A DNA stretch of 64,000 bases, taken from contig JASJAR010000020.1 in assembly GCA_030066905.1 (NCBI GenBank), forward strand, positions 1-64,000, written 5' to 3'. The stretch is from Paracoccaceae bacterium (GTDB lineage Bacteria > Pseudomonadota > Alphaproteobacteria > Rhodobacterales > Rhodobacteraceae). A program made the position numbers and the translations under genes. Under the pieces are notes generated by a model, which was not told the DNA's origin, did not search any database, and saw only the letters and a program-made list of their open reading frames with translations. The stretch's first letter is position 1; every line of letters begins with the position of its first letter. This document shows positions 1 through 64,000 of the stretch, one piece after another.

Positions 1-107
1 TCCTCAACAAATGCGACGAACTCGAACGCGAGACGGTGGCGGAGTTCTACCAGCGCTGTTTCGACGAGGAACTGCCCGAAAGTGCGGCCGCGATGAGCCT
101 CGGCTGA
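1..107 (+). CDS. C-terminal end of an unidentified protein (partial)
   Basis: The window opens inside a gene. Reading from base 3 gives 34 residues, ending [15 protein letters not shown], then a TGA stop at 105-107. The frame is open to the window edge and has the GC-rich third positions of its neighbours. The fragment is acidic and helical-looking but too short for me to assign a family. It is followed by a repeat element and a tRNA gene, so it is probably the last gene of its transcription unit. Confidence 0.55.
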
Positions 108-176
108 TGTGCTGATGTGACCGGTATGATGTAACGGGGCGCGCTCGACCGCCCGTCGCGGGGCCGGGTCGGGACT

Positions 177-348
177 GGCCTTGGGCGGACGTTCGGGTCT
201 TGCTCCGGCAGCCCTTGGCGAAACACGCCCCGGACTTGATCCGGGGCCCCGATCCACCCCGAGTGCCAAGCCTGTCGAGGTCCCGGGTCAAGCCCGGGAC
301 GCTAGTTACTCGGGGTCGGGGCGCGCAGCATCAACGTCCGCTCAAGCC
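177..348. repeat. Palindromic MITE-like repeat, copy A
   Basis: The element is bounded by GGCCTTGGGCGGACGTT on the left and AACGTCCGCTCAAGCC on the right, near-perfect inverted ends. Inside are two GC hairpins: GCCCCGGA-CTTGA-TCCGGGGC at 227-247 and GTCCCGGG-TCAAG-CCCGGGAC at 280-300. The same architecture recurs around 2.9, 11.4, 31.2, 43.4, 51.8 and 58.8 kb. It fills most of the 350-base gap before the tRNA-Val gene. No coding sequence is evident in it. Confidence 0.8.
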
Positions 349-419
349 CACAACCCGCTATCGGTCTCGCCCGACCCCGCGTCCGGCGCCGTCGACCGGC
401 GCGGAACCGCCGGAACCGC

Positions 420-449
420 TTGCAGGGCAGGGGCGGCCCGGGCTATGCC
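420..449 (+). promoter_or_regulatory. Putative sigma-70 promoter of tRNA-Val
   Basis: TTGCAG at 420-425 and TATGCC at 444-449 are separated by 18 bases and lie just before the tRNA. The -10 ends 11 bases ahead of the mature 5' end, so the match is plausible but would leave only a very short leader. Confidence 0.35.
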
Positions 450-460
450 CCGGGGCGGTC

Positions 461-536
<76 letters not shown>

Positions 537-594
537 TCTCAGACAGCCCGGCGGCAGGGCTGCCGGGCCGAGGCGGCCGGGAAGGGACGAAGGC

Positions 595-1839
595 GTGGCA
601 TACCGGCTCTTGTCGATCTCCAGCGGCCACGGCGAGGACAACCACGCCTCCTACATCATCCGCGCCCTGAGGGAGCGGCGCTCGGAGATAGAGATTTCGG
701 CCGTTCCGGTTTCGGGTCTCGGGCGGGACTACAGCCGGCTCGGCGTGCCGATCGTGGGGCCGACGAAAGTGATGCCGTCGGGGGGGTTCTTCTACCAGCA
801 GAAAGGGGCGATCTGGGACGATATCCGCGCCGGGCTGATCGGGCTGACACTCGGCCAGATCCTCGCCGTGCGTCGGGCGGCCCGGCGCCATGACGGGGTG
901 CTCGCGGTCGGGGATGTGGTGTCCCAGACCCTCGCCTGGCTCTCCGGGCTGCCCTGGGTCGGGTTCATCTCGCCGCTTTCCGCGCTGCAAAGGGGCCGGG
1001 TCCCGTTGAGCGAACCCCTGCCGAGAGTGCTGGCCTCGCAGCGTTGCTGGACGATCGCCACGAAAGACCCGGTATCGGCCCGGGACCTTCGGGACCGCGG
1101 CTTCGCCCATGCCCGGGTCGGCGGAATGGTGGCGGTCGACTGGCTGAAGCCCGGGGGCCGCGACCTTGAGGTGCCCCGGGGCGCGCGGGTGGTCGCGGTG
1201 CTTCCAGGCTCGCGGCCGCCCGAGGCCACGCGCAATCTCGGCCTTTTGTTGCACTTCATCCGCGCCGCCGAACGCGCGGCCAGGGGGGCGCCGCCTTTGG
1301 CCTGGCGGGCGGCCCTGGTGGCGGCGGTCCGCGCCGAGGTGCCGGCTCTTGCCGCATCGGAAGGGTGGAACTGGGACGGCGCCTGGCTGTCCGACCCCGA
1401 GACCGGGGCGCAGGTCTTCTGCCCCGACGACGCCTTCGCCGACATCGTCCATGCCGCCGAGGCCGGGGTCGGCCTTGCCGGTCTCGCGCTGGAACAGGTG
1501 GCGGCCGCCGGCAAGCCGATCCTCCAGTTCCCCGGCGAGGGTCCCCAGTTCATCCCGCGCTTCGTGCGGCGCCAGGAACGGCTTCTGGGCGAGCTTGCCC
1601 ATACGGTGTCGATGGAGGTGCCGGGCCCGGAGGCGTTCGACACCGGCGCGGCGACGCTCTTGCGGCTCCTCGACGACCCCGAGACGCCGCGCCGCTTCGG
1701 GGCCTATGCCGCGGCGCGGTTCTGCCCCGAGGGTGCGTCCTACCGGATCGCCGATATGGTGCTCGCGATGCTCGACGGGGCGGCGGCGGGCCGTCCGCGC
1801 CGGCCGGGCACACAGGACATGTTGGAAAAAGTGGAATAG
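595..1839 (+). CDS. Lipid-A-disaccharide synthase-related glycosyltransferase-like protein
   Basis: This 414-residue protein begins LLSISSGHGEDNHASYIIRA, the N-terminal glycine-rich signature of the LpxB-related family best known from cyanobacteria. Near the end it has GLAGLALEQVAAAGKPILQF followed by PGEGPQF, the donor-site half of a GT-B fold. The family resembles LpxB, but its substrate is not established and I do not call it lpxB. The GTG at 595 is chosen because AGGGA lies 8-12 bases upstream and the signature starts at residue 5. The longer open frame to 181 runs through the tRNA and repeat A and is spurious. The gene stands alone between tRNA-Val and the pirin. Confidence 0.75.
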   Translation: MAYRLLSISSGHGEDNHASYIIRALRERRSEIEISAVPVSGLGRDYSRLGVPIVGPTKVMPSGGFFYQQKGAIWDDIRAGLIGLTLGQILAVRRAARRHDGVLAVGDVVSQTLAWLSGLPWVGFISPLSALQRGRVPLSEPLPRVLASQRCWTIATKDPVSARDLRDRGFAHARVGGMVAVDWLKPGGRDLEVPRGARVVAVLPGSRPPEATRNLGLLLHFIRAAERAARGAPPLAWRAALVAAVRAEVPALAASEGWNWDGAWLSDPETGAQVFCPDDAFADIVHAAEAGVGLAGLALEQVAAAGKPILQFPGEGPQFIPRFVRRQERLLGELAHTVSMEVPGPEAFDTGAATLLRLLDDPETPRRFGAYAAARFCPEGASYRIADMVLAMLDGAAAGRPRRPGTQDMLEKVE

Positions 1840-1857
1840 TATCTCAAGAACAACGCC

Positions 1858-1879
1858 TCATGTTCGCACACGAACATGA
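1858..1879. promoter_or_regulatory. Perfect inverted repeat just upstream of the pirin gene (operator-like)
   Basis: TCATGTTCG, a CACA spacer and CGAACATGA form a 9+9 bp perfect dyad. It ends two bases before the AGGAGG ribosome-binding site (1881-1886) of the pirin gene. It could be a repressor operator or an RNA hairpin next to the Shine-Dalgarno sequence. No cognate regulator gene is adjacent. Confidence 0.55.
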
Positions 1880-1892
1880 AAGGAGGATTGCC

Positions 1893-2831
1893 ATGAGCTG
1901 GAACCCCGCTCTCGACCCCGAGTGCCCGATGGGCGACGCGGTCGATGCCATCGACACCGTGATCATCCCCCGCGCCCGCGACCTGGGCGGTTTCGAGGTC
2001 CGCCGTGCCCTGCCGGCGCCGCGCCGCCAGATGGTGGGCCCGTTCATCTTCTTCGACCAGATGGGTCCGGCGGAGTTTCTGCCGACGAAGGGTATGGACG
2101 TGCGCCCGCACCCTCATATCGGGCTGGCGACGATCAGCTATCTCTACCGCGGCCGGATGCATCACCGCGACAGTCTCGGCACGGATGCCTGGATCGAGCC
2201 GGGCGCGGTGAACTGGATGGTCGCCGGCCACGGCATCACCCATTCCGAGCGTACCGACGATGCAACGCAGGCCGGGCCGATGCCGTTTTTCGGGATCCAG
2301 ACCTGGGTCGCCCTGCCGAAGGACCATGAGGACCGGCCGGCGGAATTCGAACATGCCGCGAAGGACGCGCTGCCGTTCATGGAGGGCGAGGGCAAATCCG
2401 TGCGGCTGATCCTCGGTTCGGCCTATGGCGAGACCGCGCCGGTGAAGACGGCTTCGGAGATGTTCTATGCCGATGCGGTGCTGGAGCCCGGCGCCCATCT
2501 GCCGTTGCCCGACGACCATGAGGATCGGGGCGTTTACGTCGTCGAAGGCGATGTCGACGTGGCTGGCGCGACCTATCCGGCTGGTCAGATGTTCGTCTTC
2601 CGCCCTAGCGACCGGGTGGGTCTGACCGCCGGGTCGGCCGGTGCCCGGGTGATGCTGCTGGGCGGCGAGACCCTCGAAGGGCCGCGCTACATCTGGTGGA
2701 ACTTCGTGGCCTCCTCGAAGGAGCGCATCGAGACGGCCAAGGAGGAATGGCGCCGGGAAGCCTGGGGACAGGACCGGTTCACCCTGCCGCCGGGGGACGA
2801 CGCGGAGTTCATCCCGCTGCCGGAGCGGTAG
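1893..2831 (+). CDS. Pirin family protein
   Basis: This 312-residue bicupin has the pirin hallmarks. The N-terminal cupin carries VGPFIFFDQMGPAEF, the metal-ligand region RPHPHIGLATISYLYRG with histidines, and GAVNWMVAGHGITHSER. The second cupin is weaker. Pirins bind a mononuclear metal. Some act as quercetin dioxygenases and others as transcriptional co-regulators, and the sequence does not say which applies here. The start is fixed by AGGAGG six bases upstream of ATG 1893. A 22-base palindrome immediately before the RBS suggests dedicated control, as expected for stress-responsive pirins. Confidence 0.92.
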   Translation: MSWNPALDPECPMGDAVDAIDTVIIPRARDLGGFEVRRALPAPRRQMVGPFIFFDQMGPAEFLPTKGMDVRPHPHIGLATISYLYRGRMHHRDSLGTDAWIEPGAVNWMVAGHGITHSERTDDATQAGPMPFFGIQTWVALPKDHEDRPAEFEHAAKDALPFMEGEGKSVRLILGSAYGETAPVKTASEMFYADAVLEPGAHLPLPDDHEDRGVYVVEGDVDVAGATYPAGQMFVFRPSDRVGLTAGSAGARVMLLGGETLEGPRYIWWNFVASSKERIETAKEEWRREAWGQDRFTLPPGDDAEFIPLPER

Positions 2832-2920
2832 GACGGGAGGCCAAGAGGTTGAACGGCGCGGGGGCCCGTTTCGGTTTCGGGCGGAACTTCGTTTTGCAGC
2901 CGCGACCTGAAGACCCTCCC

Positions 2921-2993
2921 GTCCCGGGCTTGACCCGGGACCTCGACGGACCGGGCGCCCCGACGGATCGGGGCCCCGGATCAGGTCCGGGGC
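2921..2993. repeat. Palindromic repeat, copy B (core only)
   Basis: Hairpin GTCCCGGG-CTTGA-CCCGGGAC (2921-2941) and hairpin GCCCCGGA-TCAGG-TCCGGGGC (2973-2993) are the two core palindromes of the family, in the opposite orientation to copy A. The terminal inverted arms are too degraded to delimit. This core is the only structure I see in the 304-base gap 2832-3135 apart from the hairpin at 3104. Confidence 0.75.
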
Positions 2994-3103
2994 GGGTTTC
3001 GCATTTGCCCGCCCCGGGGCAATGTCCGAAACCACCGCTTCGGGCAAACATCCGACCCTCTTCGCGTCCTGCGGTCGGCATCCATCTCCACGACCGGAGA
3101 CGG

Positions 3104-3128
3104 CCCCCGGCGCCAAAGGCGCCGGGGG
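3104..3128 (-). terminator. Strong GC hairpin after the acidic secreted protein gene
   Basis: CCCCCGGCGCC and GGCGCCGGGGG are perfect 11 bp arms around an AAA loop, ending 7 bases from the stop of the minus-strand gene. There is no U-tract, so it may stop transcription inefficiently or protect the 3' end. Confidence 0.6.
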
Positions 3129-3135
3129 ATGGACA

Positions 3136-3588
3136 TCAGCGGTTCTCGATCGCGCTGCGCACGCTGTCGCGGGCATCCGACGCCGCGGCCTGGACCGTCT
3201 CGGTATCGCCGGTCTCCCGGGCCGCCTCGACCTCTGCGCGGCTTGTCTCGACTGTCTCGTTGAACTCGTCGGAGCGCTGATCGGCGTCCGCGCTGGCGGT
3301 GTCGAGATCATCTTCGAGCGTGCCGTCTTCCACGGCGTCGTTCCGCGCCGTGTTGCGGTCATTGTAGGTGGCGACATGGTCGTCGATCTCGGCCACCTGG
3401 GAGGCGGTCAGGTCGTCATTGCCGTAATCGACCACCGAGAGGGTCCCGTCGTCGTCGCGGGTGAGCGTGGCTTCGTAGCGTTCGCCATCGACGACGTAAG
3501 GCACGGTGTAGGTGTCTGCGACGGCCGGGGCCGCGAGGCTCGCCGAGAGCGCCAGCGCAAGTAAGGGGAGGGAGATTGTGCGTTGCAT
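3136..3588 (-). CDS. Acidic secreted protein of unknown function
   Basis: The 150-residue product starts MQRTISLPLLALALSASLAA, a signal peptide with a likely cut after AVA (about residue 24). The mature part is strongly acidic, rich in Asp, Glu, Thr and Ala. Its first third looks beta-rich (DTYTVPYVVDGERYEATLTR) and the rest helical, with possible coiled-coil character (residues about 60-150). I recognise no family. It stands alone with a GC hairpin directly downstream. Start and stop are unambiguous; the function is unknown. Confidence 0.7.
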   Translation of the reverse strand: MQRTISLPLLALALSASLAAPAVADTYTVPYVVDGERYEATLTRDDDGTLSVVDYGNDDLTASQVAEIDDHVATYNDRNTARNDAVEDGTLEDDLDTASADADQRSDEFNETVETSRAEVEAARETGDTETVQAAASDARDSVRSAIENR

Positions 3589-3820
3589 GTTTGCTGTCCG
3601 GTTGTGACTGGAGACCCTGATATTGGGGCGCCCGGGCGGCGCTCAACGGGGAGCGGGCCGGTCTTTCGGGACCGGGCCGTCCGGCACTGGATTCCTCGGC
3701 AGGTTCCCGCTGTTAGACACCGCTGTCAGCAAATTTTCGCCCGGAGGAGGAAAATCGACACACGATGGCGGATGCTCGAAAGGCGGCCGACGATTTCTGC
3801 CGGCGCGCGGCGGCTTGCGC

Positions 3821-3849
3821 TTGACGCGTCTTCTGGGGGCGCCTATTAC
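3821..3849 (+). promoter_or_regulatory. Sigma-70 promoter of tRNA-Asp
   Basis: TTGACG (3821-3826), a 17-base spacer and TATTAC (3844-3849) form a near-consensus promoter 30 bases ahead of the mature tRNA-Asp 5' end. It is the strongest promoter-like match I noticed in the window. Confidence 0.7.
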
Positions 3850-3879
3850 CCCCGTCACGCCGGGCCTGCCCCGGCCTGC

Positions 3880-3956
3880 GCGGTTGTAGCTCAGTTGGTT
3901 AGAGTACCGGCCTGTCACGCCGGGGGTCGCGGGTTCGAGCCCCGTCAACCGCGCCA
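3880..3956 (+). tRNA. tRNA-Asp (anticodon GTC)
   Basis: Acceptor stem GCGGTTG (3880-3886) pairs with CAACCGC (3946-3952). Anticodon stem CCGGC/GCCGG encloses loop CTGTCAC with GTC at 3914-3916. The T-arm is GGGTTCGAGCCCC. Discriminator G3953 is followed by an encoded CCA. All the structural elements of a tRNA-Asp are present. Confidence 0.96.
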
Positions 3957-4073
3957 CTTCTTCCCCAGTCTGCAATCCTCTTGCCCGGCATTTTCCGTAG
4001 CGGGTCCGTGTGCCTCGGCGCTGCGCGCAGCCCGAGCACGGGCCTGGGTGGATCGGACCCGCGGAGCCGGCAT

Positions 4074-5450
4074 TCAACCGGCGATCTCGGCAAAGAACCG
4101 GGCCCAGGACCGGGCGCCTTTGCGGAAGCTCCGCAGATCGTACTTTTCGTTCGGCGAATGGATCCGGTCGTCGTCGAGGGCAAATCCCATCAGCACCGAG
4201 TTGAGCCCCAGATGGCTCTGAAACAGCCCCGCCACCGGGATCGACCCACCGCCGCCGACGAACACCGACGGGTGCGGCCATTCGGCATCGAGGGCCGCCC
4301 GGGCGGCGGTGAAGGCCGGGTGGGCGGTGTCCATCACCGAGGCCGCCCCGGCCCCGTGATCGGCAAAGCGTGCCTCGACATCCGGCGGCAGGCGGTCGGC
4401 CACATGGGCGCGGAACGCGGCGCGAACCGCTTCGGGGTCCTGCGCGCCGACGAGGCGGAAGCTCACCTTGGCGCTGGCCTCGGCCGGAAGCACGGTCTTG
4501 AACCCCGGGCCTGCATAGCCGCCCGTCATCCCGTTGATCTCCGCCGTGGGCCGGGCCCAGACCATTTCGAGGAGGCTGCGGCCGGTTTCCCCGGCGGGGT
4601 GGGACAGCCCGACCTCGCCGAGAAGCTCCGCCGCGCCGATGCCGAGGCTGTCCCAGCCCGCGAGCACGTCGGCCGGCGTTTCGGGCACCCCGTCGTAGAA
4701 CCCCGGCAGCGTCACCCGCCCGGTCGCGTCGTGGAGATCGGCGAGGATGCGCGCAAGGACCCGATTGGGATTGGCCGCGACCCCGCCATAGGTGCCCGAA
4801 TGGAGGTCGCGGGTCGCCGCCCGGAGCGTGACCTCCTCGCCGACAAGCCCCCGAAGCTGGGTGCAGATCGCCGGGCGGTCGGGGCCCGCGAGCGTCGTGT
4901 CGCAGATGAGCGCGATGTCGGCCGCCGCGAGCCGCTCGCGGTGGCGTTCCAGAAACGGCACCAGCGAGGGCGACCCCGATTCCTCCTCGCCTTCGAGAAA
5001 CACCGTGATCCGGCAGGGCGGGGCCCCGTGGACCCCGACCCAGGCTCTGAGCGCCTCGAGAAAGGTCATCACCTGGCCCTTGTCGTCGGAGGTGCCACGG
5101 CCCCGCAGCACCGGGCCGGAGCCCGTGTCCTCGACCGCCGGGTCGAACGGGTCGCGGTCCCACAGCTCCAGCGGGTCCACGGGCTGGACGTCGTAGTGGC
5201 CGTAGAAGAGAAGATGCGGACTGCCCGCGCCGATCTCGCCCAGAACCATCGGATGGCCCTCGGTCTCGACGAGACCGGCCGTCGCTCCGATGGCGCAGAG
5301 GTCGGCGGCCAGCCAGTCGGCGGCGCGGCGGACATCGGCACCATAATCGGGGTCGGTGGAAATTGAGGGGATGCGCACAAGCTCCATCAGGCGCGCGAGG
5401 GCGGCGTCTTCGTCGGCGGCAAGGCGGTCGAGAACGGGGTCGGGGCTCAT
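4074..5450 (-). CDS. M20 family metallodipeptidase
   Basis: The 458-residue enzyme has the M20 di-zinc site in order: LLFYGHYDVQPVDP (His and Asp ligand), GRGTSDDKGQ (bridging Asp), FLEGEEESGS (catalytic Glu and ligand Glu) and CDTTLAGPDRP, with DLHSGTYGG in the lid/dimerisation domain. Such proteins hydrolyse dipeptides in the cytoplasm. The start is the ATG at 5450 (MSPDPVLDRLAADEDAAL). The open frame extends 78 codons further, but that part crosses the divergent promoter region and lacks conserved residues. It is monocistronic and divergent from the small secreted protein at 5563. Confidence 0.93.
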   Translation of the reverse strand: MSPDPVLDRLAADEDAALARLMELVRIPSISTDPDYGADVRRAADWLAADLCAIGATAGLVETEGHPMVLGEIGAGSPHLLFYGHYDVQPVDPLELWDRDPFDPAVEDTGSGPVLRGRGTSDDKGQVMTFLEALRAWVGVHGAPPCRITVFLEGEEESGSPSLVPFLERHRERLAAADIALICDTTLAGPDRPAICTQLRGLVGEEVTLRAATRDLHSGTYGGVAANPNRVLARILADLHDATGRVTLPGFYDGVPETPADVLAGWDSLGIGAAELLGEVGLSHPAGETGRSLLEMVWARPTAEINGMTGGYAGPGFKTVLPAEASAKVSFRLVGAQDPEAVRAAFRAHVADRLPPDVEARFADHGAGAASVMDTAHPAFTAARAALDAEWPHPSVFVGGGGSIPVAGLFQSHLGLNSVLMGFALDDDRIHSPNEKYDLRSFRKGARSWARFFAEIAG

Positions 5451-5513
5451 CGGCGTGCTCCTGTTACGCCCCCCACGGGCTATCAGGGCGGCGGGCGAAG
5501 TCCAATGGTAGCA

Positions 5514-5551
5514 CTCTGTCGGCGACCGTGATTTATAGCGGGTCGACAGAG
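5514..5551. promoter_or_regulatory. Inverted repeat in the divergent region before 5563
   Basis: CTCTGTCG (5514-5521) and CGACAGAG (5544-5551) are perfect 8 bp arms around a 22-base AT-richer centre containing TTATAG. The repeat ends 11 bases before ATG 5563, so it may be an operator or a leader hairpin of that gene. Confidence 0.35.
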
Positions 5552-5562
5552 GGGGCGGGGCG

Positions 5563-6147
5563 ATGCGGGTTTTCCTTTCCACATTGATGGCGGTCTTCGC
5601 CGCGTCGGCGCTGGCCGCCGAGCCGGTGACGGGCCGCGTTGCGACCGGACTTTTGTTCGAACCCGGAACGAGCCGGGTTATCACGTCGTCGCGGCTCGAC
5701 AGCCGGGGTCAGGCGATGATCCGCGTCATGGTGCCGCTGATGGAACAGCAGCTCGGCCGCAAGCTCGACTATTACGGTGCCATCGCGATGTCTCCCGACG
5801 AGGGGTTTCAGTCGGACGCGTCGCAATCGGCGCTCAACTACCACAGCGTGGCCGCCGCCGATGCCGCAGCCCTTGCGGCCTGCAACGCCAACCGCAGATC
5901 GGGCACCCGGCCCTGCATTCTGGCCGCGCGGATCGTGCCGGAGAGCTATGCCGAGCGCCCCTTGACGCTTTCGACGAACGCCACCGCCGCCGTCCGCGAG
6001 GTCTATGCCCGGGCCCGGTCGCCCAAGGCCGTGGCCGCCTCAGCCTCCACCGGCGCCTACGGGGTCGGCCGGCCCGACGCTGCGCTCGCGACCTGCCGCC
6101 GGGGAGCGGCCGGCGCAAACGATTGTGAAATCGTTATCGCGGATTGA
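5563..6147 (+). CDS. Secreted protein of unknown function encoded upstream of hemA
   Basis: The 194-residue protein has signal peptide MRVFLSTLMAVFAASALAA. The mature chain contains YYGAIAMSPDEG, two cysteines in ALAACNANRRSGTRPCILAA, and two more in the tail (ATCRRGAAGANDCEIV), consistent with periplasmic disulfides. It lies just before hemA, and its TGA overlaps the FnrL-like site at 6144. My recollection is that similar small proteins next to hemA have been mislabelled as 5-aminolevulinate synthase; nothing in this sequence supports enzyme activity. Confidence 0.75.
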   Translation: MRVFLSTLMAVFAASALAAEPVTGRVATGLLFEPGTSRVITSSRLDSRGQAMIRVMVPLMEQQLGRKLDYYGAIAMSPDEGFQSDASQSALNYHSVAAADAAALAACNANRRSGTRPCILAARIVPESYAERPLTLSTNATAAVREVYARARSPKAVAASASTGAYGVGRPDAALATCRRGAAGANDCEIVIAD

Positions 6148-6157
6148 TGTGGATCAG
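6144..6157. promoter_or_regulatory. FnrL/FNR-like binding site upstream of hemA
   Basis: TTGAT-GTGG-ATCAG matches the FNR consensus TTGAT-N4-ATCAA in 9 of 10 positions. It is centred about 86 bases before the hemA GTG and overlaps the stop codon of the upstream gene. Oxygen-responsive control of hemA by FnrL is known in Rhodobacter sphaeroides. Confidence 0.65.
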
Positions 6158-6235
6158 AGCGGCAATTTGTAGCCTCGCCAATCTGACAGGCGCGACCTAG
6201 CTACGCCGGTACCAGACGAAAAGGAGCCCCCCGGG

Positions 6236-7459
6236 GTGAATTACGACGACGCACTGACCGCCGCGATCCAGCGCCTGCACGACGAGGGCCGGTACCGCAC
6301 CTTCATCGACATCGAGCGCGAGAAGGGGGCGTTCCCCCATGCGGTCTGGCGCCGGCCCGACGGCACGACGCGGCCCGTGACGGTCTGGTGCGGCAACGAT
6401 TATCTCGGCATGGGCCAGCACCCGGCGGTGCTCGCCGCCATGCACGAGGCTCTCGACGCGACCGGTGCGGGCTCGGGCGGGACGCGCAATATCTCCGGCA
6501 CCACGGTCTATCACAACCGGCTGGAAGCCGAGCTTGCGGACCTGCACCGCAAGAAAAGCGCGCTTCTCTTCACCTCGGCCTACATCGCCAACGACGCGAC
6601 GCTGTCGACGCTGCCGAAGCTCTTTCCCGGCCTCATCATCTATTCCGACGCCCTGAACCACGCCTCGATGATCGAGGGCATTCGCCGCAACGGCGGCGCA
6701 AAGCGCGTGTTCCGGCACAACGACGTCGCCCATCTGCGCGCACTTCTCGAAGCCGACGACCCGGCCGCGCCGAAGCTCATCGCCTTCGAAAGCGTCTATT
6801 CGATGGACGGCGACATCGCCCCCATCGAGGCGATCTGCGATCTCGCCCGGGAATTCGGCGCTCTGACCTATCTCGACGAGGTGCACGCGGTCGGCATGTA
6901 CGGGCCGCGCGGCGGCGGCGTCGCCGAGCGGGACGGTCTGATGGGCCGGATCGACATCGTCAATGGGACGCTTGCGAAGGCTTACGGGGTGATGGGCGGC
7001 TATATCGCGGCAAGCGCGAAGATGTGCGATGCGATAAGGTCATATGCGCCGGGCTTCATCTTCACCACCTCGCTTCCGCCGGCGGTGGCGGCCGGTGCCG
7101 CGGCCTCGGTGGCGCATCTCAAGACCGACGGCACGATGCGCAAACGGCACCAGACCCAGGCGGCGATCCTGAAAACGCGGTTCCGGGCCATCGGTGTGCC
7201 GTTCATCGACCACGGCACCCATATCATCCCGGTGGTGGTCGGCGATCCGGTTCACACCAAACTGATCTCGGACATGCTCCTCGAAGACCACGGCATCTAT
7301 GTCCAGCCGATCAACTTCCCGACCGTTCCGCGCGGCACCGAACGGTTGCGGTTCACGCCGTCGCCCGTGCACGGACCCGGGGAGATTGATGCATTGGTGG
7401 GCGCGATGGACGAACTTTGGTCGCATTGTGCGCTTAATCGCGCCGAGCTTTCCGCGTAA
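6236..7459 (+). CDS. hemA: 5-Aminolevulinate synthase
   Basis: The 407-residue PLP enzyme condenses glycine and succinyl-CoA to 5-aminolevulinate, the first step of the C4 (Shemin) route to heme, corrinoids and bacteriochlorophyll. Its length equals that of Rhodobacter HemA. Key features are [44 protein letters not shown] and the Schiff-base Lys248 in [14 protein letters not shown]. The start is GTG 6236 with AAGGAG nine bases upstream. An FnrL-like site upstream suggests induction at low oxygen. cobK near 63 kb uses the same tetrapyrrole pool. Confidence 0.98.
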
Positions 7460-7575
7460 ACAATCCACAGGATGTGCACATTCCTTGGGGGTGTGGTAAC
7501 CAACTAAGGGTATGTCGGGTAGGCGATTCTTCGTCTTTCCGGTTAGGGGACAGGCTTGCGACGCCAGGGCAGGGC

Positions 7576-8844
7576 ATGACCGTGCATGATGCCGAAAAGG
7601 GTGACTCGCCGTCGAAGCTGAAAGGCTTCGACGATTTCGAGTTGCGCCTTGGCGACATCATGCGGGGCGAGCGTGCGACGCTGGGAAAGTCGCTGCTCGA
7701 CGTTCAGCGCGAGCTAAAGATCAAGGCCACCTATATCGCGGCCATCGAAAACTCCGACCCGACGGCGTTCGAAACGCCCGGCTTCATCGCCGGTTACGTC
7801 CGGTCCTACGCCCGCTATCTCGGGCTCGACGCGGAGTGGGCCTATAAGACGTTCTGCGAGGAAGGCAATTTCCAGACCGCCCATGGAATGTCGGCGGAGG
7901 CTTCGGTCCGGCGGCCCCGGCGCGAGGCGCAATCGGCCGCCGCCGTCACCGGGCCGCGGGATCCGTTCACCGAGCCCTCGGTCTCGTTCGTCCCTTCGAA
8001 GCAGAAATCCTATTCCGGGATCGAGCCCCGGGCGGTGGGCTCCGTCTTCGTTTTGCTGCTCCTGATCGGCGGCATCGGCTATGGCGGCTGGTCGGTGCTC
8101 CAGGAGGTCCAGAAGGTCCGCTTCACGCCGGTGGAGCAGGCGCCTACGGTGGTCGCCGATATCGAGACCTTCGAGGGCGGGTCGGCGGAGTTCAGCGGCG
8201 CCCCCGCTGCCGAGGCGGCAGGTGCGCCGACGGTCGAGGCCTTCGATCGTCTTTACCGGCCCCAGGCGCTCGACGTGCCGGTGCTCGTGGCCCGCGACGG
8301 GCCGATCGCAACGCTCGACCCCTCGCGGGTCGGCACACTCGCTCCGGACCCCGGGGAGGGGCTCGTCACCGCGCGCCTGGCGCCTGAACCGCCCGCGCCG
8401 GAGCCGGTTTATGGCGACAGCCTCGTGATGGCCGAGATCGCGCCGGAAGACATCTTGCCGCAACCGGGCGCGCCCGGGGAGGCCCCGGCGGTGCAGGTTC
8501 TCGACGATGCCTCGCCCGAAGTCGTGCTCTTCGCGGTGCGCCCGGCCTGGGTCCGCGTCCGGGCCGCCGACGGGTCGGTGATCTTCGAAAAGATCCTCGA
8601 TCCGGGCGAGGAGTTCACCGTACCTCTCACCGAAACTCCGCCGACGCTGAGGGCCGGAAATGCCCAATCGGTGTTCTTCCGGGTCAATGGCGTGACCTAC
8701 GGGCCCGCCGGCGGCAATACCTCGGTGGTGAGCAATGTCGCGCTCGGCGAGGACGAGTTGACCGGCGCCTACGGCGTGGCCGATCTCAGCCGCGACGAGG
8801 ACCTTGCCCGCTACGTCGATCTGTCGGGTGGCGCGGCACAATAA
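7576..8844 (+). CDS. RodZ-like helix-turn-helix membrane protein
   Basis: In 422 residues the protein combines an N-terminal HTH (about residues 24-85, with LGKSLLDVQRELKIKATYIA), a linker, one membrane span (about 153-175), a periplasmic Pro/Ala-rich region and a C-terminal DUF4115 beta domain. That is the architecture of RodZ, which links MreB to the elongation machinery. The HTH in this family usually binds protein rather than DNA. I choose ATG 7576. An upstream in-frame ATG at 7474 would add 34 unconserved residues. ispG follows 79 bases downstream, a common pairing. Confidence 0.88.
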   Translation: MTVHDAEKGDSPSKLKGFDDFELRLGDIMRGERATLGKSLLDVQRELKIKATYIAAIENSDPTAFETPGFIAGYVRSYARYLGLDAEWAYKTFCEEGNFQTAHGMSAEASVRRPRREAQSAAAVTGPRDPFTEPSVSFVPSKQKSYSGIEPRAVGSVFVLLLLIGGIGYGGWSVLQEVQKVRFTPVEQAPTVVADIETFEGGSAEFSGAPAAEAAGAPTVEAFDRLYRPQALDVPVLVARDGPIATLDPSRVGTLAPDPGEGLVTARLAPEPPAPEPVYGDSLVMAEIAPEDILPQPGAPGEAPAVQVLDDASPEVVLFAVRPAWVRVRAADGSVIFEKILDPGEEFTVPLTETPPTLRAGNAQSVFFRVNGVTYGPAGGNTSVVSNVALGEDELTGAYGVADLSRDEDLARYVDLSGGAAQ

Positions 8845-8923
8845 CCTGCCGCACCGCGTTGCGCGCCGCGGATGTGCCGCCTAGATTACGGGGCGGCACC
8901 GACCGGCTGAAGAGGACCCTGCG

Positions 8924-10057
8924 ATGTCGCTCAATCCCGTTCGCCCCTGGCGTAACATCTACCGCCGGGCGTCCCGCCAGATCATGGTCGGCAACGTCCC
9001 TGTGGGCGGGGATGCTCCGATCAGCGTCCAGACGATGACGAACACCGAGACGACCGACGTCAGGGGCACCGTCGCCCAGGTCCAGGCCGCCGCCGCGGCC
9101 GGGGCCGACATCGTCCGCGTCTCCACACCCGACGAAGCCTCGACCCGGGCGCTCGGGGAAATCGCCCGCGAAAGCCCGGTGCCCATCGTGGCCGACATCC
9201 ATTTTCATTACAAACGCGCCATCGAGGCCGCCGAGGCCGGGGCGGCTTGCCTCAGGATCAACCCCGGCAACATCGGCGATGAGGCCCGGGTGCGCGAGGT
9301 CGTCAAAGCGGCAAAGGACCATGGCTGTTCGATCCGGATCGGCGTCAATGCCGGGTCGCTCGAAAAGGACCTTCTGGAAAAATACGGCGAGCCCTGCCCC
9401 GAAGCGATGGTCGAAAGCGGGCTCGACCATATCAAGCTTTTGCAGGACAACGACTTCCACGAGTTCAAGATCTCGGCCAAGGCCTCCGACGTGTTCCTCG
9501 CCGCCGCCGCCTATCAGGCGCTGGCCGAGGCGACCGACGCGCCGATCCATCTCGGCATCACCGAGGCCGGCAGTCTCAACGCGGGCACGGTGAAATCCGC
9601 CATCGGCCTCGGCAACCTACTCTGGATGGGGATCGGCGACACGATCCGGGTCTCGCTCTCGGCCGATCCCGTCGAAGAGGTCCGGGTGGGCTACGAAATC
9701 CTCAAATCGCTGGGGCTCAGGCACCGGGGTGTGAACATCATCTCCTGCCCGTCCTGCGCCCGACAGGGGTTCGACGTCATCAAGACGGTTGAAATCCTCG
9801 AAGAGCGGCTCGAACACATCAAGACCCCGATGAGCCTGTCGATCATCGGCTGTGTGGTGAACGGGCCGGGCGAGGCGCTGATGACCGATATCGGCTTCAC
9901 CGGCGGCGGCGCAGGGGCCGGCATGGTCTATCTCGCCGGCAAGCAGTCGCACAAACTCTCCAACGACGAGATGATCGAGCATATCGTGGAGCAGGTCGAG
10001 AAGAAGGCCGCCGCACTTGACGCCGAACGGGCCGCCGCCGACCAGGCGGCCGAATAG
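8924..10057 (+). CDS. ispG: 4-hydroxy-3-methylbut-2-enyl diphosphate synthase
   Basis: IspG (GcpE) reduces methylerythritol cyclodiphosphate to HMBPP in the MEP isoprenoid pathway. The 377-residue protein has the TIM-barrel half and a C-terminal [4Fe-4S] site: Cys275 and Cys278 in [11 protein letters not shown], Cys310 in [11 protein letters not shown], with Glu317 the usual fourth ligand. Length and motifs are complete. It probably sits in one transcription unit with the RodZ-like gene. The gap beyond it carries an inverted copy of the window's gene-end motif. Confidence 0.97.
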
Positions 10058-10078
10058 GGCGCCCTCGGGCGGCGGGGG

Positions 10079-10100
10079 CTTCTTTGTTCCAGAAATACTC
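10079..10100 (-). repeat. Gene-end motif, reversed copy near ispG
   Basis: Read on the minus strand this gives GAGTATTT then CTGGAACAAAGAAG, a diverged copy of the GTATTT-n-AAGATGAAG motif. Unlike the other copies it points toward, not away from, the upstream gene. Confidence 0.5.
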
Positions 10101-10160
10101 AATCCACCCCGGCGGGTCCGGCGCGCCCGCAATTCCCTTGCGCGACGGCCGCACTATGTA

Positions 10161-10174
10161 TTGGTACGAACCAA
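10161..10174. promoter_or_regulatory. Operator-like palindrome before the YceI gene
   Basis: TTGGT-ACGA-ACCAA is a 5+5 bp inverted repeat with a 4-base centre, 17 bases upstream of the YceI start and next to a TATGTA -10-like hexamer (10155-10160). The position suits a repressor site for the YceI/cytochrome b561 operon. Confidence 0.5.
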
Positions 10175-10191
10175 ACACCCGCGGAGCCGCC

Positions 10192-10755
10192 ATGCTCAGA
10201 GCCATCGCACTACTCCTCCTGGCCCTCGCCACGCCGCTCGCCGCCGCCCCGGTGGATTACCGGCTCGATACCGATGGGTCCCGGGTGCAATACCGCGTGG
10301 CCTTCGGCACCGACGAAATCTTCGGCGTGATGCCCGTCGAGGACGCCGCCGTTGCCCTCGATTTCGCGATGGCCAGCAATTCGAGCGTCTCGGTGACGAT
10401 GAACGCCGCCGGCGCCACCGCGAATTTTCCCTTCGCGGCCCAGGCGCTCAAGGGTCCGAGCGTGCTCGACACCGGCACCCATCCCGACATCACGTTCTCG
10501 ACCACCGCGTTCCGCGCCAGCGGCAACGATGCCGAGGTCGACGGGCTCATCACGATCCGCGGCGTCACCCGCCCGATCACGCTCCGGGGCGGGCTGTTCC
10601 GCGAGCGCGGCCAGGAACCCGGCGACCGGTCGGAGCTTCTGGTGCGGCTCACCGGTGCGGTCCAGCGCAGCGACTTCGGCGCCGACGGCTTTTCGGACAT
10701 GGTGGGCGACCGGGTCGAGATCGAGGTGCTCGCCCGGATCCTCCGGGACGAATGA
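10192..10755 (+). CDS. YceI family periplasmic lipid-binding-like protein
   Basis: The 187-residue protein starts with a clear signal peptide (MLRAIALLLLALATPLAAA). It continues with the YceI lipocalin-like barrel: YRLDTDGSRVQYRVAF, then VLDTGTHPDITFSTTAF and GLITIRGVTRPITLRG. YceI proteins bind isoprenoid-type molecules in the periplasm. The start is ATG 10192; earlier ATGs in frame would displace the signal peptide. It overlaps the cytochrome b561 gene by four bases (ATGA). The pairing is common in proteobacteria and suggests a small electron-transfer or quinone-related unit. Confidence 0.92.
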   Translation: MLRAIALLLLALATPLAAAPVDYRLDTDGSRVQYRVAFGTDEIFGVMPVEDAAVALDFAMASNSSVSVTMNAAGATANFPFAAQALKGPSVLDTGTHPDITFSTTAFRASGNDAEVDGLITIRGVTRPITLRGGLFRERGQEPGDRSELLVRLTGAVQRSDFGADGFSDMVGDRVEIEVLARILRDE

Positions 10756-11288
10756 GCGCGGCGAACGACACCGACGGCTTCGGCTGGGTCAGCCGCACCA
10801 TCCACTGGGCGATGGCGCTCGGTGTGATCGGTGCGCTCGGCTTCGGCACCTACATCGCGCGGATGGAGGTGAACCTCTCCAACCTCTGGATGTTCGCCGC
10901 CCACAAGACGGTCGGGATCACGCTTCTGGCGCTTCTGGTGCTCCGGGTCGTCTGGCACCTCGTTTCCCGGCCACCCGAGCCCCTGCCGGCGGCGCCGTGG
11001 AAGTCCGCCGTCGCGCGCTGGGCCCACCGGGCCTTTTACCTTTTACTGCTCGCCGTCCCGCTGTCGGGCTGGGTGGCGTCCTCGGCCACGGGCATCGATA
11101 CGGTGGTCTTCGGCCGCTGGACCCTGCCCGCCATCGCCCCGGCCTCCGAAGCCTGGGAGGAGGCGGGTTTCGCGGTGCATTCGGTGCTCACGAAACTTCT
11201 GGCGCTTCTGATCCTGTTGCACATCGCCGGGGCCGTTACCCGGCGCGACGGCACCTTGCGGCGGATGATCGCGGGGCGCGCGGCCTGA
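10752..11288 (+). CDS. Cytochrome b561
   Basis: This 178-residue protein has four predicted membrane helices with histidines in the di-heme pattern: VSRTIHWAMALG in helix 1, MFAAHKTVG in helix 2, and HSVLTKLLALLILLHIAGA near the end. It would carry two b hemes and pass electrons across the inner membrane, possibly from quinol. Its ATG overlaps the YceI stop (ATGA at 10752-10755), so the two are translationally coupled. No terminator is visible before repeat copy C. Confidence 0.92.
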   Translation: MSAANDTDGFGWVSRTIHWAMALGVIGALGFGTYIARMEVNLSNLWMFAAHKTVGITLLALLVLRVVWHLVSRPPEPLPAAPWKSAVARWAHRAFYLLLLAVPLSGWVASSATGIDTVVFGRWTLPAIAPASEAWEEAGFAVHSVLTKLLALLILLHIAGAVTRRDGTLRRMIAGRAA

Positions 11289-11360
11289 GGCCCCGTTCCG
11301 CGCCCCCTGGCAAGGCCTCAAGGGCTGGATCGGCCTGGTTTGAACCCTAGAAGGTGCGTT

Positions 11361-11540
11361 TTGGCCTTGAGCGGACGTTTGGGTCAGCGCTAAAGCAACC
11401 AAACGAACACCCGTCCCGGGCTTGACCCGGGACCTCGACAGGCTTGGCACTCCGGCGGATCGAGGCCCCGGATCAAGTCCGAGGCGTGTTTCGCCGACGG
11501 CTACCGGAGCAAGAAGACCCAAACGTCCGCTCAAGGCCAA
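11361..11540. repeat. Palindromic MITE-like repeat, copy C, with perfect 25 bp inverted ends
   Basis: The left end TTGGCCTTGAGCGGACGTTT plus GGGTC (11361-11385) is the exact complement of the right end (11516-11540). Inside are the two core hairpins GTCCCGGG-CTTGA-CCCGGGAC and GCCCCGGA-TCAAG-TCCGAGGC. It is the best preserved single copy and defines a unit of 180 bp. No target-site duplication is apparent at the flanks. It encodes nothing I can recognise. Confidence 0.85.
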
Positions 11541-11579
11541 GAAAAACAAACCAGCCGCCGCACCCGACCCCGTCCGGTT

Positions 11580-12320
11580 CTACCCCTCCCGGGCCTCGGC
11601 AACGACGCTTTGCATTCCCTCAAGCGGCAAAAACCCCCGCAGAAGCTGCTCGCCGACGACGAAGCTTGGCGTCCCGTTGATCTCCATCGCCCGGGCAAGG
11701 GCGCGGTTTTCCTCGATGATCGCGGTGATCTCGGGGGCGTTCATCGCGGCAAGGAGCGGGGCGGGTTCCAGCCCCTCGGCCTCCGCGACCCCGGCCAGGG
11801 CCTCTTCGGAGACATTCGCGCGAAGCTCCATCAGCGCGTCATGCACCCGCTTGTAGGCCCCGTCGCCATGGGCCGCCTTCACCGCAAGCGCAAAGCGCGA
11901 CGCCAGAACCGACTGCTCGCCGAGGATCGGGAACTCCTTGACGACGAGGCGGATGTTCCCGTCGGTTTCAAGAAGTTCCCCGATCACCGGATGGGCCCGA
12001 CGGCAGAATCCGCAGCGATAGTCGAGGAATTCGACGATGGTGACATCGCCGTCGGGGTTGCCGCCCACCCAGGAATGACCGTCGTCAAAAAGTGCCGCTG
12101 CGTTGGCGGCGATCATGGCGGCGTCGTTCGCTGCCTGTCCCTCGGCTTCGCGGGCGTCGAGCACCGCTATCGCTTCGACGAGGATCTCGGGGTTCTCGAG
12201 CAGATACGCCCTGATTTCCGACCGGAATGCCTCACGCTCCGCCGGCGTCATGGCGTCGATGTCGAATGCAGCCGCCTGCGTCGCGGCGAGCGTCAGCAGC
12301 AGGGCGAGAATGCGGATCAT
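11580..12320 (-). CDS. DsbA family thiol:disulfide oxidoreductase
   Basis: The 246-residue periplasmic protein has a signal peptide (MIRILALLLTLAATQAAA) and an N-terminal helical segment (about 25-75) that may mediate oligomerisation as in ScsC-like proteins. A thioredoxin fold follows with active site CGFC (103-106) in FLDYRCGFCRRAHP and the cis-proline loop GTPSFVVG. It probably oxidises or isomerises disulfides of secreted proteins. ATG 12320 is used because it places the signal peptide at the N-terminus. It is divergent from the aminotransferase gene. Confidence 0.93.
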   Translation of the reverse strand: MIRILALLLTLAATQAAAFDIDAMTPAEREAFRSEIRAYLLENPEILVEAIAVLDAREAEGQAANDAAMIAANAAALFDDGHSWVGGNPDGDVTIVEFLDYRCGFCRRAHPVIGELLETDGNIRLVVKEFPILGEQSVLASRFALAVKAAHGDGAYKRVHDALMELRANVSEEALAGVAEAEGLEPAPLLAAMNAPEITAIIEENRALARAMEINGTPSFVVGEQLLRGFLPLEGMQSVVAEAREG

Positions 12321-12445
12321 GTCGGGGCTCCTCGGGCTCGGTCGGGGAACTCTCACCCGGCGGGCCGGGCCGCGCAAGGGGCGAGCCGTCATTGTGACCG
12401 GCAAGGTGCGTTGACCCGCCGGCCCGGCGGTGGCAGGCAGCGTCC

Positions 12446-13585
12446 ATGCGTCTTTCGAACCGCTCCGACATCGACCCCTTCCTGGTGATGGATGTCGTCG
12501 AGGCCGCACGGTCCGCGGAGGCCGCCGGCCGCAGGATCATCCATATGGAAGTCGGCCAGCCCGGCACACCGGCGCCGGCGGGCGCCAGGGCGGCGCTGGC
12601 GCGCGCCATGGAGACCGGCGCGCTCGGCTACACCACCTCTCTGGGGCTTCCCGACCTGCGCGCCCGCATTGCAAAGCTCTATGCCGAGCGCCACGGGCGC
12701 GACATCGACCCCGCCCGCGTGATCGTCACCGCCGGCGCGTCGGGCGCGTTTCTCCTCGCCTTTTCGGCCTTCTTCGATGCCGGCGACCGCGTCGCGATGG
12801 GGCTTCCGGGCTACCCGTCCTATCGCCAGATCCTCACGGCGATGTCGCTGCGGCCCGTCGGACTGCCCACCGGCGCCGAAACCCGGTTCCAGCCGGTCCC
12901 GGAGATGCTGGGGGCCGATCTCGCCGGCGTGATCGTCGCCAGCCCCGGCAATCCCACCGGCACGATGCTCGACCGCGAGGCGCTCGGCGCCCTCATCGCG
13001 CGGGCAGGCGAGGTCGGCGCCACCTTCATCTCCGACGAGATCTATCACGGGCTCGATTTCGGCCGGCCGTCGGTGTCGGCCCTGGAGATCGTCGACGATG
13101 TCGTCGTCGTCAATTCGTTCTCGAAATACTTCTCGATGACCGGCTGGCGGGTGGGCTGGATGGTGGTGCCGGACGGCGCCGTCCGCGCCGTCGAGCGGCT
13201 GGCGCAGAACATGTTCATCTGCGCGCCCCATGCGTCGCAGATCGCGGCCCTGGCCGCGTTCGACTGCGCCGAAGAGCTGGAGGCCAACCGCGCGGTCTAC
13301 GCCCGGAACCGTCATCTGATGCTCGAGGGTCTGCCGAAGGCGGGGTTCGACCGGATCGCGCCGCCCGACGGCGCCTTCTACGTCTATGCCGATGTGACGG
13401 ACCTCACCGACGACAGCGTCGCTTTCGCCGCCGAGATCCTCGACCGGGCAGGGGTCGCAGTGACGCCGGGGGTCGATTTCGACCCTGTCCGGGGGCGCCG
13501 GACCTTGCGGTTCTCCTACGCCGCGGCGACCGCCGAGATCGAGGAGGGCATCGCCCGGCTCGCCGCCTTCACCGCCGCAAGGTAA
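12446..13585 (+). CDS. Class I/II pyridoxal-phosphate aminotransferase
   Basis: The 379-residue fold-type I aminotransferase has ligand motifs SPGNPTGT (167-173), SDEIYHGLDF and the Schiff-base lysine Lys227 in NSFSKYFSMTGWRVGW, plus a C-terminal RTLRFSYA arginine. It belongs to the AspC/AlaA-like group. The amino-group donor cannot be inferred from sequence. The gene is followed after 66 bases by the amidase, but a functional link is not obvious. Confidence 0.92.
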   Translation: MRLSNRSDIDPFLVMDVVEAARSAEAAGRRIIHMEVGQPGTPAPAGARAALARAMETGALGYTTSLGLPDLRARIAKLYAERHGRDIDPARVIVTAGASGAFLLAFSAFFDAGDRVAMGLPGYPSYRQILTAMSLRPVGLPTGAETRFQPVPEMLGADLAGVIVASPGNPTGTMLDREALGALIARAGEVGATFISDEIYHGLDFGRPSVSALEIVDDVVVVNSFSKYFSMTGWRVGWMVVPDGAVRAVERLAQNMFICAPHASQIAALAAFDCAEELEANRAVYARNRHLMLEGLPKAGFDRIAPPDGAFYVYADVTDLTDDSVAFAAEILDRAGVAVTPGVDFDPVRGRRTLRFSYAAATAEIEEGIARLAAFTAAR

Positions 13586-13651
13586 GGCTTCCGCGCACGG
13601 CGGGCCCGGGCTATAGTGCCGGCAGAGACCCCGAAAACGGGCACCGAGCAG

Positions 13652-14839
13652 ATGATCCGACTTCTGACGTCTTTGACGGCCTGTTTCTGGGCCGCCTTGT
13701 CGGCGCCGGGCGTGGCCGACGACCTCTCGGCCCTCGCCCGGCTCGAAGCCGAGGGCTCTGCGGTTATCGACACCGCGGAGGGAACCGAGGTGACGCTGGC
13801 CCTTACCCAGCCGGTCCCCTGGCGCCTCTTCACGGTCGACGGGCCGCCGCGCCTCGTCCTCGACTTCCGCTCGATCACGCAGTTTGCCGATGTCGCGGTG
13901 ACGTCGACCCTGGCATCGGGGCCCGATATCGGCCTTTCGGCAGACGGCTGGAGCCGACTGGTCTTCGCCTTGTCCGAGCCCGCTGCCGTCGGGACGGCGG
14001 CCATGGCGCGCCGGGACGACGGCGGCGCGCTGGTGTCGCTCCGGCTCCACCCGACCGACGCCGCGACGTTCCGCGAAACGGCGCGTGTTCTGCCGGAGGC
14101 GGCCGGCGCGGAGCGGCAGGGCGACAAGTCGCGCCCCGTCGTGGTGCTCGACCCCGGCCATGGCGGGATCGACCCCGGCGCCGAGGCCGGGGGGCTCAAC
14201 GAGAAGACCCTGATGCTGGCTTTCGCCCGGGAACTCGAAGAGACGATCATCCGGGGCGGTCTGTTCGATGTCGCTCTCACGCGGGACGCCGACGAGTTTG
14301 TCCCGCTCGAAACCCGGATCAGCCGCGCGCGGGCCGCAGGCGCGGACGTGTTTCTGTCGCTCCATGCCGACGAACTCCCCGAAGGCGCAGGCGCGGCCTC
14401 GGGCATTACCGTCTACACGCTGGCCGAGACGGCCAGCGACGCTGCCAGCCGGCGACTGGCCGAGCGCCACGACAAGAACGATCTCCTGACCGGGGTGAGC
14501 GCCACGGGGCCGGGCGACGAGATCGCCCTGGTGCTGATGGACATCGCGCGCACCGACACCACGCCCCGGAGCGCGGCGCTGGCGGCGACGCTGAAAAGCG
14601 CCTTTCGCGCCGAAGACCTCGCCCTCGTCGGGCGGCCGCTCCGCTCGGCGGCGTTCTCGGTTCTGAAGGCGGCGGATTTCCCCTCCGCGCTCATCGAACT
14701 GGGGTTCCTCTCTTCCGAAAAGGACCGCGCGCGGCTCACCGACCCGGTCTGGCGGCAAGCGGCGGTGCGTGCCATCGAAGCCGCGCTGGTGCAATGGGCG
14801 CTCGACGACGCCGCCCAGGCGCCGCTCCGGCGGCGTTAG
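13652..14839 (+). CDS. N-acetylmuramoyl-L-alanine amidase (AMIN + Amidase_3)
   Basis: The 395-residue exported hydrolase has a signal peptide ending near SAPGVA, an AMIN domain (about 35-140) that targets peptidoglycan or the division site, and a zinc Amidase_3 domain (about 165-385). Visible ligands and catalytic residues are VLDPGHGGIDPGAEA (His), the Glu of GLNEKT, SLHADE (His) and the Glu of SALIELGFLSS. It cleaves the MurNAc-L-Ala bond during cell separation. ATG 13652 puts the signal peptide first. It lies just upstream of the PBP1A gene, so both act on the wall. Confidence 0.94.
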   Translation: MIRLLTSLTACFWAALSAPGVADDLSALARLEAEGSAVIDTAEGTEVTLALTQPVPWRLFTVDGPPRLVLDFRSITQFADVAVTSTLASGPDIGLSADGWSRLVFALSEPAAVGTAAMARRDDGGALVSLRLHPTDAATFRETARVLPEAAGAERQGDKSRPVVVLDPGHGGIDPGAEAGGLNEKTLMLAFARELEETIIRGGLFDVALTRDADEFVPLETRISRARAAGADVFLSLHADELPEGAGAASGITVYTLAETASDAASRRLAERHDKNDLLTGVSATGPGDEIALVLMDIARTDTTPRSAALAATLKSAFRAEDLALVGRPLRSAAFSVLKAADFPSALIELGFLSSEKDRARLTDPVWRQAAVRAIEAALVQWALDDAAQAPLRRR

Positions 14840-14952
14840 GCGGGCGCGCGGATGACGACAGGAGCAATTCCGCTGCCGCCCACCGGCCTTTCTTTGACCC
14901 CGGCGCCCCGATTTCCTATATCATGGCGTTCAAACGGCATGGGGCGTTCTGC

Positions 14953-17472
14953 GTGACACGGTTCATTCTTTCCTTCGTCGGAGCGCTCTTCAGCCTCGTC
15001 ACGCTCGGGATCGTGATGATGGCGCTGTCCGTCGGGGCAGTGTTCTACGTCTACAGCCGCGATCTGCCCGATCACCAGCAACTCACCCAGTACCGACCGC
15101 CGACGATCAGCCGGATCTATTCGACCGAAGGCCGGATCATCGACGAGTTTGCCGAGGAGCGGCGCATCTACGCGCCCGCCGAGGAAATCCCCGACCTCGT
15201 CAAACAGGCCTTCATCTCAGCCGAGGACAAGAACTTCTACGAACATGCCGGCTTCGATACGCGCGGTATCGCCGCCGCCGTCGTCGATGCGGTCGAGAGC
15301 CGGTTCGAGAACGTGCGCGGCGCCTCGACGATCCCCCAGCAGGTCGCAAAGAACATGCTGGTGGGGGGGGATCTGTCGATCACCCGGAAAATCCAGGAAA
15401 TCATCCTTGCCAACCGGATGGTGAATTCGCTCGACCGCGAGAAGATCCTCGAGATCTATCTCAACGAGATCTTCCTCGGCCAGAACAGCTACGGCGTCGC
15501 CGCCGCCGCCCAGACCTATTTCAACAAGACGCTCTCGGAGCTCACGATCGACGAGGCGGCCTATCTTGCGAGCTTGCCGAAGAGCCCTTCGAACCGGCAC
15601 CCCGTGCGCCAGCAGGAGACGGCGCTTTTTTGGCGGAACAATACGCTGCGGGAGATGAACGAGAACGGCTACATCTCGGAAGCCGAATATGAAACGGCGC
15701 GCAACGCGCCGCTTCTGTCGGTCCAGGGCGGCGATTACGAGGCGTTTCAGGTGCAACTCCCGCCGCGGGATTACTTCACCGACGAAATCCGCCGCCAGCT
15801 TTCGCGCGACTTCGGCGAGGGCGAGTTCTTCGGCGGCGGCCTCACGGTGCGCGCCACGATGGACCCCGAAATGCAGGAGGCCGCCGGCGCCGCGCTCCGC
15901 GAAGCGCTCGAAGCCTATGACCGCGAACAGGGCGAGTACCGGGGCACCGAACTGACCGTCGAGGCGGACCTTTCCGACGAAGCGGCCTGGCGCGAGAACC
16001 TCGCCAGCCTCGATCTGCCCCGCGACATCGAGGGCTGGCTGCCGGCGGTCGTGCTCTCAACGACCGACACCGCCGCGACCATCGGCATCGAGGGCCAGCC
16101 CATCGACGACGACGGCGACTGGATCCAGGCCGCCGACCTCTCCTGGATCAGGGGCGTCTCGCGGGCCTCCGATATCCTCAGCCCTGGCGATGTCATCTAC
16201 GTCACCCGGGCTGGCGGCCCCGAGGACGACCCGCGCTGGTCCTTGCGCCAGATTCCGGAGGTTCAGGGCGGCTTCATGGCGATGGACGTGAACTCGGGCC
16301 GGGTGATCGCCATCCAGGGCGGGTTCTCGTACCAGCATTCGGTCTTCAACCGCGCGACCCAGGCCACCCGGCAGCCGGGTTCGGCCTTCAAGCCCTTCGT
16401 CTATGCCGCCGCCCTCGATTCGGGCTTCTCCCCGGCGACAATCCTCATCGATGCGCCCATCGAGGTGGAGGTCGGCGGCGGTGAGGTCTGGCGGCCCCGG
16501 AACGCCTCGAACCAGTTCTATGGGCCGACGCCGCTGCGCACCGGCATCGAGTTCTCGCGCAACCTCATGACCGTGCGCCTCGCCCAGGAACTCGGGATGG
16601 ACCAGGTCGCGGGCTATGCCGAACGCTTCGGCGTCTACGACCGGATGGGTCAGTTTCTCGCCAATTCGCTGGGCTCCGAGGAGACCACGCTTTACCGGAT
16701 GGTCGCGGCCTATGCGATGTTCGCCAATGGCGGCGAGCGGGTGGAGCCGACCCTCGTCGACCGGGTGCAGGACCGCTGGGGGCAGACGATCTACCGCCAT
16801 GACGACCGCACTTGCGTCGACTGCGGGACCCGGGCCCTCGATGGCGACTTCGCCCCCGAGATCACGTCCGACCGCAGCCGGGTGATGAACGCGGTCACCG
16901 CCTACCAGCTCACCTCGATGATGCAGGGCGTCGTCGATCGCGGTACGGCGGCCTCGGCCATCAACCTCCCCGTGCCGGCAGCCGGCAAGACCGGGACGAC
17001 GAACGAGGCCCGCGACGTCTGGTTCGTGGGCTTTACCTCGAACATCGCCGCGGGCTGCTATATCGGCTACGACCGGCCCCGGCCCCTCGGGCGCGGCGCC
17101 TCGGGCGGCCGGCTCTGTGCGCCGGTATTCCAGGCGTTCATGGAAAAGGCGGTGGAGCGCTACGGCGGTGCGCCGTTCGACGTCCCCCCGGGCGGGCGGT
17201 TCATCAAGATCAACCGCTTCACCGGCGAGCGGATGCCCGACGACGCTTTTGGTCCCGACATCGTGGCGGAGTACTTCCGTACCGGCGAGGAGCCGATCTT
17301 CGGCATCACCTTCGACGGCGGCTTCGCGATGGGGGCCAACCTGCCGCTCTTCACGCCCGAGGAGATGAACGAGCTCCCCGCGGGCACGCTGGTCGAGACG
17401 GCGGACGGTCAGGTCGTCACCGTGCCGGAACAGGCCACCTTCGGCGAGCTTTCCTCCGGCGGGCTCTACTGA
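14953..17472 (+). CDS. mrcA: Penicillin-binding protein 1A, bifunctional glycosyltransferase/transpeptidase
   Basis: In 839 residues the order is a short cytoplasmic tail and one membrane helix, a GT51 domain with FISAEDKNFYEHAGFD and GASTIPQQVAKN, an OB-like insertion, and a transpeptidase with nucleophile Ser477 in GSAFKPF, a Ser-x-Asn-type motif in EFSRNLM, and KTGT in AAGKTGTTNEARD. It polymerises and cross-links peptidoglycan. GTG 14953 matches the usual family start (TRFILSFVGALFS) with GGGG upstream. ATG 14923 would add ten residues and lacks an RBS. prfB follows, a frequent pairing in this group. Confidence 0.95.
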   Translation: MTRFILSFVGALFSLVTLGIVMMALSVGAVFYVYSRDLPDHQQLTQYRPPTISRIYSTEGRIIDEFAEERRIYAPAEEIPDLVKQAFISAEDKNFYEHAGFDTRGIAAAVVDAVESRFENVRGASTIPQQVAKNMLVGGDLSITRKIQEIILANRMVNSLDREKILEIYLNEIFLGQNSYGVAAAAQTYFNKTLSELTIDEAAYLASLPKSPSNRHPVRQQETALFWRNNTLREMNENGYISEAEYETARNAPLLSVQGGDYEAFQVQLPPRDYFTDEIRRQLSRDFGEGEFFGGGLTVRATMDPEMQEAAGAALREALEAYDREQGEYRGTELTVEADLSDEAAWRENLASLDLPRDIEGWLPAVVLSTTDTAATIGIEGQPIDDDGDWIQAADLSWIRGVSRASDILSPGDVIYVTRAGGPEDDPRWSLRQIPEVQGGFMAMDVNSGRVIAIQGGFSYQHSVFNRATQATRQPGSAFKPFVYAAALDSGFSPATILIDAPIEVEVGGGEVWRPRNASNQFYGPTPLRTGIEFSRNLMTVRLAQELGMDQVAGYAERFGVYDRMGQFLANSLGSEETTLYRMVAAYAMFANGGERVEPTLVDRVQDRWGQTIYRHDDRTCVDCGTRALDGDFAPEITSDRSRVMNAVTAYQLTSMMQGVVDRGTAASAINLPVPAAGKTGTTNEARDVWFVGFTSNIAAGCYIGYDRPRPLGRGASGGRLCAPVFQAFMEKAVERYGGAPFDVPPGGRFIKINRFTGERMPDDAFGPDIVAEYFRTGEEPIFGITFDGGFAMGANLPLFTPEEMNELPAGTLVETADGQVVTVPEQATFGELSSGGLY

Positions 17473-17534
17473 GCTTGCCGCCCCGGAGGGGCGTTGCTAT
17501 CTAGCGCGAACCACGAAAAACAGGGGCTGAGGCT

Positions 17535-18650
17535 ATGCGCGCCGAGGCAGAAAACGCCGCTGAGGCGATCCGGAAATCATTGAACCTCCTGGCCCGGCGA
17601 ATGGATTGGGAGACGGCCGAACATCGCCTTGAGGAATTCAACGCGATGATCGAGGACCCCGGTCTTTGGGACGACCAGGAGCGGGCCCAGAAACTGATGC
17701 GCGACCGTCAGATGCTGGTCGACGCGATGGAAAGCTACACGGGCATGGCCCAGGAGCTCGACGACAATATCGAACTCATCGGGCTCGGCGAGGCCGAGGA
17801 CGATGCCGAGGTGGTCGCCGAAGCCGAGGGCGCCCTGCGCGATCTGAAAGACCGGGCAGCGGCCGCCGAGATCGAGGCGCTCCTCGACGGCGAGGCCGAC
17901 GGCAACGACACCTTCCTTGAAATCAACGCAGGCGCTGGGGGCACCGAAAGCTGCGACTGGGCCTCGATGCTGGCGCGGATGTACACCCGTTGGGCGGAGG
18001 CCAAGGGCTACAAGGTCGAGCTGCAATCGGAAAGCGCGGGCGACGAGGCGGGGATCAAATCGGCCGCCTACAAGATTTCGGGGCCTAACGCCTATGGCTG
18101 GCTGAAGACCGAAAGCGGCGTCCACCGGCTGGTGCGGATCAGCCCCTATGACAGTTCCGCCCGGCGGCACACGTCGTTTTCGTCGGTCTGGGTCTACCCG
18201 GTGGTCGACGACAATATCGAGATCGAGGTGAACCCCGCCGATATCCGCATCGACACGTACCGCTCCTCCGGCGCGGGCGGCCAGCACGTCAACACCACCG
18301 ACTCGGCCGTGCGGATCACCCATGTCCCCACCGGTATCGTGGTGACCTCTTCGGAGAAATCCCAGCACCAGAACCGCGATATCGCCATGAAGGCGCTGAA
18401 GTCGCGGCTCTACCAGATGGAGCTCGACAAGCGCACCGCCTCGATCCAGGAAGCGCACGAGTCGAAGGGGGATGCGGGCTGGGGCAATCAGATCCGCTCC
18501 TATGTGCTCCAGCCCTACCAGATGGTGAAGGACCTGCGCACCGGCCACGAGACATCGGACACGTCGGGCGTGCTCGACGGCGATCTCGACGCCTTCATGG
18601 CCGCCACGCTGGCGATGGACAAGACCGGCAAGGGCCGCGAGGACGCCTGA
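17535..18650 (+). CDS. prfB: Peptide chain release factor 2
   Basis: RF2 ends translation at UAA and UGA. The 371-residue protein has the catalytic GGQ at 248-250 ([14 protein letters not shown]) and the stop-codon recognition loop as SPY (203-205, [17 protein letters not shown]), where Escherichia coli has SPF. There is no in-frame UGA or programmed frameshift; the frame is continuous from ATG 17535. The gene ends in the three-part gene-end module (18658-18721). Confidence 0.97.
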
Positions 18651-18657
18651 CCGGGGA

Positions 18658-18676
18658 GGGGGGCTGTCTGCCCCCC
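18658..18676 (+). terminator. GGGGGGC/GCCCCCC hairpin after prfB
   Basis: GGGGGGC (18658-18664), loop TGTCT and GCCCCCC (18670-18676) lie 7 bases after the prfB stop. A second hairpin, GCGCC-TCGC-GGCGC (18677-18690), follows directly. There is no U-tract. Confidence 0.65.
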
Positions 18677-18698
18677 GCGCCTCGCGGCGCCCCCCCGA

Positions 18699-18721
18699 GA
18701 GTATTTCCCGGGAAAATGAAG
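18699..18721 (+). repeat. Gene-end motif after prfB
   Basis: GAGTATTT, then CCCGGG, then AAAATGAAG. It is the third part of the module that also follows lpdA, erpA and typA in the same order and orientation. Confidence 0.6.
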
Positions 18722-18848
18722 GGCAGCCGGGGCGGGTTTCCACATCCCCCTCATGGCGCTCGCGGGCCGCCTTGAAAACGCCGCCCTTGAGCGGGGCGGC
18801 GGAACCGGGCAGAGTTCACCCATAAGGGCCCCGAGGGAGGAGGGCGCC

Positions 18849-19622
18849 ATGGCCGAAACCCTGCCCGCCGCGTCGCCGCTGCCCCGGATCGGCGAGGTGA
18901 CCGTGGCCGAGCTCAGCGCAGCGCTCAAAGCCGGGATCGCCGATTTCCGGGCAGCGCCCACCTACGGGCTGATCTTTTCCACGGTCTATGTGCTGGCCGG
19001 GATCGCGCTCATCGTCGTCGGTGCAGGCACGCTGACCTGGACGCTCACGCTCTCGCTCGGCTTTCCCCTCGTCGCCCCCTTCGCGGCTGTGGGGCTCTAC
19101 GAGGTCTCGCGGCGGCTCGAAGCCGGAGAGCCGCTCGTGGCGGCCGAGATCTTCGGCGTCGTCGCCGCCGAGCGGCGCCGCCAGATCCCCTGGATCGGGG
19201 CGATGCTGGTGATGATCTTCCTCTTCTGGTCGTTCTTTGCCCATATGCTCTTTGCCGCCTTCGTCGGCCCCTCGGCGATGTTCGAGCCGGTCTCGCCCGC
19301 CTGGCTCTTGACGCCCGAAGGGGCGACGCACGCCGCGATCCAGATCGTCGTTGGCGGGGCGGTGGCTTTCTTCACCTTTTCGGTCACGGTCGTGTCACTG
19401 CCGCTTCTTCTCGAAAAGGAGGTGGATTTCGTCTCGGCGATGCTTTTGTCGATGCGCACGGTGGGGGCCAATCTCGGGGTGATGCTGGTCTGGGCACTCA
19501 TCATCGCGGTGATACTCGTCGCGGCGATGGTGCCGATGTTCCTCGGCCTCTTCATCGCGCTGCCGGTGCTCGGTCACGCCACCTGGCACCTCTACCGCCG
19601 GGCGCTCTACGACCCGGTCTGA
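18849..19622 (+). CDS. DUF2189 family integral membrane protein
   Basis: The 257-residue protein has about six hydrophobic helices (for example YGLIFSTVYVLAGIALIVVG and MLVMIFLFWSFFAHMLFAAF) and the DUF2189 start pattern VTVAELSAALKAGIADFRAAP. It is an inner-membrane protein of unknown role. GGAGGAGGGC precedes ATG 18849. Its 3' end overlaps the convergent MFS gene by 16 bases. Confidence 0.85.
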   Translation: MAETLPAASPLPRIGEVTVAELSAALKAGIADFRAAPTYGLIFSTVYVLAGIALIVVGAGTLTWTLTLSLGFPLVAPFAAVGLYEVSRRLEAGEPLVAAEIFGVVAAERRRQIPWIGAMLVMIFLFWSFFAHMLFAAFVGPSAMFEPVSPAWLLTPEGATHAAIQIVVGGAVAFFTFSVTVVSLPLLLEKEVDFVSAMLLSMRTVGANLGVMLVWALIIAVILVAAMVPMFLGLFIALPVLGHATWHLYRRALYDPV

Positions 19623-21085
19623 GGCCGGGCGATGCCCAGCCAGGCGATGAGCGCGGCGACCGCGCCGAGTGCGGCGGTGAAAAGCGCCACCGTGGTGAAG
19701 GCCAGTCCGCTCGCCTCGACATGTGCCGCGCCATCGCCGGCCGCCCCGAAGGACGCCGTGCCGCCCGCACCGGCATAGACCGCCGCCGCCAGCGCGCCCA
19801 TCGCGGCGACCGCGATGAGCCCGGCGGTGCGGCTCACCGCATTGTTCACCCCCGACGCGGCACCGGCCAGTTCACCGCTCACCGCGCCCATGACGGCGGT
19901 CGACAACGGCGCGACCACGAGCGACATGCCAAGCCCGAGAAGCGCCATGGCCGGGAGGATGCCGGTCCAGAAGAGACCGGCGGGCGCCACCGCGCCCATC
20001 GCCGCGAAGGCCATCGCCGCCAGAAGGCTGCCACCGGCGATCAGCGGCCCGGGGCCCACCCTGTCGGCCAGGGCGCCGAAGCGCGACGAGAGCCCGGCGA
20101 TAAAGAGCGTGAGCGGCACGAAGACGAGCGACACTTCGGCTTCGGAGATGCCCCAGGCGGTGATCGCCACCATCGGCAGGAAGAAGAGCACCGCCGAGAG
20201 CCCGAAATAGAGCGCGAAGGTGGCGAGATTGGCCGAGAGAAACGTGGCGTTCGCCCAGACCTCCATTGGCACCATCGGGTGCCGGGAGCGGCTTTCGACG
20301 AAGCCGAAAGCCACCATGAGGAAAAGCCCTGCGCCGACCATCGCCGCTTCGCGAAGCCCGATGCCGCCATCGGCCGAGATCAGCCCCCAGGAGAGAAGCC
20401 CCAGCCCCGCCACAGTGACCGCTGCGCCCGGCAGGTCGAGCCCGTGGGTCGCGTCGGCGCGCTCGGTTTCCACCCGGGTGGTGAGGATCCAGATGACGAC
20501 GAGCCCGAGCGGCAGGTTGATCGCAAAGAGCCAGCGCCAGACCTCGGGGCCGCCGAGGGTCAGAAGCGCGCCGCCGAGGATCGGCCCAATGGCCGTGGTC
20601 AGCGCCGAGGCCGCCGCCCAGATGCCGATGGCGCGGCCGCGCTCGTCGGGCGGGTAGCTCCGCGAGATGATCGCCAGGGAGGCCGGCACCATGAGTGCTG
20701 CACCGATGCCCTTGACCGCCCGGGCGGGGATCATCACGTCGGGGTTGGGCGCCACCGCACAGACGAGCGAGGCGACGATGAAAACCGCGATACCGAAGAT
20801 GAAGACGCGCGCGAGCCCGAACCGGTCGCCCGCCGCCCCGCCGACGAGGATCAGGCTGGCAAGGGTCAGCATGTAGGCGTTCGAGATCCAGAGCGCTTCG
20901 CCCAATGTGGCGTCGAGCGAGGCGCGCATCGCCGGCATGGCGATGGAGACGACCGTGCCGTCGATGAAGCCCAGAGCTGAGGCGAGGATCGCGGCGACGA
21001 GAATGAACTTCCGGTTCCGCGCCGCGCAGAAGTCGGGATCGAAAACGGGCACCGCCCGGTCAGGCGATGCCCGTATCGAACTCAT
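19607..21085 (-). CDS. MFS transporter, DHA2 (EmrB/QacA-like) family
   Basis: This 492-residue drug:proton antiporter-type transporter has 14 predicted helices. Motif A-like GGAAGDRFGLARVFIFG lies in loop 2-3, and motif C-like IGPILGGALLTLGGPEVWRW is typical of DHA exporters, as is the start FIDGTVVSIAMPAMRASL. It probably exports a hydrophobic compound, but the substrate is unknown and no TetR or membrane-fusion partner gene is adjacent. The bactofilin gene lies 13 bases upstream on the same strand, so cotranscription is possible. Confidence 0.92.
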   Translation of the reverse strand: MSSIRASPDRAVPVFDPDFCAARNRKFILVAAILASALGFIDGTVVSIAMPAMRASLDATLGEALWISNAYMLTLASLILVGGAAGDRFGLARVFIFGIAVFIVASLVCAVAPNPDVMIPARAVKGIGAALMVPASLAIISRSYPPDERGRAIGIWAAASALTTAIGPILGGALLTLGGPEVWRWLFAINLPLGLVVIWILTTRVETERADATHGLDLPGAAVTVAGLGLLSWGLISADGGIGLREAAMVGAGLFLMVAFGFVESRSRHPMVPMEVWANATFLSANLATFALYFGLSAVLFFLPMVAITAWGISEAEVSLVFVPLTLFIAGLSSRFGALADRVGPGPLIAGGSLLAAMAFAAMGAVAPAGLFWTGILPAMALLGLGMSLVVAPLSTAVMGAVSGELAGAASGVNNAVSRTAGLIAVAAMGALAAAVYAGAGGTASFGAAGDGAAHVEASGLAFTTVALFTAALGAVAALIAWLGIARPQTGS

Positions 21086-21098
21086 GCCGGCCGGTGGC

Positions 21099-21623
21099 TC
21101 AGGAGGCCTTTTCGGCCGCCGGTGCAGAGGAGGTCGCCGTCGAGGGCGACCGCGCCGGGGCGGCTTTCGCGCCCGGGTTCAGCGGGTCTTCCTGCCGCTG
21201 CACCGAGCCTTCGAAATGGGCCCCGCTCTCGATGGCGATGGTCTTGTGGATGATGTCGCCTTCGACCCGGGCCGTCGACGTGAGCCGCACCTTGAGGCCC
21301 CGCACTTTGCCGATGATCCGACCGTTGACGACCACGTCGTCGGCGATGCACTCACCCTTGACCGTCGCCCCCTCGCCAACGGTCAGAAGATGGGCGCGGA
21401 TATCGCCTTCCACGGTGCCTTCGATCTGGATGTCGCCGGAGGTTTTCATGTTGCCGGTGACGGTGAGGTCCGACGACAGCACCGAGGCCGGCGGCTTGGC
21501 CTTTGGCGTCGAGGTCGGGGCGAAATCGGTCGAGGTCTTCGGTTGGTTCATCTCGGGGGCCTTTTTTGGTGTCTCTGCCTCAGCCTTGGGGGCAGGCTCG
21601 TTGATTTTGCTCTTAGAAAACAT
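21099..21623 (-). CDS. Bactofilin (polymer-forming cytoskeletal protein)
   Basis: The 174-residue protein has a disordered Lys/Pro-rich head (1-48), a beta-helical bactofilin core with the repeating pattern LTVTGNMKTSGDIQIEGTVE, GDIRAHLLTVGEGATVKGEC and VVVNGRIIGKVRG, and a disordered Ala/Pro tail. Bactofilins self-assemble without nucleotide and scaffold wall enzymes. Its ATG lies inside the last codons of the M23 peptidase gene (11-base overlap), implying translational coupling, and bactofilin-M23 pairs are known to work together in shape control. Confidence 0.95.
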   Translation of the reverse strand: MFSKSKINEPAPKAEAETPKKAPEMNQPKTSTDFAPTSTPKAKPPASVLSSDLTVTGNMKTSGDIQIEGTVEGDIRAHLLTVGEGATVKGECIADDVVVNGRIIGKVRGLKVRLTSTARVEGDIIHKTIAIESGAHFEGSVQRQEDPLNPGAKAAPARSPSTATSSAPAAEKAS

Positions 21624-22932
21624 CTCTTGCAGCCTTGATGAATTTCATCGGGTTGACGGGGTCACCACTGACGCGCACCTCGTAGTGAAGATGCGTACCT
21701 GTCGAACGTCCGGTGTTCCCCATACCACCGATACGGTCACCGCGCGAGACCCTTTCCCCCACCTTCACATCGATCGTCGAGAGGTGACCGTAGCGGGTTT
21801 CAAGGCCGAACGCGTGTTTGATGTAGACGACTTTGCCGTAACCCGTGGCGTTGCCGGCCTTGGTTACCACGCCGTCGGCGGTGGTGTAGATCGGCATGCC
21901 GTGCGGCCCGGCATAGTCAACGCCGTTGTGCATCCGGCCCCAGCGCGGCCCGAACGGGCTCGTCAGCCGGTAGCTTCCCTGAAGCGGCATGCCGAACGGC
22001 GTCTGCTCGGCGGCGAGGCGATAAAGGTTCAATTCGTCCAAGCTCTGCAGGAGTTCGGCGGCCCGGAGGCTGTCGGCATCCGTGGTTTCGCCCTTGGTCG
22101 AAATCGTCAGCCCGGTGAGCGGTCCGCCCTGCCCGGAATAGGCCGCGCGCACCTGGTCGAGGATCGAATCCGTCGGCAGGCCGACATCGCCGAACATCTG
22201 ATGGAGCGGGGCCATCGAGGTCGCCACCGCGTCCTCGATCTGGGTGAAGATGCGTTCGTTGCGCTCGTCGAGGAGCTGGCGTTCGAACTCCATCTCCGCA
22301 AGCCGCGTTTCCGCTTCGTCAACGAAGTGTTGCATGTCATCGCGTTCGGCGGCCGTCTCCGCGAGCGCCTGGGCGACGAGATCGAGCGCGCCGGTCGCCG
22401 CGCTGCCCTCGGCGAGGGCCGTGCCTACCGCGGTTTCGCCTTCGAGGCGCGCCTGAAGCCGCGTCGCATCGTCCCGCGCCGCGTCGCGCTCCTTCATCGT
22501 GCGGCGGAGCGTGGTCTGGATGACCTCGATGCCGGTGTCGAGCTCGCGCCGGCGCTCTTCGGTTTCCAGAAGCTTCGCCTGCATGTCGGAGACCCGTTCA
22601 AGCGCGGCGGCGAAGCGCAATTGCGCCTGGCGGGCCTCGTCGGCGGCCTCGTCGCGCTGCATCGCGATCGCGTTCAGCCGCTCCTCGTACATCTGCCGTT
22701 CCCGGTCGGCCTGCTCGCGCACATTGCCGGCGGCCACGGCATCCATCAGGAGGATCGCCGAGGCGATGATCGTCCAGCCCACGACCAGGGCCGAGCCGGA
22801 AATGGCGACGGCCTGGGTGAGCGGGGAAAGTCGGATGAAGCGGGTCTCGGTGTCGGACCGAAGAAACAGGCGTTGCTCGGGTAAAAACCGTTCGAGCCGC
22901 ACGTTGAGGCGGTGAGCAAGTGGCTGTCGCAA
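21613..22932 (-). CDS. M23 family metallopeptidase with coiled coil
   Basis: The protein is about 439 residues: a short cytoplasmic head, one membrane helix (AISGSALVVGWTIIASAILL), a long coiled coil, and a C-terminal LytM/M23 domain with zinc ligands in MHNGVDYAGPHG (His and Asp) and HLHYEVR, plus the RYGHLS motif. It should be a periplasmic endopeptidase or a LytM regulator anchored near the bactofilin. TTG 22932 is chosen because homologues begin near LRQPLAHRLNVRLERFLPEQ. ATG 22992 is possible, but the promoter at 23000-23028 would leave it leaderless. Confidence 0.88.
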   Translation of the reverse strand: MRQPLAHRLNVRLERFLPEQRLFLRSDTETRFIRLSPLTQAVAISGSALVVGWTIIASAILLMDAVAAGNVREQADRERQMYEERLNAIAMQRDEAADEARQAQLRFAAALERVSDMQAKLLETEERRRELDTGIEVIQTTLRRTMKERDAARDDATRLQARLEGETAVGTALAEGSAATGALDLVAQALAETAAERDDMQHFVDEAETRLAEMEFERQLLDERNERIFTQIEDAVATSMAPLHQMFGDVGLPTDSILDQVRAAYSGQGGPLTGLTISTKGETTDADSLRAAELLQSLDELNLYRLAAEQTPFGMPLQGSYRLTSPFGPRWGRMHNGVDYAGPHGMPIYTTADGVVTKAGNATGYGKVVYIKHAFGLETRYGHLSTIDVKVGERVSRGDRIGGMGNTGRSTGTHLHYEVRVSGDPVNPMKFIKAARDVF

Positions 22933-22999
22933 GGTCGGTGTCCCGCGTTGTCCCCGATAGGCACATCTACCCGCCCCACACGAGCGATGCACTTGAATT

Positions 23000-23028
23000 T
23001 GTTAACGTTCGATTGAACGTGTCGCAAC
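23000..23028 (-). promoter_or_regulatory. Promoter with palindromic spacer for the M23-bactofilin operon
   Basis: On the minus strand TTGCGA (23028-23023), a 17-base spacer and TAACAA (23005-23000) form a promoter. The spacer holds an inverted repeat with arms ACGTTC and GAACGT around four bases (23006-23021), a position where a regulator would block or twist the promoter. Confidence 0.5.
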
Positions 23029-23087
23029 AGAATTGGACTTTTTGAGGGCATTGTTGCGGTTCCGCCAACAGATCGGCGGGAACCCGC

Positions 23088-23903
23088 TCAACCGGCGGCG
23101 GGTTCGGCGAGCGGCCAGTAGAAATCCGGCGGAATCCCGGCCTCTGCGCGCTTCTCGTCGTTGAAGGGCGGCTTCAGGGGGCCGTGGAAATACCGGCGCA
23201 CGAGGGCGTGAAAGAGCGGCTGGGGGTCGCGGGCCTCGCGGCCGCAGAGGAAGTGAAACCATTTCGAGCCGTAGGCGACATGGCCGACCTCCTCGGCATA
23301 GATCGTCTTCAGGGCGGCAACCGCGCCGGCATCGCCAGATTTGCGGAAGACCTCGATCATCCCCGGCGTCACGTCGAGCCCGCGTGCTTCCAGCACCATC
23401 GGCACCACTGCGAGGCGGCCCAGGATGTCGCCCGCGGTGTCCTCGGCGGCGCGCCACATGCCCGCATGGGCGGGCAGGGCGCCATAATGGCTGCCGAGCA
23501 CTTCAAGACAGTCCGAGACGAGGTTGAAATGCTTCGATTCTTCGTCGGCCGCCTTGACCCAATCGTCGTAGAAGCCGGGGGGCATCTCGATATGGGCGAA
23601 CCGCGCGACGAGATCCCAGTGGAGATCGACCGCGTTGAGTTCGATATGTGCAACCGCGTGGAGAAGGGCGATCCGGCCCTCGGGCGTGCCCGGCCGGCGG
23701 CGCGGGACGTCGCGGGGCGACAGAAGCTCGGGACGGTCGGGCCGGGCGGGGGCATCGGGCGGGGCCGCGCGTCCGATGGGGATCGGCCGGCCGGCTTCCC
23801 GCGACGCGCGCCAGGCCGCGGCATAGGCCCGTGAAAGCGCGGTCTTTTCGCGCCCGTCGGCGGTGGAAAGCACCTCCACCGCCATCTCGGCAAGCGTCGT
23901 CAC
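23088..23903 (-). CDS. DUF455 ferritin-like domain protein
   Basis: The 271-residue protein has the four-helix ferritin-like pattern of DUF455: HIELNAVDLHWDLV, ADEESKHFNLVSDC, EARGLDVTPGM and YAEEVGHVAYG supply Glu and His residues suitable for a di-metal site. Its function is unknown. Its GTG start overlaps the bcp stop (GTGA at 23900-23903), so the two are coupled. This suggests, without proving, a role in iron or peroxide handling. Confidence 0.9.
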   Translation of the reverse strand: MTTLAEMAVEVLSTADGREKTALSRAYAAAWRASREAGRPIPIGRAAPPDAPARPDRPELLSPRDVPRRRPGTPEGRIALLHAVAHIELNAVDLHWDLVARFAHIEMPPGFYDDWVKAADEESKHFNLVSDCLEVLGSHYGALPAHAGMWRAAEDTAGDILGRLAVVPMVLEARGLDVTPGMIEVFRKSGDAGAVAALKTIYAEEVGHVAYGSKWFHFLCGREARDPQPLFHALVRRYFHGPLKPPFNDEKRAEAGIPPDFYWPLAEPAAG

Positions 23904-24361
23904 AGCGCCTTCACGGCCTCCAGCACCTCATCGACATGGCCCGGCACCTTCACCTTGCGCCAGACCTTCGCGACCGTGCCGTCGCCGGCCACAAGGAAGG
24001 TCGAGCGCTCGATGCCCATGTAGGTCTTGCCGTACATGCTCTTTTCCTTCCAGACGTCGTAGCGTTCGCAGACATCGTTCTCCTCGTCGGAGAGCAGCGT
24101 CACCCCGAGCGCATGCTTGTCGCGGAACTTGTCGAGCTTCTTCACCGGGTCCTTCGAGATCCCGAGCACCTCCGCGCCGGCGGCGGCGAATGCCTCGCCA
24201 AGCTCGGTAAAGCCGACCGCCTGCTTGGTGCAGCCCGACGTATCCGCCTTGGGGTAGAAATAGACCACGACGGGCTTTCCCTTCAGCGCCGACAGCGTCA
24301 CCTCGCCGCCGCCATCCCTCGGCAATGTGAATTCCGGTGCCGCCTGGCCTTCTTCGATCAT
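23900..24361 (-). CDS. bcp: Thioredoxin-dependent peroxiredoxin (Bcp/PrxQ)
   Basis: The 153-residue peroxiredoxin reduces hydroperoxides. The peroxidatic cysteine lies in KADTSGCTKQAVGF (usual TPGCTKQ). The resolving cysteine normally five residues later is replaced by valine, so the enzyme is either 1-Cys or uses the cysteine in NDVCERYDV. ATG 24361 gives the standard start MIEEGQAAPEFTLP with AAGGGTGGG upstream. It is first in an operon with DUF455 and divergent from the AsmA-like gene. Confidence 0.95.
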   Translation of the reverse strand: MIEEGQAAPEFTLPRDGGGEVTLSALKGKPVVVYFYPKADTSGCTKQAVGFTELGEAFAAAGAEVLGISKDPVKKLDKFRDKHALGVTLLSDEENDVCERYDVWKEKSMYGKTYMGIERSTFLVAGDGTVAKVWRKVKVPGHVDEVLEAVKAL

Positions 24362-24449
24362 GGGTCCCACCCTTTTTGATGTGCATTCGGGCAACGTTTT
24401 AGGTCTAATGGGGCGAAGTCAAAACAATCGCGGCAACCGCGAGCCGAGC

Positions 24450-27400
24450 ATGGACCCAGAAACGCCCGAGGAGACCGCGCCGCCGCCGCCCCATCGCAGG
24501 GGGCGGGTGGGGTTGTGGACGGTGCTCGGCGTCTTCGTGCTCTTCGGTCTGGTCGTGCTCACGGGGCTGTCGCTCACCGGCCGCACGCTCATCATTCCCG
24601 ACATCGTGCGCGCCCAGCTCGAAAGCCGCCTCAACGCCGGGCTCGACGAAGGCTCGGTGCGGCTCGGTCAGATCGAACTGGCGGTGACCCGGGAGGGGCG
24701 CGCGGAGCTTCTGGTGCGCAACGTCACTATCGGCGATCCAACGGGTGCGAAACTCGCCGATCTCAACCTGCTGCGCTCGAATGTCCCGCTTGCGGCCCTG
24801 ATCCGCGGCGAGGTCGTGCCGAGCGTGATCGGCCTCCGCGGCGCCCAGGTCACCATTCGTCGCGACGTCGCGGGGCGCTTCACGCTGAGCTACGGCGGCG
24901 GCGTCGAGCGCCGGGCCCGCGATATCTCCGGGATCATCGACGAGCTCGAAGCGACGCTGTCGCTGCCGTCCCTTGCCGGGATCGAAACGATCCGCGCCGA
25001 TGGCCTGACGATCACGCTCGAAGACGCGCGCACCGGACGGCTCTGGCAGGCCTCGAACGCCGCCCTGCGGCTGGTGCGGCTCGACGACGGGTTGTCGATC
25101 AACGTCGTGTCGGAGATTTTCAACGGCACCGACGAACTGGCCGAGGTGCGGTTTTCGGCGCGGAGCTTCTTCGACTCCTCCCGGGCCAATCTCGGCGCGA
25201 CGATCGCCGCCGTCCCGGCCTCCGATATTGCCGTTCAGGCCCCCGCATTGAGCTATCTCGGCGTGCTCGACGCGCCGATCTCCGGGGCGATCCGCACCCG
25301 GCTCGACAGCGGCGGCGCGGTGGAGGGGTTTGCGGCCACGCTCGACATCGCCAAGGGGGCGTTGCGCCCGGTCCCCGATGCCCCGGCGGTGCCCTTCGAG
25401 CGCGGCCGGGCGCATTTTACCTTCGACCCCGAGGACCAGCGGATCGCCTTTTCGGAAGTCTCGGTGCGGTCCGACGTCCTGGCGCTCACCGCCGAGGGCC
25501 AGGCCTGGCTTGGCGAGTTCGACGGCAACTGGCCGGCGACGCTGACCGGTCAGCTGACCCTCCGCGAGGCCAGGATCGACCCCGAGGGCGTGTTCGAACG
25601 CCCCGTCGCCATCGAGGACGGATCGGCCGATTTCCGGATACGCCTCGATCCGTTCTCGGTGGATGTCGGTCGGCTGTCGGCGCGGGTGGACGGGGCGCGG
25701 CTGACGGCCTCGGCGCGGGCCGGCGTCGGCGGGTCCGACTGGGATGTCGCGCTCGATGCGGGCATCGACCGGATCGACACCGACGCCGTCATCGCCCACT
25801 GGCCGACCTCGCTGGTGCCGAAAACCCGCGCCTGGCTCCGGCGCAACGTTCTCGGAGGTACGCTGACCGATATCCAGGCCGCCCTGCGCATCGCCGACGG
25901 CGCGCCGCCGATCTCGGGGCTGAGCTTCGATTTCACCGATGCCGAGGTGCGCTACCTGCCGCGGATGGCCCCGCTTTCGGGCGCCGCAGGCCGGGCCTCG
26001 CTCCACGACCACCGCTTCGTCATAGCGATCGGGGACGGGGCCCTCGCGGGCGAGGCGGGGACGGTGGATGTCGCCGGCTCGGTCTTCGCCGTGCCCGACA
26101 TCCGCGACACGCCCTCGACGATCGTGCTCGATCTCCAGACCTCGGCCACGCTGCCAGCGGCCCTCGCCGTCCTCTCCGCCCCGCCGATTGCCCTTCTCAA
26201 GGACACCCGTCTGTCGCCAGGGACCTTCGCCGGCCGCGTCGATCTTTCCACCCGGATTGCGTTCGAGACCGGCCGGGACCCGACCCTGGCGGATATGGAA
26301 CTCGAAGGGCGCGGCATCCTGAGCGATGTGGCGACCGACACGCTGGCCGAGGGCCGCCGTCTCGAAGCCGCGCGGCTCGATCTGGCGTTCGACAACAGCC
26401 GGGTCAGGATCGAGGGGCCAGTGGCGCTCGACGGGATCGCGGCGGATGTCGAATGGGCGCGGGCCATCGGACGCGACGCCCCGCCCGGTGGCGGGCGGGT
26501 CGCCGGCACGACCGAACTGTCGGGCGACACGCTCGCCCGGCTCGGGCTCGATCTCCCGCCGGGCAGCATCTCGGGTGCTGCCGAGGCGGAATTCGAGATC
26601 GAACTCCCCCCCGAAGACCGCCCCGTCGCCCGCCTCGCCTCAGACCTCACCGGGCTCGGCCTGGCGATCCCGGCCGTGGGCTGGGCCAAGCCCGACCCCG
26701 TGGCCGGTGAGTTCGAGGCGATCCTCCGGCTCGGGGAGCCGCCCGCGTTCGAGGCGCTCTCGCTCCGCGCGCCGGGGCTCCGGGCCGACGATATCGAGCT
26801 GCAACTGACCGAGGACCAACGGCTCGCCGGCCTCCGGGTCCCCGCCCTCCGGATCGGGGACTGGCTCGATGCGCCGGTATCGGTGGTCCCAACGGCCGGC
26901 GGCGAGACCGCGATCCAGGTGCAAGGCGGCGCCATCGACATCCGGTCGATAGACCTGGCCGGCGGTGTGGGCGGGCAGGGGGAAGGCGCGCCGGGGCCGG
27001 TGCGCCTCGAACCCGACCGGGTGATCGTCTCGGACACGATCAGCCTCAGCGGCTTTTCCGGCGAATTGCGCGGCGGGAGCGGTGCGTTCACCGCGCGGAT
27101 CAACGGCCGCACCCCGATCCGGGGCAGCGTCATCCCCGTCTCCGGCGGAACGGCGATCCGCATCCTCAGCGAGGATGCCGGCGGCGTGGTCCGCGATGCG
27201 GGGTTTTTGCGCAACGCCTCGGGCGGCGCCTTCGACCTTCTGCTCTCGCCGTCCGGCCGCCCCGGCTTCTATAACGGCGAACTGCTGATCGAGGACGTGA
27301 CGGTCCGCGACGCCCCCGCGCTCGCAGCCCTTCTCGATGCGATCAGCCTTGTGGGGCTTCTCGACGACGGCGGCACCGGTATCCGGTTCGACACCGTCGA

Positions 27401-27734
27401 TGCCCGGTTCCGGCTCTCGCCGAACGGGCTGCAACTGCTGCGCTCCGCCGCCGTCGGCGCGTCGATGGGGATTTCCATGGACGGGGTCTACGATTTCCGC
27501 TCGAAACGGATCGACATGCAGGGGGTGATCTCGCCGATCTATGTGCTGAACGGCATCGGGTCGATCTTCACCCGGCGCGGCGAGGGGATCTTCGGGTTTT
27601 CGTTCCGGATGACGGGCGACGCGCGCGCGCCCCGGATCGCCATAAACCCGCTGTCGCTGCTGACCCCGGGGATGTTCCGCGAGATTTTCCGACGCCCGCC
27701 GCCCCGGGTCGACGAGGCCGCGCCGAGCCAGTAA
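24450..27734 (+). CDS. Large AsmA-like / YhdP-type envelope protein
   Basis: The protein has 1094 residues, with a Pro-rich cytoplasmic head, one membrane anchor ([21 protein letters not shown]) and a very long beta-rich periplasmic body. The C-terminus ([20 protein letters not shown], then [20 protein letters not shown]) is the AsmA_2-type end of DUF3971/YhdP proteins. This family is thought to bridge the envelope and help move phospholipids to the outer membrane. The start is ATG 24450; ATG 24408 would add 14 residues. queA follows after 11 bases and is probably cotranscribed. Confidence 0.88.
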
Positions 27735-27745
27735 AGCCACGTCCC

Positions 27746-28801
27746 ATGCGGCTGTCCGATTTCGATTTCGAGCTGCCCGAGCGGCTGATCGCCACCCGCC
27801 CCGCGCGGCCACGGTCGTCGTCGCGGCTTTTGGTGGCCGAGCCGGCCGGGCTGACCGATGCGCGGTCGATCGACCTGCCGCGGTTCCTCAGGCCCGGCGA
27901 CCGGCTCGTCCTTAACGACACCAAGGTCATCCCCGCGCGCCTCACCGGCTCCCGGGCCCGGACCGGGCCCGAGGGCGAGACCTCGGCGCGGATCGAGGCG
28001 ACGCTGCTCGAACCGCAGCCGGGCGGGCGCTGGCAGGCGCTCCTGAAGCCGTTGAAAAAGGTCCGCGACGGCGAGGAAATCGTCTTCTCGTCCGAGCTCT
28101 CGGCGGTGGTGGAAAGCCGGGGCGAGGGGGCGGCGGTGCTGGCCTTCAACCTCGACGGAGACGATTTCGACGCGGCGCTGAGCGCCGCCGGTGCGATGCC
28201 GCTGCCCCCCTATATCGCCGGGCGCCGGCCGGCGGACGCCCAGGACCGGGAGGATTACCAGACGATCTGGGCCCGGCGCACCGGCGCCGTCGCCGCCCCC
28301 ACCGCCTCGCTCCATTTCGACGAGGCGCTGATGGACGCGCTCGACGCGGCGGGGATCGCGCGGACCTACGTCACGCTCCATGTCGGCGCGGGCACCTTCC
28401 TGCCGGTGAAGGTGGACGATGTCTCCCAGCACAAGATGCACGCCGAATGGGGCGAGATCACGCCCGGGGCGGCCGCCGAGATCGAAGCCACCCGCCATGC
28501 CGGCGGCCGGATCGTCCCCATCGGCACGACGGCGATGCGGCTTCTGGAAACGGCGGCCCGGGACACCGGCAGGGTGCGGCCGTTCTCGGGCGACACCGAC
28601 ATCTTCATCACCCCGGGCTTCCGGTTCCGCGCCTCGGACGGGCTCATGACCAACTTCCACCTGCCGAAATCGACGCTGATGATGCTGGTCTCGGCCTTCA
28701 TGGGACCGGCGCGCATCCGCGAAATCTACGCCCATGCCATCGCCTCCGAGTACCGGTTCTTCTCCTACGGGGACGCCTCGCTGTTGCTGCCCCGTTGCTG
28801 A
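27746..28801 (+). CDS. queA: S-adenosylmethionine:tRNA ribosyltransferase-isomerase
   Basis: QueA transfers and isomerises the ribosyl group of SAM onto preQ1 in tRNA to make epoxyqueuosine. The 351-residue protein has the typical beginning [20 protein letters not shown], then [30 protein letters not shown] and [17 protein letters not shown]. Length and motifs are complete. It lies 11 bases after the AsmA-like gene on the same strand. Confidence 0.97.
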
Positions 28802-29157
28802 CGCTTGGCGATGATCGACCCGCGCTGAAGGCCGGTGCCGTCCGACCACCCCGTCCCGGGGCCCGGCCCGGAACCCCGACCCGCGGCGTGCGCCCCCGGG
28901 CGATGCATCTCGGGGGCGTGTATCGCTCCGCCGGGGCGCGGGGCGAGGCCGCAAGGGTGAAACGGGCCGTCACCCCGGTGGGGGGCGATCCCGCGGGTGC
29001 GTCGGAAATGGCCCCATCCTGCGCGCGGGCCATTCCCGCGCATCGCCCTCGGCCGCCCGACATCCCGCTCCAAAGACGACACCTGCCTGTCGCGAAACCG
29101 CAAGAAGATCGTCGCACCCGGCTGCTAAGGGCGGGGCGAAGGATGGGAAGGCGCGCA
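28802..29157. other. Intergenic stretch without recognisable features
   Basis: These 356 bases between queA and the MFS gene contain no repeat-family copy, tRNA or convincing ORF. The only element I see is a GGGCGAAGGATGGGAAG stretch that supplies the ribosome-binding site for the MFS gene. The overlapping long frames read through from queA and have no conserved content. Confidence 0.5.
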
Positions 29158-30417
29158 ATGATCGGTGTCCTCGTCAATTCATGGGCGCTCTTTCTCGGGA
29201 TGTTCCTGTTGATGCTCGGCAACGGGATGCAGGGGACGCTTCTTGGCATCCGGGGCGGCATCGAGGGCTTCGGCACCGTCGAGATGTCCTACGTCATGTC
29301 GGGCTACTTCGTCGGCTTCCTCGGCGGCTCCCGCCTCGCCCCGCTGATGATCCGCCGGGTCGGCCATATCCGCGTTTTCTCCGCGCTGGCCTCGCTGGTC
29401 TCGGCGGTGCTCATTCTCTACCCCACGATCACCGAGCCCTGGGCCTGGGGTATCCTGCGCATCATCTTCGGCTTTTGCTTTTCGGGCATCTACGTGACCT
29501 CCGAAAGCTGGCTCAACAATGCCGCGACCAACGAGACGCGCGGCCAGTCGCTCTCGATCTACACGATGGTGCAGATGGGCGGGATCATCCTCGCCCAGTA
29601 CGTCATCCTCCTCGGCGACCCGTCGGGGTTCGTGGTCTTCATCCTGCCCTCGGTTCTGGTCTCGCTCGCCGTGGCGCCGATCCTTCTGTCGGTCACCCCG
29701 ACGCCGGCTTTCGGCGGCACCAAGCCGATGTCGATCCTCGCACTTTACCGCTTCTCGCCGCTTGCCGCAGTCGGGGCGTTCATGATGGGGGGCATCTTTG
29801 CTGCGCAGTTCGGGATGTCGGCGGTCTATGGCACCGAGGCGGGGTTCACGACGGCCGAAGTCGTCACCTTCGCGTCGATGTTCTATGTTGGCGCCATCGT
29901 GTTCCAGTACCCGGTGGGCTGGCTGTCGGACCGGATGGACCGGCGGGTCCTCCTCATGGCGCTTTCGCTCGCGGCCGGCCTGGCGGCCGTCGGGGCCTAC
30001 CTTCTCTCCGGCGTCTTCCCGCTGCTCCTGGCGATGACCTTCCTCGTCGGCGGCTTCGCCAACCCGATCTACCCGCTGGTGATCGCCTATCTCAACGATT
30101 ATCTCGACGTCGAGGACATGGCCGCCGGCTCCGGTGCTGTGCTGTTTCTGAACGGGCTCGGCGCCATCGCCGGCCCCATCGGTGCCGGCTATCTGATGCA
30201 GCAATTCGGCACCGAGATGTTCTGGGCGTTTCTCTCCGCGCTGCTGCTGCTTCTGGCGGGCTACGGGCTGTGGCGGATGCAGCGCCGTCCGACGCCGACA
30301 TCGACCGAAGAGAACGTCTCCTACGTGCCGATCACGCCGATGGGCTCGTCCGTGGCCCTCGAAGCGGCGCAGGAACAATATGTCGAAAATGTCGAAACTG
30401 CCGAAGAAACCGCGTGA
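29158..30417 (+). CDS. MFS transporter, YcaD-like
   Basis: The 419-residue protein has 12 predicted helices. GNGMQGTLLGIRGGIEGFGT and YFVGFLGGSRLAPLMIRRVGH in the first loops, GLCF-like FGFCFSGIYVTSESWLNN and a central GWLSDRMDRRVLL motif A repeat identify the YcaD subgroup of the major facilitator superfamily. The substrate is unknown. A hydrophilic tail of about 40 residues ends the protein. ATG 29158 has GGGAAGG seven bases upstream; ATG 29143 is an alternative. A terminator-like hairpin overlaps the stop. Confidence 0.9.
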   Translation: MIGVLVNSWALFLGMFLLMLGNGMQGTLLGIRGGIEGFGTVEMSYVMSGYFVGFLGGSRLAPLMIRRVGHIRVFSALASLVSAVLILYPTITEPWAWGILRIIFGFCFSGIYVTSESWLNNAATNETRGQSLSIYTMVQMGGIILAQYVILLGDPSGFVVFILPSVLVSLAVAPILLSVTPTPAFGGTKPMSILALYRFSPLAAVGAFMMGGIFAAQFGMSAVYGTEAGFTTAEVVTFASMFYVGAIVFQYPVGWLSDRMDRRVLLMALSLAAGLAAVGAYLLSGVFPLLLAMTFLVGGFANPIYPLVIAYLNDYLDVEDMAAGSGAVLFLNGLGAIAGPIGAGYLMQQFGTEMFWAFLSALLLLLAGYGLWRMQRRPTPTSTEENVSYVPITPMGSSVALEAAQEQYVENVETAEETA

Positions 30418-30441
30418 GAAACGCCCCGCAAGGGGCTTCTC
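30416..30441 (+). terminator. Rho-independent-like terminator after the YcaD-like gene
   Basis: GAGAA-AC-GCCCC, loop GCAA, then GGGGC-TTCTC forms a hairpin with a small bulge. It starts within the TGA stop and is followed by GCTTGTT. Confidence 0.6.
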
Positions 30442-30513
30442 GCTTGTTCTGCGATGACGGATTTGTAACGGTGGCGCTGCCTGTAGGGGGTGTTTGAGGG
30501 CGAGGATTGGGCA

Positions 30514-31098
30514 ATGGCAAAGCCGGAAGACGTGCTGGCCTATTGGCTGGACGAGATCGGGCCGGACGGCTGGTATGGGGGCGGCGCGGCGCTCGACGCC
30601 GATATCGAGGAGCGGTTCGCGGAGACCTGGCAGCGGGCGATGGACGGGGCGCTTTCGCTCTGGCTGACCTACCCTTCGGGGACGCTGGCCTACATCGTGT
30701 TGACCGACCAGTTCTCCCGCAACATGTTCCGCGACACCGCCCGGGCCTTCGCCTCGGACCATATCGCGCTGGCCGCGGCCAAGATGGCCATTGCCCGGGG
30801 CTGGGATCTCAAGATCGACGAACCCGCTCGGCAGTTCTTCTACATGCCGCTGGTGCATTCGGAATGCCTCTCCGACCAGGACCGGGCCGTCCGGCTCGTC
30901 AAGACCCGGATGCCCGACGACACCGGCGAGCAGCTTCTCCACGCCCGGGCGCATCGCGAGGTGATCCGCCGGTTCGGGCGGTTCCCGACCCGCAACGCCG
31001 CGCTGGGCCGGGCGGGAAAGTCGGGCGAACAGGCCTATCTCGACGAGGGCGGTTACGGCGCGATCGTCGACGCGCTCCGGGAGGAAGTCGCGGTCTGA
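30514..31098 (+). CDS. DUF924 family protein
   Basis: The 194-residue cytoplasmic all-helical protein has the DUF924 signatures VLAYWLDEIGPDGWYGG, IVLTDQFSRNMFRDTARAFA and FFYMPLVHSECLSDQDRAV. The fold is TPR-like and the biochemical role is unknown. ATG 30514 is chosen over the upstream ATG at 30490 because the family begins at the PEDVLAYW segment. It stands alone, followed by repeat copy D. Confidence 0.9.
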   Translation: MAKPEDVLAYWLDEIGPDGWYGGGAALDADIEERFAETWQRAMDGALSLWLTYPSGTLAYIVLTDQFSRNMFRDTARAFASDHIALAAAKMAIARGWDLKIDEPARQFFYMPLVHSECLSDQDRAVRLVKTRMPDDTGEQLLHARAHREVIRRFGRFPTRNAALGRAGKSGEQAYLDEGGYGAIVDALREEVAV

Positions 31099-31167
31099 CG
31101 GGGTTCGCCGCGACGCCTGCACGCGGTCTCCATGGATGTCGGGGCGGCTGGACCCGCAGCGGCCGGT

Positions 31168-31341
31168 TTGGCCTGAAGCTGACGTTTGGGTCTTGCTCCG
31201 GCAGCCCTTGGCGCAACACGCCCCGGACGTGATCCGGGGCCCCGATCAAACGGAGCACCGAGCCTGTCGAGGTCCCGGGTCAAGCCCGGGACGGGAGGGT
31301 CTTGGGATCGGGGCGGACAACCGAACGTCCACTCCAGGCCA
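31168..31341. repeat. Palindromic MITE-like repeat, copy D
   Basis: The left end TTGGCCTGAAGCTGACGTTT plus GGGTC and the right end GAACGTCCACTCCAGGCCA are diverged inverted ends. The two core hairpins are present with loops CGTGA and TCAAG. It occupies the middle of the 387-base gap between DUF924 and lpdA. The remainder (31342-31485) is lpdA leader with no clear signal beyond the GAGGAGGA ribosome-binding site. Confidence 0.8.
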
Positions 31342-31485
31342 GACCCCGACCGCAGCGCGGTCTGACCCGCCGCTTGCCCCAGCCATGCGCTGGCCTCAGA
31401 GCGGCCTTCCGGGGCCAAGCGGGTGACACCGACCCAAGGCCATGGCAGAACCCTCCCGAACGAAAGCCGCGAGGAGGACACCGGC

Positions 31486-32883
31486 ATGGCCGAGGCAACA
31501 TTCGACACCGTCGTCATCGGAGCGGGGCCGGGGGGCTACGTGGCCGCGATCCGCGCCAGCCAGTTGGGCCAGAAGGTCGCCATCGTCGAGCGCGAGCATA
31601 TGGGCGGCATCTGCCTCAACTGGGGCTGCATTCCGACCAAGGCGATGCTGCGCTCTTCGGAGGTGTTTCACCTCATGCACCGGGCGAAGGAGTTCGGGCT
31701 GAAGGCCGACGGCATCGACTACGATCTCGACGCGGTGGTCAAGCGTTCCCGGTCAGTGGCCAAACAGCTCAATTCCGGCGTCGGCCACCTGATGAAGAAG
31801 AACAAGGTCACCGTCTTCATGGGCGAGGCGACCTTGCCGTCGAAAGGCACGGTCTCGGTCAGGACCGAGAAGGGCAGCGAGACGCTGAAGGCCAAGAACA
31901 TCATCCTCGCCACCGGTGCCAGGGCGCGGGAACTTCCCGGGCTCGAAGCCGACGGCAAGCGGGTCTGGACCTACAAGCACGCCCTGCAACCGCCCCATAT
32001 GCCGAAGAAGCTCCTCGTCATCGGCTCAGGCGCCATCGGCATCGAGTTTGCGAGCTTTTACAACACGCTCGGGGCCGAAACGACGGTGGTCGAAGTGATG
32101 GACCGGATCCTGCCGGTGGAGGACGCCGAGATCTCCGCCTTCGCCAAAAAGGCCTTCGAGAAACAGGGGATGAAGATCCTCCAGAAAGCCACGGTAAAAA
32201 AGCTCGACCGGGCCGCCGACAAGGTCACCGCCCATATCGAAACGGGTGGGAAGACCGAGACCCTCGAGGTCGATACCGTGATTTCCGCCGTCGGTATCGT
32301 CGGCAATACCGAGGGGCTCGGCCTCGAAAAGCTCGGTGTGAAAGTGGATCGCAGCCATGTCGTGACCGACGAGTATTGCCGCACCGGGGTCGAGGGGCTT
32401 TATGCCATCGGCGACATCGCCGGCGCCCCCTGGCTCGCACATAAGGCGTCCCACGAAGGCGTCATGGTGGCCGAACTGATCGCGGGCAAGAACGATGTCC
32501 ACCCCGTGAAGCCCGAGGCGATTGCCGGCTGCACCTATTGCCACCCCCAGGTGGCGAGCGTCGGCTATTCCGAGGCCAGGGCCCGCGAGTTGGGTTACGA
32601 GGTGAAGGTCGGGAAGTTTCCCTTCATCGGCAACGGCAAGGCCATCGCCCTCGGCGAGCCCGAGGGGATGGTGAAGACCGTCTTCGACGCCAAGACCGGC
32701 GAACTTCTGGGCGCTCATATGATCGGCGCCGAGGTGACCGAGCTCATCCAGGGCTATGTCGTCGGCCGCCAGCTCGAGACCACCGAGGCCGACCTCATGG
32801 AAACGGTGTTCCCGCACCCGACGCTCAGCGAAATGATGCACGAGAGCGTGCTCGACGCCTATGACCGGGTGATCCACATCTGA
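31486..32883 (+). CDS. lpdA: Dihydrolipoyl dehydrogenase (E3)
   Basis: The 465-residue flavoprotein reoxidises dihydrolipoamide in 2-oxoacid dehydrogenase or glycine-cleavage complexes. It has the FAD motif GAGPGG (12-17), redox-active Cys43 and Cys48 in GICLNWGCIPTK, the NAD motif GSGAIGIEFA, AIGDIAGAP, and the C-terminal HPTLSEMMHES with the active-site His-Glu pair. GAGGAGGA precedes ATG 31486. No E1 or E2 genes are adjacent, so which complex it serves is unknown. The gene ends in the three-part gene-end module. Confidence 0.96.
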   Translation: MAEATFDTVVIGAGPGGYVAAIRASQLGQKVAIVEREHMGGICLNWGCIPTKAMLRSSEVFHLMHRAKEFGLKADGIDYDLDAVVKRSRSVAKQLNSGVGHLMKKNKVTVFMGEATLPSKGTVSVRTEKGSETLKAKNIILATGARARELPGLEADGKRVWTYKHALQPPHMPKKLLVIGSGAIGIEFASFYNTLGAETTVVEVMDRILPVEDAEISAFAKKAFEKQGMKILQKATVKKLDRAADKVTAHIETGGKTETLEVDTVISAVGIVGNTEGLGLEKLGVKVDRSHVVTDEYCRTGVEGLYAIGDIAGAPWLAHKASHEGVMVAELIAGKNDVHPVKPEAIAGCTYCHPQVASVGYSEARARELGYEVKVGKFPFIGNGKAIALGEPEGMVKTVFDAKTGELLGAHMIGAEVTELIQGYVVGRQLETTEADLMETVFPHPTLSEMMHESVLDAYDRVIHI

Positions 32884-32891
32884 CCCGTGGA

Positions 32892-32932
32892 GGGGGCGCT
32901 GCCCCCGCCCAGCCCCATGAATGCGGCTGGGC
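32892..32932 (+). terminator. Double hairpin after lpdA
   Basis: GGGGGC-GCT-GCCCCC (32892-32906) is followed directly by GCCCAGCC and GGCTGGGC around a 10-base loop (32907-32932). The first hairpin starts 9 bases past the stop. Confidence 0.65.
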
Positions 32933-32937
32933 CCCCC

Positions 32938-32960
32938 GCGGTACTTTCCCCAAGATGAAG
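32938..32960 (+). repeat. Gene-end motif after lpdA
   Basis: GCGGTACTTT, then CCCCAAGATGAAG. Same position and orientation relative to the gene and hairpins as after prfB and typA. Confidence 0.6.
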
Positions 32961-33038
32961 ACCGGAGCCGGTTCCCTTTTGCCGCCTCATGCGGTTAGCC
33001 TCGACCGAGTTGTGTAGGGAGGCTTTCGGAGTACGATC

Positions 33039-33437
33039 ATGGGACGCGGATTGAAGACACTCGCCATTGGGCTGGCCGGGCTGTGGCTGACCGTCACGCC
33101 GGCGGCGGCGGAGCAGCTGATGTTCCAGTACTACGCCATGCTGACCCCGCAGGACACCTACAATTCCCGCGGTGCGCCGCTCGGCAGCGTCTGCGCGATC
33201 GTCCAGCAAGACCGCGCCAATGTGCACAAGTTCGGCAAGCGCGACGCGGCCGATGAGGTCGATCCGTTCTTCACGAGCCCCGAGCGCCGCGCGATGATCG
33301 CGGGCAAATGCGACTACCAGCAGGGACATCACACCGTGGAGCGCATCCGCTCCCAGGTGATCGGCTTCGTTCTGGTGCGGGTCTACGGGCAGGGCGGCGG
33401 CGTCACCCGGGTGCAGATCAGCGAGGCGGCGGGGTAG
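33039..33437 (+). CDS. Small secreted protein of unknown function
   Basis: The 132-residue product has signal peptide MGRGLKTLAIGLAGLWLTVT, probably cleaved after AAA. The mature part contains MFQYYAMLTPQDTYNSRGAP and two cysteines (SVCAIV and GKCDY) that could form a periplasmic disulfide. I do not recognise a family. It is a single gene with its own upstream gap, and its coding base composition matches its neighbours. Confidence 0.7.
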   Translation: MGRGLKTLAIGLAGLWLTVTPAAAEQLMFQYYAMLTPQDTYNSRGAPLGSVCAIVQQDRANVHKFGKRDAADEVDPFFTSPERRAMIAGKCDYQQGHHTVERIRSQVIGFVLVRVYGQGGGVTRVQISEAAG

Positions 33438-33537
33438 GGCGAGGGGCGCCCGTTGCCAGTTCGGAAGGCGCGCCTCGTTCTTCTGTTCCAACGTCCGCCA
33501 ACGGCCGGTCGGGGCGGCCCCGTCAAGTCTGTCCACC

Positions 33538-33963
33538 TCACCCGTAGGCCACCAGCCGGCCAAGCAGCAGCACGCCCGGCCAGAGCGCCAGGGAGAGCCA
33601 CGCCGCCCGTCTCAGTGCCTTGCCCCGCGCCCGGAGGTGCCAGGCGGCGTTGAGCAAGGCCACGATCAGCAGAGCCATCTTCGCCTGAAACCAGGGGCTC
33701 GCTGCATAATCCGTCGCCTGGGTGGCAAAGAGCAGCGCCCCCGCCATTGCCGCGCCGAAGAGACCGATCCCCGCGAAGGGGCGCAGGAACGCCACCACCG
33801 CCGGTCGGTTTCTCAGGATCGCGATGTCCATCGGGATCACCGCGCCGACGAGAAGCGCGATCCCAAAGACATGCCCCGCGTTGACGAACGGATATGTCCA
33901 GCGCGAGGCCTTCAGGTGCTGGGCGAGCGCGGTGCCTTCCAGCGCGGCGGCGAGCTCGATCAC
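33538..33963 (-). CDS. Small integral membrane protein (DUF6644/DUF2214-like)
   Basis: The 141-residue protein has four predicted helices (for example VFGIALLVGAVIPMDIAIL and AKMALLIVALLNAAWHL) with histidines that might bind a cofactor. Its GTG start overlaps the stop of the upstream secreted-protein gene (GTGA at 33960-33963). The pair is seen together in other proteobacteria and its function is unknown. The family assignment is from general pattern and is tentative. Confidence 0.7.
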   Translation of the reverse strand: MIELAAALEGTALAQHLKASRWTYPFVNAGHVFGIALLVGAVIPMDIAILRNRPAVVAFLRPFAGIGLFGAAMAGALLFATQATDYAASPWFQAKMALLIVALLNAAWHLRARGKALRRAAWLSLALWPGVLLLGRLVAYG

Positions 33964-34325
33964 ACCCGGTCGGGATAGAGGATGTAGCGCATCCCGTCGA
34001 TCACCAGGATTTCGGCCTTCATCACCAGACGTTCGGGGTCGGCGGCCCGCGCGCCGATCACGGTGATTTCGGTGCCCGGCGCCATCATCGCGTCGTCGAG
34101 CCCGGCGCGTTCGTTGCGCCAGGGCTGGCCGACCTCGGCGGTCCAGAGCTCGTCATTGGCCGCGATGGTCAGAAGCCCGTGGGGGTTTCCAAGCTCGGCG
34201 CTGCGGATCACGCCGCGAAGCTCGAACTTGCCCTCCGCCGTCCAGCGCCAGCCGTGGTGGGCGAGGGCCGGAAAGGCGGGAAGAGCCAGAAGACCGGCGA
34301 GCGCTGCGCGTCGGGTGAGAATCAT
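33960..34325 (-). CDS. Exported DUF6152-like protein
   Basis: The 121-residue protein starts MILTRRAALAGLLALPAFPA, with paired arginines that could be a Tat signal, followed by AHHGWRWTAEGKFELRGVIR. The mature domain resembles a small OB-like barrel (GNPHGLLTIAANDELWTAEV), as in DUF6152. It is translationally coupled to the membrane protein downstream, so the two probably act together at the inner membrane or periplasm. Confidence 0.75.
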   Translation of the reverse strand: MILTRRAALAGLLALPAFPALAHHGWRWTAEGKFELRGVIRSAELGNPHGLLTIAANDELWTAEVGQPWRNERAGLDDAMMAPGTEITVIGARAADPERLVMKAEILVIDGMRYILYPDRV

Positions 34326-34398
34326 CGGGGCCTCCTCTGCGTAGCCGACAGGAGTGAGATAGGCGTGCCGCAGCGGTCTCCAAGGGCCCGCGGTATGG

Positions 34399-34992
34399 TC
34401 AGACGGCGCTCCGCCGCCGCCAGACCGCCAGCGCCGCGAGTGCTGCGAGCAGGAGCGGCGCCGAGGCCGGAAGCGGGACGACGCTCATTTCCGCCGGCGC
34501 CTCCACCCGTTCAAGGAACATCGACTCGAGCGCGCTCACGGGACTGCGATAGGTCGCCGTGGCGAGCGGGTTCGGCGGTTCCTCGCCGGCGACGATGTTC
34601 GACCCGCCGGCGGTCTGCACGCAGCCGGCAAGCGCGCAGCCGAAGCCGTAGACATTGAGCGCGCCGACGAAGAAATCCGTCAGCGCCGCCGTTATGCCGT
34701 CGGCCGCGATGGTGCCGTCGAGGAAAATGTCGGGGTCGTCCTCGGTGAGCGTCAGGTCGGCAATGCTGTCGCCGCGCACGAAGAGCGAGAGGCTATGAAG
34801 GTTCCCGGCCCCGAACCGGTCGCCCGCGGACACGCCGTCGAGCGCGATAAGGCCCGACGCCGTGACGGTTTCGTCGCTCGTTGACGATGCCGAGACGGCT
34901 TCCCAATCGAACTTGAACGTGACGGTGCCGGCATGCGCCGCCGCCCCAAGCGACCCTGCACAGATCGCCGCAACAAGCGCGGAATACCTCAC
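34399..34992 (-). CDS. VPLPA-CTERM sorting domain surface protein
   Basis: The 197-residue secreted protein begins with a signal peptide (RYSALVAAICAGSLGAAAHA). It ends with the tripartite sorting signal VPLPASAPLLLAALAALAVW followed by RRRSAV: motif, hydrophobic helix, basic tail. This marks it for exosortase-type processing at the cell surface. The body is acidic and beta-rich (TVTFKFDWEAVSASSTSDET), as in other PEP-CTERM-class proteins. The start is GTG 34992, with AGAGGTG a few bases upstream. No exosortase gene is in the window. Confidence 0.82.
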   Translation of the reverse strand: MRYSALVAAICAGSLGAAAHAGTVTFKFDWEAVSASSTSDETVTASGLIALDGVSAGDRFGAGNLHSLSLFVRGDSIADLTLTEDDPDIFLDGTIAADGITAALTDFFVGALNVYGFGCALAGCVQTAGGSNIVAGEEPPNPLATATYRSPVSALESMFLERVEAPAEMSVVPLPASAPLLLAALAALAVWRRRSAV

Positions 34993-35153
34993 GACCCACC
35001 TCTTTGCAGCCCGGGCCCTCAGGCCCCCATCCTTCAAGAGACCATGATTCAGCCCCGGTCGCCAAGCGTTTTTGCCGCCGGAGGGCTGGCGCGCACCCCG
35101 TGGCGCTCCAGCCGACAGGCGGCGCAGGGACCGGGCCAAATTAATTTCCAAAT

Positions 35154-35168
35154 GTTCCGGTAATGTTC
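35154..35168. promoter_or_regulatory. LexA (SOS) box of uvrA
   Basis: GTTC-CGGTAAT-GTTC matches the alphaproteobacterial LexA consensus GTTC-N7-GTTC exactly. It fills the spacer between a TTCCAA -35-like element (35146-35151) and TATAAA (35169-35174), so LexA binding should block the promoter. Confidence 0.85.
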
Positions 35169-35231
35169 TATAAACCCTCTGGCGCCCGCCCATCGCTCTC
35201 CTATGTTTTGCGTTCTGCCGAAGAGGACCCC

Positions 35232-38105
<2,874 letters not shown>

Positions 38106-38148
38106 CACCGCCTTTCGAAAGGCGGTGCCACGACCCTTCGAAGGGTCG
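38106..38148 (+). terminator. Two perfect palindromes after uvrA
   Basis: CACCGCCTTTC/GAAAGGCGGTG (38106-38127) and CGACCCTTC/GAAGGGTCG (38131-38148) are perfect palindromes beginning right after the uvrA stop. They form adjacent hairpins and probably mark the transcript end, though no U-tract follows. Confidence 0.6.
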
Positions 38149-38215
38149 TCCGCCCGGTCGCCGCGAAATCGCCGCAATGCGAAGGCAGGCTCCCTAAGCG
38201 AAAGGGAGGAGCCCA

Positions 38216-38596
38216 ATGCGACGCATCCTCATGGTTCTCGTTCTCGCGGCAGCCCCCGCCGCCGCCGGTCAGCCGATATCCGAAAGCCTCGCCGAATGCG
38301 CGGTGATATACGAAAAGTCGGCCGATATCTTCGCCGACCGCGGGCGGCACGACCACAGCGAAACGCTCCTGACCTCCCGCGACGCCTTCCGCGCCGAGGC
38401 GGTGATGGTGGGCGAGAGCGAAGGCCGGGACGACCCGGTCGAATACGTGCTCGCGGTCGAGCGCGCCAAGGCCGAAAAGTGGGGGCATCTCACGCTTCTC
38501 AAACTGGCAATGAACCAGGATTTCAGGGATTGGGCCGACTACTGCCGGTCACTCGGACGCCATCGCGGCCTGCAGGTGCCGAGCTCTCGCGGTTAA
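38216..38596 (+). CDS. Small secreted protein of unknown function
   Basis: The 126-residue product has signal peptide MRRILMVLVLAAAPAAAG. A mostly helical mature part has two cysteines (LAECAVIYEKSA and WADYCRSLGR) that may form a disulfide. I do not recognise the family. Its ribosome-binding site AGGGAGGAG lies within the 3' arm of an imperfect hairpin (38188-38213). It converges on the RcnB-like gene, with the two stop codons overlapping at TTAA. Confidence 0.7.
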   Translation: MRRILMVLVLAAAPAAAGQPISESLAECAVIYEKSADIFADRGRHDHSETLLTSRDAFRAEAVMVGESEGRDDPVEYVLAVERAKAEKWGHLTLLKLAMNQDFRDWADYCRSLGRHRGLQVPSSRG

Positions 38597-38928
38597 TTTA
38601 CAAGATCGCCGAAGAGCCCCACAAGGGCGATCACCTGCAACGTCTCCCGCTCCACCCGGAGGATCGCGTCGCCCACCGGCACATAGGCCTCCCCGTCCCG
38701 GAGGTCCGGCAGATCGTAGCGCCAGCGGTCGCGGATGATCACATAGTCTTCGTCGAGCCGGTCGCCCTGCCGCCACTCCCGGGCGGTCACGCCCTGGCGC
38801 GCCAGCCCCGGCGGTACGCAGGCGAGGGATTTCTTGGCCAGACCCGGCGGGCACGGCTTGTCCGCATGTGCCACGCCGGGAAAGAGCGCGGCGGCGAGAA
38901 CGGCTGCCGCGATGAGTGACGTCTTCAT
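38593..38928 (-). CDS. RcnB-like small periplasmic protein
   Basis: The 111-residue protein has signal peptide MKTSLIAAAVLAAALFPGVA, then KPCPPGLAKKSLACVPPGLA with two cysteines. Its tail DRLDEDYVIIRDRWRYDLPD, followed by VPVGDAILRVE, resembles the RcnB fold, known for periplasmic metal-related roles. Similar small proteins near uvrA have, to my recollection, been mislabelled as excinuclease subunits; nothing here supports DNA repair. The RcnB assignment is moderate. Confidence 0.7.
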   Translation of the reverse strand: MKTSLIAAAVLAAALFPGVAHADKPCPPGLAKKSLACVPPGLARQGVTAREWRQGDRLDEDYVIIRDRWRYDLPDLRDGEAYVPVGDAILRVERETLQVIALVGLFGDLVN

Positions 38929-39007
38929 AGACCGGTCTCCTTGGTCGCCACCGGCGGAGCCATGGGCGTCCGCCGCACCGGACGCCCGGCGCGGCGGAAC
39001 GATAGCT

Positions 39008-39457
39008 CTAACGGCGGAACCTGTCGAACCCGCCGAACTCGCCGCGCCGGTCGTCATTGGCGACATCGAACCGGTCGCGGTCATCGAACCGGTCTCTGGC
39101 CCGGTCCCGGTCGGCGCGGTCGCGGAAGTCGCCGCCATCGAACCGGTCCCGCGCGTCGTCGCGGTCGAACCGGTCGCGGACATCGCCGCCGTCGAACCCG
39201 CCGCGCCAATCGTCGCGTCCGCCGCGCCGGGCGATATCGTCGAACCCGCCGCGGCGGTCGAACCCGCCCCGGTTGGCGAAGGGCGGCCCGCCCCGGTCGC
39301 GCAGGACCTTGCCGGGGCCAAAGCCCGGCCCCGCGTCGCAACCCTGGATCGCGCCGAACGGGCCCGGCGCGCAGCCGAACGGCCCGGCCACGGCAGCCGT
39401 GCCGCCCCCGAGCCCCAGAGCGGCGACAAGCGCCGCTCCGCGAAGGATCTGAATCAT
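39008..39457 (-). CDS. Secreted Gly/Arg/Asp-rich low-complexity protein
   Basis: The 149-residue product has a signal peptide (MIQILRGAALVAALGLGGGT), a short segment with two cysteines (PFGCAPGPF and IQGCDAGPG), and then about 85 residues built from RGGFD, DRFD and RDRAD repeats. The repeat region is highly charged and probably disordered. The DNA repeats (CGAACCGGTCGCGG-like) suggest expansion by slippage. Function is unknown. ATG 39457 is chosen for the signal peptide. Its coding reality is supported by the signal sequence and clean start, but low complexity lowers certainty. Confidence 0.6.
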   Translation of the reverse strand: MIQILRGAALVAALGLGGGTAAVAGPFGCAPGPFGAIQGCDAGPGFGPGKVLRDRGGPPFANRGGFDRRGGFDDIARRGGRDDWRGGFDGGDVRDRFDRDDARDRFDGGDFRDRADRDRARDRFDDRDRFDVANDDRRGEFGGFDRFRR

Positions 39458-39587
39458 CGAATTTGCCTCGTTTTTTTGCCGGATCGGCCCGGCGTGGGGC
39501 ACATCTCAGGGATTTTGCTAACGTATCTGTCAGCAGCGGGATAGTCTGGAAAACCCGACCTCGCGCCGACGCGCGGATTGCCGCCGG

Positions 39588-40370
39588 TCAGGCGTCGAGC
39601 TCGACCCAGACAGGCACATGGTCTGAGGGCTTTTCGCGCCCCCGCACATCCCGCTCGATCCGCGCATCGGTGAGAAGGTCCGCCGCCTGCGGGGTCATCA
39701 GGAGATGGTCGATGCGGATACCGTCGTTCCGGTCCCAGGCGTTCGCCTGATAATCCCAGAACGAATACTGCCCCGGCGCGGGGTTTCGCGCCCGGAACGC
39801 CTCGGTGAACCCGAGATTGAGGATGCGCCGGAACGCCGCCCGGGTCTCGGGCCGGGCCAGCGCGTCGTCGCGCCACGCCTCCGGCCGGGCGGCATCCTCG
39901 TCCTGGGGGATGACGTTGTAATCGCCCGCCATCACCGCCGGGACCTCCTCGGCCAACAACGCCCGGGCCCTTGCTTCGAGCCGGGCCATCCAGGCGAGCT
40001 TGTAGTCGTATTTCGGCCCCGGCGCGGGGTTCCCGTTCGGCAGATAAAGCCCGCAGACCCGCACCGCCGCCGTCTCGCCCGTCACCGTCGCCTCGATCCA
40101 GCGCGCCTGCTCGTCGCTTTCATCCCCCGGCAGCCCCCGGGCCACATCCTCCAGGGGATACCGCGACAGGATCGCCACGCCGTTGAAGCCCTTCTGGCCA
40201 TGGGTTTCGAGATTGTAGCCCCGGTCCTCGACGATCTCGCGGGGGAAGGCGTCGTCCACCGACTTGATCTCTTGCAGCACCGCCACATCGGGCTTCGCCT
40301 CATCGAGCCAGTCGCCAAGGGCCGCCGCCCGTGCCTTGATGCCGTTGATGTTGAACGTCGCGATCTTCAT
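39588..40370 (-). CDS. xthA: Exodeoxyribonuclease III
   Basis: The 260-residue AP endonuclease/3'-5' exonuclease of base excision repair has all the motifs: MKIATFNINGIKAR, the metal Glu in VLQEIK, LYLPNGNPAPGPKYDYK, the GDYNV Asp-Asn pair, and the terminal SDHVPVWVEL His. ATG 40370 is the conserved start. It is divergent from the cation antiporter. xthA lies near erpA in several alphaproteobacteria, as here. Confidence 0.96.
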   Translation of the reverse strand: MKIATFNINGIKARAAALGDWLDEAKPDVAVLQEIKSVDDAFPREIVEDRGYNLETHGQKGFNGVAILSRYPLEDVARGLPGDESDEQARWIEATVTGETAAVRVCGLYLPNGNPAPGPKYDYKLAWMARLEARARALLAEEVPAVMAGDYNVIPQDEDAARPEAWRDDALARPETRAAFRRILNLGFTEAFRARNPAPGQYSFWDYQANAWDRNDGIRIDHLLMTPQAADLLTDARIERDVRGREKPSDHVPVWVELDA

Positions 40371-40447
40371 GGGCTGCCCCCCGGTCGCCGTTCTGACGGT
40401 GATCGATATCAAAGACAAGGGCGGCCCGACGCCCCAGTCTCGCCGCC

Positions 40448-41629
40448 ATGGACCTCGCCTTCGTCTTTCTCACCCTCGGCGGCCTCTTTCTCGCGGGGCT
40501 TCTCGCCGACGAGGTCGGCCGCCGCACCCGGCTGCCGCGGGTCACGCTCCTTCTGGCCTGCGGGATCGCGGTGGGCGAGGCGGGCTTCGGCTGGCTGCCC
40601 GAGGCGGCGTTCGACTGGTACGGGTTCCTCTCGGTCTCCGCACTCACCATGGTCGCCTTCCTTCTCGGCGGGGCGCTGACGCGCGAGGCGCTTCTGGCCC
40701 ATGGCCGGGTGATCCTCTGGGTCTCGGGGGCGGTCGTTCTCGTCACGCTTGCCATCGTCACCGCCGGCCTCGCCGCGTCAGGCGCGGCCTTGCCGCTCGC
40801 TCTCGTTCTCGGCGCCATCGCGACGGCCACGGCGCCTGCCGCCACCCTCGACGTGATCCGCCAGACCGGGGTGAAATCGGGCTTCACCGACACGCTCGAA
40901 GGGATTGTCGCCATCGACGACGCCTGGGGCCTCATCGCCTTCAGCGTCGCCCTCACCGTCGCCCTCGGCCTTACGGGCAATGGCGGCGAGGGCGCGGGAC
41001 CTCTCGTCGAGGCCGCCCGCGAAATCGTCGGTGCCATCGTCCTCGGTGCCGCCGTCGGGGTGCCGGCGGCCTATCTCACCGGCCGGCTGAAACCGGGCGA
41101 GCCGATGCAGATGGAGGCCCTCGGGATCGTGTTCCTAACCGCCGGGCTCGCGATCTGGCTCGACCTGTCGTTCCTGATCGCGGGCATGACGGCCGGTGCG
41201 ATCATCGTCAATCTCGCGCGCCACCACGAGCGCAGCTTCCACGAGATCGAACATGTGCAATGGCCGTTCATGCTTTTGTTCTTCATCCTCGCCGGCTCTT
41301 CGCTCGAGATCGACCAGCTCGCCGCGGTGGGCGGGCTCGGCCTTGCCTACATCGCGCTGAGAAGCCTCGCCCGGGTGATCGGCGCCGGCGCCGGCGCGAT
41401 CCTCGGCGGCGCTCCGGTGCGCGAACGCCCGCTTTACGGTCTGGCGCTCCTGCCCCAGGCCGGGGTGGCGGTGGGGATGGCGCTCGTCGCCGCCGAGGCG
41501 CTGCCGGACTACGCCGCCACGATCCTCACGGTCACCATCGCCTCGACGATCATCTTCGAAATCGTCGGCCCCTTCGGCACGATCTGGGCCATCCGCCGCG
41601 CCGAAGCCGGGCCGCCCGCCGCCTCCTGA
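40448..41629 (+). CDS. Cation:proton antiporter (CPA family, NhaP/Kef-like)
   Basis: The 393-residue membrane protein has about 12 helices with the Na_H_Exchanger fold: FVFLTLGGLFLAGLLADEVG, GIVAIDDAWGLIAFS with conserved aspartates of the ion site, and FLIAGMTAGAIIVNLARHHE. There is no C-terminal nucleotide-binding (TrkA-N) domain. It would exchange Na+ or K+ for H+ across the inner membrane; the ion is not determined. It ends at a bidirectional hairpin shared with erpA. Confidence 0.9.
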   Translation: MDLAFVFLTLGGLFLAGLLADEVGRRTRLPRVTLLLACGIAVGEAGFGWLPEAAFDWYGFLSVSALTMVAFLLGGALTREALLAHGRVILWVSGAVVLVTLAIVTAGLAASGAALPLALVLGAIATATAPAATLDVIRQTGVKSGFTDTLEGIVAIDDAWGLIAFSVALTVALGLTGNGGEGAGPLVEAAREIVGAIVLGAAVGVPAAYLTGRLKPGEPMQMEALGIVFLTAGLAIWLDLSFLIAGMTAGAIIVNLARHHERSFHEIEHVQWPFMLLFFILAGSSLEIDQLAAVGGLGLAYIALRSLARVIGAGAGAILGGAPVRERPLYGLALLPQAGVAVGMALVAAEALPDYAATILTVTIASTIIFEIVGPFGTIWAIRRAEAGPPAAS

Positions 41630-41640
41630 GGCCGGCTGCG

Positions 41641-41663
41641 CTCTCATTGGCCCGCAAATATCC
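41641..41663 (-). repeat. Gene-end motif after erpA (diverged)
   Basis: On the minus strand GGATATTTGCGGG, then CCAATGAGAG. It follows the erpA stop and two hairpins in the same order as the modules after prfB, lpdA and typA. Confidence 0.45.
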
Positions 41664-41671
41664 TCGGGGGA

Positions 41672-41702
41672 GGCGCGAATGCGCCGGGGGCAGACAGCCC
41701 CC
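41672..41702. terminator. Double hairpin between the antiporter and erpA
   Basis: GGCGC-GAAT-GCGCC (41672-41685) and GGGGGC-AGACA-GCCCCC (41686-41702) sit between convergent genes, 4 bases from the erpA stop, and can serve both strands. Confidence 0.6.
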
Positions 41703-41706
41703 TGTC

Positions 41707-42039
41707 CTACATCGAAAAGCTCGTGCCGCAGCCGCAGGAGGAGGTCGCGTTGGGGTTTTCGATCGTGAACCGCGCCCCGATCAGTTCCTCGGTGAAATCG
41801 ATCACGGCGTTTTCGAGAAACGGCAGGCTCACCGGATCGACGAGCACCTTCTGGCCCGCGCCTTCCAGCACGATGTCGTCCTCGGCCGGTGCGTCGAGCT
41901 TGATCTCGTACTGAAACCCCGAGCAGCCCCCGCCCTCGACGGCGACCCGGAGCGCCTGGGGTGCGTCCGCCCCGGCATTGATCTCGGCAAGGCGCTGAAA
42001 GGCGCGCTCGGTGACTTTCGGGGGGAGTGTGAGGTCCAT
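41707..42039 (-). CDS. erpA: Iron-sulfur cluster insertion protein ErpA-like
   Basis: The 110-residue A-type carrier has the three conserved cysteines in GGGCSGFQYEIK and SSCGCGTSF, and the pattern VLVDPVSLPFLENAVIDFTE. It receives [Fe-S] clusters and delivers them to apoproteins; IspG is a plausible client in this window. ATG 42039 gives the usual start. A near-consensus promoter lies 37 bases upstream. The neighbours xthA and dgt are the customary alphaproteobacterial context of erpA. Confidence 0.93.
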   Translation of the reverse strand: MDLTLPPKVTERAFQRLAEINAGADAPQALRVAVEGGGCSGFQYEIKLDAPAEDDIVLEGAGQKVLVDPVSLPFLENAVIDFTEELIGARFTIENPNATSSCGCGTSFSM

Positions 42040-42075
42040 CGCCAAGATGCGCCCGTGCGTTTTCTGTTGCGCTTT

Positions 42076-42104
42076 AATATATGGAGGGCGGGACAGGTGC
42101 TCAA
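42076..42104 (-). promoter_or_regulatory. Sigma-70 promoter of erpA
   Basis: On the minus strand TTGAGC (42104-42099), a 17-base spacer and TATATT (42081-42076). It lies in the divergent region shared with dgt. Confidence 0.6.
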
Positions 42105-42131
42105 GAGACTGGGCCTCACGAGAGGCGAAGG

Positions 42132-43325
42132 ATGCAGGCAGGCTTCGCAAGCGACCCCCGGTTGAGCCGGGGCCGGCTCTTTGGAGAAGACGAATCGACC
42201 TTCCGCTCGTGCTACCAGCGCGACCGGGACAGGATCATCCATGCCTCCGCCTTCCGGCGCCTCAAGCACAAGACGCAAGTCTTCGTCGAGCATGAGGGGG
42301 ATTACTTCCGCACCCGACTGACCCATTCCATCGAGGTCGCCCAGGTCGCCCGCACCCTGTCGGGCGCGCTCGGCCTCAACCCCGATCTCACCGAAGCCCT
42401 CGCACTTGCCCACGATCTCGGCCATCCGCCCTTCGGCCATACCGGCGAGGAGGCGCTTCAACGCCTGATGGCCCCCTATGGCGGGTTCGACCACAACGCC
42501 CAGGCGCTCCGCATCGTGACCTCGCTAGAACGCCATTATGCGGAATTCGACGGGTTGAACCTCACCTGGGAAACCCTTGAAGGGCTTGCGAAACACAACG
42601 GCCCTATTGCGCCCCTGCGGGGCGACGGCCCCGCCAAGGCAGAGCTGCCCTGGGCACTCGCCGCGTACAACGCCTGCCACGACCTCGAACTCGCCACCTA
42701 TGCCAGTGCCGAAGCCCAGGTCGCGGCGATTTCCGACGATGTGGCCTACAACCACCACGACCTCCATGACGGGCTGCGCGCCGAGCTTTTCTCCACCGAC
42801 GAGCTTGCCAAGCTGCCGCTTCTCGATGGCTGCTTCGCCGCGGTCGACGCCCGCTACCCCGGGCTCAACTACTACCGCCGCCGCCACGAGGCGCTGCGGC
42901 GCTTCTTCGGCCTTCTCGTCGAAGACGTCATCGCCGTCGCCGATTCCCGCCTCGAGGCGCTCGCGCCCGAAACCCCCGACGACATCCGCCATGCCGGCCG
43001 CGGCATGATCCGGTTCTCCGAGGAGGTTTTCGAGCAGTTGAAGGTGATCCGGGAATTCCTGTTCCACCGGATGTACCGCGCCCCCTCGGTCGTGGCGATG
43101 CGCAAGGACGTCACCCGCGTCATAGACGAGCTCTTCCCCTATCTGATGGACACCCCCGACCGGCTCCCGAAGCAATGGCGCAAGGATGTCGAGGAGGTCT
43201 CGGGGGAAACCGAGCTTGCGCGCATCGTCTGCGACTACATCGCCGGGATGACCGACCGCTTCGCGCTCCAATCCCATGCCCGGATGATCGGTGGCGACGG
43301 CGGGGTGCTCGAAGCCTGGCGCTGA
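42132..43325 (+). CDS. dgt: Deoxyguanosinetriphosphate triphosphohydrolase-like protein
   Basis: The 397-residue HD-superfamily enzyme releases triphosphate from dNTPs. It has FRRLKHKTQVFVEHEGDYFR, the HD metal residues in LTHSIEVAQVAR and ALAHDLGHPPFGHTGEE, and the third ligand region in ISDDVAYNHHDL. ATG 42132 (MQAGFASDPRLSRGR) follows AGGCGAAGG. An ATG at 42081 would start inside the erpA promoter. In many alphaproteobacteria argS follows dgt directly; here a repeat and the inverted argS-scpB operon lie beyond it. Confidence 0.95.
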   Translation: MQAGFASDPRLSRGRLFGEDESTFRSCYQRDRDRIIHASAFRRLKHKTQVFVEHEGDYFRTRLTHSIEVAQVARTLSGALGLNPDLTEALALAHDLGHPPFGHTGEEALQRLMAPYGGFDHNAQALRIVTSLERHYAEFDGLNLTWETLEGLAKHNGPIAPLRGDGPAKAELPWALAAYNACHDLELATYASAEAQVAAISDDVAYNHHDLHDGLRAELFSTDELAKLPLLDGCFAAVDARYPGLNYYRRRHEALRRFFGLLVEDVIAVADSRLEALAPETPDDIRHAGRGMIRFSEEVFEQLKVIREFLFHRMYRAPSVVAMRKDVTRVIDELFPYLMDTPDRLPKQWRKDVEEVSGETELARIVCDYIAGMTDRFALQSHARMIGGDGGVLEAWR

Positions 43326-43409
43326 GGTGTCTCAGCGGCTCGGCACTGCACGGTCGGAAACGCCTGACGCGGAGACCTGGGTTTCGGGCTCTCGCTTGAG
43401 GCGAAACGC

Positions 43410-43483
43410 GCCCCGGACTTGATCCGGGGCCTCTATGCCAAGACGGCGCACCGCCCGTAGAGGTCCCGGATCAAGTCCGGGAC
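43410..43483. repeat. Palindromic repeat, copy E (core only)
   Basis: Hairpins GCCCCGGA-CTTGA-TCCGGGGC (43410-43430) and GTCCCGGA-TCAAG-TCCGGGAC (43463-43483) lie between the convergent ends of dgt and the scpB operon. The terminal arms are not recognisable. It sits at the point where the usual dgt-argS gene order is broken. Confidence 0.75.
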
Positions 43484-43552
43484 TGGGGTTTTGCGGTGGC
43501 GATGCGGTTCGCACACGCGCCGCACGCGGCCGCCGTTCGACGGCCTGCCGGC

Positions 43553-43708
43553 TCAAAGCTTCCGCGTCAGCCTTTGCGTCTGACGCACCCGCTTGGCGGT
43601 GTCCTGGCCCTGCTTGCCAAGCCCGCCGCGCTGGCCCTTCATCATCTGGTTAATGCCCTTCCGGAGTACCATCCGGAGGACCATGCTGATCAGCCTATTC
43701 GCGTTCAT
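43553..43708 (-). CDS. Small basic protein (51 residues) at the end of the scpAB operon
   Basis: The frame reads MNANRLISMVLRMVLRKGIN, then QMMKGQRGGLGKQGQDTAKR and a basic tail ending RLTRKL before TGA. It starts within the last codons of scpB (14-base overlap), with GAGGAG placed correctly upstream of ATG 43708, so it should be translationally coupled. The N-terminal half could form an amphipathic helix and the rest is Lys/Arg/Gln-rich. I recall similar small proteins after scpB in related genomes, but no function. It is too short to be reported by a 60-residue cutoff. Confidence 0.7.
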   Translation of the reverse strand: MNANRLISMVLRMVLRKGINQMMKGQRGGLGKQGQDTAKRVRQTQRLTRKL

Positions 43709-44345
43709 CGGTGGTCTCCTCGAACATGTCCGATTGATCCCCCTCGTCGTCCTCTTCGCCCGGCGCCTCGGGTGGCGGCCGGTTTTCCAGAAGCCCCGCG
43801 GCGCGGAGCTCCTTCAGCCCCGGCAGGTCGCGCGCGCTTTCGAGCCCGAAATGGTCGAGGAACTCCTCGGTGACGACGAAGGTCACCGGCCGCCCCGGGG
43901 TCATCTTCCGGCGCCCCAGCCGCACCCAATCGAGCTCGATGAGCTGGTCGATGGTCCCCCGCGACACGCTCACCCCGCGGATTTCCTCGATCTCGGCCCG
44001 GGTTACAGGCTGGTGATAGGCGATGATCGCCAGGGTCTCGATGGCCGCACGGGAGAGCCTGCGGGTCTCCACAATCTCCTTGCGCATCAGAAAACCCAGA
44101 TCGGGGGCTGTGCGGATCGCCCAGGCCTCTCCCACGCGCACCACCTCCACGCCACGGCCCTGATAGCGCTTCCTCAGCCGTTCGAGCGCGGATTTCGCGT
44201 CCGCCCCATGGGGCATCCGTGCGTTGAGCTCGGCCACGGTCACCGGCTCGGCACTGGCAAACAGAATCGCCTCGGCCATCCGCTCCTGCTCGCCCTCGGG
44301 CGGCGCCTCGAAGAGCGTCTCTTCCATGTCGTTATCTCTCGGCAC
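43695..44345 (-). CDS. scpB: Segregation and condensation protein B
   Basis: The 216-residue ScpB is the winged-helix partner in the SMC-ScpAB condensin. It carries MAEAILFASAEPVTVAELNA, RLSRAAIETLAIIAYHQPVT and EIRGVSVSRGTIDQLIE, the two WHD units. GTG 44345 is chosen because AGGAGG lies seven bases upstream inside scpA, giving a 14-base overlap. ATG 44327 is a weaker alternative. The C-terminal tail is acidic. Confidence 0.95.
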   Translation of the reverse strand: MPRDNDMEETLFEAPPEGEQERMAEAILFASAEPVTVAELNARMPHGADAKSALERLRKRYQGRGVEVVRVGEAWAIRTAPDLGFLMRKEIVETRRLSRAAIETLAIIAYHQPVTRAEIEEIRGVSVSRGTIDQLIELDWVRLGRRKMTPGRPVTFVVTEEFLDHFGLESARDLPGLKELRAAGLLENRPPPEAPGEEDDEGDQSDMFEETTDERE

Positions 44346-45117
44346 CGGGCGCCCTCCTGATCTCGATGGCCCCGAACATCTCCGATTGCCTCAGTTCCAG
44401 CGACCCCGCCTTCACCAGCTCCAGCGCGGCGGCGAAATGTGACGCTGTCGAGGAGCGGACCCGGGCGGGCGAGCCGTCCCAGCCCTCGGGCAGGAACGCC
44501 GAGAGGTTCGCCCAGTCGCCGGAATAGGCCAGAAGCCCCCGCATCCGGTCGAGCGCCTGCTCCATCGTCATCACATGCTCGCGCTCCATCGCGTAGGGGC
44601 GGAACTCGTCCTTGGTGCGGATCCGGGCATAGCCCTGGAGGAGGTCGAGAAGCGTCGCGGTATAGCGCACCTTGCGCACCCGGGTGACGTCTTCGGTGAC
44701 CCCGCGCTGAAAGAAGTCGCGCCCCTTCTGGTCGCGGCCCATGAGCCGCGCGGCGGCATCGCGCATCGCCGCGAGCCGTTCGAGCTGGAAGGCCAGATGC
44801 GCGGCCAGCTCGTCCCCCGACGGGCCCTCGTCGGCGGGGTCGGGGGGCAGAAGCAGGCGCGACTTCAGGAACGCGAGCCACGCGGCCATCACGAGGTAAT
44901 CGGCGGCCAGCTCGATCCGGAGCGACTTCGCGCGCCCGACGAAGGTCAGATATTGCCGCGCCAGCGCCAGAACGCTGATCTGCCGCAGGTCGACCTTCTG
45001 GGTCCGCGCCAGCGTCAGAAGCACGTCGAGCGGCCCCTCGAACCCTTCGACATCGACGATCAGCGCCTCGGCGGTGAGCCGGGCCTCGAGATCGTTAAAC
45101 GCGTCGCCGTCAGGCAT
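44332..45117 (-). CDS. scpA: Segregation and condensation protein A
   Basis: The 261-residue kleisin bridges SMC heads. It has the ScpA start DVEGFEGPLDVLLTLARTQK, then VDLRQISVLALARQYL, LAADYLVMAAWLAFLKSRLL, and a C-terminal winged helix (SSTASHFAAALELVKAG). It overlaps nagZ by 8 bases upstream and scpB by 14 downstream, so the three are tightly coupled. Confidence 0.95.
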   Translation of the reverse strand: MPDGDAFNDLEARLTAEALIVDVEGFEGPLDVLLTLARTQKVDLRQISVLALARQYLTFVGRAKSLRIELAADYLVMAAWLAFLKSRLLLPPDPADEGPSGDELAAHLAFQLERLAAMRDAAARLMGRDQKGRDFFQRGVTEDVTRVRKVRYTATLLDLLQGYARIRTKDEFRPYAMEREHVMTMEQALDRMRGLLAYSGDWANLSAFLPEGWDGSPARVRSSTASHFAAALELVKAGSLELRQSEMFGAIEIRRAPGAER

Positions 45118-46123
45118 CAGCCTGTCCTGTCATGATCTGCTCGAATCTCGCCACGGCAGCGGCGATGTCGAAATCCCCTGGAGCGGCACTGCCTCGCGCC
45201 GCGAGCGCGGCGTCCGCGCGGGTTTCTCCCGCCTCTGTCAGCCGCCCGGCAGCCTCGGCCACCGCCGCCATTTCAGCCCTATCGCCGTTGCAATGCAAGA
45301 CCAGATCGCATCCCGCCCCGATCGCGGCTTCCGCCCGCTCGGTCATCGACCCCGACAGCGCCCCCATGGAGATGTCGTCGGTCATCAGAAGGCCGCCGAA
45401 GCCGATCTCGGATCGGATGAGCTTATGGATGACGGGCGAGAGCGTGCCGGGCCGGTCGTCGAGTGCGGTGTAGATCACATGGGCGCTCATCCCCAGCGGC
45501 AGGTCCGACAATGCGGTGAAGACGGCAAAGTCAGTCTGACGCAGCGCCTCGGGCGAGGCTGTCACCCGGGGGACCTCGCCATGGCTGTCCACCACCGCCC
45601 GGCCATGGCCGGGCATGTGCTTCATCACCGGCAGTACGCCGCCGTCGAGGCATCCTCGCGCCGCCGCCCGGGCGGCGGCGATCACCGTCCCGGCGTCGCT
45701 GCCATAGCAGCGGTTCCTCAGGATCGGGTGGGTGTCGGGCCGGGCGATGTCGGCGCAGGGGATGCAATTGCCGTCGATCCCGACGCTGCGGAGTTCGGCG
45801 GCGATGATCCGGGCGCGCAGGGCCATCGCAGTCTCGGCCCCGGTCCCGGCCCGGGCGGCGTCATCGAGGGGCGGGGCCCACCCCAGCCAATGCGGCGGGC
45901 CCATCCGCTGCACCCGGCCGCCTTCCTGGTCGATGAAGACAGGTGCATCCCGGCCCACGGCGTCGCGCAGGGCCCCGGTCAGGCGGCGGACCTGATCGGG
46001 CGTGTCGATATTGCGCGCAAAGAGGATGAACCCCCAAGGGTCGGCATCGCGGAAGAAGGCCGCCTCACGCGTGGTCAGAGTCTGGCCTTCGGGGGCGAGA
46101 ATGCACGCCCCCGCCGCCGTCAC
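45110..46123 (-). CDS. nagZ: Beta-N-acetylhexosaminidase
   Basis: The 337-residue cytoplasmic GH3 enzyme removes GlcNAc from muropeptides in wall recycling. It has GFILFARNIDTPDQV, DQEGGRVQRM, the catalytic-loop region VMKHMPGHGRAVVDSHGEVP with the His used as acid/base, and MTDDISMGAL with the nucleophilic Asp. GTG 46123 overlaps the upstream SPOR stop (GTGA). The open frame continues further upstream but only shadows the SPOR gene. Confidence 0.94.
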   Translation of the reverse strand: MTAAGACILAPEGQTLTTREAAFFRDADPWGFILFARNIDTPDQVRRLTGALRDAVGRDAPVFIDQEGGRVQRMGPPHWLGWAPPLDDAARAGTGAETAMALRARIIAAELRSVGIDGNCIPCADIARPDTHPILRNRCYGSDAGTVIAAARAAARGCLDGGVLPVMKHMPGHGRAVVDSHGEVPRVTASPEALRQTDFAVFTALSDLPLGMSAHVIYTALDDRPGTLSPVIHKLIRSEIGFGGLLMTDDISMGALSGSMTERAEAAIGAGCDLVLHCNGDRAEMAAVAEAAGRLTEAGETRADAALAARGSAAPGDFDIAAAVARFEQIMTGQADA

Positions 46124-47019
46124 CTCTGCACCACCGGGATGCAGTTGAGGTCGCCGGCGACCAGCACCGAACAGAACCGGCGGGCATCGGCAAGGTCGGC
46201 AAAGCCCGCCGCCCGGAGCCGGAAGAACGTCCGCCCGCCCGTCTCCGCCTCCTGTATGACCTTCGACTTGCCGACCATGTAATCGCCGAACCGGTCCTCG
46301 GTGTCGACCCAGGCGGCTTCGGCAAGCTCGGCGTTCTCGAAGGCACCGAGCTGGACGAGCCGTGTGCCCGGCGCAATTGCCGCACCGGCGTCCGGCCGCG
46401 AGGAGAGGGCCGAAACGTTCGTCAGTTCCACCACGGGCCGGGCCCGGGGCAGGGGCGAGCGCGGCAGGCCGCCCGTCGGCGGGGTGGCCACCATTTCCTC
46501 GGCGGCAATGTCGAGTTCGCCGGCCTCGATCGAGGCCAGAGCCTCGGCCACGGCCATATCGGTGGCATTGGCCGGCTCCGCCGTCAGCGTCGGCGCGTCG
46601 GGCTCTGGCGTCACCACGGCCGCCGGCGCCGGCGCCACCGGTACCGGCGTCAGGTCCGCCGCCGGCTTGTCCTCGTCGGTGAGCGACAGGGGGGCGGGTG
46701 CGAGCACGATGGTTTCGACGGGAGGTTCGGCCGTGCCTTCGGCCGCGATCCGGTTCACCGCGAGGCCCTGGTGCTCGGCGAGCCGCCCGCCGGGGTCTTC
46801 CGGCGCCACCCGCATCGGCCCTTCGAGGGCGCGCACGACGGGCACGCCCGAGACATCGCGTTTCATCAATTGCCAGCCCCAGCCCGCGAGGCCCACGATC
46901 AGCACGAGCGACAACAGCGCCCCCGCCCAGTTCAGCCACTCGGTGACACGGGTGTTTTCCGCCACATCCTCGGGGCCCCAATAGGACCCGCGACCTTCGT
47001 CAAAGGTAAAATCCGCCAT
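46120..47019 (-). CDS. SPOR domain membrane protein
   Basis: The 299-residue protein has a cytoplasmic head, one membrane helix (WAGALLSLVLIVGLAGWGW), a long Pro/Ala/Glu-rich periplasmic linker (about 75-210) and a C-terminal SPOR domain (GTRLVQLGAFENAELAEAAW, then FCSVLVAGDLNCIPV). SPOR domains bind denuded glycan at division sites. It lies between argS and nagZ as in other alphaproteobacteria, and its stop overlaps the nagZ start. Confidence 0.92.
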   Translation of the reverse strand: MADFTFDEGRGSYWGPEDVAENTRVTEWLNWAGALLSLVLIVGLAGWGWQLMKRDVSGVPVVRALEGPMRVAPEDPGGRLAEHQGLAVNRIAAEGTAEPPVETIVLAPAPLSLTDEDKPAADLTPVPVAPAPAAVVTPEPDAPTLTAEPANATDMAVAEALASIEAGELDIAAEEMVATPPTGGLPRSPLPRARPVVELTNVSALSSRPDAGAAIAPGTRLVQLGAFENAELAEAAWVDTEDRFGDYMVGKSKVIQEAETGGRTFFRLRAAGFADLADARRFCSVLVAGDLNCIPVVQR

Positions 47020-47091
47020 TGCCTTGCCTCGCTCATCGCCGGCCTTGATGGCCGGTCTCGCCTGCTCGTTTCGGCCCCGGCGGCGGCGCGG

Positions 47092-48816
47092 TTACCGCAT
47101 CTCTTCCGCCGGGGTCACGCCAAGGATACCCAATCCGTTGGAAATAACAACTTCCACGGCCCGGGGCAGGGCGATTTTCCGACCCGTCGCCTGCGGGTCG
47201 TTCTCGTGCAGAAAGCGCAAGGCGGGGTTTTCGTTGCCCGTGTTCCAGAGGGCATGGAACTCCGAGGCCAGTTCGTAGAGAAAGAACGCCACCCGGTGCG
47301 GCTCGTGGTTTTTCGCCGCGATCTCCACAAGCCGGGGCCATTCGGCGATCTTCCGGGCCACGGCAAATTCGGCGGGGTCTTCGAGAAGCGCGTCGTCCGA
47401 CCAGTCGAGATGCATCGCCTCGGCTTTGCGCATCACGCTTCTGATCCGGGCATGGGCGTATTGCACGTAGAAAACCGGGTTGTCCTTCGACTGTTCGGTC
47501 ACCTTGTCGAAATCGAAATCGAGCGGCGCGTCGTTCTTTCTTGTGAGCATCACGAAGCGGGCGACATCGGGGCCCACCTCGTCGACCACGTCCCGGAGTG
47601 TGATGAACGTGCCGGCCCGCTTCGACATCTTCACCGGCTCGCCGCCCTTGGTGAGCCGCACGAGCTGGGTGAGCTTCACATCCACCGGCACCCGGCCCCC
47701 CGAAAGCGCTGCCACGGCGGCGTTGATCCGCTTGACATAACCGCCGTGGTCGGCGCCGAAAATGTCGATGAGCTCATCGAAGCCCCGGGCGATCTTGTCG
47801 TAATGATAGGCGATGTCGGGGGCGAAATAGGTCCAGCTCCCGTCGGATTTCTTGATCGGCCGGTCCACGTCGTCGCCGTAATCGGTGGACTTGAAGAGCG
47901 TCTGTTCCCTGGGTTCCCAGTCCTCGGGCACCTTGCCCTTGGGGGGCTCGAGCGTGCCGACATAGATCAGGCCCTTGTCCTCGAGATGGGAAATCGCCGT
48001 CTCGATCCGCCCGGTCCCGTAGAGCGACTTTTCCGAGAAGAACACGTCCATCCCGATCCCGATGGCCGCGAGGTCGCCGCGGATGAGGTCCATCATCGCC
48101 TCGGTGGCAAAGTCGCGCACCTCTTCGAGCCAGAATTGCTCGCCCTTGCCGACAAAGGCGTCCCCGACCTTCGCCTTCAGGGCCTCGCCCACCGGCTTGA
48201 GGTAATCCCCGGGATAGGTGCCGTCGGCAAACTCGACCGCCTCCCCATGGGCTTCGAGGTATCTGAGATAGACCGACCGTGCGAGCACATCGACCTGGGC
48301 GCCGCCGTCGTTGATGTAGTATTCCCGGGTGACGCCGTAGCCCGCGAAATCGAGCAGCCGCGCCAGCGCGTCGCCGAAGACCGCGCCGCGCGTATGGCCC
48401 ACATGCAAGGGCCCGGTGGGGTTCGCCGAGACGAACTCGACGTTCACTTTGACCCCCGCGCCGAGCCCCGAATGGCCGAAGGCGCCGCCGGCATCGACCG
48501 CCTCGGCCACCACGTCATGCCAAACGGCCGGCGCGAGCCGCAGGTTCAAAAACCCCGGGCCGGCCACCTCGGCGCTCTCGATCCGGGGGTCGGTGACCAC
48601 CCGCTCGGCCAGTTCCGCGGCCAGGTCTCGCGGGGCGCGCCCCGAAGGTTTCGCCAGCACCATCGCCGCATTCGTCGCCATATCCCCATGGGCGGCGTCG
48701 CGCGGCGGCTCCACGGCGACATTGCCCCAGGACAGCCCCGCCGGCAGCCGCCCCTCGGCGACCAGCGCATCGAGGGTCTCGAGGACGGAGGTCCGGATCT
48801 CGGCAAAGATGTTCAT
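47092..48816 (-). CDS. argS: Arginyl-tRNA synthetase
   Basis: The 574-residue class Ia synthetase has [15 protein letters not shown] as the HIGH region (HVGH), [13 protein letters not shown] as the KMSKS region (KMSKR), [14 protein letters not shown], and a C-terminal anticodon-binding domain. ATG 48816 is used ([19 protein letters not shown]). The upstream codons to 48843 are not conserved. It heads the minus-strand operon argS-SPOR-nagZ-scpA-scpB plus the small gene. A GCCGGCC/GGCCGG hairpin lies in the 72-base gap before the SPOR gene. Confidence 0.97.
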
Positions 48817-48886
48817 CTTGAGCGTCCCGTGCTGTCGCGCCACCCCTTAGCACTCTCGGCCCGAAGCGCAACTCGCGCCGGCGCGC

Positions 48887-49249
48887 CTAGAGCGGTTCGG
48901 GCGCGGGCAAACCGAGCCGTGCGGCGAGGTCGGCGAACGCCGCCTCGTCGAACGGCCCTCGGGTGATGTCCTCGGCGTTGAACACGGGATCGTCCTTGGC
49001 GATCTCGACGAAGTAATAGGCCCGCCGCCCGTCCGCCTCCCTGATCGCGGCGACGTACTCCGCGTTCCGGGAGACGGCGACGACATCCGCCTCCACCCGA
49101 CCGATCGAGTTTCCGCCGTCCAGTTCGTGAACGAGGCTTCGGTTCGTCCGCGCATCGACCCAGATCACCGCATATGGCGCCGAGCGCCACACGACGCCGG
49201 AATCGCACCATCCCAGAAGCAGGGGCAAAGCGAATACGGCGTATCTCAC
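48887..49249 (-). CDS. Small exported protein of unknown function
   Basis: The 120-residue product starts at GTG 49249 with a short hydrophobic signal (RYAVFALPLLLGWCDSG). The cysteine might be lipidated, but the lipobox is poor. The remainder is mixed alpha/beta with VIWVDARTNRSLVHELDGGN and AYYFVEIAKDDPVFNAEDIT. I recognise no family. It lies alone between typA and argS, and no strong RBS is visible, so the start is uncertain. Confidence 0.6.
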   Translation of the reverse strand: MRYAVFALPLLLGWCDSGVVWRSAPYAVIWVDARTNRSLVHELDGGNSIGRVEADVVAVSRNAEYVAAIREADGRRAYYFVEIAKDDPVFNAEDITRGPFDEAAFADLAARLGLPAPEPL

Positions 49250-49329
49250 CGTCGTCGTCCCTCACTTGATCGTGCCCCCCGGACAGCTTGCGCGCGCCCC
49301 GCGAGCCCCGCTGGGTCAAGGCCCGGGCC

Positions 49330-49353
49330 CTTCATCTTGGCGGCAAACACCGC
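49330..49353 (-). repeat. Gene-end motif after typA
   Basis: On the minus strand GCGGTGTTTGCCG, then CCAAGATGAAG. It is the third part of the module following the two typA hairpins. Confidence 0.6.
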
Positions 49354-49359
49354 GGGGGA

Positions 49360-49388
49360 GGCCCGAACGGGCCGGGGGCAGAGCCCCC
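49360..49388 (-). terminator. Double hairpin after typA
   Basis: GGGGGC-AGA-GCCCCC (49374-49388) starts two bases after the typA stop on the minus strand and is followed by GGCCCG-AA-CGGGCC (49360-49373). Confidence 0.65.
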
Positions 49389-49390
49389 GT

Positions 49391-51211
49391 CTACCCCGCG
49401 CCCCTTGCCGCCCGTTTCCGCTCATGGGGGTCGAGATGCCGCTTGCGCAGCCGGATCGCGTTCGGCGTCACCTCCACAAGCTCGTCGTCGTCGATATAGG
49501 CGATCGCCTCTTCGAGCCCCATCGTCACCGGTGTGGTCAGCCGCACCGCCTCGTCGCTTCCCGAGGCGCGCACATTGGTGAGCTTCTTGCCCTTCAGGGG
49601 GTTCACCTCCAGGTCGTTCTCCCGGGCATGCTCGCCGATGATCATGCCCTGATAGACCTTTTCCTGGGCGCCGATGAACATCTTGCCCCGGTCTTCGAGA
49701 TTCCACAGCGCATAGGCCACCGACACCCCGTCCTCCATCGAGATCAGCACCCCCGCCCGCCGGCCCGGGATGGCCCCCTTGTAGGGCGCCCAGGAATGAA
49801 ACACCCGGTTCAAAACCCCGGTCCCCCGTGTGTCGGTGAGAAACTCGCCGTGATAGCCGATGAGCCCCCGGGACGGCACGAGCGCGGTGATCCGCGTCTT
49901 GCCGACCCCTGCGGGGCGCATATCGGTCATCTCGCCCTTGCGGGGTCCGGTGAGCTTTTCGATCACGGCTCCGGTGTAGTCGTCGTCGACATCGACGGTG
50001 ACCTCCTCGACGGGCTCGTGGGTCACCCCGTCGATCTCGCGCGTCAGCACCCGTGGCCGCGAGATCGAAAGCTCGAAGCCTTCCCGGCGCATGTTCTCGA
50101 TCAGCACCCCCATCTGCAACTCGCCCCGGCCCGCGACCTCGAAGGCATCGCCGCCCGGCGCGTCGGTGACCTTGATCGCGACATTGGTCTCGGCCTCGCG
50201 CGTCAGCCGGTCGCGAATGACCCGGGACTGCACCTTGTCCCCGTCCCGACCCGCCAGCGGGCTGTCGTTGATCCCGAAGGTCACCGAGATCGTCGGCGGG
50301 TCGATGGGCTGGGCGTCGATCGGCGTTTCCACCTCCAGGGCGGCGATGGTGTCGGCGACCGTCGCCTTCGCCATACCGGCAAGGCTCACGATATCGCCCG
50401 CGACCGCCTCGTCGATGGCGGTCTGGGAGAGCCCCCTGAACGCCATGATCTTCGAGACGCGAAACCGTTCGAGCTGCTGGCCGTGGCGCGAAAGCGCCTG
50501 CACCGTGGCCCCCGCCTTCAGCCGCCCCGATTCCACCCGGCCGGTCAGGAGCCTGCCCACATAGGGGTCGGCGGCCAGCGTCGTTGCGAGCATTCGGAAG
50601 GGTTCGTCCGCATGGGCCTGCTGGCGCGGGGCGGGGACGTGGTTCACGATGAGGTTGAAGAGTGCGGCGAGGTCCGCCCGCTTCCCGTCGAGCTCCGGAT
50701 CCGCCCAGCCAGACCGGCCGCTGGCGTAAAGGTGCGGAAAATCGAGCTGGTCCTCGTCGGCATCGAGGGCCGCAAAGAGGTCGAACACCTCGTCGAGGGC
50801 CCGGTCGGGCTCCGCATCGGGCTTGTCGACCTTGTTGAGGACCACGATGGGCCTTAGCCCAAGCGCCAGCGCCTTCGAGGTCACGAACTTCGTCTGCGGC
50901 ATCGGCCCCTCGGCGGCGTCCACCAGAAGCACCACCCCGTCAACCATCGACAGAATCCGCTCCACTTCGCCGCCGAAATCGGCATGCCCCGGCGTGTCGA
51001 CGATGTTGATCCGGGTGCCCTTCCACTCCACGCTCGTCGCCTTGGCGAGAATGGTGATCCCCCGCTCGCGTTCGAGATCGTTCGAATCCATCGCCCGTTC
51101 GGCCACCTGCTGGCCGGCCCGGAAGGCGCCCGACTGCTTCAGAAGCTCGTCGACGAGGGTGGTCTTGCCATGGTCGACATGGGCGATGATGGCGATGTTG
51201 CGGAGATCCAT
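49391..51211 (-). CDS. typA: Ribosome-associated GTPase TypA/BipA
   Basis: The 606-residue translational GTPase has G1 AHVDHGKTT (10-18), switch I ERERGITI, G3 DTPGHADF and G4 NKVDK, EF-G-like domains II, III and V, and the BipA-specific C-terminal domain (SRGLIGYHGEFLTDTRGTG, RLRKRHLDPHERKRA). It supports ribosome assembly and stress growth. ATG 51211 is the canonical start MDLRNIAIIAHVDHGKTTL. It ends in the three-part gene-end module. Confidence 0.97.
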   Translation of the reverse strand: MDLRNIAIIAHVDHGKTTLVDELLKQSGAFRAGQQVAERAMDSNDLERERGITILAKATSVEWKGTRINIVDTPGHADFGGEVERILSMVDGVVLLVDAAEGPMPQTKFVTSKALALGLRPIVVLNKVDKPDAEPDRALDEVFDLFAALDADEDQLDFPHLYASGRSGWADPELDGKRADLAALFNLIVNHVPAPRQQAHADEPFRMLATTLAADPYVGRLLTGRVESGRLKAGATVQALSRHGQQLERFRVSKIMAFRGLSQTAIDEAVAGDIVSLAGMAKATVADTIAALEVETPIDAQPIDPPTISVTFGINDSPLAGRDGDKVQSRVIRDRLTREAETNVAIKVTDAPGGDAFEVAGRGELQMGVLIENMRREGFELSISRPRVLTREIDGVTHEPVEEVTVDVDDDYTGAVIEKLTGPRKGEMTDMRPAGVGKTRITALVPSRGLIGYHGEFLTDTRGTGVLNRVFHSWAPYKGAIPGRRAGVLISMEDGVSVAYALWNLEDRGKMFIGAQEKVYQGMIIGEHARENDLEVNPLKGKKLTNVRASGSDEAVRLTTPVTMGLEEAIAYIDDDELVEVTPNAIRLRKRHLDPHERKRAARGAG

Positions 51212-51654
51212 TGCGGGCCTGCTCGTTTGGTCGCCCGCGAGCTACCCCGGGGGGCGGGGCTTGGCTAGGGCGAAAAGGAGCGCACCCCCGGGGCCGCGGA
51301 CGCTGCCCGGGCGAACGCCGACACGGCCCGGCGGCGCCCCCCACCGCACGGTGTCCCAAGCCTCCGTCAACCTTTCCGGGCGATACCTCACCCCGCGATG
51401 CGCATCGCCAGACGGCCCTCGGGCCGTCCCGGTCTCGGGTGAAATCCGGCCCGGGGCGGCACCGGTGACAGTGGATCCACTGCTTCATGGGACCCGACCG
51501 ACACTTCCCCGCCAGAACGGCAGCCCCAGACCGCCCCCGGACATTCCGGGCCGGCGGCAAAGGGCGTTGGCGCGGAGGCATGGGGCTTCCCGGTCGACGG
51601 GACTGCCCGTTTCGGCATGGCGGGAGGCGCGTTCGCCCGCCCCCGCCCGCAGAC
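51212..51654. other. Non-coding stretch with several short palindromes
   Basis: No gene is supported here. I see three perfect or near-perfect dyads: GCGATGCGCATCGC (51395-51408), ACGGCCC-TC-GGGCCGT (51412-51427) and CAGTGGATCCACTG (51469-51482). The open frames here run through the adjacent repeats and have no conserved content. Confidence 0.5.
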
Positions 51655-52053
51655 CCCGTCCCGGGCTTGACCCGGGACCTCGATAGGCTTGGCACTCGGG
51701 GTGAATCGGGGCCCCGGATCACGTCCGGGGCGTGCAATGTTGTTGGCCTTGAGCGGGCGTTCATTCTGCCCGCCCCGACCCCAAGCAACCCCCGTCCCGG
51801 GCTTGACCCGGGACCTCGACCGGCCTGGCACTCCGGTGGATCGGGGCCCCGGATCAAGTCCGGGGCGTGGCTTGCTGGTGGCCTTGAGCGGACGCTCATT
51901 CCGCGCGCCCCGATCCCAAGACCCTCCCGTCCCGGGCTTGACCCGGGACCCCGACAGGCTCGGCACTCGGGGTGGATCGAGGCCCCGGATCGGGTCCGGG
52001 GCGTGTTTCGCCAAGAGCTGCCGGAAGAAGACCCGAACGTCCGCTCAAGGCCA
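51655..52053. repeat. Head-to-tail triplet of the palindromic MITE-like repeat (copy F)
   Basis: Three units start with GTCCCGGG-CTTGA-CCCGGGAC at 51658, 51794 and 51929. Each is followed by GCCCCGGA-TCNNG-TCCGGGGC at 51711, 51846 and 51982, giving a period of about 135 bases. TTGGCCTTGAGCGGRCG lies between units, and the array closes with CCGAACGTCCGCTCAAGGCC (52034-52053 region). It lies directly before the 3' end of the MscS gene. Confidence 0.85.
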
Positions 52054-52082
52054 CAAACCGGCCCCCGTGCGCGTCCCGGCCC

Positions 52083-54548
52083 TCAATCGTCCTCGCCGAG
52101 CGGCCCGTCGTCGGTCGGGTGGGCCGCTTCTGCGTCGCTCCGCCGGGTCGGCGGGGCCGCCGTCTCCGGCCGCGCCGCCGGCGGCCCGGCGACCTGCCGG
52201 ATCGGCAGCGTCTGCACCGTTCCGTCCTTGGCCTCGCCGAAATAGAGCGTCTGGTGCGGGAACGGGATCTCGATGCCGCGCTCGTCGAACACCTGCTTGA
52301 CAAGCCGGTTATAGGCCCGCCCGACCCCCCATTGCTTGCCGGGCCAGGTCTTTACCCGGCATTTCAGAACGATGGCGCTGTCGCCGAACTGGTCGAGGCC
52401 GAAATACTCCAGGTCCCCGAGGACGAAGAGCCCCTGTTCGGGGTCCTCTTTCAGCAATTCATGGGCATCGATCAGCGCCTGTTTCGCCTCGTCCACGTCC
52501 TCGCGGTAGGCGATGCCCATATCGACCACGTAATAGGAGAAGTCCCGGGTGAAGTTCGACACCATGTCGACGCTGGAAAACGGCACGATATGGACGATGC
52601 CTTGCAGGTCCCGCAGGGTCACCGAGCGCACCGTCAACCGCTCGACGCCGCCGGTGATCCCGCCCACGGTGACCACGTCGCCGACATTGATGGCGTTTTC
52701 GAACTGGATGAAGACACCGGTGATGATGTCCTGCACAAGCTTCTGAGCGCCGAAGCCGATGGCGAGGCCGAGGACACCGGCCGAGGCGATCAGCGGCCCG
52801 ATATTGAGCCCCAGTTCCGAAAGCGTGAACATCAAAGCGAAGATGAGGATCGCCACGCTCACCGCATTCTTCAGCAAGGTCAGCAGCGTGATCTCCCGCG
52901 ACGAGGGTTCGCCGCCATAATCGGGGTTGAGCCGGTAGTCGATCCAGGACGACACCGCCAGCCAGATGCCCCAGGCCACCAGAAGGATGATGGCCACGGT
53001 CAGCACAGTGGCCAGAAACGCGATGCCGCGCGGGGTTTCGAGCCAGCCGCCGAGGTTGGTCAGCCCCAACCGGTCGAAGGCGAAGCCGGCCACCACAATG
53101 GCGACGAGCGCCCTGAGGCCCATCAACATCCGCGGCACGACGTGGTTGAGCCGGCCCTCGAGGGCGGGCAGCTTGGCATTGATACGCTCGGGCAGGCTGA
53201 CCCCGGCTTCCATGCGGCGGCCAAGAAGGCCCATGAGCGCCGCCCCCAGAAAGGCCACGCCCCCGATCTGCAAGGTCACGAGCACGATCTCGCCCAGGGT
53301 CTCCAGCGACCGGGTGAAGGCGCGGTAGAAGATGAACCCGAGCCAGATCAGCGCAAACCAGTGCCACCGCTGAAGAAGCGGGGCCAAGACCCCCTCCCGG
53401 GGCGGCGGGGTCCGGTCGGCCTCGGCGGGGGCTGCTTCGGGTTGCGCCGCCTCGGGGGCGGCCTCGGTTTGCGCCGCCGCAGCAGGCGCGTCGTCGCCGG
53501 CTTCGGGCGCATCGTCGGCCTCGGCCTCCGGGCCCGGCGCCGCCGCCTCCGCAGGCGGGGCGGGCGGCGGCGCCAGAAGGAGCGCCGTTAGCCACTCGGC
53601 CCCGGCCCGGCGGTGAATGACCACGGCGAAGGCGAGGTAGACCAGCGCGAGATGAACCACGAGCACCGACATCGAACGCGCGGCAAGGAACGAGGCCGCG
53701 GCATCGACGATGGGTACGATGAGCAAGAGCCCGTAGCCGAGGACGGAAATCGCGACCCCCGCGATGCGGGTCACCCGCCGCGCCCCGGCATCGGTCATCC
53801 GGAACGCCCGAAGCTCGGCGGCCCGGGGCGAAATCAGCGTGCGCACCGCTGCTTTCACCAGTTCGACCGCGAGGAAGGCGTTGAGAAACAACGTCTGGTT
53901 CAGCTCGATCTCGCCGAACTCCCCCAGCGCCGTCGTCATCACCGCATAGCCGATGGCGCCCGCGCCCATGACCGCCGCGAAACGCACGATCACCGAGGCG
54001 ACGAACAGCACCGCCTTCCGCGCCAGCCCCGCGTCCTTCGTCGCCGCCCCGATCCGGCGCAGCACCATCACCGCGATCCGTCGCAGAATGAGAAATGCGG
54101 TGAGGGTGACGGCGACCACCAGGGCGATGTCGAGCGCGGCGGCCCAGATCACGTCCCAGGTCTCCGCGTCGAGCCCCTGCATGAGCCGTTGGGCGCTGCG
54201 GAAGCTCGTGGGGATCTCGGCCAGCGCGGCGGCAAACCGTTCCGCCGCGCTCCGGGTGATATCGGCGATGCGGGCGCCGATCGAGGCCGGGATGTCCTCA
54301 ACCGCCGCCTCGGATGGCCCTGAGGCCTCGGCCGTCCCCGCGGCCCGTTCGAGCTCGGCGATGAGCGCCTCCCGGCTCGCCTCGTCGCGGAGCACCTCGA
54401 TGAGGTCGGTCAGCGGCGCCGGCACTGCGGTCGGATCCGCCACCTCGGGCCCGCCGGTCGCCACGCCGTCAAGCGCCACCTGCGCGGCCAGCGGTGTGGC
54501 CGTGAGCAAGGCGGCAGTGACAAAGAAGCGGAGGAAACGGCGGATCAT
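52083..54548 (-). CDS. Large MscS family mechanosensitive channel
   Basis: The 821-residue protein has a signal peptide (MIRRFLRFFVTAALLTATPL), a periplasmic helical domain, several membrane helices split by an Ala/Pro/Glu-rich loop (about residues 320-400), and the conserved MscS pore: GLNIGPLIASAGVLGLAIGF, then GAQKLVQDIITGVFIQFENA and INVGDVVTVGGITGGVER. The C-terminal cytoplasmic vestibule follows. It should relieve osmotic pressure. ATG 54548 is preferred because AGGG lies 6-7 bases upstream; ATG 54554 is two codons earlier. Confidence 0.92.
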   Translation of the reverse strand: MIRRFLRFFVTAALLTATPLAAQVALDGVATGGPEVADPTAVPAPLTDLIEVLRDEASREALIAELERAAGTAEASGPSEAAVEDIPASIGARIADITRSAAERFAAALAEIPTSFRSAQRLMQGLDAETWDVIWAAALDIALVVAVTLTAFLILRRIAVMVLRRIGAATKDAGLARKAVLFVASVIVRFAAVMGAGAIGYAVMTTALGEFGEIELNQTLFLNAFLAVELVKAAVRTLISPRAAELRAFRMTDAGARRVTRIAGVAISVLGYGLLLIVPIVDAAASFLAARSMSVLVVHLALVYLAFAVVIHRRAGAEWLTALLLAPPPAPPAEAAAPGPEAEADDAPEAGDDAPAAAAQTEAAPEAAQPEAAPAEADRTPPPREGVLAPLLQRWHWFALIWLGFIFYRAFTRSLETLGEIVLVTLQIGGVAFLGAALMGLLGRRMEAGVSLPERINAKLPALEGRLNHVVPRMLMGLRALVAIVVAGFAFDRLGLTNLGGWLETPRGIAFLATVLTVAIILLVAWGIWLAVSSWIDYRLNPDYGGEPSSREITLLTLLKNAVSVAILIFALMFTLSELGLNIGPLIASAGVLGLAIGFGAQKLVQDIITGVFIQFENAINVGDVVTVGGITGGVERLTVRSVTLRDLQGIVHIVPFSSVDMVSNFTRDFSYYVVDMGIAYREDVDEAKQALIDAHELLKEDPEQGLFVLGDLEYFGLDQFGDSAIVLKCRVKTWPGKQWGVGRAYNRLVKQVFDERGIEIPFPHQTLYFGEAKDGTVQTLPIRQVAGPPAARPETAAPPTRRSDAEAAHPTDDGPLGEDD

Positions 54549-54604
54549 CGGCATCCCTGGCGTTTGAAGGCTGGCCGGGTCCAGACCACGTCCCGCCGCC
54601 GGGT

Positions 54605-54958
54605 TCAAGTCGCAGGCCAGGGCGCGAGCGCGGCCTGGGCCGTCTTCGTGAGCCCCGCCCGGACGATCCCGTAGGAGGTCTCGAGCCGGTCGCGCATCTC
54701 GCCGGCCTCCACGAGGCCCCAGGGCACCAGGACCCAGGAACGGTGGAAATAGGGCGCCCGCTCGGCGCGGCCGAGGTCGATGAGAAGGCCCGCACTCTCG
54801 ATATCGGGCGTCTTCACCGACACGCCGGTGTTGGCCGTGCCGATACAGGCGAACATCTTGCCGCCCACCTTCCAGGCATCGTGCCCCCCGCCCCAGGGGT
54901 CCGAGAGCTCCGCCCCGGGCAGCGTCGCGCAATGGGCGTTGACGAAAGCGCGGTCCAT
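54605..54958 (-). CDS. MmcQ/YjbR family protein
   Basis: The 117-residue protein has the YjbR pattern: CATLPGAELSDPWGGGHDAW, KVGGKMFACIG, and YFHRSWVLVPW in place of the usual K-x-W ending. It folds like a DNA-binding CyaY-like domain, but the cellular role is unknown. It lies 18 bases after soxR on the same strand, so the two may be cotranscribed. Confidence 0.88.
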   Translation of the reverse strand: MDRAFVNAHCATLPGAELSDPWGGGHDAWKVGGKMFACIGTANTGVSVKTPDIESAGLLIDLGRAERAPYFHRSWVLVPWGLVEAGEMRDRLETSYGIVRAGLTKTAQAALAPWPAT

Positions 54959-54976
54959 GGACCAAATCTGCCGCCT

Positions 54977-55462
54977 TCAGCCTTGCCCTCCAAGCGCGTC
55001 CTCCGAGGTGTCGCCGAGCAGATAGCGCGGGCCCGACCCCAGCCGCCGTGCCGCGTCCCGGGGGTTCCAGAGCGCGCAGGTCTTCATCGACAAACACCCG
55101 CAGCCGATGCAGCCGTCGAGCTTGTCGCGGAGGGCCGTCATCGTCGCGATCCGCGCGTCGAGCTTTTTGCGGAACGTCGCCCCGATCCGCGCCCAGTCCG
55201 CCTTGTCGGGCGTCCGGCCCTCGGGGAGCTTGCCCAGCTCTTGACGGATCTCGGCGAGGCTGAAGCCGAGGTCCTGGGCGATGCGCACGAACGACAGCCG
55301 CCGGATATCCGCCCGGTCGAACCGGCGCATGTTGCCCGATGTGCGGAAGGCGCGCACCAGCCCCTCCGCCTCGTAATGCCGGATCGCCGAGACCGAGAGC
55401 CCCGTGCGTTCGGCCAATTGCCCGATAGCAAGGCCGCGTTTTCCCAAGGCCCTGTTTTGCAT
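54977..55462 (-). CDS. soxR: Redox-sensitive transcriptional activator SoxR
   Basis: The 161-residue MerR-family regulator has an N-terminal winged helix (LAIGQLAERTGLSVSAIRHY), a dimerisation coiled coil, and the [2Fe-2S] loop with Cys118, Cys121, Cys123 and Cys129 in GCIGCGCLSMKTCALWNP. This is the CX2CXCX5C spacing of Escherichia coli SoxR. Oxidation by redox-cycling compounds activates target promoters. A perfect SoxR box lies in the divergent promoter 14 bases from its start. Confidence 0.97.
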   Translation of the reverse strand: MQNRALGKRGLAIGQLAERTGLSVSAIRHYEAEGLVRAFRTSGNMRRFDRADIRRLSFVRIAQDLGFSLAEIRQELGKLPEGRTPDKADWARIGATFRKKLDARIATMTALRDKLDGCIGCGCLSMKTCALWNPRDAARRLGSGPRYLLGDTSEDALGGQG

Positions 55463-55475
55463 GAAAACTTTTCCA

Positions 55476-55506
55476 TTGACCTCAAGTTAACTTGAGAAAT
55501 TAGGGT
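55476..55506 (+). promoter_or_regulatory. SoxR-controlled promoter (SoxR box with 19-base spacer)
   Basis: TTGACC (55476-55481), a 19-base spacer and TAGGGT (55501-55506). The perfect dyad CTCAAGTTAACTTGAG (55481-55496) is centred in the spacer. This is the MerR-family layout and matches the enterobacterial soxS operator core. It drives the plus-strand genes and overlaps the soxR start region. Confidence 0.85.
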
Positions 55507-55535
55507 GGTTTCAGTTGAAACACAAGGACATTGGC

Positions 55536-55658
55536 GTGGCTCTTCTGATGCTCACCACACTTGCGGGCCTGGCCCGCGCCGCCGCGCGGCGACCGTCACC
55601 GCGCCGCCGCGCCCAGGCCCGCACCCTCGTCCTTGGCCCCATCACCTGGGTCGACTGA
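55536..55658 (+). CDS. Possible 40-residue protein, first ORF of the SoxR-driven transcript
   Basis: GTG 55536 has AAGGA seven bases upstream. It encodes MALLMLTTLAGLARAAARRP, then a basic SPRRRAQARTLVLGPITWVD to TGA at 55656-55658. The hydrophobic head and Arg-rich middle resemble a small membrane or leader peptide. It lies between the SoxR promoter and the VOC gene (25 bases downstream). The RBS and position support translation; the length and lack of known homologues weigh against. It could also be a regulatory uORF. Confidence 0.4.
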   Translation: MALLMLTTLAGLARAAARRPSPRRRAQARTLVLGPITWVD

Positions 55659-55683
55659 CCCTTCCGACGAAAGGACCGCTCCC

Positions 55684-56064
55684 ATGACCGCCAGCCTCGA
55701 ACATCTCAACGTCACCGTCCCCGACCCCGACCGCACCGCGTCCATGCTCGAAGACCTCTTCGGCTGGCATATCCGCTGGTCCGGGGCCGCACTCGGGGGC
55801 GGGCGCACAATCCATATCGGCACCGAGACCGGCTATGTCGCCCTTTACGCCCCGCCGCGCCAGACCGGCCCCGGCGGAAGCTCCTATGCCACGACCGGCG
55901 GGCTCAACCATATCGGCGTTGTCGTCGACGATCTGGGCGCCGTGGAGGCGAAGGTGAAGGCGCGGGGGCTCACGCCCACCAACCACGGCGATTACGAACC
56001 CGGCCGCCGGTTCTACTTCGACGACCCCGACGGGCTCGAGTTCGAGGTCGTCAGCTATGACTAG
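55684..56064 (+). CDS. VOC superfamily (glyoxalase/bleomycin-resistance-like) protein
   Basis: The 126-residue protein has the paired beta-alpha-beta-beta-beta units of the VOC fold: LEHLNVTVPDPDRTASMLED, LNHIGVVVDDLGAVEAKV and FYFDDPDGLEFEVVSY. A metal His (position about 8), a second His in LNHIG and Glu near the end are present, as in metal-dependent members. The substrate is unknown. Being under a SoxR box, it may detoxify a redox-active or reactive carbonyl compound. GAAAGGA precedes ATG 55684. Confidence 0.9.
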   Translation: MTASLEHLNVTVPDPDRTASMLEDLFGWHIRWSGAALGGGRTIHIGTETGYVALYAPPRQTGPGGSSYATTGGLNHIGVVVDDLGAVEAKVKARGLTPTNHGDYEPGRRFYFDDPDGLEFEVVSYD

Positions 56065-56965
56065 CCCGATCTTTCTGCTCCTGCTCGTCGGGGGCTTAGG
56101 CGGGGTGAACTTTCTCCTCGGCAAGCTCGCCGCCGAGGCCGGCATCGCCCCGGTGCTCTGGGCGCTCGTCATCTCCGCCGGCGCGGCGGCGAGCATCGCC
56201 GCGTTGCGCCCCCGCTGCCTTTCTCTGCCGCGGGGCCACCAGATCCGCTATGTCGCGATTTCGGGCCTCGTCTCCTTCGCGCTCGCCAACATCCTCGTCT
56301 ACGAACTCATCCCCCGCCTCGGGGCGGGCTATGTCGGCCTCATGTTCGCGCTCTCGCCGGTGGCCACGCTGGCGCTGTCGGTGCTTGCCGGCACCGGCCG
56401 CCCGGGGCCACTCGGGCTGGCCGGCATCGCGGTGGCCTTCGCCGGGGCTGGCGCCATCGTCGTCTCGGGCGGCGAGACGAGCGCGCTCCCCGCCCTCGGC
56501 CTTCTCCTCCTCGGCCTCGCCATCCCGCTCGTTCTCGCCGCCGGCAACGTTTACCGCACCCTCGACTGGCCCGAGGGGGCCGCACCCGACAGCCTCGCGG
56601 TCTGGAGCCATCTCGTCGCGGCCCTCGTTTTCATCGCCGTCTTTGCCGCCCGGGGCGGTGTCCCCCTCGGCCAGCTGAGCCTTGCCCCCGGTCTCGTCGC
56701 CCTCCAGGTCGCCGTCGCGGGCCTCACGTTCCCCGCCTATTTCCGCCTCCAGCGCGATGGCGGGCCGGTGCTTCTGTCCCAGATCGGCTATGTCTCGGCC
56801 GCCGTCGGCCTCGTTGGGGCCAACCTGATCTTAGGCGAACGCTACGCCCCACTGGCCTGGGCCGGGGCCGGGGCGATCGCGCTGGGCATCGCCCTCACCG
56901 TCACCGAACGCCGCCGCGCCGACCGCGCCGCCGAGACGCTGGACGCAAAGCCCCGGGCCTGCTAG
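56057..56965 (+). CDS. EamA family (DMT) transporter
   Basis: The 302-residue protein has ten predicted helices in two EamA repeats: VNFLLGKLAAEAGIAPVLWA, and the second repeat ending LILGERYAPLAWAGAGAIAL, with the typical GE motif before the last helix. Its ATG overlaps the VOC stop by 8 bases, so both are probably translated from the SoxR-controlled mRNA. It may export a metabolite or toxic compound under redox stress; this is inference from context. Confidence 0.9.
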   Translation: MTSPIFLLLLVGGLGGVNFLLGKLAAEAGIAPVLWALVISAGAAASIAALRPRCLSLPRGHQIRYVAISGLVSFALANILVYELIPRLGAGYVGLMFALSPVATLALSVLAGTGRPGPLGLAGIAVAFAGAGAIVVSGGETSALPALGLLLLGLAIPLVLAAGNVYRTLDWPEGAAPDSLAVWSHLVAALVFIAVFAARGGVPLGQLSLAPGLVALQVAVAGLTFPAYFRLQRDGGPVLLSQIGYVSAAVGLVGANLILGERYAPLAWAGAGAIALGIALTVTERRRADRAAETLDAKPRAC

Positions 56966-57098
56966 ACCCCACCCCATGACGACATGCCGCATCATCATTT
57001 GCTGCATTATCCGCTGACGAAAGTTGCGCGGGGCCTGTCGTCTTTTCTTCTGATCCGAGATAGCCACCCCGCGCGAGGGCCACGCGCGCGAGGACGCT

Positions 57099-58511
57099 AT
57101 GGAGATACGCCTTAGAAACACCGCCACCGGGGCGAAGGAGGTGTTCGACCCTCTCGATCCCGAAAACGTGCGGATGTATGTCTGCGGCCCCACGGTCTAC
57201 GACCGGGCCCATCTCGGCAATGCGCGACCCGTGGTCGTCTTCGACGTGCTCTTCCGGCTCCTGCGCCACGTTTACGGCGAGAAAGCCGTCACTTACGTGC
57301 GGAACTTCACAGATGTCGACGACAAGATCCTCGCCCGTGCGGACGAGACGGGGCGCCCCATCGACGCCATCACCGAAGAAACCACGCAATGGTATCTCGA
57401 CGACATGGCCGCGCTTGGCGCGCTCGAGCCCACCCATATGCCGCGCGCGACCGCGTATATCCCGCAAATGGTGGCGATGATCGAGACCCTGGTCGCGAAA
57501 GGCTGCGCCTATCCCGCCGAGGGCCACGTGCTCTTCGACGTCGAGGCCTGGAAGGCGGGCTACGGCGCGCTCTCGGGCCGCTCGGTCGACGACATGATCG
57601 CCGGCGCCCGCGTCGAGGTCGCGCCTTACAAGAAGAACCCGATGGATTTCGTCCTCTGGAAGCCCTCGACGGAGGACCAGCCGGGCTGGGACTCGCCTTG
57701 GGGCCGGGGCCGCCCCGGCTGGCATATCGAATGCTCGGCGATGGCCAAAACGCTTCTGGGCGAGACCTTCGACATCCACGGCGGCGGCGGCGACCTCCTC
57801 TTTCCCCACCACGAAAACGAACGCGCCCAAAGCTGCTGCGCGAACGGCACCGAGCGCATGGCGAATGTCTGGCTCCACAACGAGATGTTGCAGGTGGAGG
57901 GGAAGAAGATGTCCAAGAGCTTGGGCAACTTCTTCACCGTGCGGGATCTCTTGGACCAAGGCGTGCCGGGGGAGGTGATCCGGTTTGTGATGCTGTCGAC
58001 GCATTACCGCAAGCCGATGGACTGGACGGAGAGGAAGGCGAAAGAGGCGCAGGCGACGCTGCGGAAGTGGCATGACCTTGTGAACGATGTTGTGCCAGGA
58101 GTGCCCGACCAGGAGATGTTTTCGGCATTGGCCGACGATCTCAACACACCAAAAGCGATTGCCCGGCTTCATGAGCTGGCAACCCAAATTGCGAGGTCTC
58201 AGCGCGGCGAACGGCCCGAACTAGAAGCGCGGTTCCTTTCATCGGCCCTCTTTGTTGGCCTGCTGCCGCAAAGCGGCGAGGGGGCATACTGGCTGGTGCG
58301 GGACGCGATCAGCCAAGTTACCCTTCGACGTTTTGAGAGCACGATGAAGACAGCGCGTGCGACCGCGATGGAGACTAAGGATTTCTCCGAAGTCGACAGG
58401 TTAAAGGCCGCGCTGATCGAGGCGGGTGTTGAAGTTCGAATGTCGAAGGCGGGTGTGGAACTGGTCCCCGGGCCCGAATTCGATGTCGCTAGGTTGGAGG
58501 CCCTCAAATGA
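57099..58511 (+). CDS. cysS: Cysteinyl-tRNA synthetase
   Basis: The 470-residue class I synthetase has the zinc Cys in [19 protein letters not shown] (the HIGH region reads HLGN), [29 protein letters not shown] and KMSKSLGNF. Length and domain order are complete. The last third (from about 58080) is visibly lower in GC and uses codons rare elsewhere in the window (CTA, TTA, AGG, GTT), suggesting recombinational replacement, yet the frame is intact. cimA follows after a repeat-rich gap. Confidence 0.96.
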
Positions 58512-58726
58512 CGCCCCGCGCCGCCCAACCCTCCCACCCGGCGGGCACCGCCGGGCAGCCCCCGACCGCCCCCCCGGGCGGGGGCTTCACCCCCACCCGC
58601 GGCCGGGGGCTGCCCTCGTTAAGAGCGCGTGACGGTCACCCCAAACCTGGCGCGTCACCCATTTTGGCGAACGACGGCCGTCGCCCGGGCCGCTGGCCCG
58701 GCCGGGTTGAAGGCATACCACACCCC

Positions 58727-58936
58727 GCCCCGGGCTTGACCCGGGGCCCCGATCCCAAATGCGCCACCGTCCCGACCCCGCCGCGCGAGGTCCCCCCGGA
58801 TCAGGTCCGGGGCAGGCAGGATCAAGTCCGGGACGGGCGCGAGCGGGGAACCCACGCCCCGGGCCCGACCCGGGGCCCCGATCCCCGATGCGCCGCCACC
58901 GCCCCGCCGCGCGAGGTCCCGGATCAAGTCCGGGAC
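58727..58936. repeat. Diverged doublet of the palindromic repeat (copy G)
   Basis: Two related units begin GCCCCGGG-CTTGA-CCCGGGGC (58727-58747) and GCCCCGGG-CCCGA-CCCGGGGC (58856-58876), 129 bases apart. Each continues with CCCCGATCCC, CCGCGCGAGGTCCC and a GGATCAAGTCCGGGAC-type half. The terminal inverted arms of the main family are absent, so this is a subtype. It occupies most of the 553-base gap between cysS and cimA. The rest (58512-58700) is very GC-rich with no clear feature. Confidence 0.75.
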
Positions 58937-59009
58937 GGGCAGGATCGGGTACGGGACGGGGCCGCCGCCGAACGCGGACACCTACTCCCGCCGCGCCTGC
59001 CATACCCGC

Positions 59010-59053
59010 TGCCATACGTTTTGCAGACACTTTGCCATACGCTTTGCCGACAC
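59010..59053 (+). promoter_or_regulatory. Tandem direct repeat immediately upstream of cimA
   Basis: TGCCATACG-T-TTTGC-A-GACAC (59010-59030) and TGCCATACG-C-TTTGC-C-GACAC (59033-59053) match at 19 of 21 positions with a 23-base period. A partial third TGCCATAC lies at 58999. The array ends 11 bases before the cimA ATG, a position suited to a regulator or to leader-RNA control. Confidence 0.55.
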
Positions 59054-59064
59054 CGGAGTCTCCC

Positions 59065-60702
59065 ATGACCCGCGAGCGCCTCTATCTCTTCGACACCACC
59101 CTCCGGGACGGCCAGCAGACCCAGGGCGTCCAGTTCTCGACGGACGACAAACACGAGATCGCCGCCGCCCTCGACGCGCTCGGGATCGACCATATCGAAG
59201 GCGGCTGGCCGGGCGCGAACCCCACCGACAGCGCCTTCTTCGACGCCCCGCCGCAGACCGCCGCGACCCTCACTGCCTTCGGCATGACCAAGCGCTCGGG
59301 GCGGTCTGCGGCGAACGACGACGTGCTGGCGGGCGTCCTCAACGCGGGTACCCCGGCGGTTTGTCTCGTCGGCAAGACCCACGATTTTCACGTCACCGAC
59401 GCCCTTGGCGTCACCCTCGAAGAGAACGTCGAAAACATCGCCGCCTCCATCGCCCATTCCGTGAAGGAAGGCCGCGAAACCCTTTTCGATGCTGAACATT
59501 TCTTCGATGGGTACAAGGCGAACCCGGCTTACGCCCTCGACTGCCTTCGCGCCGCCCACGACGCCGGCGCGGCCTGGGTCGTCCTCTGCGACACCAATGG
59601 CGGCACGCTGCCCCATGAGATCGGCGAGATCACATCCGCCGTTATCGCCGCCGGCATCCCCGGCAACCGGCTCGGGATCCACACTCATGACGATACCGGC
59701 AATGCGGTCGCCAACACGCTTGCCGCCGTCGACGCCGGCGCCCGGCAGATCCAAGGCACGCTCAACGGCCTCGGCGAGCGCTGCGGCAACGCCAACCTCA
59801 CAACGCTCATTCCGACGCTTCTGCTGAAGGAACCCTACCGGTCGGCCTACGAGACGGGCGTACCCGCCAAGGCCTTGAAAGACATCACGAAAATCAGCCG
59901 AATGCTCGACGATATCCTCAACCGCATCCCCCTGCGCTCGGCCCCTTACGTCGGCGCCTCGGCGTTCGCCCATAAGGCCGGGCTCCATGCCAGCGCCATC
60001 GCCAAGGACCCCGCGACCTATGAGCATATCGACCCCGCGCTGGTCGGCAACGACCGGATCGTGCCGATGTCGAACCAGGCCGGCCAGTCGAACCTCCTCG
60101 AACGGCTGACTGCGATGGGAATAGCGGCGCGGAAGGGCGATCCGGGGCTGGCGGAGATCCTCGACATTGTGAAGGCGCGCGAGGCCGAGGGCTATTCCTA
60201 CGACACCGCGCAAGCCAGTTTCGAGATACTCGCCCGCCGGTCGCTGGGGCTTCTGCCGGAGTTCTTCGACGTCACCCGCTACCGGGTCACGGTGGAGAAA
60301 CGCGCCGACGGGCGGGGGGGGATGCGCACGCTCTCCGAAGCGGTCGTTGTCGTTGAAATCGCTGGCGAAAAGAAGCTCTCTGTCTCCGAAAGCCTCGACG
60401 AGACGGGCTCGGACCGCGGCCCCGTCAACGCGCTCGCCCGGGCGCTCGCCAAAGACCTCGGGCCCTATCAGGCGGTGATCGAGGACATGCGGCTTGTCGA
60501 TTTCAAGGTGCGTATCACCCAGGGCGGCACCGAGGCGGTGACCCGGGTGACCATCGACAGCGAGGACGCCGAGGGCCGGCGCTGGGCGACGGTCGGGGTA
60601 TCGCCGAACATCGTCGATGCGAGCTTCGAAGCACTCCTCGACGCCATCGTCTGGAAGCTCGTCCATGCCGGGGCGGACCCGGCGAAAGTGGCCGCGGAGT
60701 GA
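59065..60702 (+). CDS. cimA: Citramalate synthase
   Basis: The 545-residue enzyme condenses pyruvate and acetyl-CoA to (R)-citramalate, a threonine-independent entry to isoleucine. It has an HMGL-like TIM barrel with LFDTTLRDGQQTQGVQFS, HTHDDTGNAVANTLAAVDAG and GTLNGLGERCGNANL, and a C-terminal LeuA dimer regulatory domain (about 400-530). ATG 59065 is the first Met after the tandem repeats. The long upstream open frame runs through repeat copy G. The isopropylmalate synthase family is an alternative, but length and motifs favour CimA. Confidence 0.94.
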   Translation: MTRERLYLFDTTLRDGQQTQGVQFSTDDKHEIAAALDALGIDHIEGGWPGANPTDSAFFDAPPQTAATLTAFGMTKRSGRSAANDDVLAGVLNAGTPAVCLVGKTHDFHVTDALGVTLEENVENIAASIAHSVKEGRETLFDAEHFFDGYKANPAYALDCLRAAHDAGAAWVVLCDTNGGTLPHEIGEITSAVIAAGIPGNRLGIHTHDDTGNAVANTLAAVDAGARQIQGTLNGLGERCGNANLTTLIPTLLLKEPYRSAYETGVPAKALKDITKISRMLDDILNRIPLRSAPYVGASAFAHKAGLHASAIAKDPATYEHIDPALVGNDRIVPMSNQAGQSNLLERLTAMGIAARKGDPGLAEILDIVKAREAEGYSYDTAQASFEILARRSLGLLPEFFDVTRYRVTVEKRADGRGGMRTLSEAVVVVEIAGEKKLSVSESLDETGSDRGPVNALARALAKDLGPYQAVIEDMRLVDFKVRITQGGTEAVTRVTIDSEDAEGRRWATVGVSPNIVDASFEALLDAIVWKLVHAGADPAKVAAE

Positions 60703-60767
60703 CCGGGACGGCTGCCGCCGCCGGACCCTTGCGCGACCGGTCCGCCCGCCGCCACCCTCTTGCCGTT

Positions 60768-60789
60768 CGGTATTTTTGCCAAGATGAAG
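60768..60789 (+). repeat. Gene-end motif after cimA
   Basis: CGGTATTTTTG, then CCAAGATGAAG, 66 bases after the cimA stop in the same orientation. No GGGGGC hairpin is present here, so this is the motif without the rest of the module. Confidence 0.55.
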
Positions 60790-60831
60790 CCCGGAGCGCT
60801 GCACCCCTGCTTCACCTTGGGACAAATACCG

Positions 60832-61575
60832 ATGCCTGACGCGGCGCTTGTCCACCCGTTGCGCGAGGGCGACCCCGACCGGTTCGCCGCCGTTCTCGCC
60901 GCGCCGGCCCGGGCACGCCCGGTGCTCGCGGCCCTTTATGCGTTCAACCTCGAAGTGGCCCGCGCGCCCTGGGTGACCGAAGAGGCGATGATCGCCGAGA
61001 TGCGGCTCCAGTGGTGGCGCGACGCGCTCGAAGAGATCGGCGCGGGGGGCAGGGTGCGGGCGCATCCGGTGGTTGCCGCCCTTGCCGGGGTGCTCGACCC
61101 CGATGGCGCGGCCACGCTCGACCGGCTCGTGGCCGCGCGGCGGTTCGATGTTGCCCGCGACGCCCATGAAGACGCCGCGGCGTTCGAGGCCTATCTCGAC
61201 GCCACCGCCGGCGATCTTCACTGGACGGCGGCGCGGCTTCTTGGGTCCGGCAGCGAAGCGGAGGTGCGCGCTGTGGCTCGCGCCTCGGGCCTTGCCAACC
61301 TCTTCCTTGCGATCCCCGCGCTCGAAGCCTGGGGCCGCCGGCCGCTGGTCGACGGCCGGCCCGAGGCGGTCTCCGCTTTGGCCCGGAACGCCCTTTCGGG
61401 TCTCAAATCCGCCCGGCCCGACCGCGCCGCGCGGCCCGCACTGATCGCCACCTGGCGGGCGGCCGGCATCTTGAGACGGGCCGCCGCCGACCCGGCCCGG
61501 GTGGCCGCCGGTGCTCTCGAAGGGTCAGATTTCGCCCGTCGGGGCGGGCTTCTTCTGAAGAGTTTCGGGTTTTGA
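60832..61575 (+). CDS. Squalene/phytoene synthase-like protein (NDUFAF6-like)
   Basis: The 247-residue all-helical protein has the isoprenoid synthase-like patterns LAALYAFNLEVARAPWVTEE, MRLQWWRDALEEIG and LHWTAARLLG, but both Asp-rich metal motifs of true phytoene or squalene synthases are missing. It is closer to the NDUFAF6-type, non-enzymatic branch, which is linked to complex I assembly in mitochondria. No carotenoid genes are adjacent. ATG 60832 is the family-like start. Its 3' end overlaps the convergent MFS gene by 51 bases. Confidence 0.8.
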   Translation: MPDAALVHPLREGDPDRFAAVLAAPARARPVLAALYAFNLEVARAPWVTEEAMIAEMRLQWWRDALEEIGAGGRVRAHPVVAALAGVLDPDGAATLDRLVAARRFDVARDAHEDAAAFEAYLDATAGDLHWTAARLLGSGSEAEVRAVARASGLANLFLAIPALEAWGRRPLVDGRPEAVSALARNALSGLKSARPDRAARPALIATWRAAGILRRAAADPARVAAGALEGSDFARRGGLLLKSFGF

Positions 61576-62814
61576 GCCAGGCCGCGGCCCGTTGAAGGCC
61601 AGCCAGATGAGCGCCGCACCGGCGAGCGCGAGCAGCGGGACCATCGCAAGGTTCACCGCCGACCAGCCGGCCACTGGATCGCCGCCCGAGCAGTTCATCA
61701 GCCCGCCCGAGGCCAGCGAGGCCATGGTCACCACCCCGAAGACGATCGTGTCGTTCAACCCCTGCACCCGGCCGCGCTCTTCGGGTGAATGCTGGGCGCC
61801 GAGCATCGCCGTCGCGCCGATGAAGCCGAAATTCCAGCCGACCCCGAGGAGGATGAGCGCGAGATAGAAGTTCCCCAAAGCCACGCCGGAGAGCGCCACA
61901 CCGCCGGCCGCGGCGAGGATCAAAAGCCCCGTCGCAACCACCCGCATCGCCCCGAACCGCGCGATCAGATGGCCGGTGACGAAGGCCGGGCCGAACATTG
62001 CCAGGACATGGAGCGAGACCACATCCGCCGCATCCGAGGTCGTGTAGCCGCAGCCGACCACGGCCAGCGGCGTCGCGGTCATGACAAGGTTCATCAGCGC
62101 ATAGGCGACCGTGGCGCAGATTACGGCAACGAGGATCGCCGGCGTCGTCAGCAACTCCAGCCGCGACCGGCCCGTGGCGGTGCCTGGCGCAGGGCGGGGC
62201 GGGGCGGGGCTGTCGAGGGCGGCGAATATCATCGAGCCGAGGACGTTGAGCCCGATCACGGCGGCATAGGTGCCAAGGAACGGCACCACCGTCGCCTCGG
62301 CGGTGAGCTTGACGATCTGCGGGCCGACCACCGCCGAGACGAGCCCGCCGGCCATCACGAAGCTGATCGCTTTGGGGCGGAACGCCTCCGGCGCCCCGTC
62401 CGTGGCCGCGAAGCGGTAGAACGCTTGGGTCGCCATGTAGGTCCCGGTAAAGAGCGAGCCGAGCAGGAGCAGCGCGAAGCTTCCCGACATCAGCCCCCAT
62501 GCCCCGATGGCCCCGCCGAGCGCCCCGGCACTAGCGCCGATCCAGAACCCCGCGCGCCGCCCCCAGCGCTGCATGATCGCCGACATCGGCGTCGCCGAGA
62601 GCATCGAACCCAATACGATCAGCGAGATCGGCAGGGTCGCAAAACAGGGATTGGTCGCCAGGGTCGAGCCCGCCAGCCCGCCGATGATGAAGATCGCCGG
62701 AAGCTGCGCGCCGAGCACCGCATTGGCCAGCACCAGAACGGCGACATTCCGTCTCGCCCGGGCGAGGTCGGTCCCCGGCCCCTCGGCCGGCACATGTGCG
62801 GTATCGTCGGTCAC
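61525..62814 (-). CDS. MFS transporter
   Basis: The 429-residue protein has 12 predicted helices: NVAVLVLANAVLGAQLPAIF, AIMQRWGRRAGFWIGA (motif A-like) and LLGVGWNFGFIGATAMLG. The substrate is unknown. GTG 62814 (VTDDTAHVPAEGPG) is the best start found; a GTG at 62793 is seven codons later. The much longer open frame upstream shadows cobK. The last 51 bases overlap the phytoene-synthase-like gene on the other strand. Confidence 0.88.
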   Translation of the reverse strand: MTDDTAHVPAEGPGTDLARARRNVAVLVLANAVLGAQLPAIFIIGGLAGSTLATNPCFATLPISLIVLGSMLSATPMSAIMQRWGRRAGFWIGASAGALGGAIGAWGLMSGSFALLLLGSLFTGTYMATQAFYRFAATDGAPEAFRPKAISFVMAGGLVSAVVGPQIVKLTAEATVVPFLGTYAAVIGLNVLGSMIFAALDSPAPPRPAPGTATGRSRLELLTTPAILVAVICATVAYALMNLVMTATPLAVVGCGYTTSDAADVVSLHVLAMFGPAFVTGHLIARFGAMRVVATGLLILAAAGGVALSGVALGNFYLALILLGVGWNFGFIGATAMLGAQHSPEERGRVQGLNDTIVFGVVTMASLASGGLMNCSGGDPVAGWSAVNLAMVPLLALAGAALIWLAFNGPRPGSKPETLQKKPAPTGEI

Positions 62815-62955
62815 GGGGTGCCTGCGGCGTCGTTCACCTTTGCCTCCCAGTGCACGCGCGTATACATTCCCGGTCAAGTCAAAAACCAATGACGCAATGG
62901 GAACCGGAACGGGATCGGGGACATACCCCGGCCAGAGGTGGAGAGGGAGGATTTG

Positions 62956-63759
62956 GTGTCGGACGAAGCGTCGGGCCTGATCGCCGGACGGTCCGAGAGG
63001 CGGAGCCGGCGGCGCGAGGGGCCCCTGCGTGTTCTGCTGCTGGCCGGTACGGGCGAGGCGCGGCATATTGCCTATGCGCTGGCCCGCGACTCCCGCGTGT
63101 CCTCGACGGCCGCACTTGCCCGCGCGGGGCGGCGGCCGATGCCGCTGGGCGTGCCGGCGCGAATCGGTGGCTGGGGCGGTCGCGAGGCGTTCCGCGACTG
63201 GGTCGTGGAAAAACGCTTCAACGGGATCATCGACGCCACCCATCCCTTCGCCGCCGCGATCAGCCACCGGACCGCCTCGGTGGCCGAGGAACTCGGCATC
63301 GACTATCTCCAGTTCCTGCGCCCGTCCTGGCGGCCCGAAGGCGGGGATGAATGGGTGTTTCTCCACAAAGAGGAGGACGCTGCGGCGCATATTCCCCAAG
63401 GCGCGCGCGTGTTCCTCGCCACCGGGCGCAAGCGGCTCGATGCGTTTTCGAATCTGACGTCGCGGGACCTCGTCTGCCGCATCCTCGACGCTCCGGGCGG
63501 GCCGTTTCCGCTGCCGAACGGGCGCTTCGTGGTCCACCGCCCGCCGTTCACGGTCGAAGACGAGATGGCGACCCTGGAGCGGCTCGGTATCGACTGGCTG
63601 GTGGCGCGCAATTCCGGCGGGTCGGGCAGCCGGGCGAAGATCGATGCGGCAGGGCGCCTTGGCCTGCCGGTCGCGATGATCCGCCGGCCGCCGCAACCCG
63701 AGGCCGCCCGCGCCGAGACGCTGTCGGAGGTGCTCGCCTGGGTCGGGCGCCGGGCATGA
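62956..63759 (+). CDS. cobK: Precorrin-6A reductase (CobK/CbiJ)
   Basis: The 267-residue enzyme reduces precorrin-6A to precorrin-6B with NADPH in cobalamin synthesis. It has the N-terminal nucleotide site VLLLAGTGEARHIA, then GIIDATHPFAAAISHRTASV and DWLVARNSGGSGSRAKIDAA. GTG 62956 has AGAGGGAGG five bases upstream; GTG 62938 would add six residues. No other cob genes are in view, so it is detached from the rest of the pathway here. Its stop overlaps the next gene (ATGA). Confidence 0.95.
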   Translation: MSDEASGLIAGRSERRSRRREGPLRVLLLAGTGEARHIAYALARDSRVSSTAALARAGRRPMPLGVPARIGGWGGREAFRDWVVEKRFNGIIDATHPFAAAISHRTASVAEELGIDYLQFLRPSWRPEGGDEWVFLHKEEDAAAHIPQGARVFLATGRKRLDAFSNLTSRDLVCRILDAPGGPFPLPNGRFVVHRPPFTVEDEMATLERLGIDWLVARNSGGSGSRAKIDAAGRLGLPVAMIRRPPQPEAARAETLSEVLAWVGRRA

Positions 63760-64000
63760 GCGCGGTGGGCCGGATCATCGAGACGCCGGCCTGCGTCGCC
63801 GAGGGGGCGGACTGGCTGGCCCGCTGCGAGCCCCGCTTTGCCCATGCGCTCACGCTGACCGGTCCCTTGCCGCTCAGGCGCCGCAAGGACGGGTTCGAAG
63901 CGCTCCTGTCGGCCATCGTCAGCCAGCAGGTGAGCGTGGCGGCGGCCGATGCGATCTGGGGCCGGCTGAAGGCGGCGGGGCTGACGGGCCCACGCAAGAT
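63756..64000 (+). CDS. DNA-3-methyladenine glycosylase II (partial, N-terminal part)
   Basis: The gene runs off the window end after 81 codons. FEALLSAIVSQQVSVAAADA and IWGRLKAAGL match the start of the HhH-GPD fold of AlkA-type glycosylases, which excise alkylated bases. The ATG overlaps the cobK stop by three bases. The catalytic Asp lies beyond the window, so function rests on the N-terminal region. Confidence 0.85.
   Translation, partial: MSAVGRIIETPACVAEGADWLARCEPRFAHALTLTGPLPLRRRKDGFEALLSAIVSQQVSVAAADAIWGRLKAAGLTGPRK

Follow-up and report, generated by a model that had tools for sequence, protein, structure and literature searches.

The element that follows prfB in a 64,000-nt stretch of Paracoccaceae DNA (contig JASJAR010000020.1, positions 1 to 64,000; hereafter the window) is one copy of a dispersed family of extragenic palindromic repeats, found in a single family of the Rhodobacterales in the samples analysed. 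The repeat is a 60-base module of five parts: hairpin 1 (a G-run, a short loop and a first C-run, C1), an exchangeable hairpin 2, a second C-run (C2), a spacer rich in purines that carries TATTT(T), and a tail roughly 12 nt long. Further copies were sought with a covariance model, named R1, made from 17 aligned copies (15 from genome loci and two from the window) with the two hairpins supplied by us. Applied to the whole genome (G000; 3,689,809 bases), R1 gave 97 matches at E ≤ 10, of which 79 were kept (all 77 scoring at least 22.1 bits, plus two weaker ones); one had no flanking DNA, leaving 78. At a threshold of 35 bits, the 3.7-Mb genome holds 59 copies of one family. R1 detects the module in some three quarters of the genera sampled from this major family of marine and soil bacteria, frequently with tens of copies in a genome.

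Architecture and boundaries of the module

An earlier sequence-only reading had reported the same order of parts after prfB, lpdA, erpA and typA (gene names assigned by that reading from the sequence). The module was indeed present at all four sites, with the order and strand given there (Table 1). The R1 scores were 56.0 (prfB), 60.9 (lpdA), 59.6 (erpA) and 86.3 bits (typA), values that are partly a product of construction since all four sites are among the 17 sequences used to build R1. Hairpin 1 starts 8 nt after the stop codon at prfB (7 if an extra G is counted), 8 nt at lpdA, 4 nt at erpA and 2 nt at typA. The reading had listed three parts; the hairpins and the tail are there, but C2, which lies between hairpin 2 and TATTT, had been missed. 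The tail motif, in the form in which it was written, is exact at none of the four sites. Instead, the tails (GTGTTT..CCAAGATGAAG at typA, GTACTT..CCAAGATGAAG at lpdA, GTATTT..GGGAAAATGAAG at prfB and GATATTT..GGCCAATGAGAG at erpA) represent three recurring subtypes.

Table 1. Positions of module parts and copies. Coordinates refer to the window, except for the last row (contig and position in genome G000).
Feature	Position	Strand	Evidence
prfB stop codon TGA	18648-18650	+	
prfB hairpin 1, GGGGGG-CTGTCTG-CCCCCC (7-nt loop subtype)	18658..18676	+	sequence, R1 match
prfB hairpin 2 region, GCGCCTCGCGGCG	18677..18689	+	
prfB second C-run (C2), 7 C	18690..18696	+	
prfB spacer GAGAG, TATTT, tail ..GGGAAAATGAAG (subtype ii)	18697..18721	+	
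lpdA hairpin 1, GGGGGCGCTGCCCCC (lpdA stop ends at 32883)	32892..32906	+	sequence, R1 match
lpdA long hairpin 2, CCCCATG apical sequence, one C-C mismatch	32907..32931	+	
lpdA second C-run, GCGG, TACTTT, tail CCAAGATGAAG (subtype i)	32932..32960	+	
erpA whole module, CTGTCTG loop, tail GATATTT..GGCCAATGAGAG (subtype iii)	41638..41702	-	R1 match
typA whole module, best copy of the window (86.3 bits)	49326..49388	-	R1 match
Tail-only element GGTATTTTTGCCAAGATGAAG, without hairpins 1 and 2	60769..60789	+	
Second tail-only element GGTATTT..CCAAGGTGAAG, tail to tail with the former	60810..60830	-	
GATCGGTCCACCGGACCGATC cassette copies, G000	C13:19338, C38:25832, C6:15793, C13:51248, C11:96296		

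The R1 scan of the window gave a weak fifth match (60707-60793, 19 bits) ending in a pair of tail-only elements. This pair (60769-60830) forms an imperfect inverted repeat of tails (GGTATTT..CCAAGATGAAG) without hairpins 1 or 2, and sits between two genes called by us in the same direction. The tail pattern had three matches in the window against 0.05 expected from shuffled sequences, and 17 in the genome against none for a reversed control pattern; a strict tail pattern had no matches in a scan of the genome contig collection. The upstream boundary of the module is sharp, with no more than 0.4 bits at any of the 25 positions preceding the first G (41 copies). Downstream, invariance ends with the final G of AAGATGAAG, after which there is a slight preference for GGCC. 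The tail is strongly conserved, nearly invariant, among the copies of the own genome, where it is linked to the loop of hairpin 1: long loops (of the CTGTCTG kind) occur with non-GCGG spacers in 9 of 10 cases, and spacers of the GCGG type accompany 33 of the 35 loops of 5 nt (p = 6e-7).

In the 17-copy alignment, hairpin 1 hardly varies (99% of cells paired) and hairpin 2 is paired in 83%. For the whole structure, 13 cells were changed on both sides against 5.5 in shuffles, while two of the five measures, pairs with a double change and pair types, were not above shuffles. RNAalifold, run on the same alignment with the structure not supplied, returned hairpin 1 only, with no covariation. Stems of hairpin 2 were found in 33 of 34 middles from the own genome and in all 93 from elsewhere, amounting to 126 distinct stems with 901 pairs (887 Watson-Crick, 3 GT, 6 AC and 5 other). 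These pairs carry no sense-strand G-U signature (GT 3 versus AC 6). Their GT rate is below that of 28 canonical terminators from the same DNA (8/296; p = 0.001), terminators that themselves show GT 8 to AC 5 and leave the strand test underpowered. Folding paired hairpin 1 with a mean probability of 0.95 and the G-run with C2 at 0.02–0.03; the values for the hairpin 2 region were 0.47 in the own genome and 0.59 elsewhere, and those for C2 with any partner 0.45 and 0.59. The tail motif had been called unpaired, which is not clearly the case: folding pairs TATTT with a probability of 0.41–0.46.

Hairpin 2 also recurs as particular cassettes. Close versions of a long one, GATCGGTCCACCGGACCGATC, are present in five G000 copies (incomplete or changed at one arm in two), and a different recurrent cassette, with CCCCTCGAYGGGG, is found in Paracoccus. 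One identical hairpin 2 is common to five copies located on five contigs, which suggests that copies probably spread by duplication or gene conversion.

Gene context, taxonomic range and turnover of sites

The contexts of the own-genome copies rest on our codon-usage gene calls. Of the 78 copies, 30 were convergent, 27 sense co-directional, 15 antisense to both neighbours and 4 divergent, while 2 lay over a called gene, a class that may consist of calling errors; for the 59 copies of at least 35 bits the corresponding figures were 18, 22, 13, 4 and 2. The deficit in divergent spacers (4/78) is significant (p = 4e-6) against an assumed null of 25%. The sequence-only reading expected an enrichment after stop codons, and this was found: hairpin 1 starts between -2 and 15 nt after a sense stop in 36 of the 59 copies, a start at -1 meaning that hairpin 1 takes its first G from a TAG stop. 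Sense preference at co-directional sites was weak (27:15, p = 0.09). In 9 of the 13 antisense copies of at least 35 bits, the tail end lies 0–20 nt from the stop of the oppositely read gene; the element therefore adjoins stop codons with either end. Antisense placement relative to both neighbours, seen in 15 of the 78 copies and often with the tail next to a stop, weakens a strict reading of the module as an RNA 3′-end signal.

The P. ferrooxidans chromid (CP038202.1) holds 21 R1 matches, which our tally against the deposited genes divided into 10 convergent, 7 sense co-directional, 4 antisense and 0 divergent. All 21 lie 3′ of at least one gene and none inside a gene, although three touch a gene end by 1–5 nt. 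In two of the four antisense copies the tail end is at most 20 nt from a stop, and combining these data with those of the own genome gave a sense to antisense ratio of 34:19 (p = 0.05). One copy (CP038202.1:1211490-1211542) occupies the greater part of the 62 nt that separate nrdE from nrdF, lying 3 nt from the end of nrdE and 6 nt ahead of nrdF, and is kept in P. pantotrophus (L265/L273); another begins 19 nt after folD in the folD-purU spacer. Both gene pairs are probable operons. In a different genome (L092; G110:C44:602742), the ATG within the tail AAGATGAAG may be the start codon of the next gene, with the spacer GGAG upstream; the relative G337 has no module there.

A covariance model scan of Rhodobacteraceae genomes, which the sequence-only reading had proposed, found R1 matches (E ≤ 0.001) in 113 of 149 genomes of the family (one per genus, own genome counted) under stricter filters that lose weak matches and with at most 35 candidates scored per genome. 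In a class-wide sample of 190 genomes, scanned with similarly strict filters, two matched at E ≤ 1e-4: the own genome and G055, both of the same family. Matches were also found in 25 named plasmid records, chiefly from Sagittula, Leisingera, Paracoccus, Tritonibacter, Phaeobacter, Salipiger and Ruegeria. No annotated feature lay beneath 21 of these 25, a count that proves little by itself as four or more of the 21 records carry hardly any annotation; two further records were unannotated, and in two a short partial match fell inside a gene. Short matches in Shinella, Pseudonocardia, Streptomyces and Embleya (43–68% of the query) are probably due to chance. In two Sagittula plasmids, NZ_CP021917.1 (~70957) and NZ_CP155731.1 (~81750), homology starts one base before the module, as if at a rearrangement breakpoint.

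Between two Paracoccus species, the module is largely maintained. Sixteen of 18 P. ferrooxidans chromid loci matched a module-bearing P. pantotrophus locus at ~90–96% identity, with the aligned sites occupied, a comparison with a mild ascertainment bias since pairs were chosen because both species had an R1 match; for L261 and L267 the P. pantotrophus loci offered no counterpart. Over 21 module sites, identity was 0.990 for the G-run, 0.972 for C1, 0.981 for C2 and 0.962 for TATTT, against 0.915 for the loop, 0.895 for hairpin 2 (74 gap columns), 0.894 for the spacer and 0.781 for the tail. The flanks gave 0.840 (upstream 30 nt), 0.801 (+19..+45), 0.934 (-200..-60, mostly coding) and 0.887 (+60..+200). 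The core kept between these species thus comprises the strands of hairpin 1, C2 and TATTT. Hairpin 2 showed compensatory change (L249/L270/L246) or was swapped for an unrelated palindrome (L231/L229; L234/L254). Tail subtypes were switched at orthologous sites (L249/L270; L253/L252), and this exchange is why the tail is no better kept than the flank (78% versus 80%); the motif that was described as conserved is so among own-genome copies, but not between these orthologues. At folD-purU the module was found with a long hairpin 2, with a truncated one, and in a minimal form consisting of C-run-GGA-C-run, while P. denitrificans PD1222 has a tail-like stretch without hairpin 1.

Between genera, position was not conserved at the two genes tested. 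Among 17 family relatives, a sense module followed typA in one (L126) and an inverted one in another (L127); among 18 relatives, none had a sense module after prfB and one had an inverted module (L160). In about five of the 17, typA ends instead, as judged by eye, with a canonical-looking hairpin-T terminator (L119, with a short T-run, L121, L123, L127 and L128). Within one genus, a site is occupied in G110 and empty in G337; in this single pair examined, with flank identity of 73–78%, no clear target duplication was seen. At L130, 3′ of typA, two tails form a near-perfect palindrome (GGGGATATTTCTTTCTGAAGC..GCTTCAGAAAGAAATATCCCC), which gives the appearance of homogenisation between the tails of two facing gene ends; L103 and L237/L244 likewise have facing pairs whose variant tails are similar.

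Relation to known elements and possible function

The REP and BIME sequences of enterobacteria are short palindromic extragenic repeats, present in tens to hundreds of copies mostly 3′ of genes, in both orientations and sometimes as inverted pairs. The module resembles them in being palindromic, extragenic and present in many copies, mostly 3′ of genes and in both orientations, with inverted pairs at 60769-60830 of the window and in L093, L103 and L253. It differs in its two hairpins, the second of them exchangeable, its second C-run and its AT-rich tail. REP sequences linked to RAYT transposases have a conserved tetranucleotide of the GTAG/GGAG type 5′ of the palindrome; none precedes the hairpin of the module (at most 0.4 bits in the 25 upstream positions of 41 copies). 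A RAYT-driven REP was rejected, as PF01797 was not found in the own genome (94.7% complete); this domain is present in 15 of the 149 family genomes, against 113 with the module in a sample of equal size. Two defining features of RAYT-linked REP/BIME, the transposase and the tetranucleotide, are thus missing. BOX, ERIC, Correia and other MITE-like repeats are modular, hairpin-forming, extragenic and family-restricted. The module shares all four properties, but no terminal inverted repeat was seen in the single module, and no clear target duplication at the one site pair examined.

Stable intergenic stem-loops in other bacteria have been reported, in the portion of the survey consulted, to be preferentially located in convergent spacers and within 50 bp downstream of a stop codon (PMC1590033), a preference that these stem-loop families share with the module. 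Term counts found no occurrence of Rhodobacter or Silicibacter in the main text of PMC1590033 or PMC2267715. No description of the module was found in the parts searched of open-licence papers, including those of PMC2864571 and PMC5107571 and, by term counts, PMC2267715. The module resembles known extragenic repeats, differs from them in construction and, on this search, seems undescribed. A known RNA family was rejected, since Rfam 15 gave no match at gathering score in the window or in 10 loci: the window yielded two tRNAs only, and the four matches obtained from the loci at E ≤ 5 were weak and did not reach gathering scores. One of these, to mir-1304 (L103, 1462-1534; 22.5 bits versus a gathering score of 90), overlaps the modules of L103.

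With about even confidence, we read the module as a gene-end element of the REP/BIME type without RAYT, in which the hairpins serve, within 3′-UTRs, as an exonuclease barrier and a leaky terminator. Transcription of the hairpins into the 3′-UTR, and the steps that would follow, are predicted from the DNA sequence. Hairpin 1 would be the first barrier behind the stop codon, halting 3′-to-5′ exonucleases and protecting the upstream cistron; where a transcription unit ends, the GC hairpins together with UAUUU(U) may form a leaky, non-textbook terminator. In antisense copies the near-symmetric hairpins would still form, which could explain why both orientations are tolerated, or such copies might be the residue of a spreading repeat. 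This reading fits the placement of the module, the maintenance of its core, the occurrence, in some relatives, of different terminators behind the same gene, and the operon-internal copies; those in nrdE-nrdF and folD-purU favour a role in RNA stability or attenuation over full termination. Counting against it are the antisense copies (15/78 and 4/21), the lack of positional conservation between genera, the recovery of hairpin 1 only by RNAalifold and the absence of a G-U signature in hairpin 2. In the parts consulted of work on R. sphaeroides, highly structured RNA was associated with stops of PNPase decay, and no motif was noted upstream of PNPase-dependent 3′-ends (PMC7866481), which speaks against a sequence-specific end signal there; the 3′-ends of UTR-derived sRNAs of this species were, in the portion consulted, many of them unassigned or terminator-predicted (PMC8625941). 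If the module does cap mRNAs, it would set the 3′-ends and relative expression of many genes, including operon-internal ones, would affect model organisms such as Paracoccus and Ruegeria, and would confound terminator prediction in them.

Several observations would suit a selfish or DNA-level repeat, in which a transposase, template switching or gene conversion multiplies DNA palindromes that build up at gene ends because insertion is least harmful there, or because a nucleoid protein or gyrase binds them; we hold this possible, though rather unlikely. It would account for the two orientations at gene ends, the near-perfect strand-symmetric palindromes, the hairpin 2 shared by five copies on five contigs, the absence of the module from orthologous genes of other genera, the occupied and empty G110/G337 sites and the switching of tail subtypes at orthologous sites. 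It is harder to reconcile with a core far better conserved between species than the near flanks, with 16 of 18 loci common to two Paracoccus species, with the failure to find the RAYT transposase family PF01797 in the own genome and in 133 others of the 149, and with the lack of a clear target duplication at the one occupied/empty pair.

Recognition of the transcript tail (GTATTT..AAGATGAAG) by a specific protein or small RNA, or processing of the ends there by an RNase, is improbable. A U-rich stretch plus A-R-N-like repeats would suit Hfq. The near-invariant tails of the own genome, their occurrence without hairpins 1 and 2 and their linkage to loop length (9/1 versus 2/33, p = 6e-7) agree with such recognition, but the antisense copies, the orthologous Paracoccus tails kept no better than the flank and the change of tail letters between genera do not. 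The interpretation given by the sequence-only reading is borne out in part: placement, real structure and a core kept between species support it, but not the antisense copies or a tail that is not specially kept.

An intrinsic terminator pure and simple, unusual only in having TATTT(T) as its U-tract, is very improbable. The position after stops, the 96% conservation of TATTT between species, the GC-rich hairpin with a short T-rich stretch downstream and the canonical-looking terminators that some relatives carry at the corresponding gene end point towards it. However, the module has two hairpins, conserved sequence beyond the T-run, and a T-run that is mostly short and apart from the stem: in an intrinsic terminator the stem is directly followed by about 7–8 T, whereas here C2 and a 4–5 nt spacer separate it from TATTT(T). 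As the sequence-only reading stated, this is not a textbook terminator; the lack of a U-tract on which that statement was based holds for a textbook tract at the four sites, but a run of at least five T occurs in the last 35 bases of 24 of the 78 copies. A CTCC-CCC-GGAG hairpin directly before TATTT fits copies of many genera but was rejected: in the own genome the spacer is GCGG, with a mismatch, and the folding probability of the spacer with the C2 region is only 0.03 there and 0.15 in others. Copies also lie inside nrdE-nrdF and folD-purU, and sometimes beside a canonical terminator (L089, L102).

Length coupling of the C-runs

C1 and C2 were of equal length in 116 of 128 copies outside the own genome (shuffles: mean 76.5, maximum 94), a set that includes some orthologues and a few mis-parsed rows; by size, 4 was paired with 4 in 8/8 and 6 with 6 in 16/23. 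A first parser had mis-assigned some hairpins, and the stricter one used for these counts still mis-parses a few rows (e.g. C24:75564). Equality was weaker in the own genome (32/45; shuffle mean 25.7, maximum 33), partly because C2 is often preceded by another C. This coupling of run lengths, like the exchange of hairpin 2 under retained pairing, is an evolutionary behaviour open to direct test.

Equal C-runs are what would be predicted if the G-run, C1 and C2 formed one three-strand unit with hairpin 2 as a hinge, a reading we regard as a long shot. C2 would occupy the major groove of hairpin 1, giving a C+.G-C triplex, or would compete with C1 for the G-run; in minimal forms, the 3-nt turn (GGA, ACA or GCA) would give the parallel polarity required. 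Contiguous C+ needs low pH. Folding strongly favours G:C1, with G:C2 above 0.5 in two of the 24 short-form copies and in two of the 149 others, and hairpin-templated mutation or gene conversion could equalise the runs without any function. If true, this arrangement would amount to an mRNA end that is naturally capped by a triplex or acts as a switch. For one minimal form folded alone, the minimum-energy structure is G:C2, and at one orthologous site the three runs changed jointly from 4/4/4 to 5/5/5.
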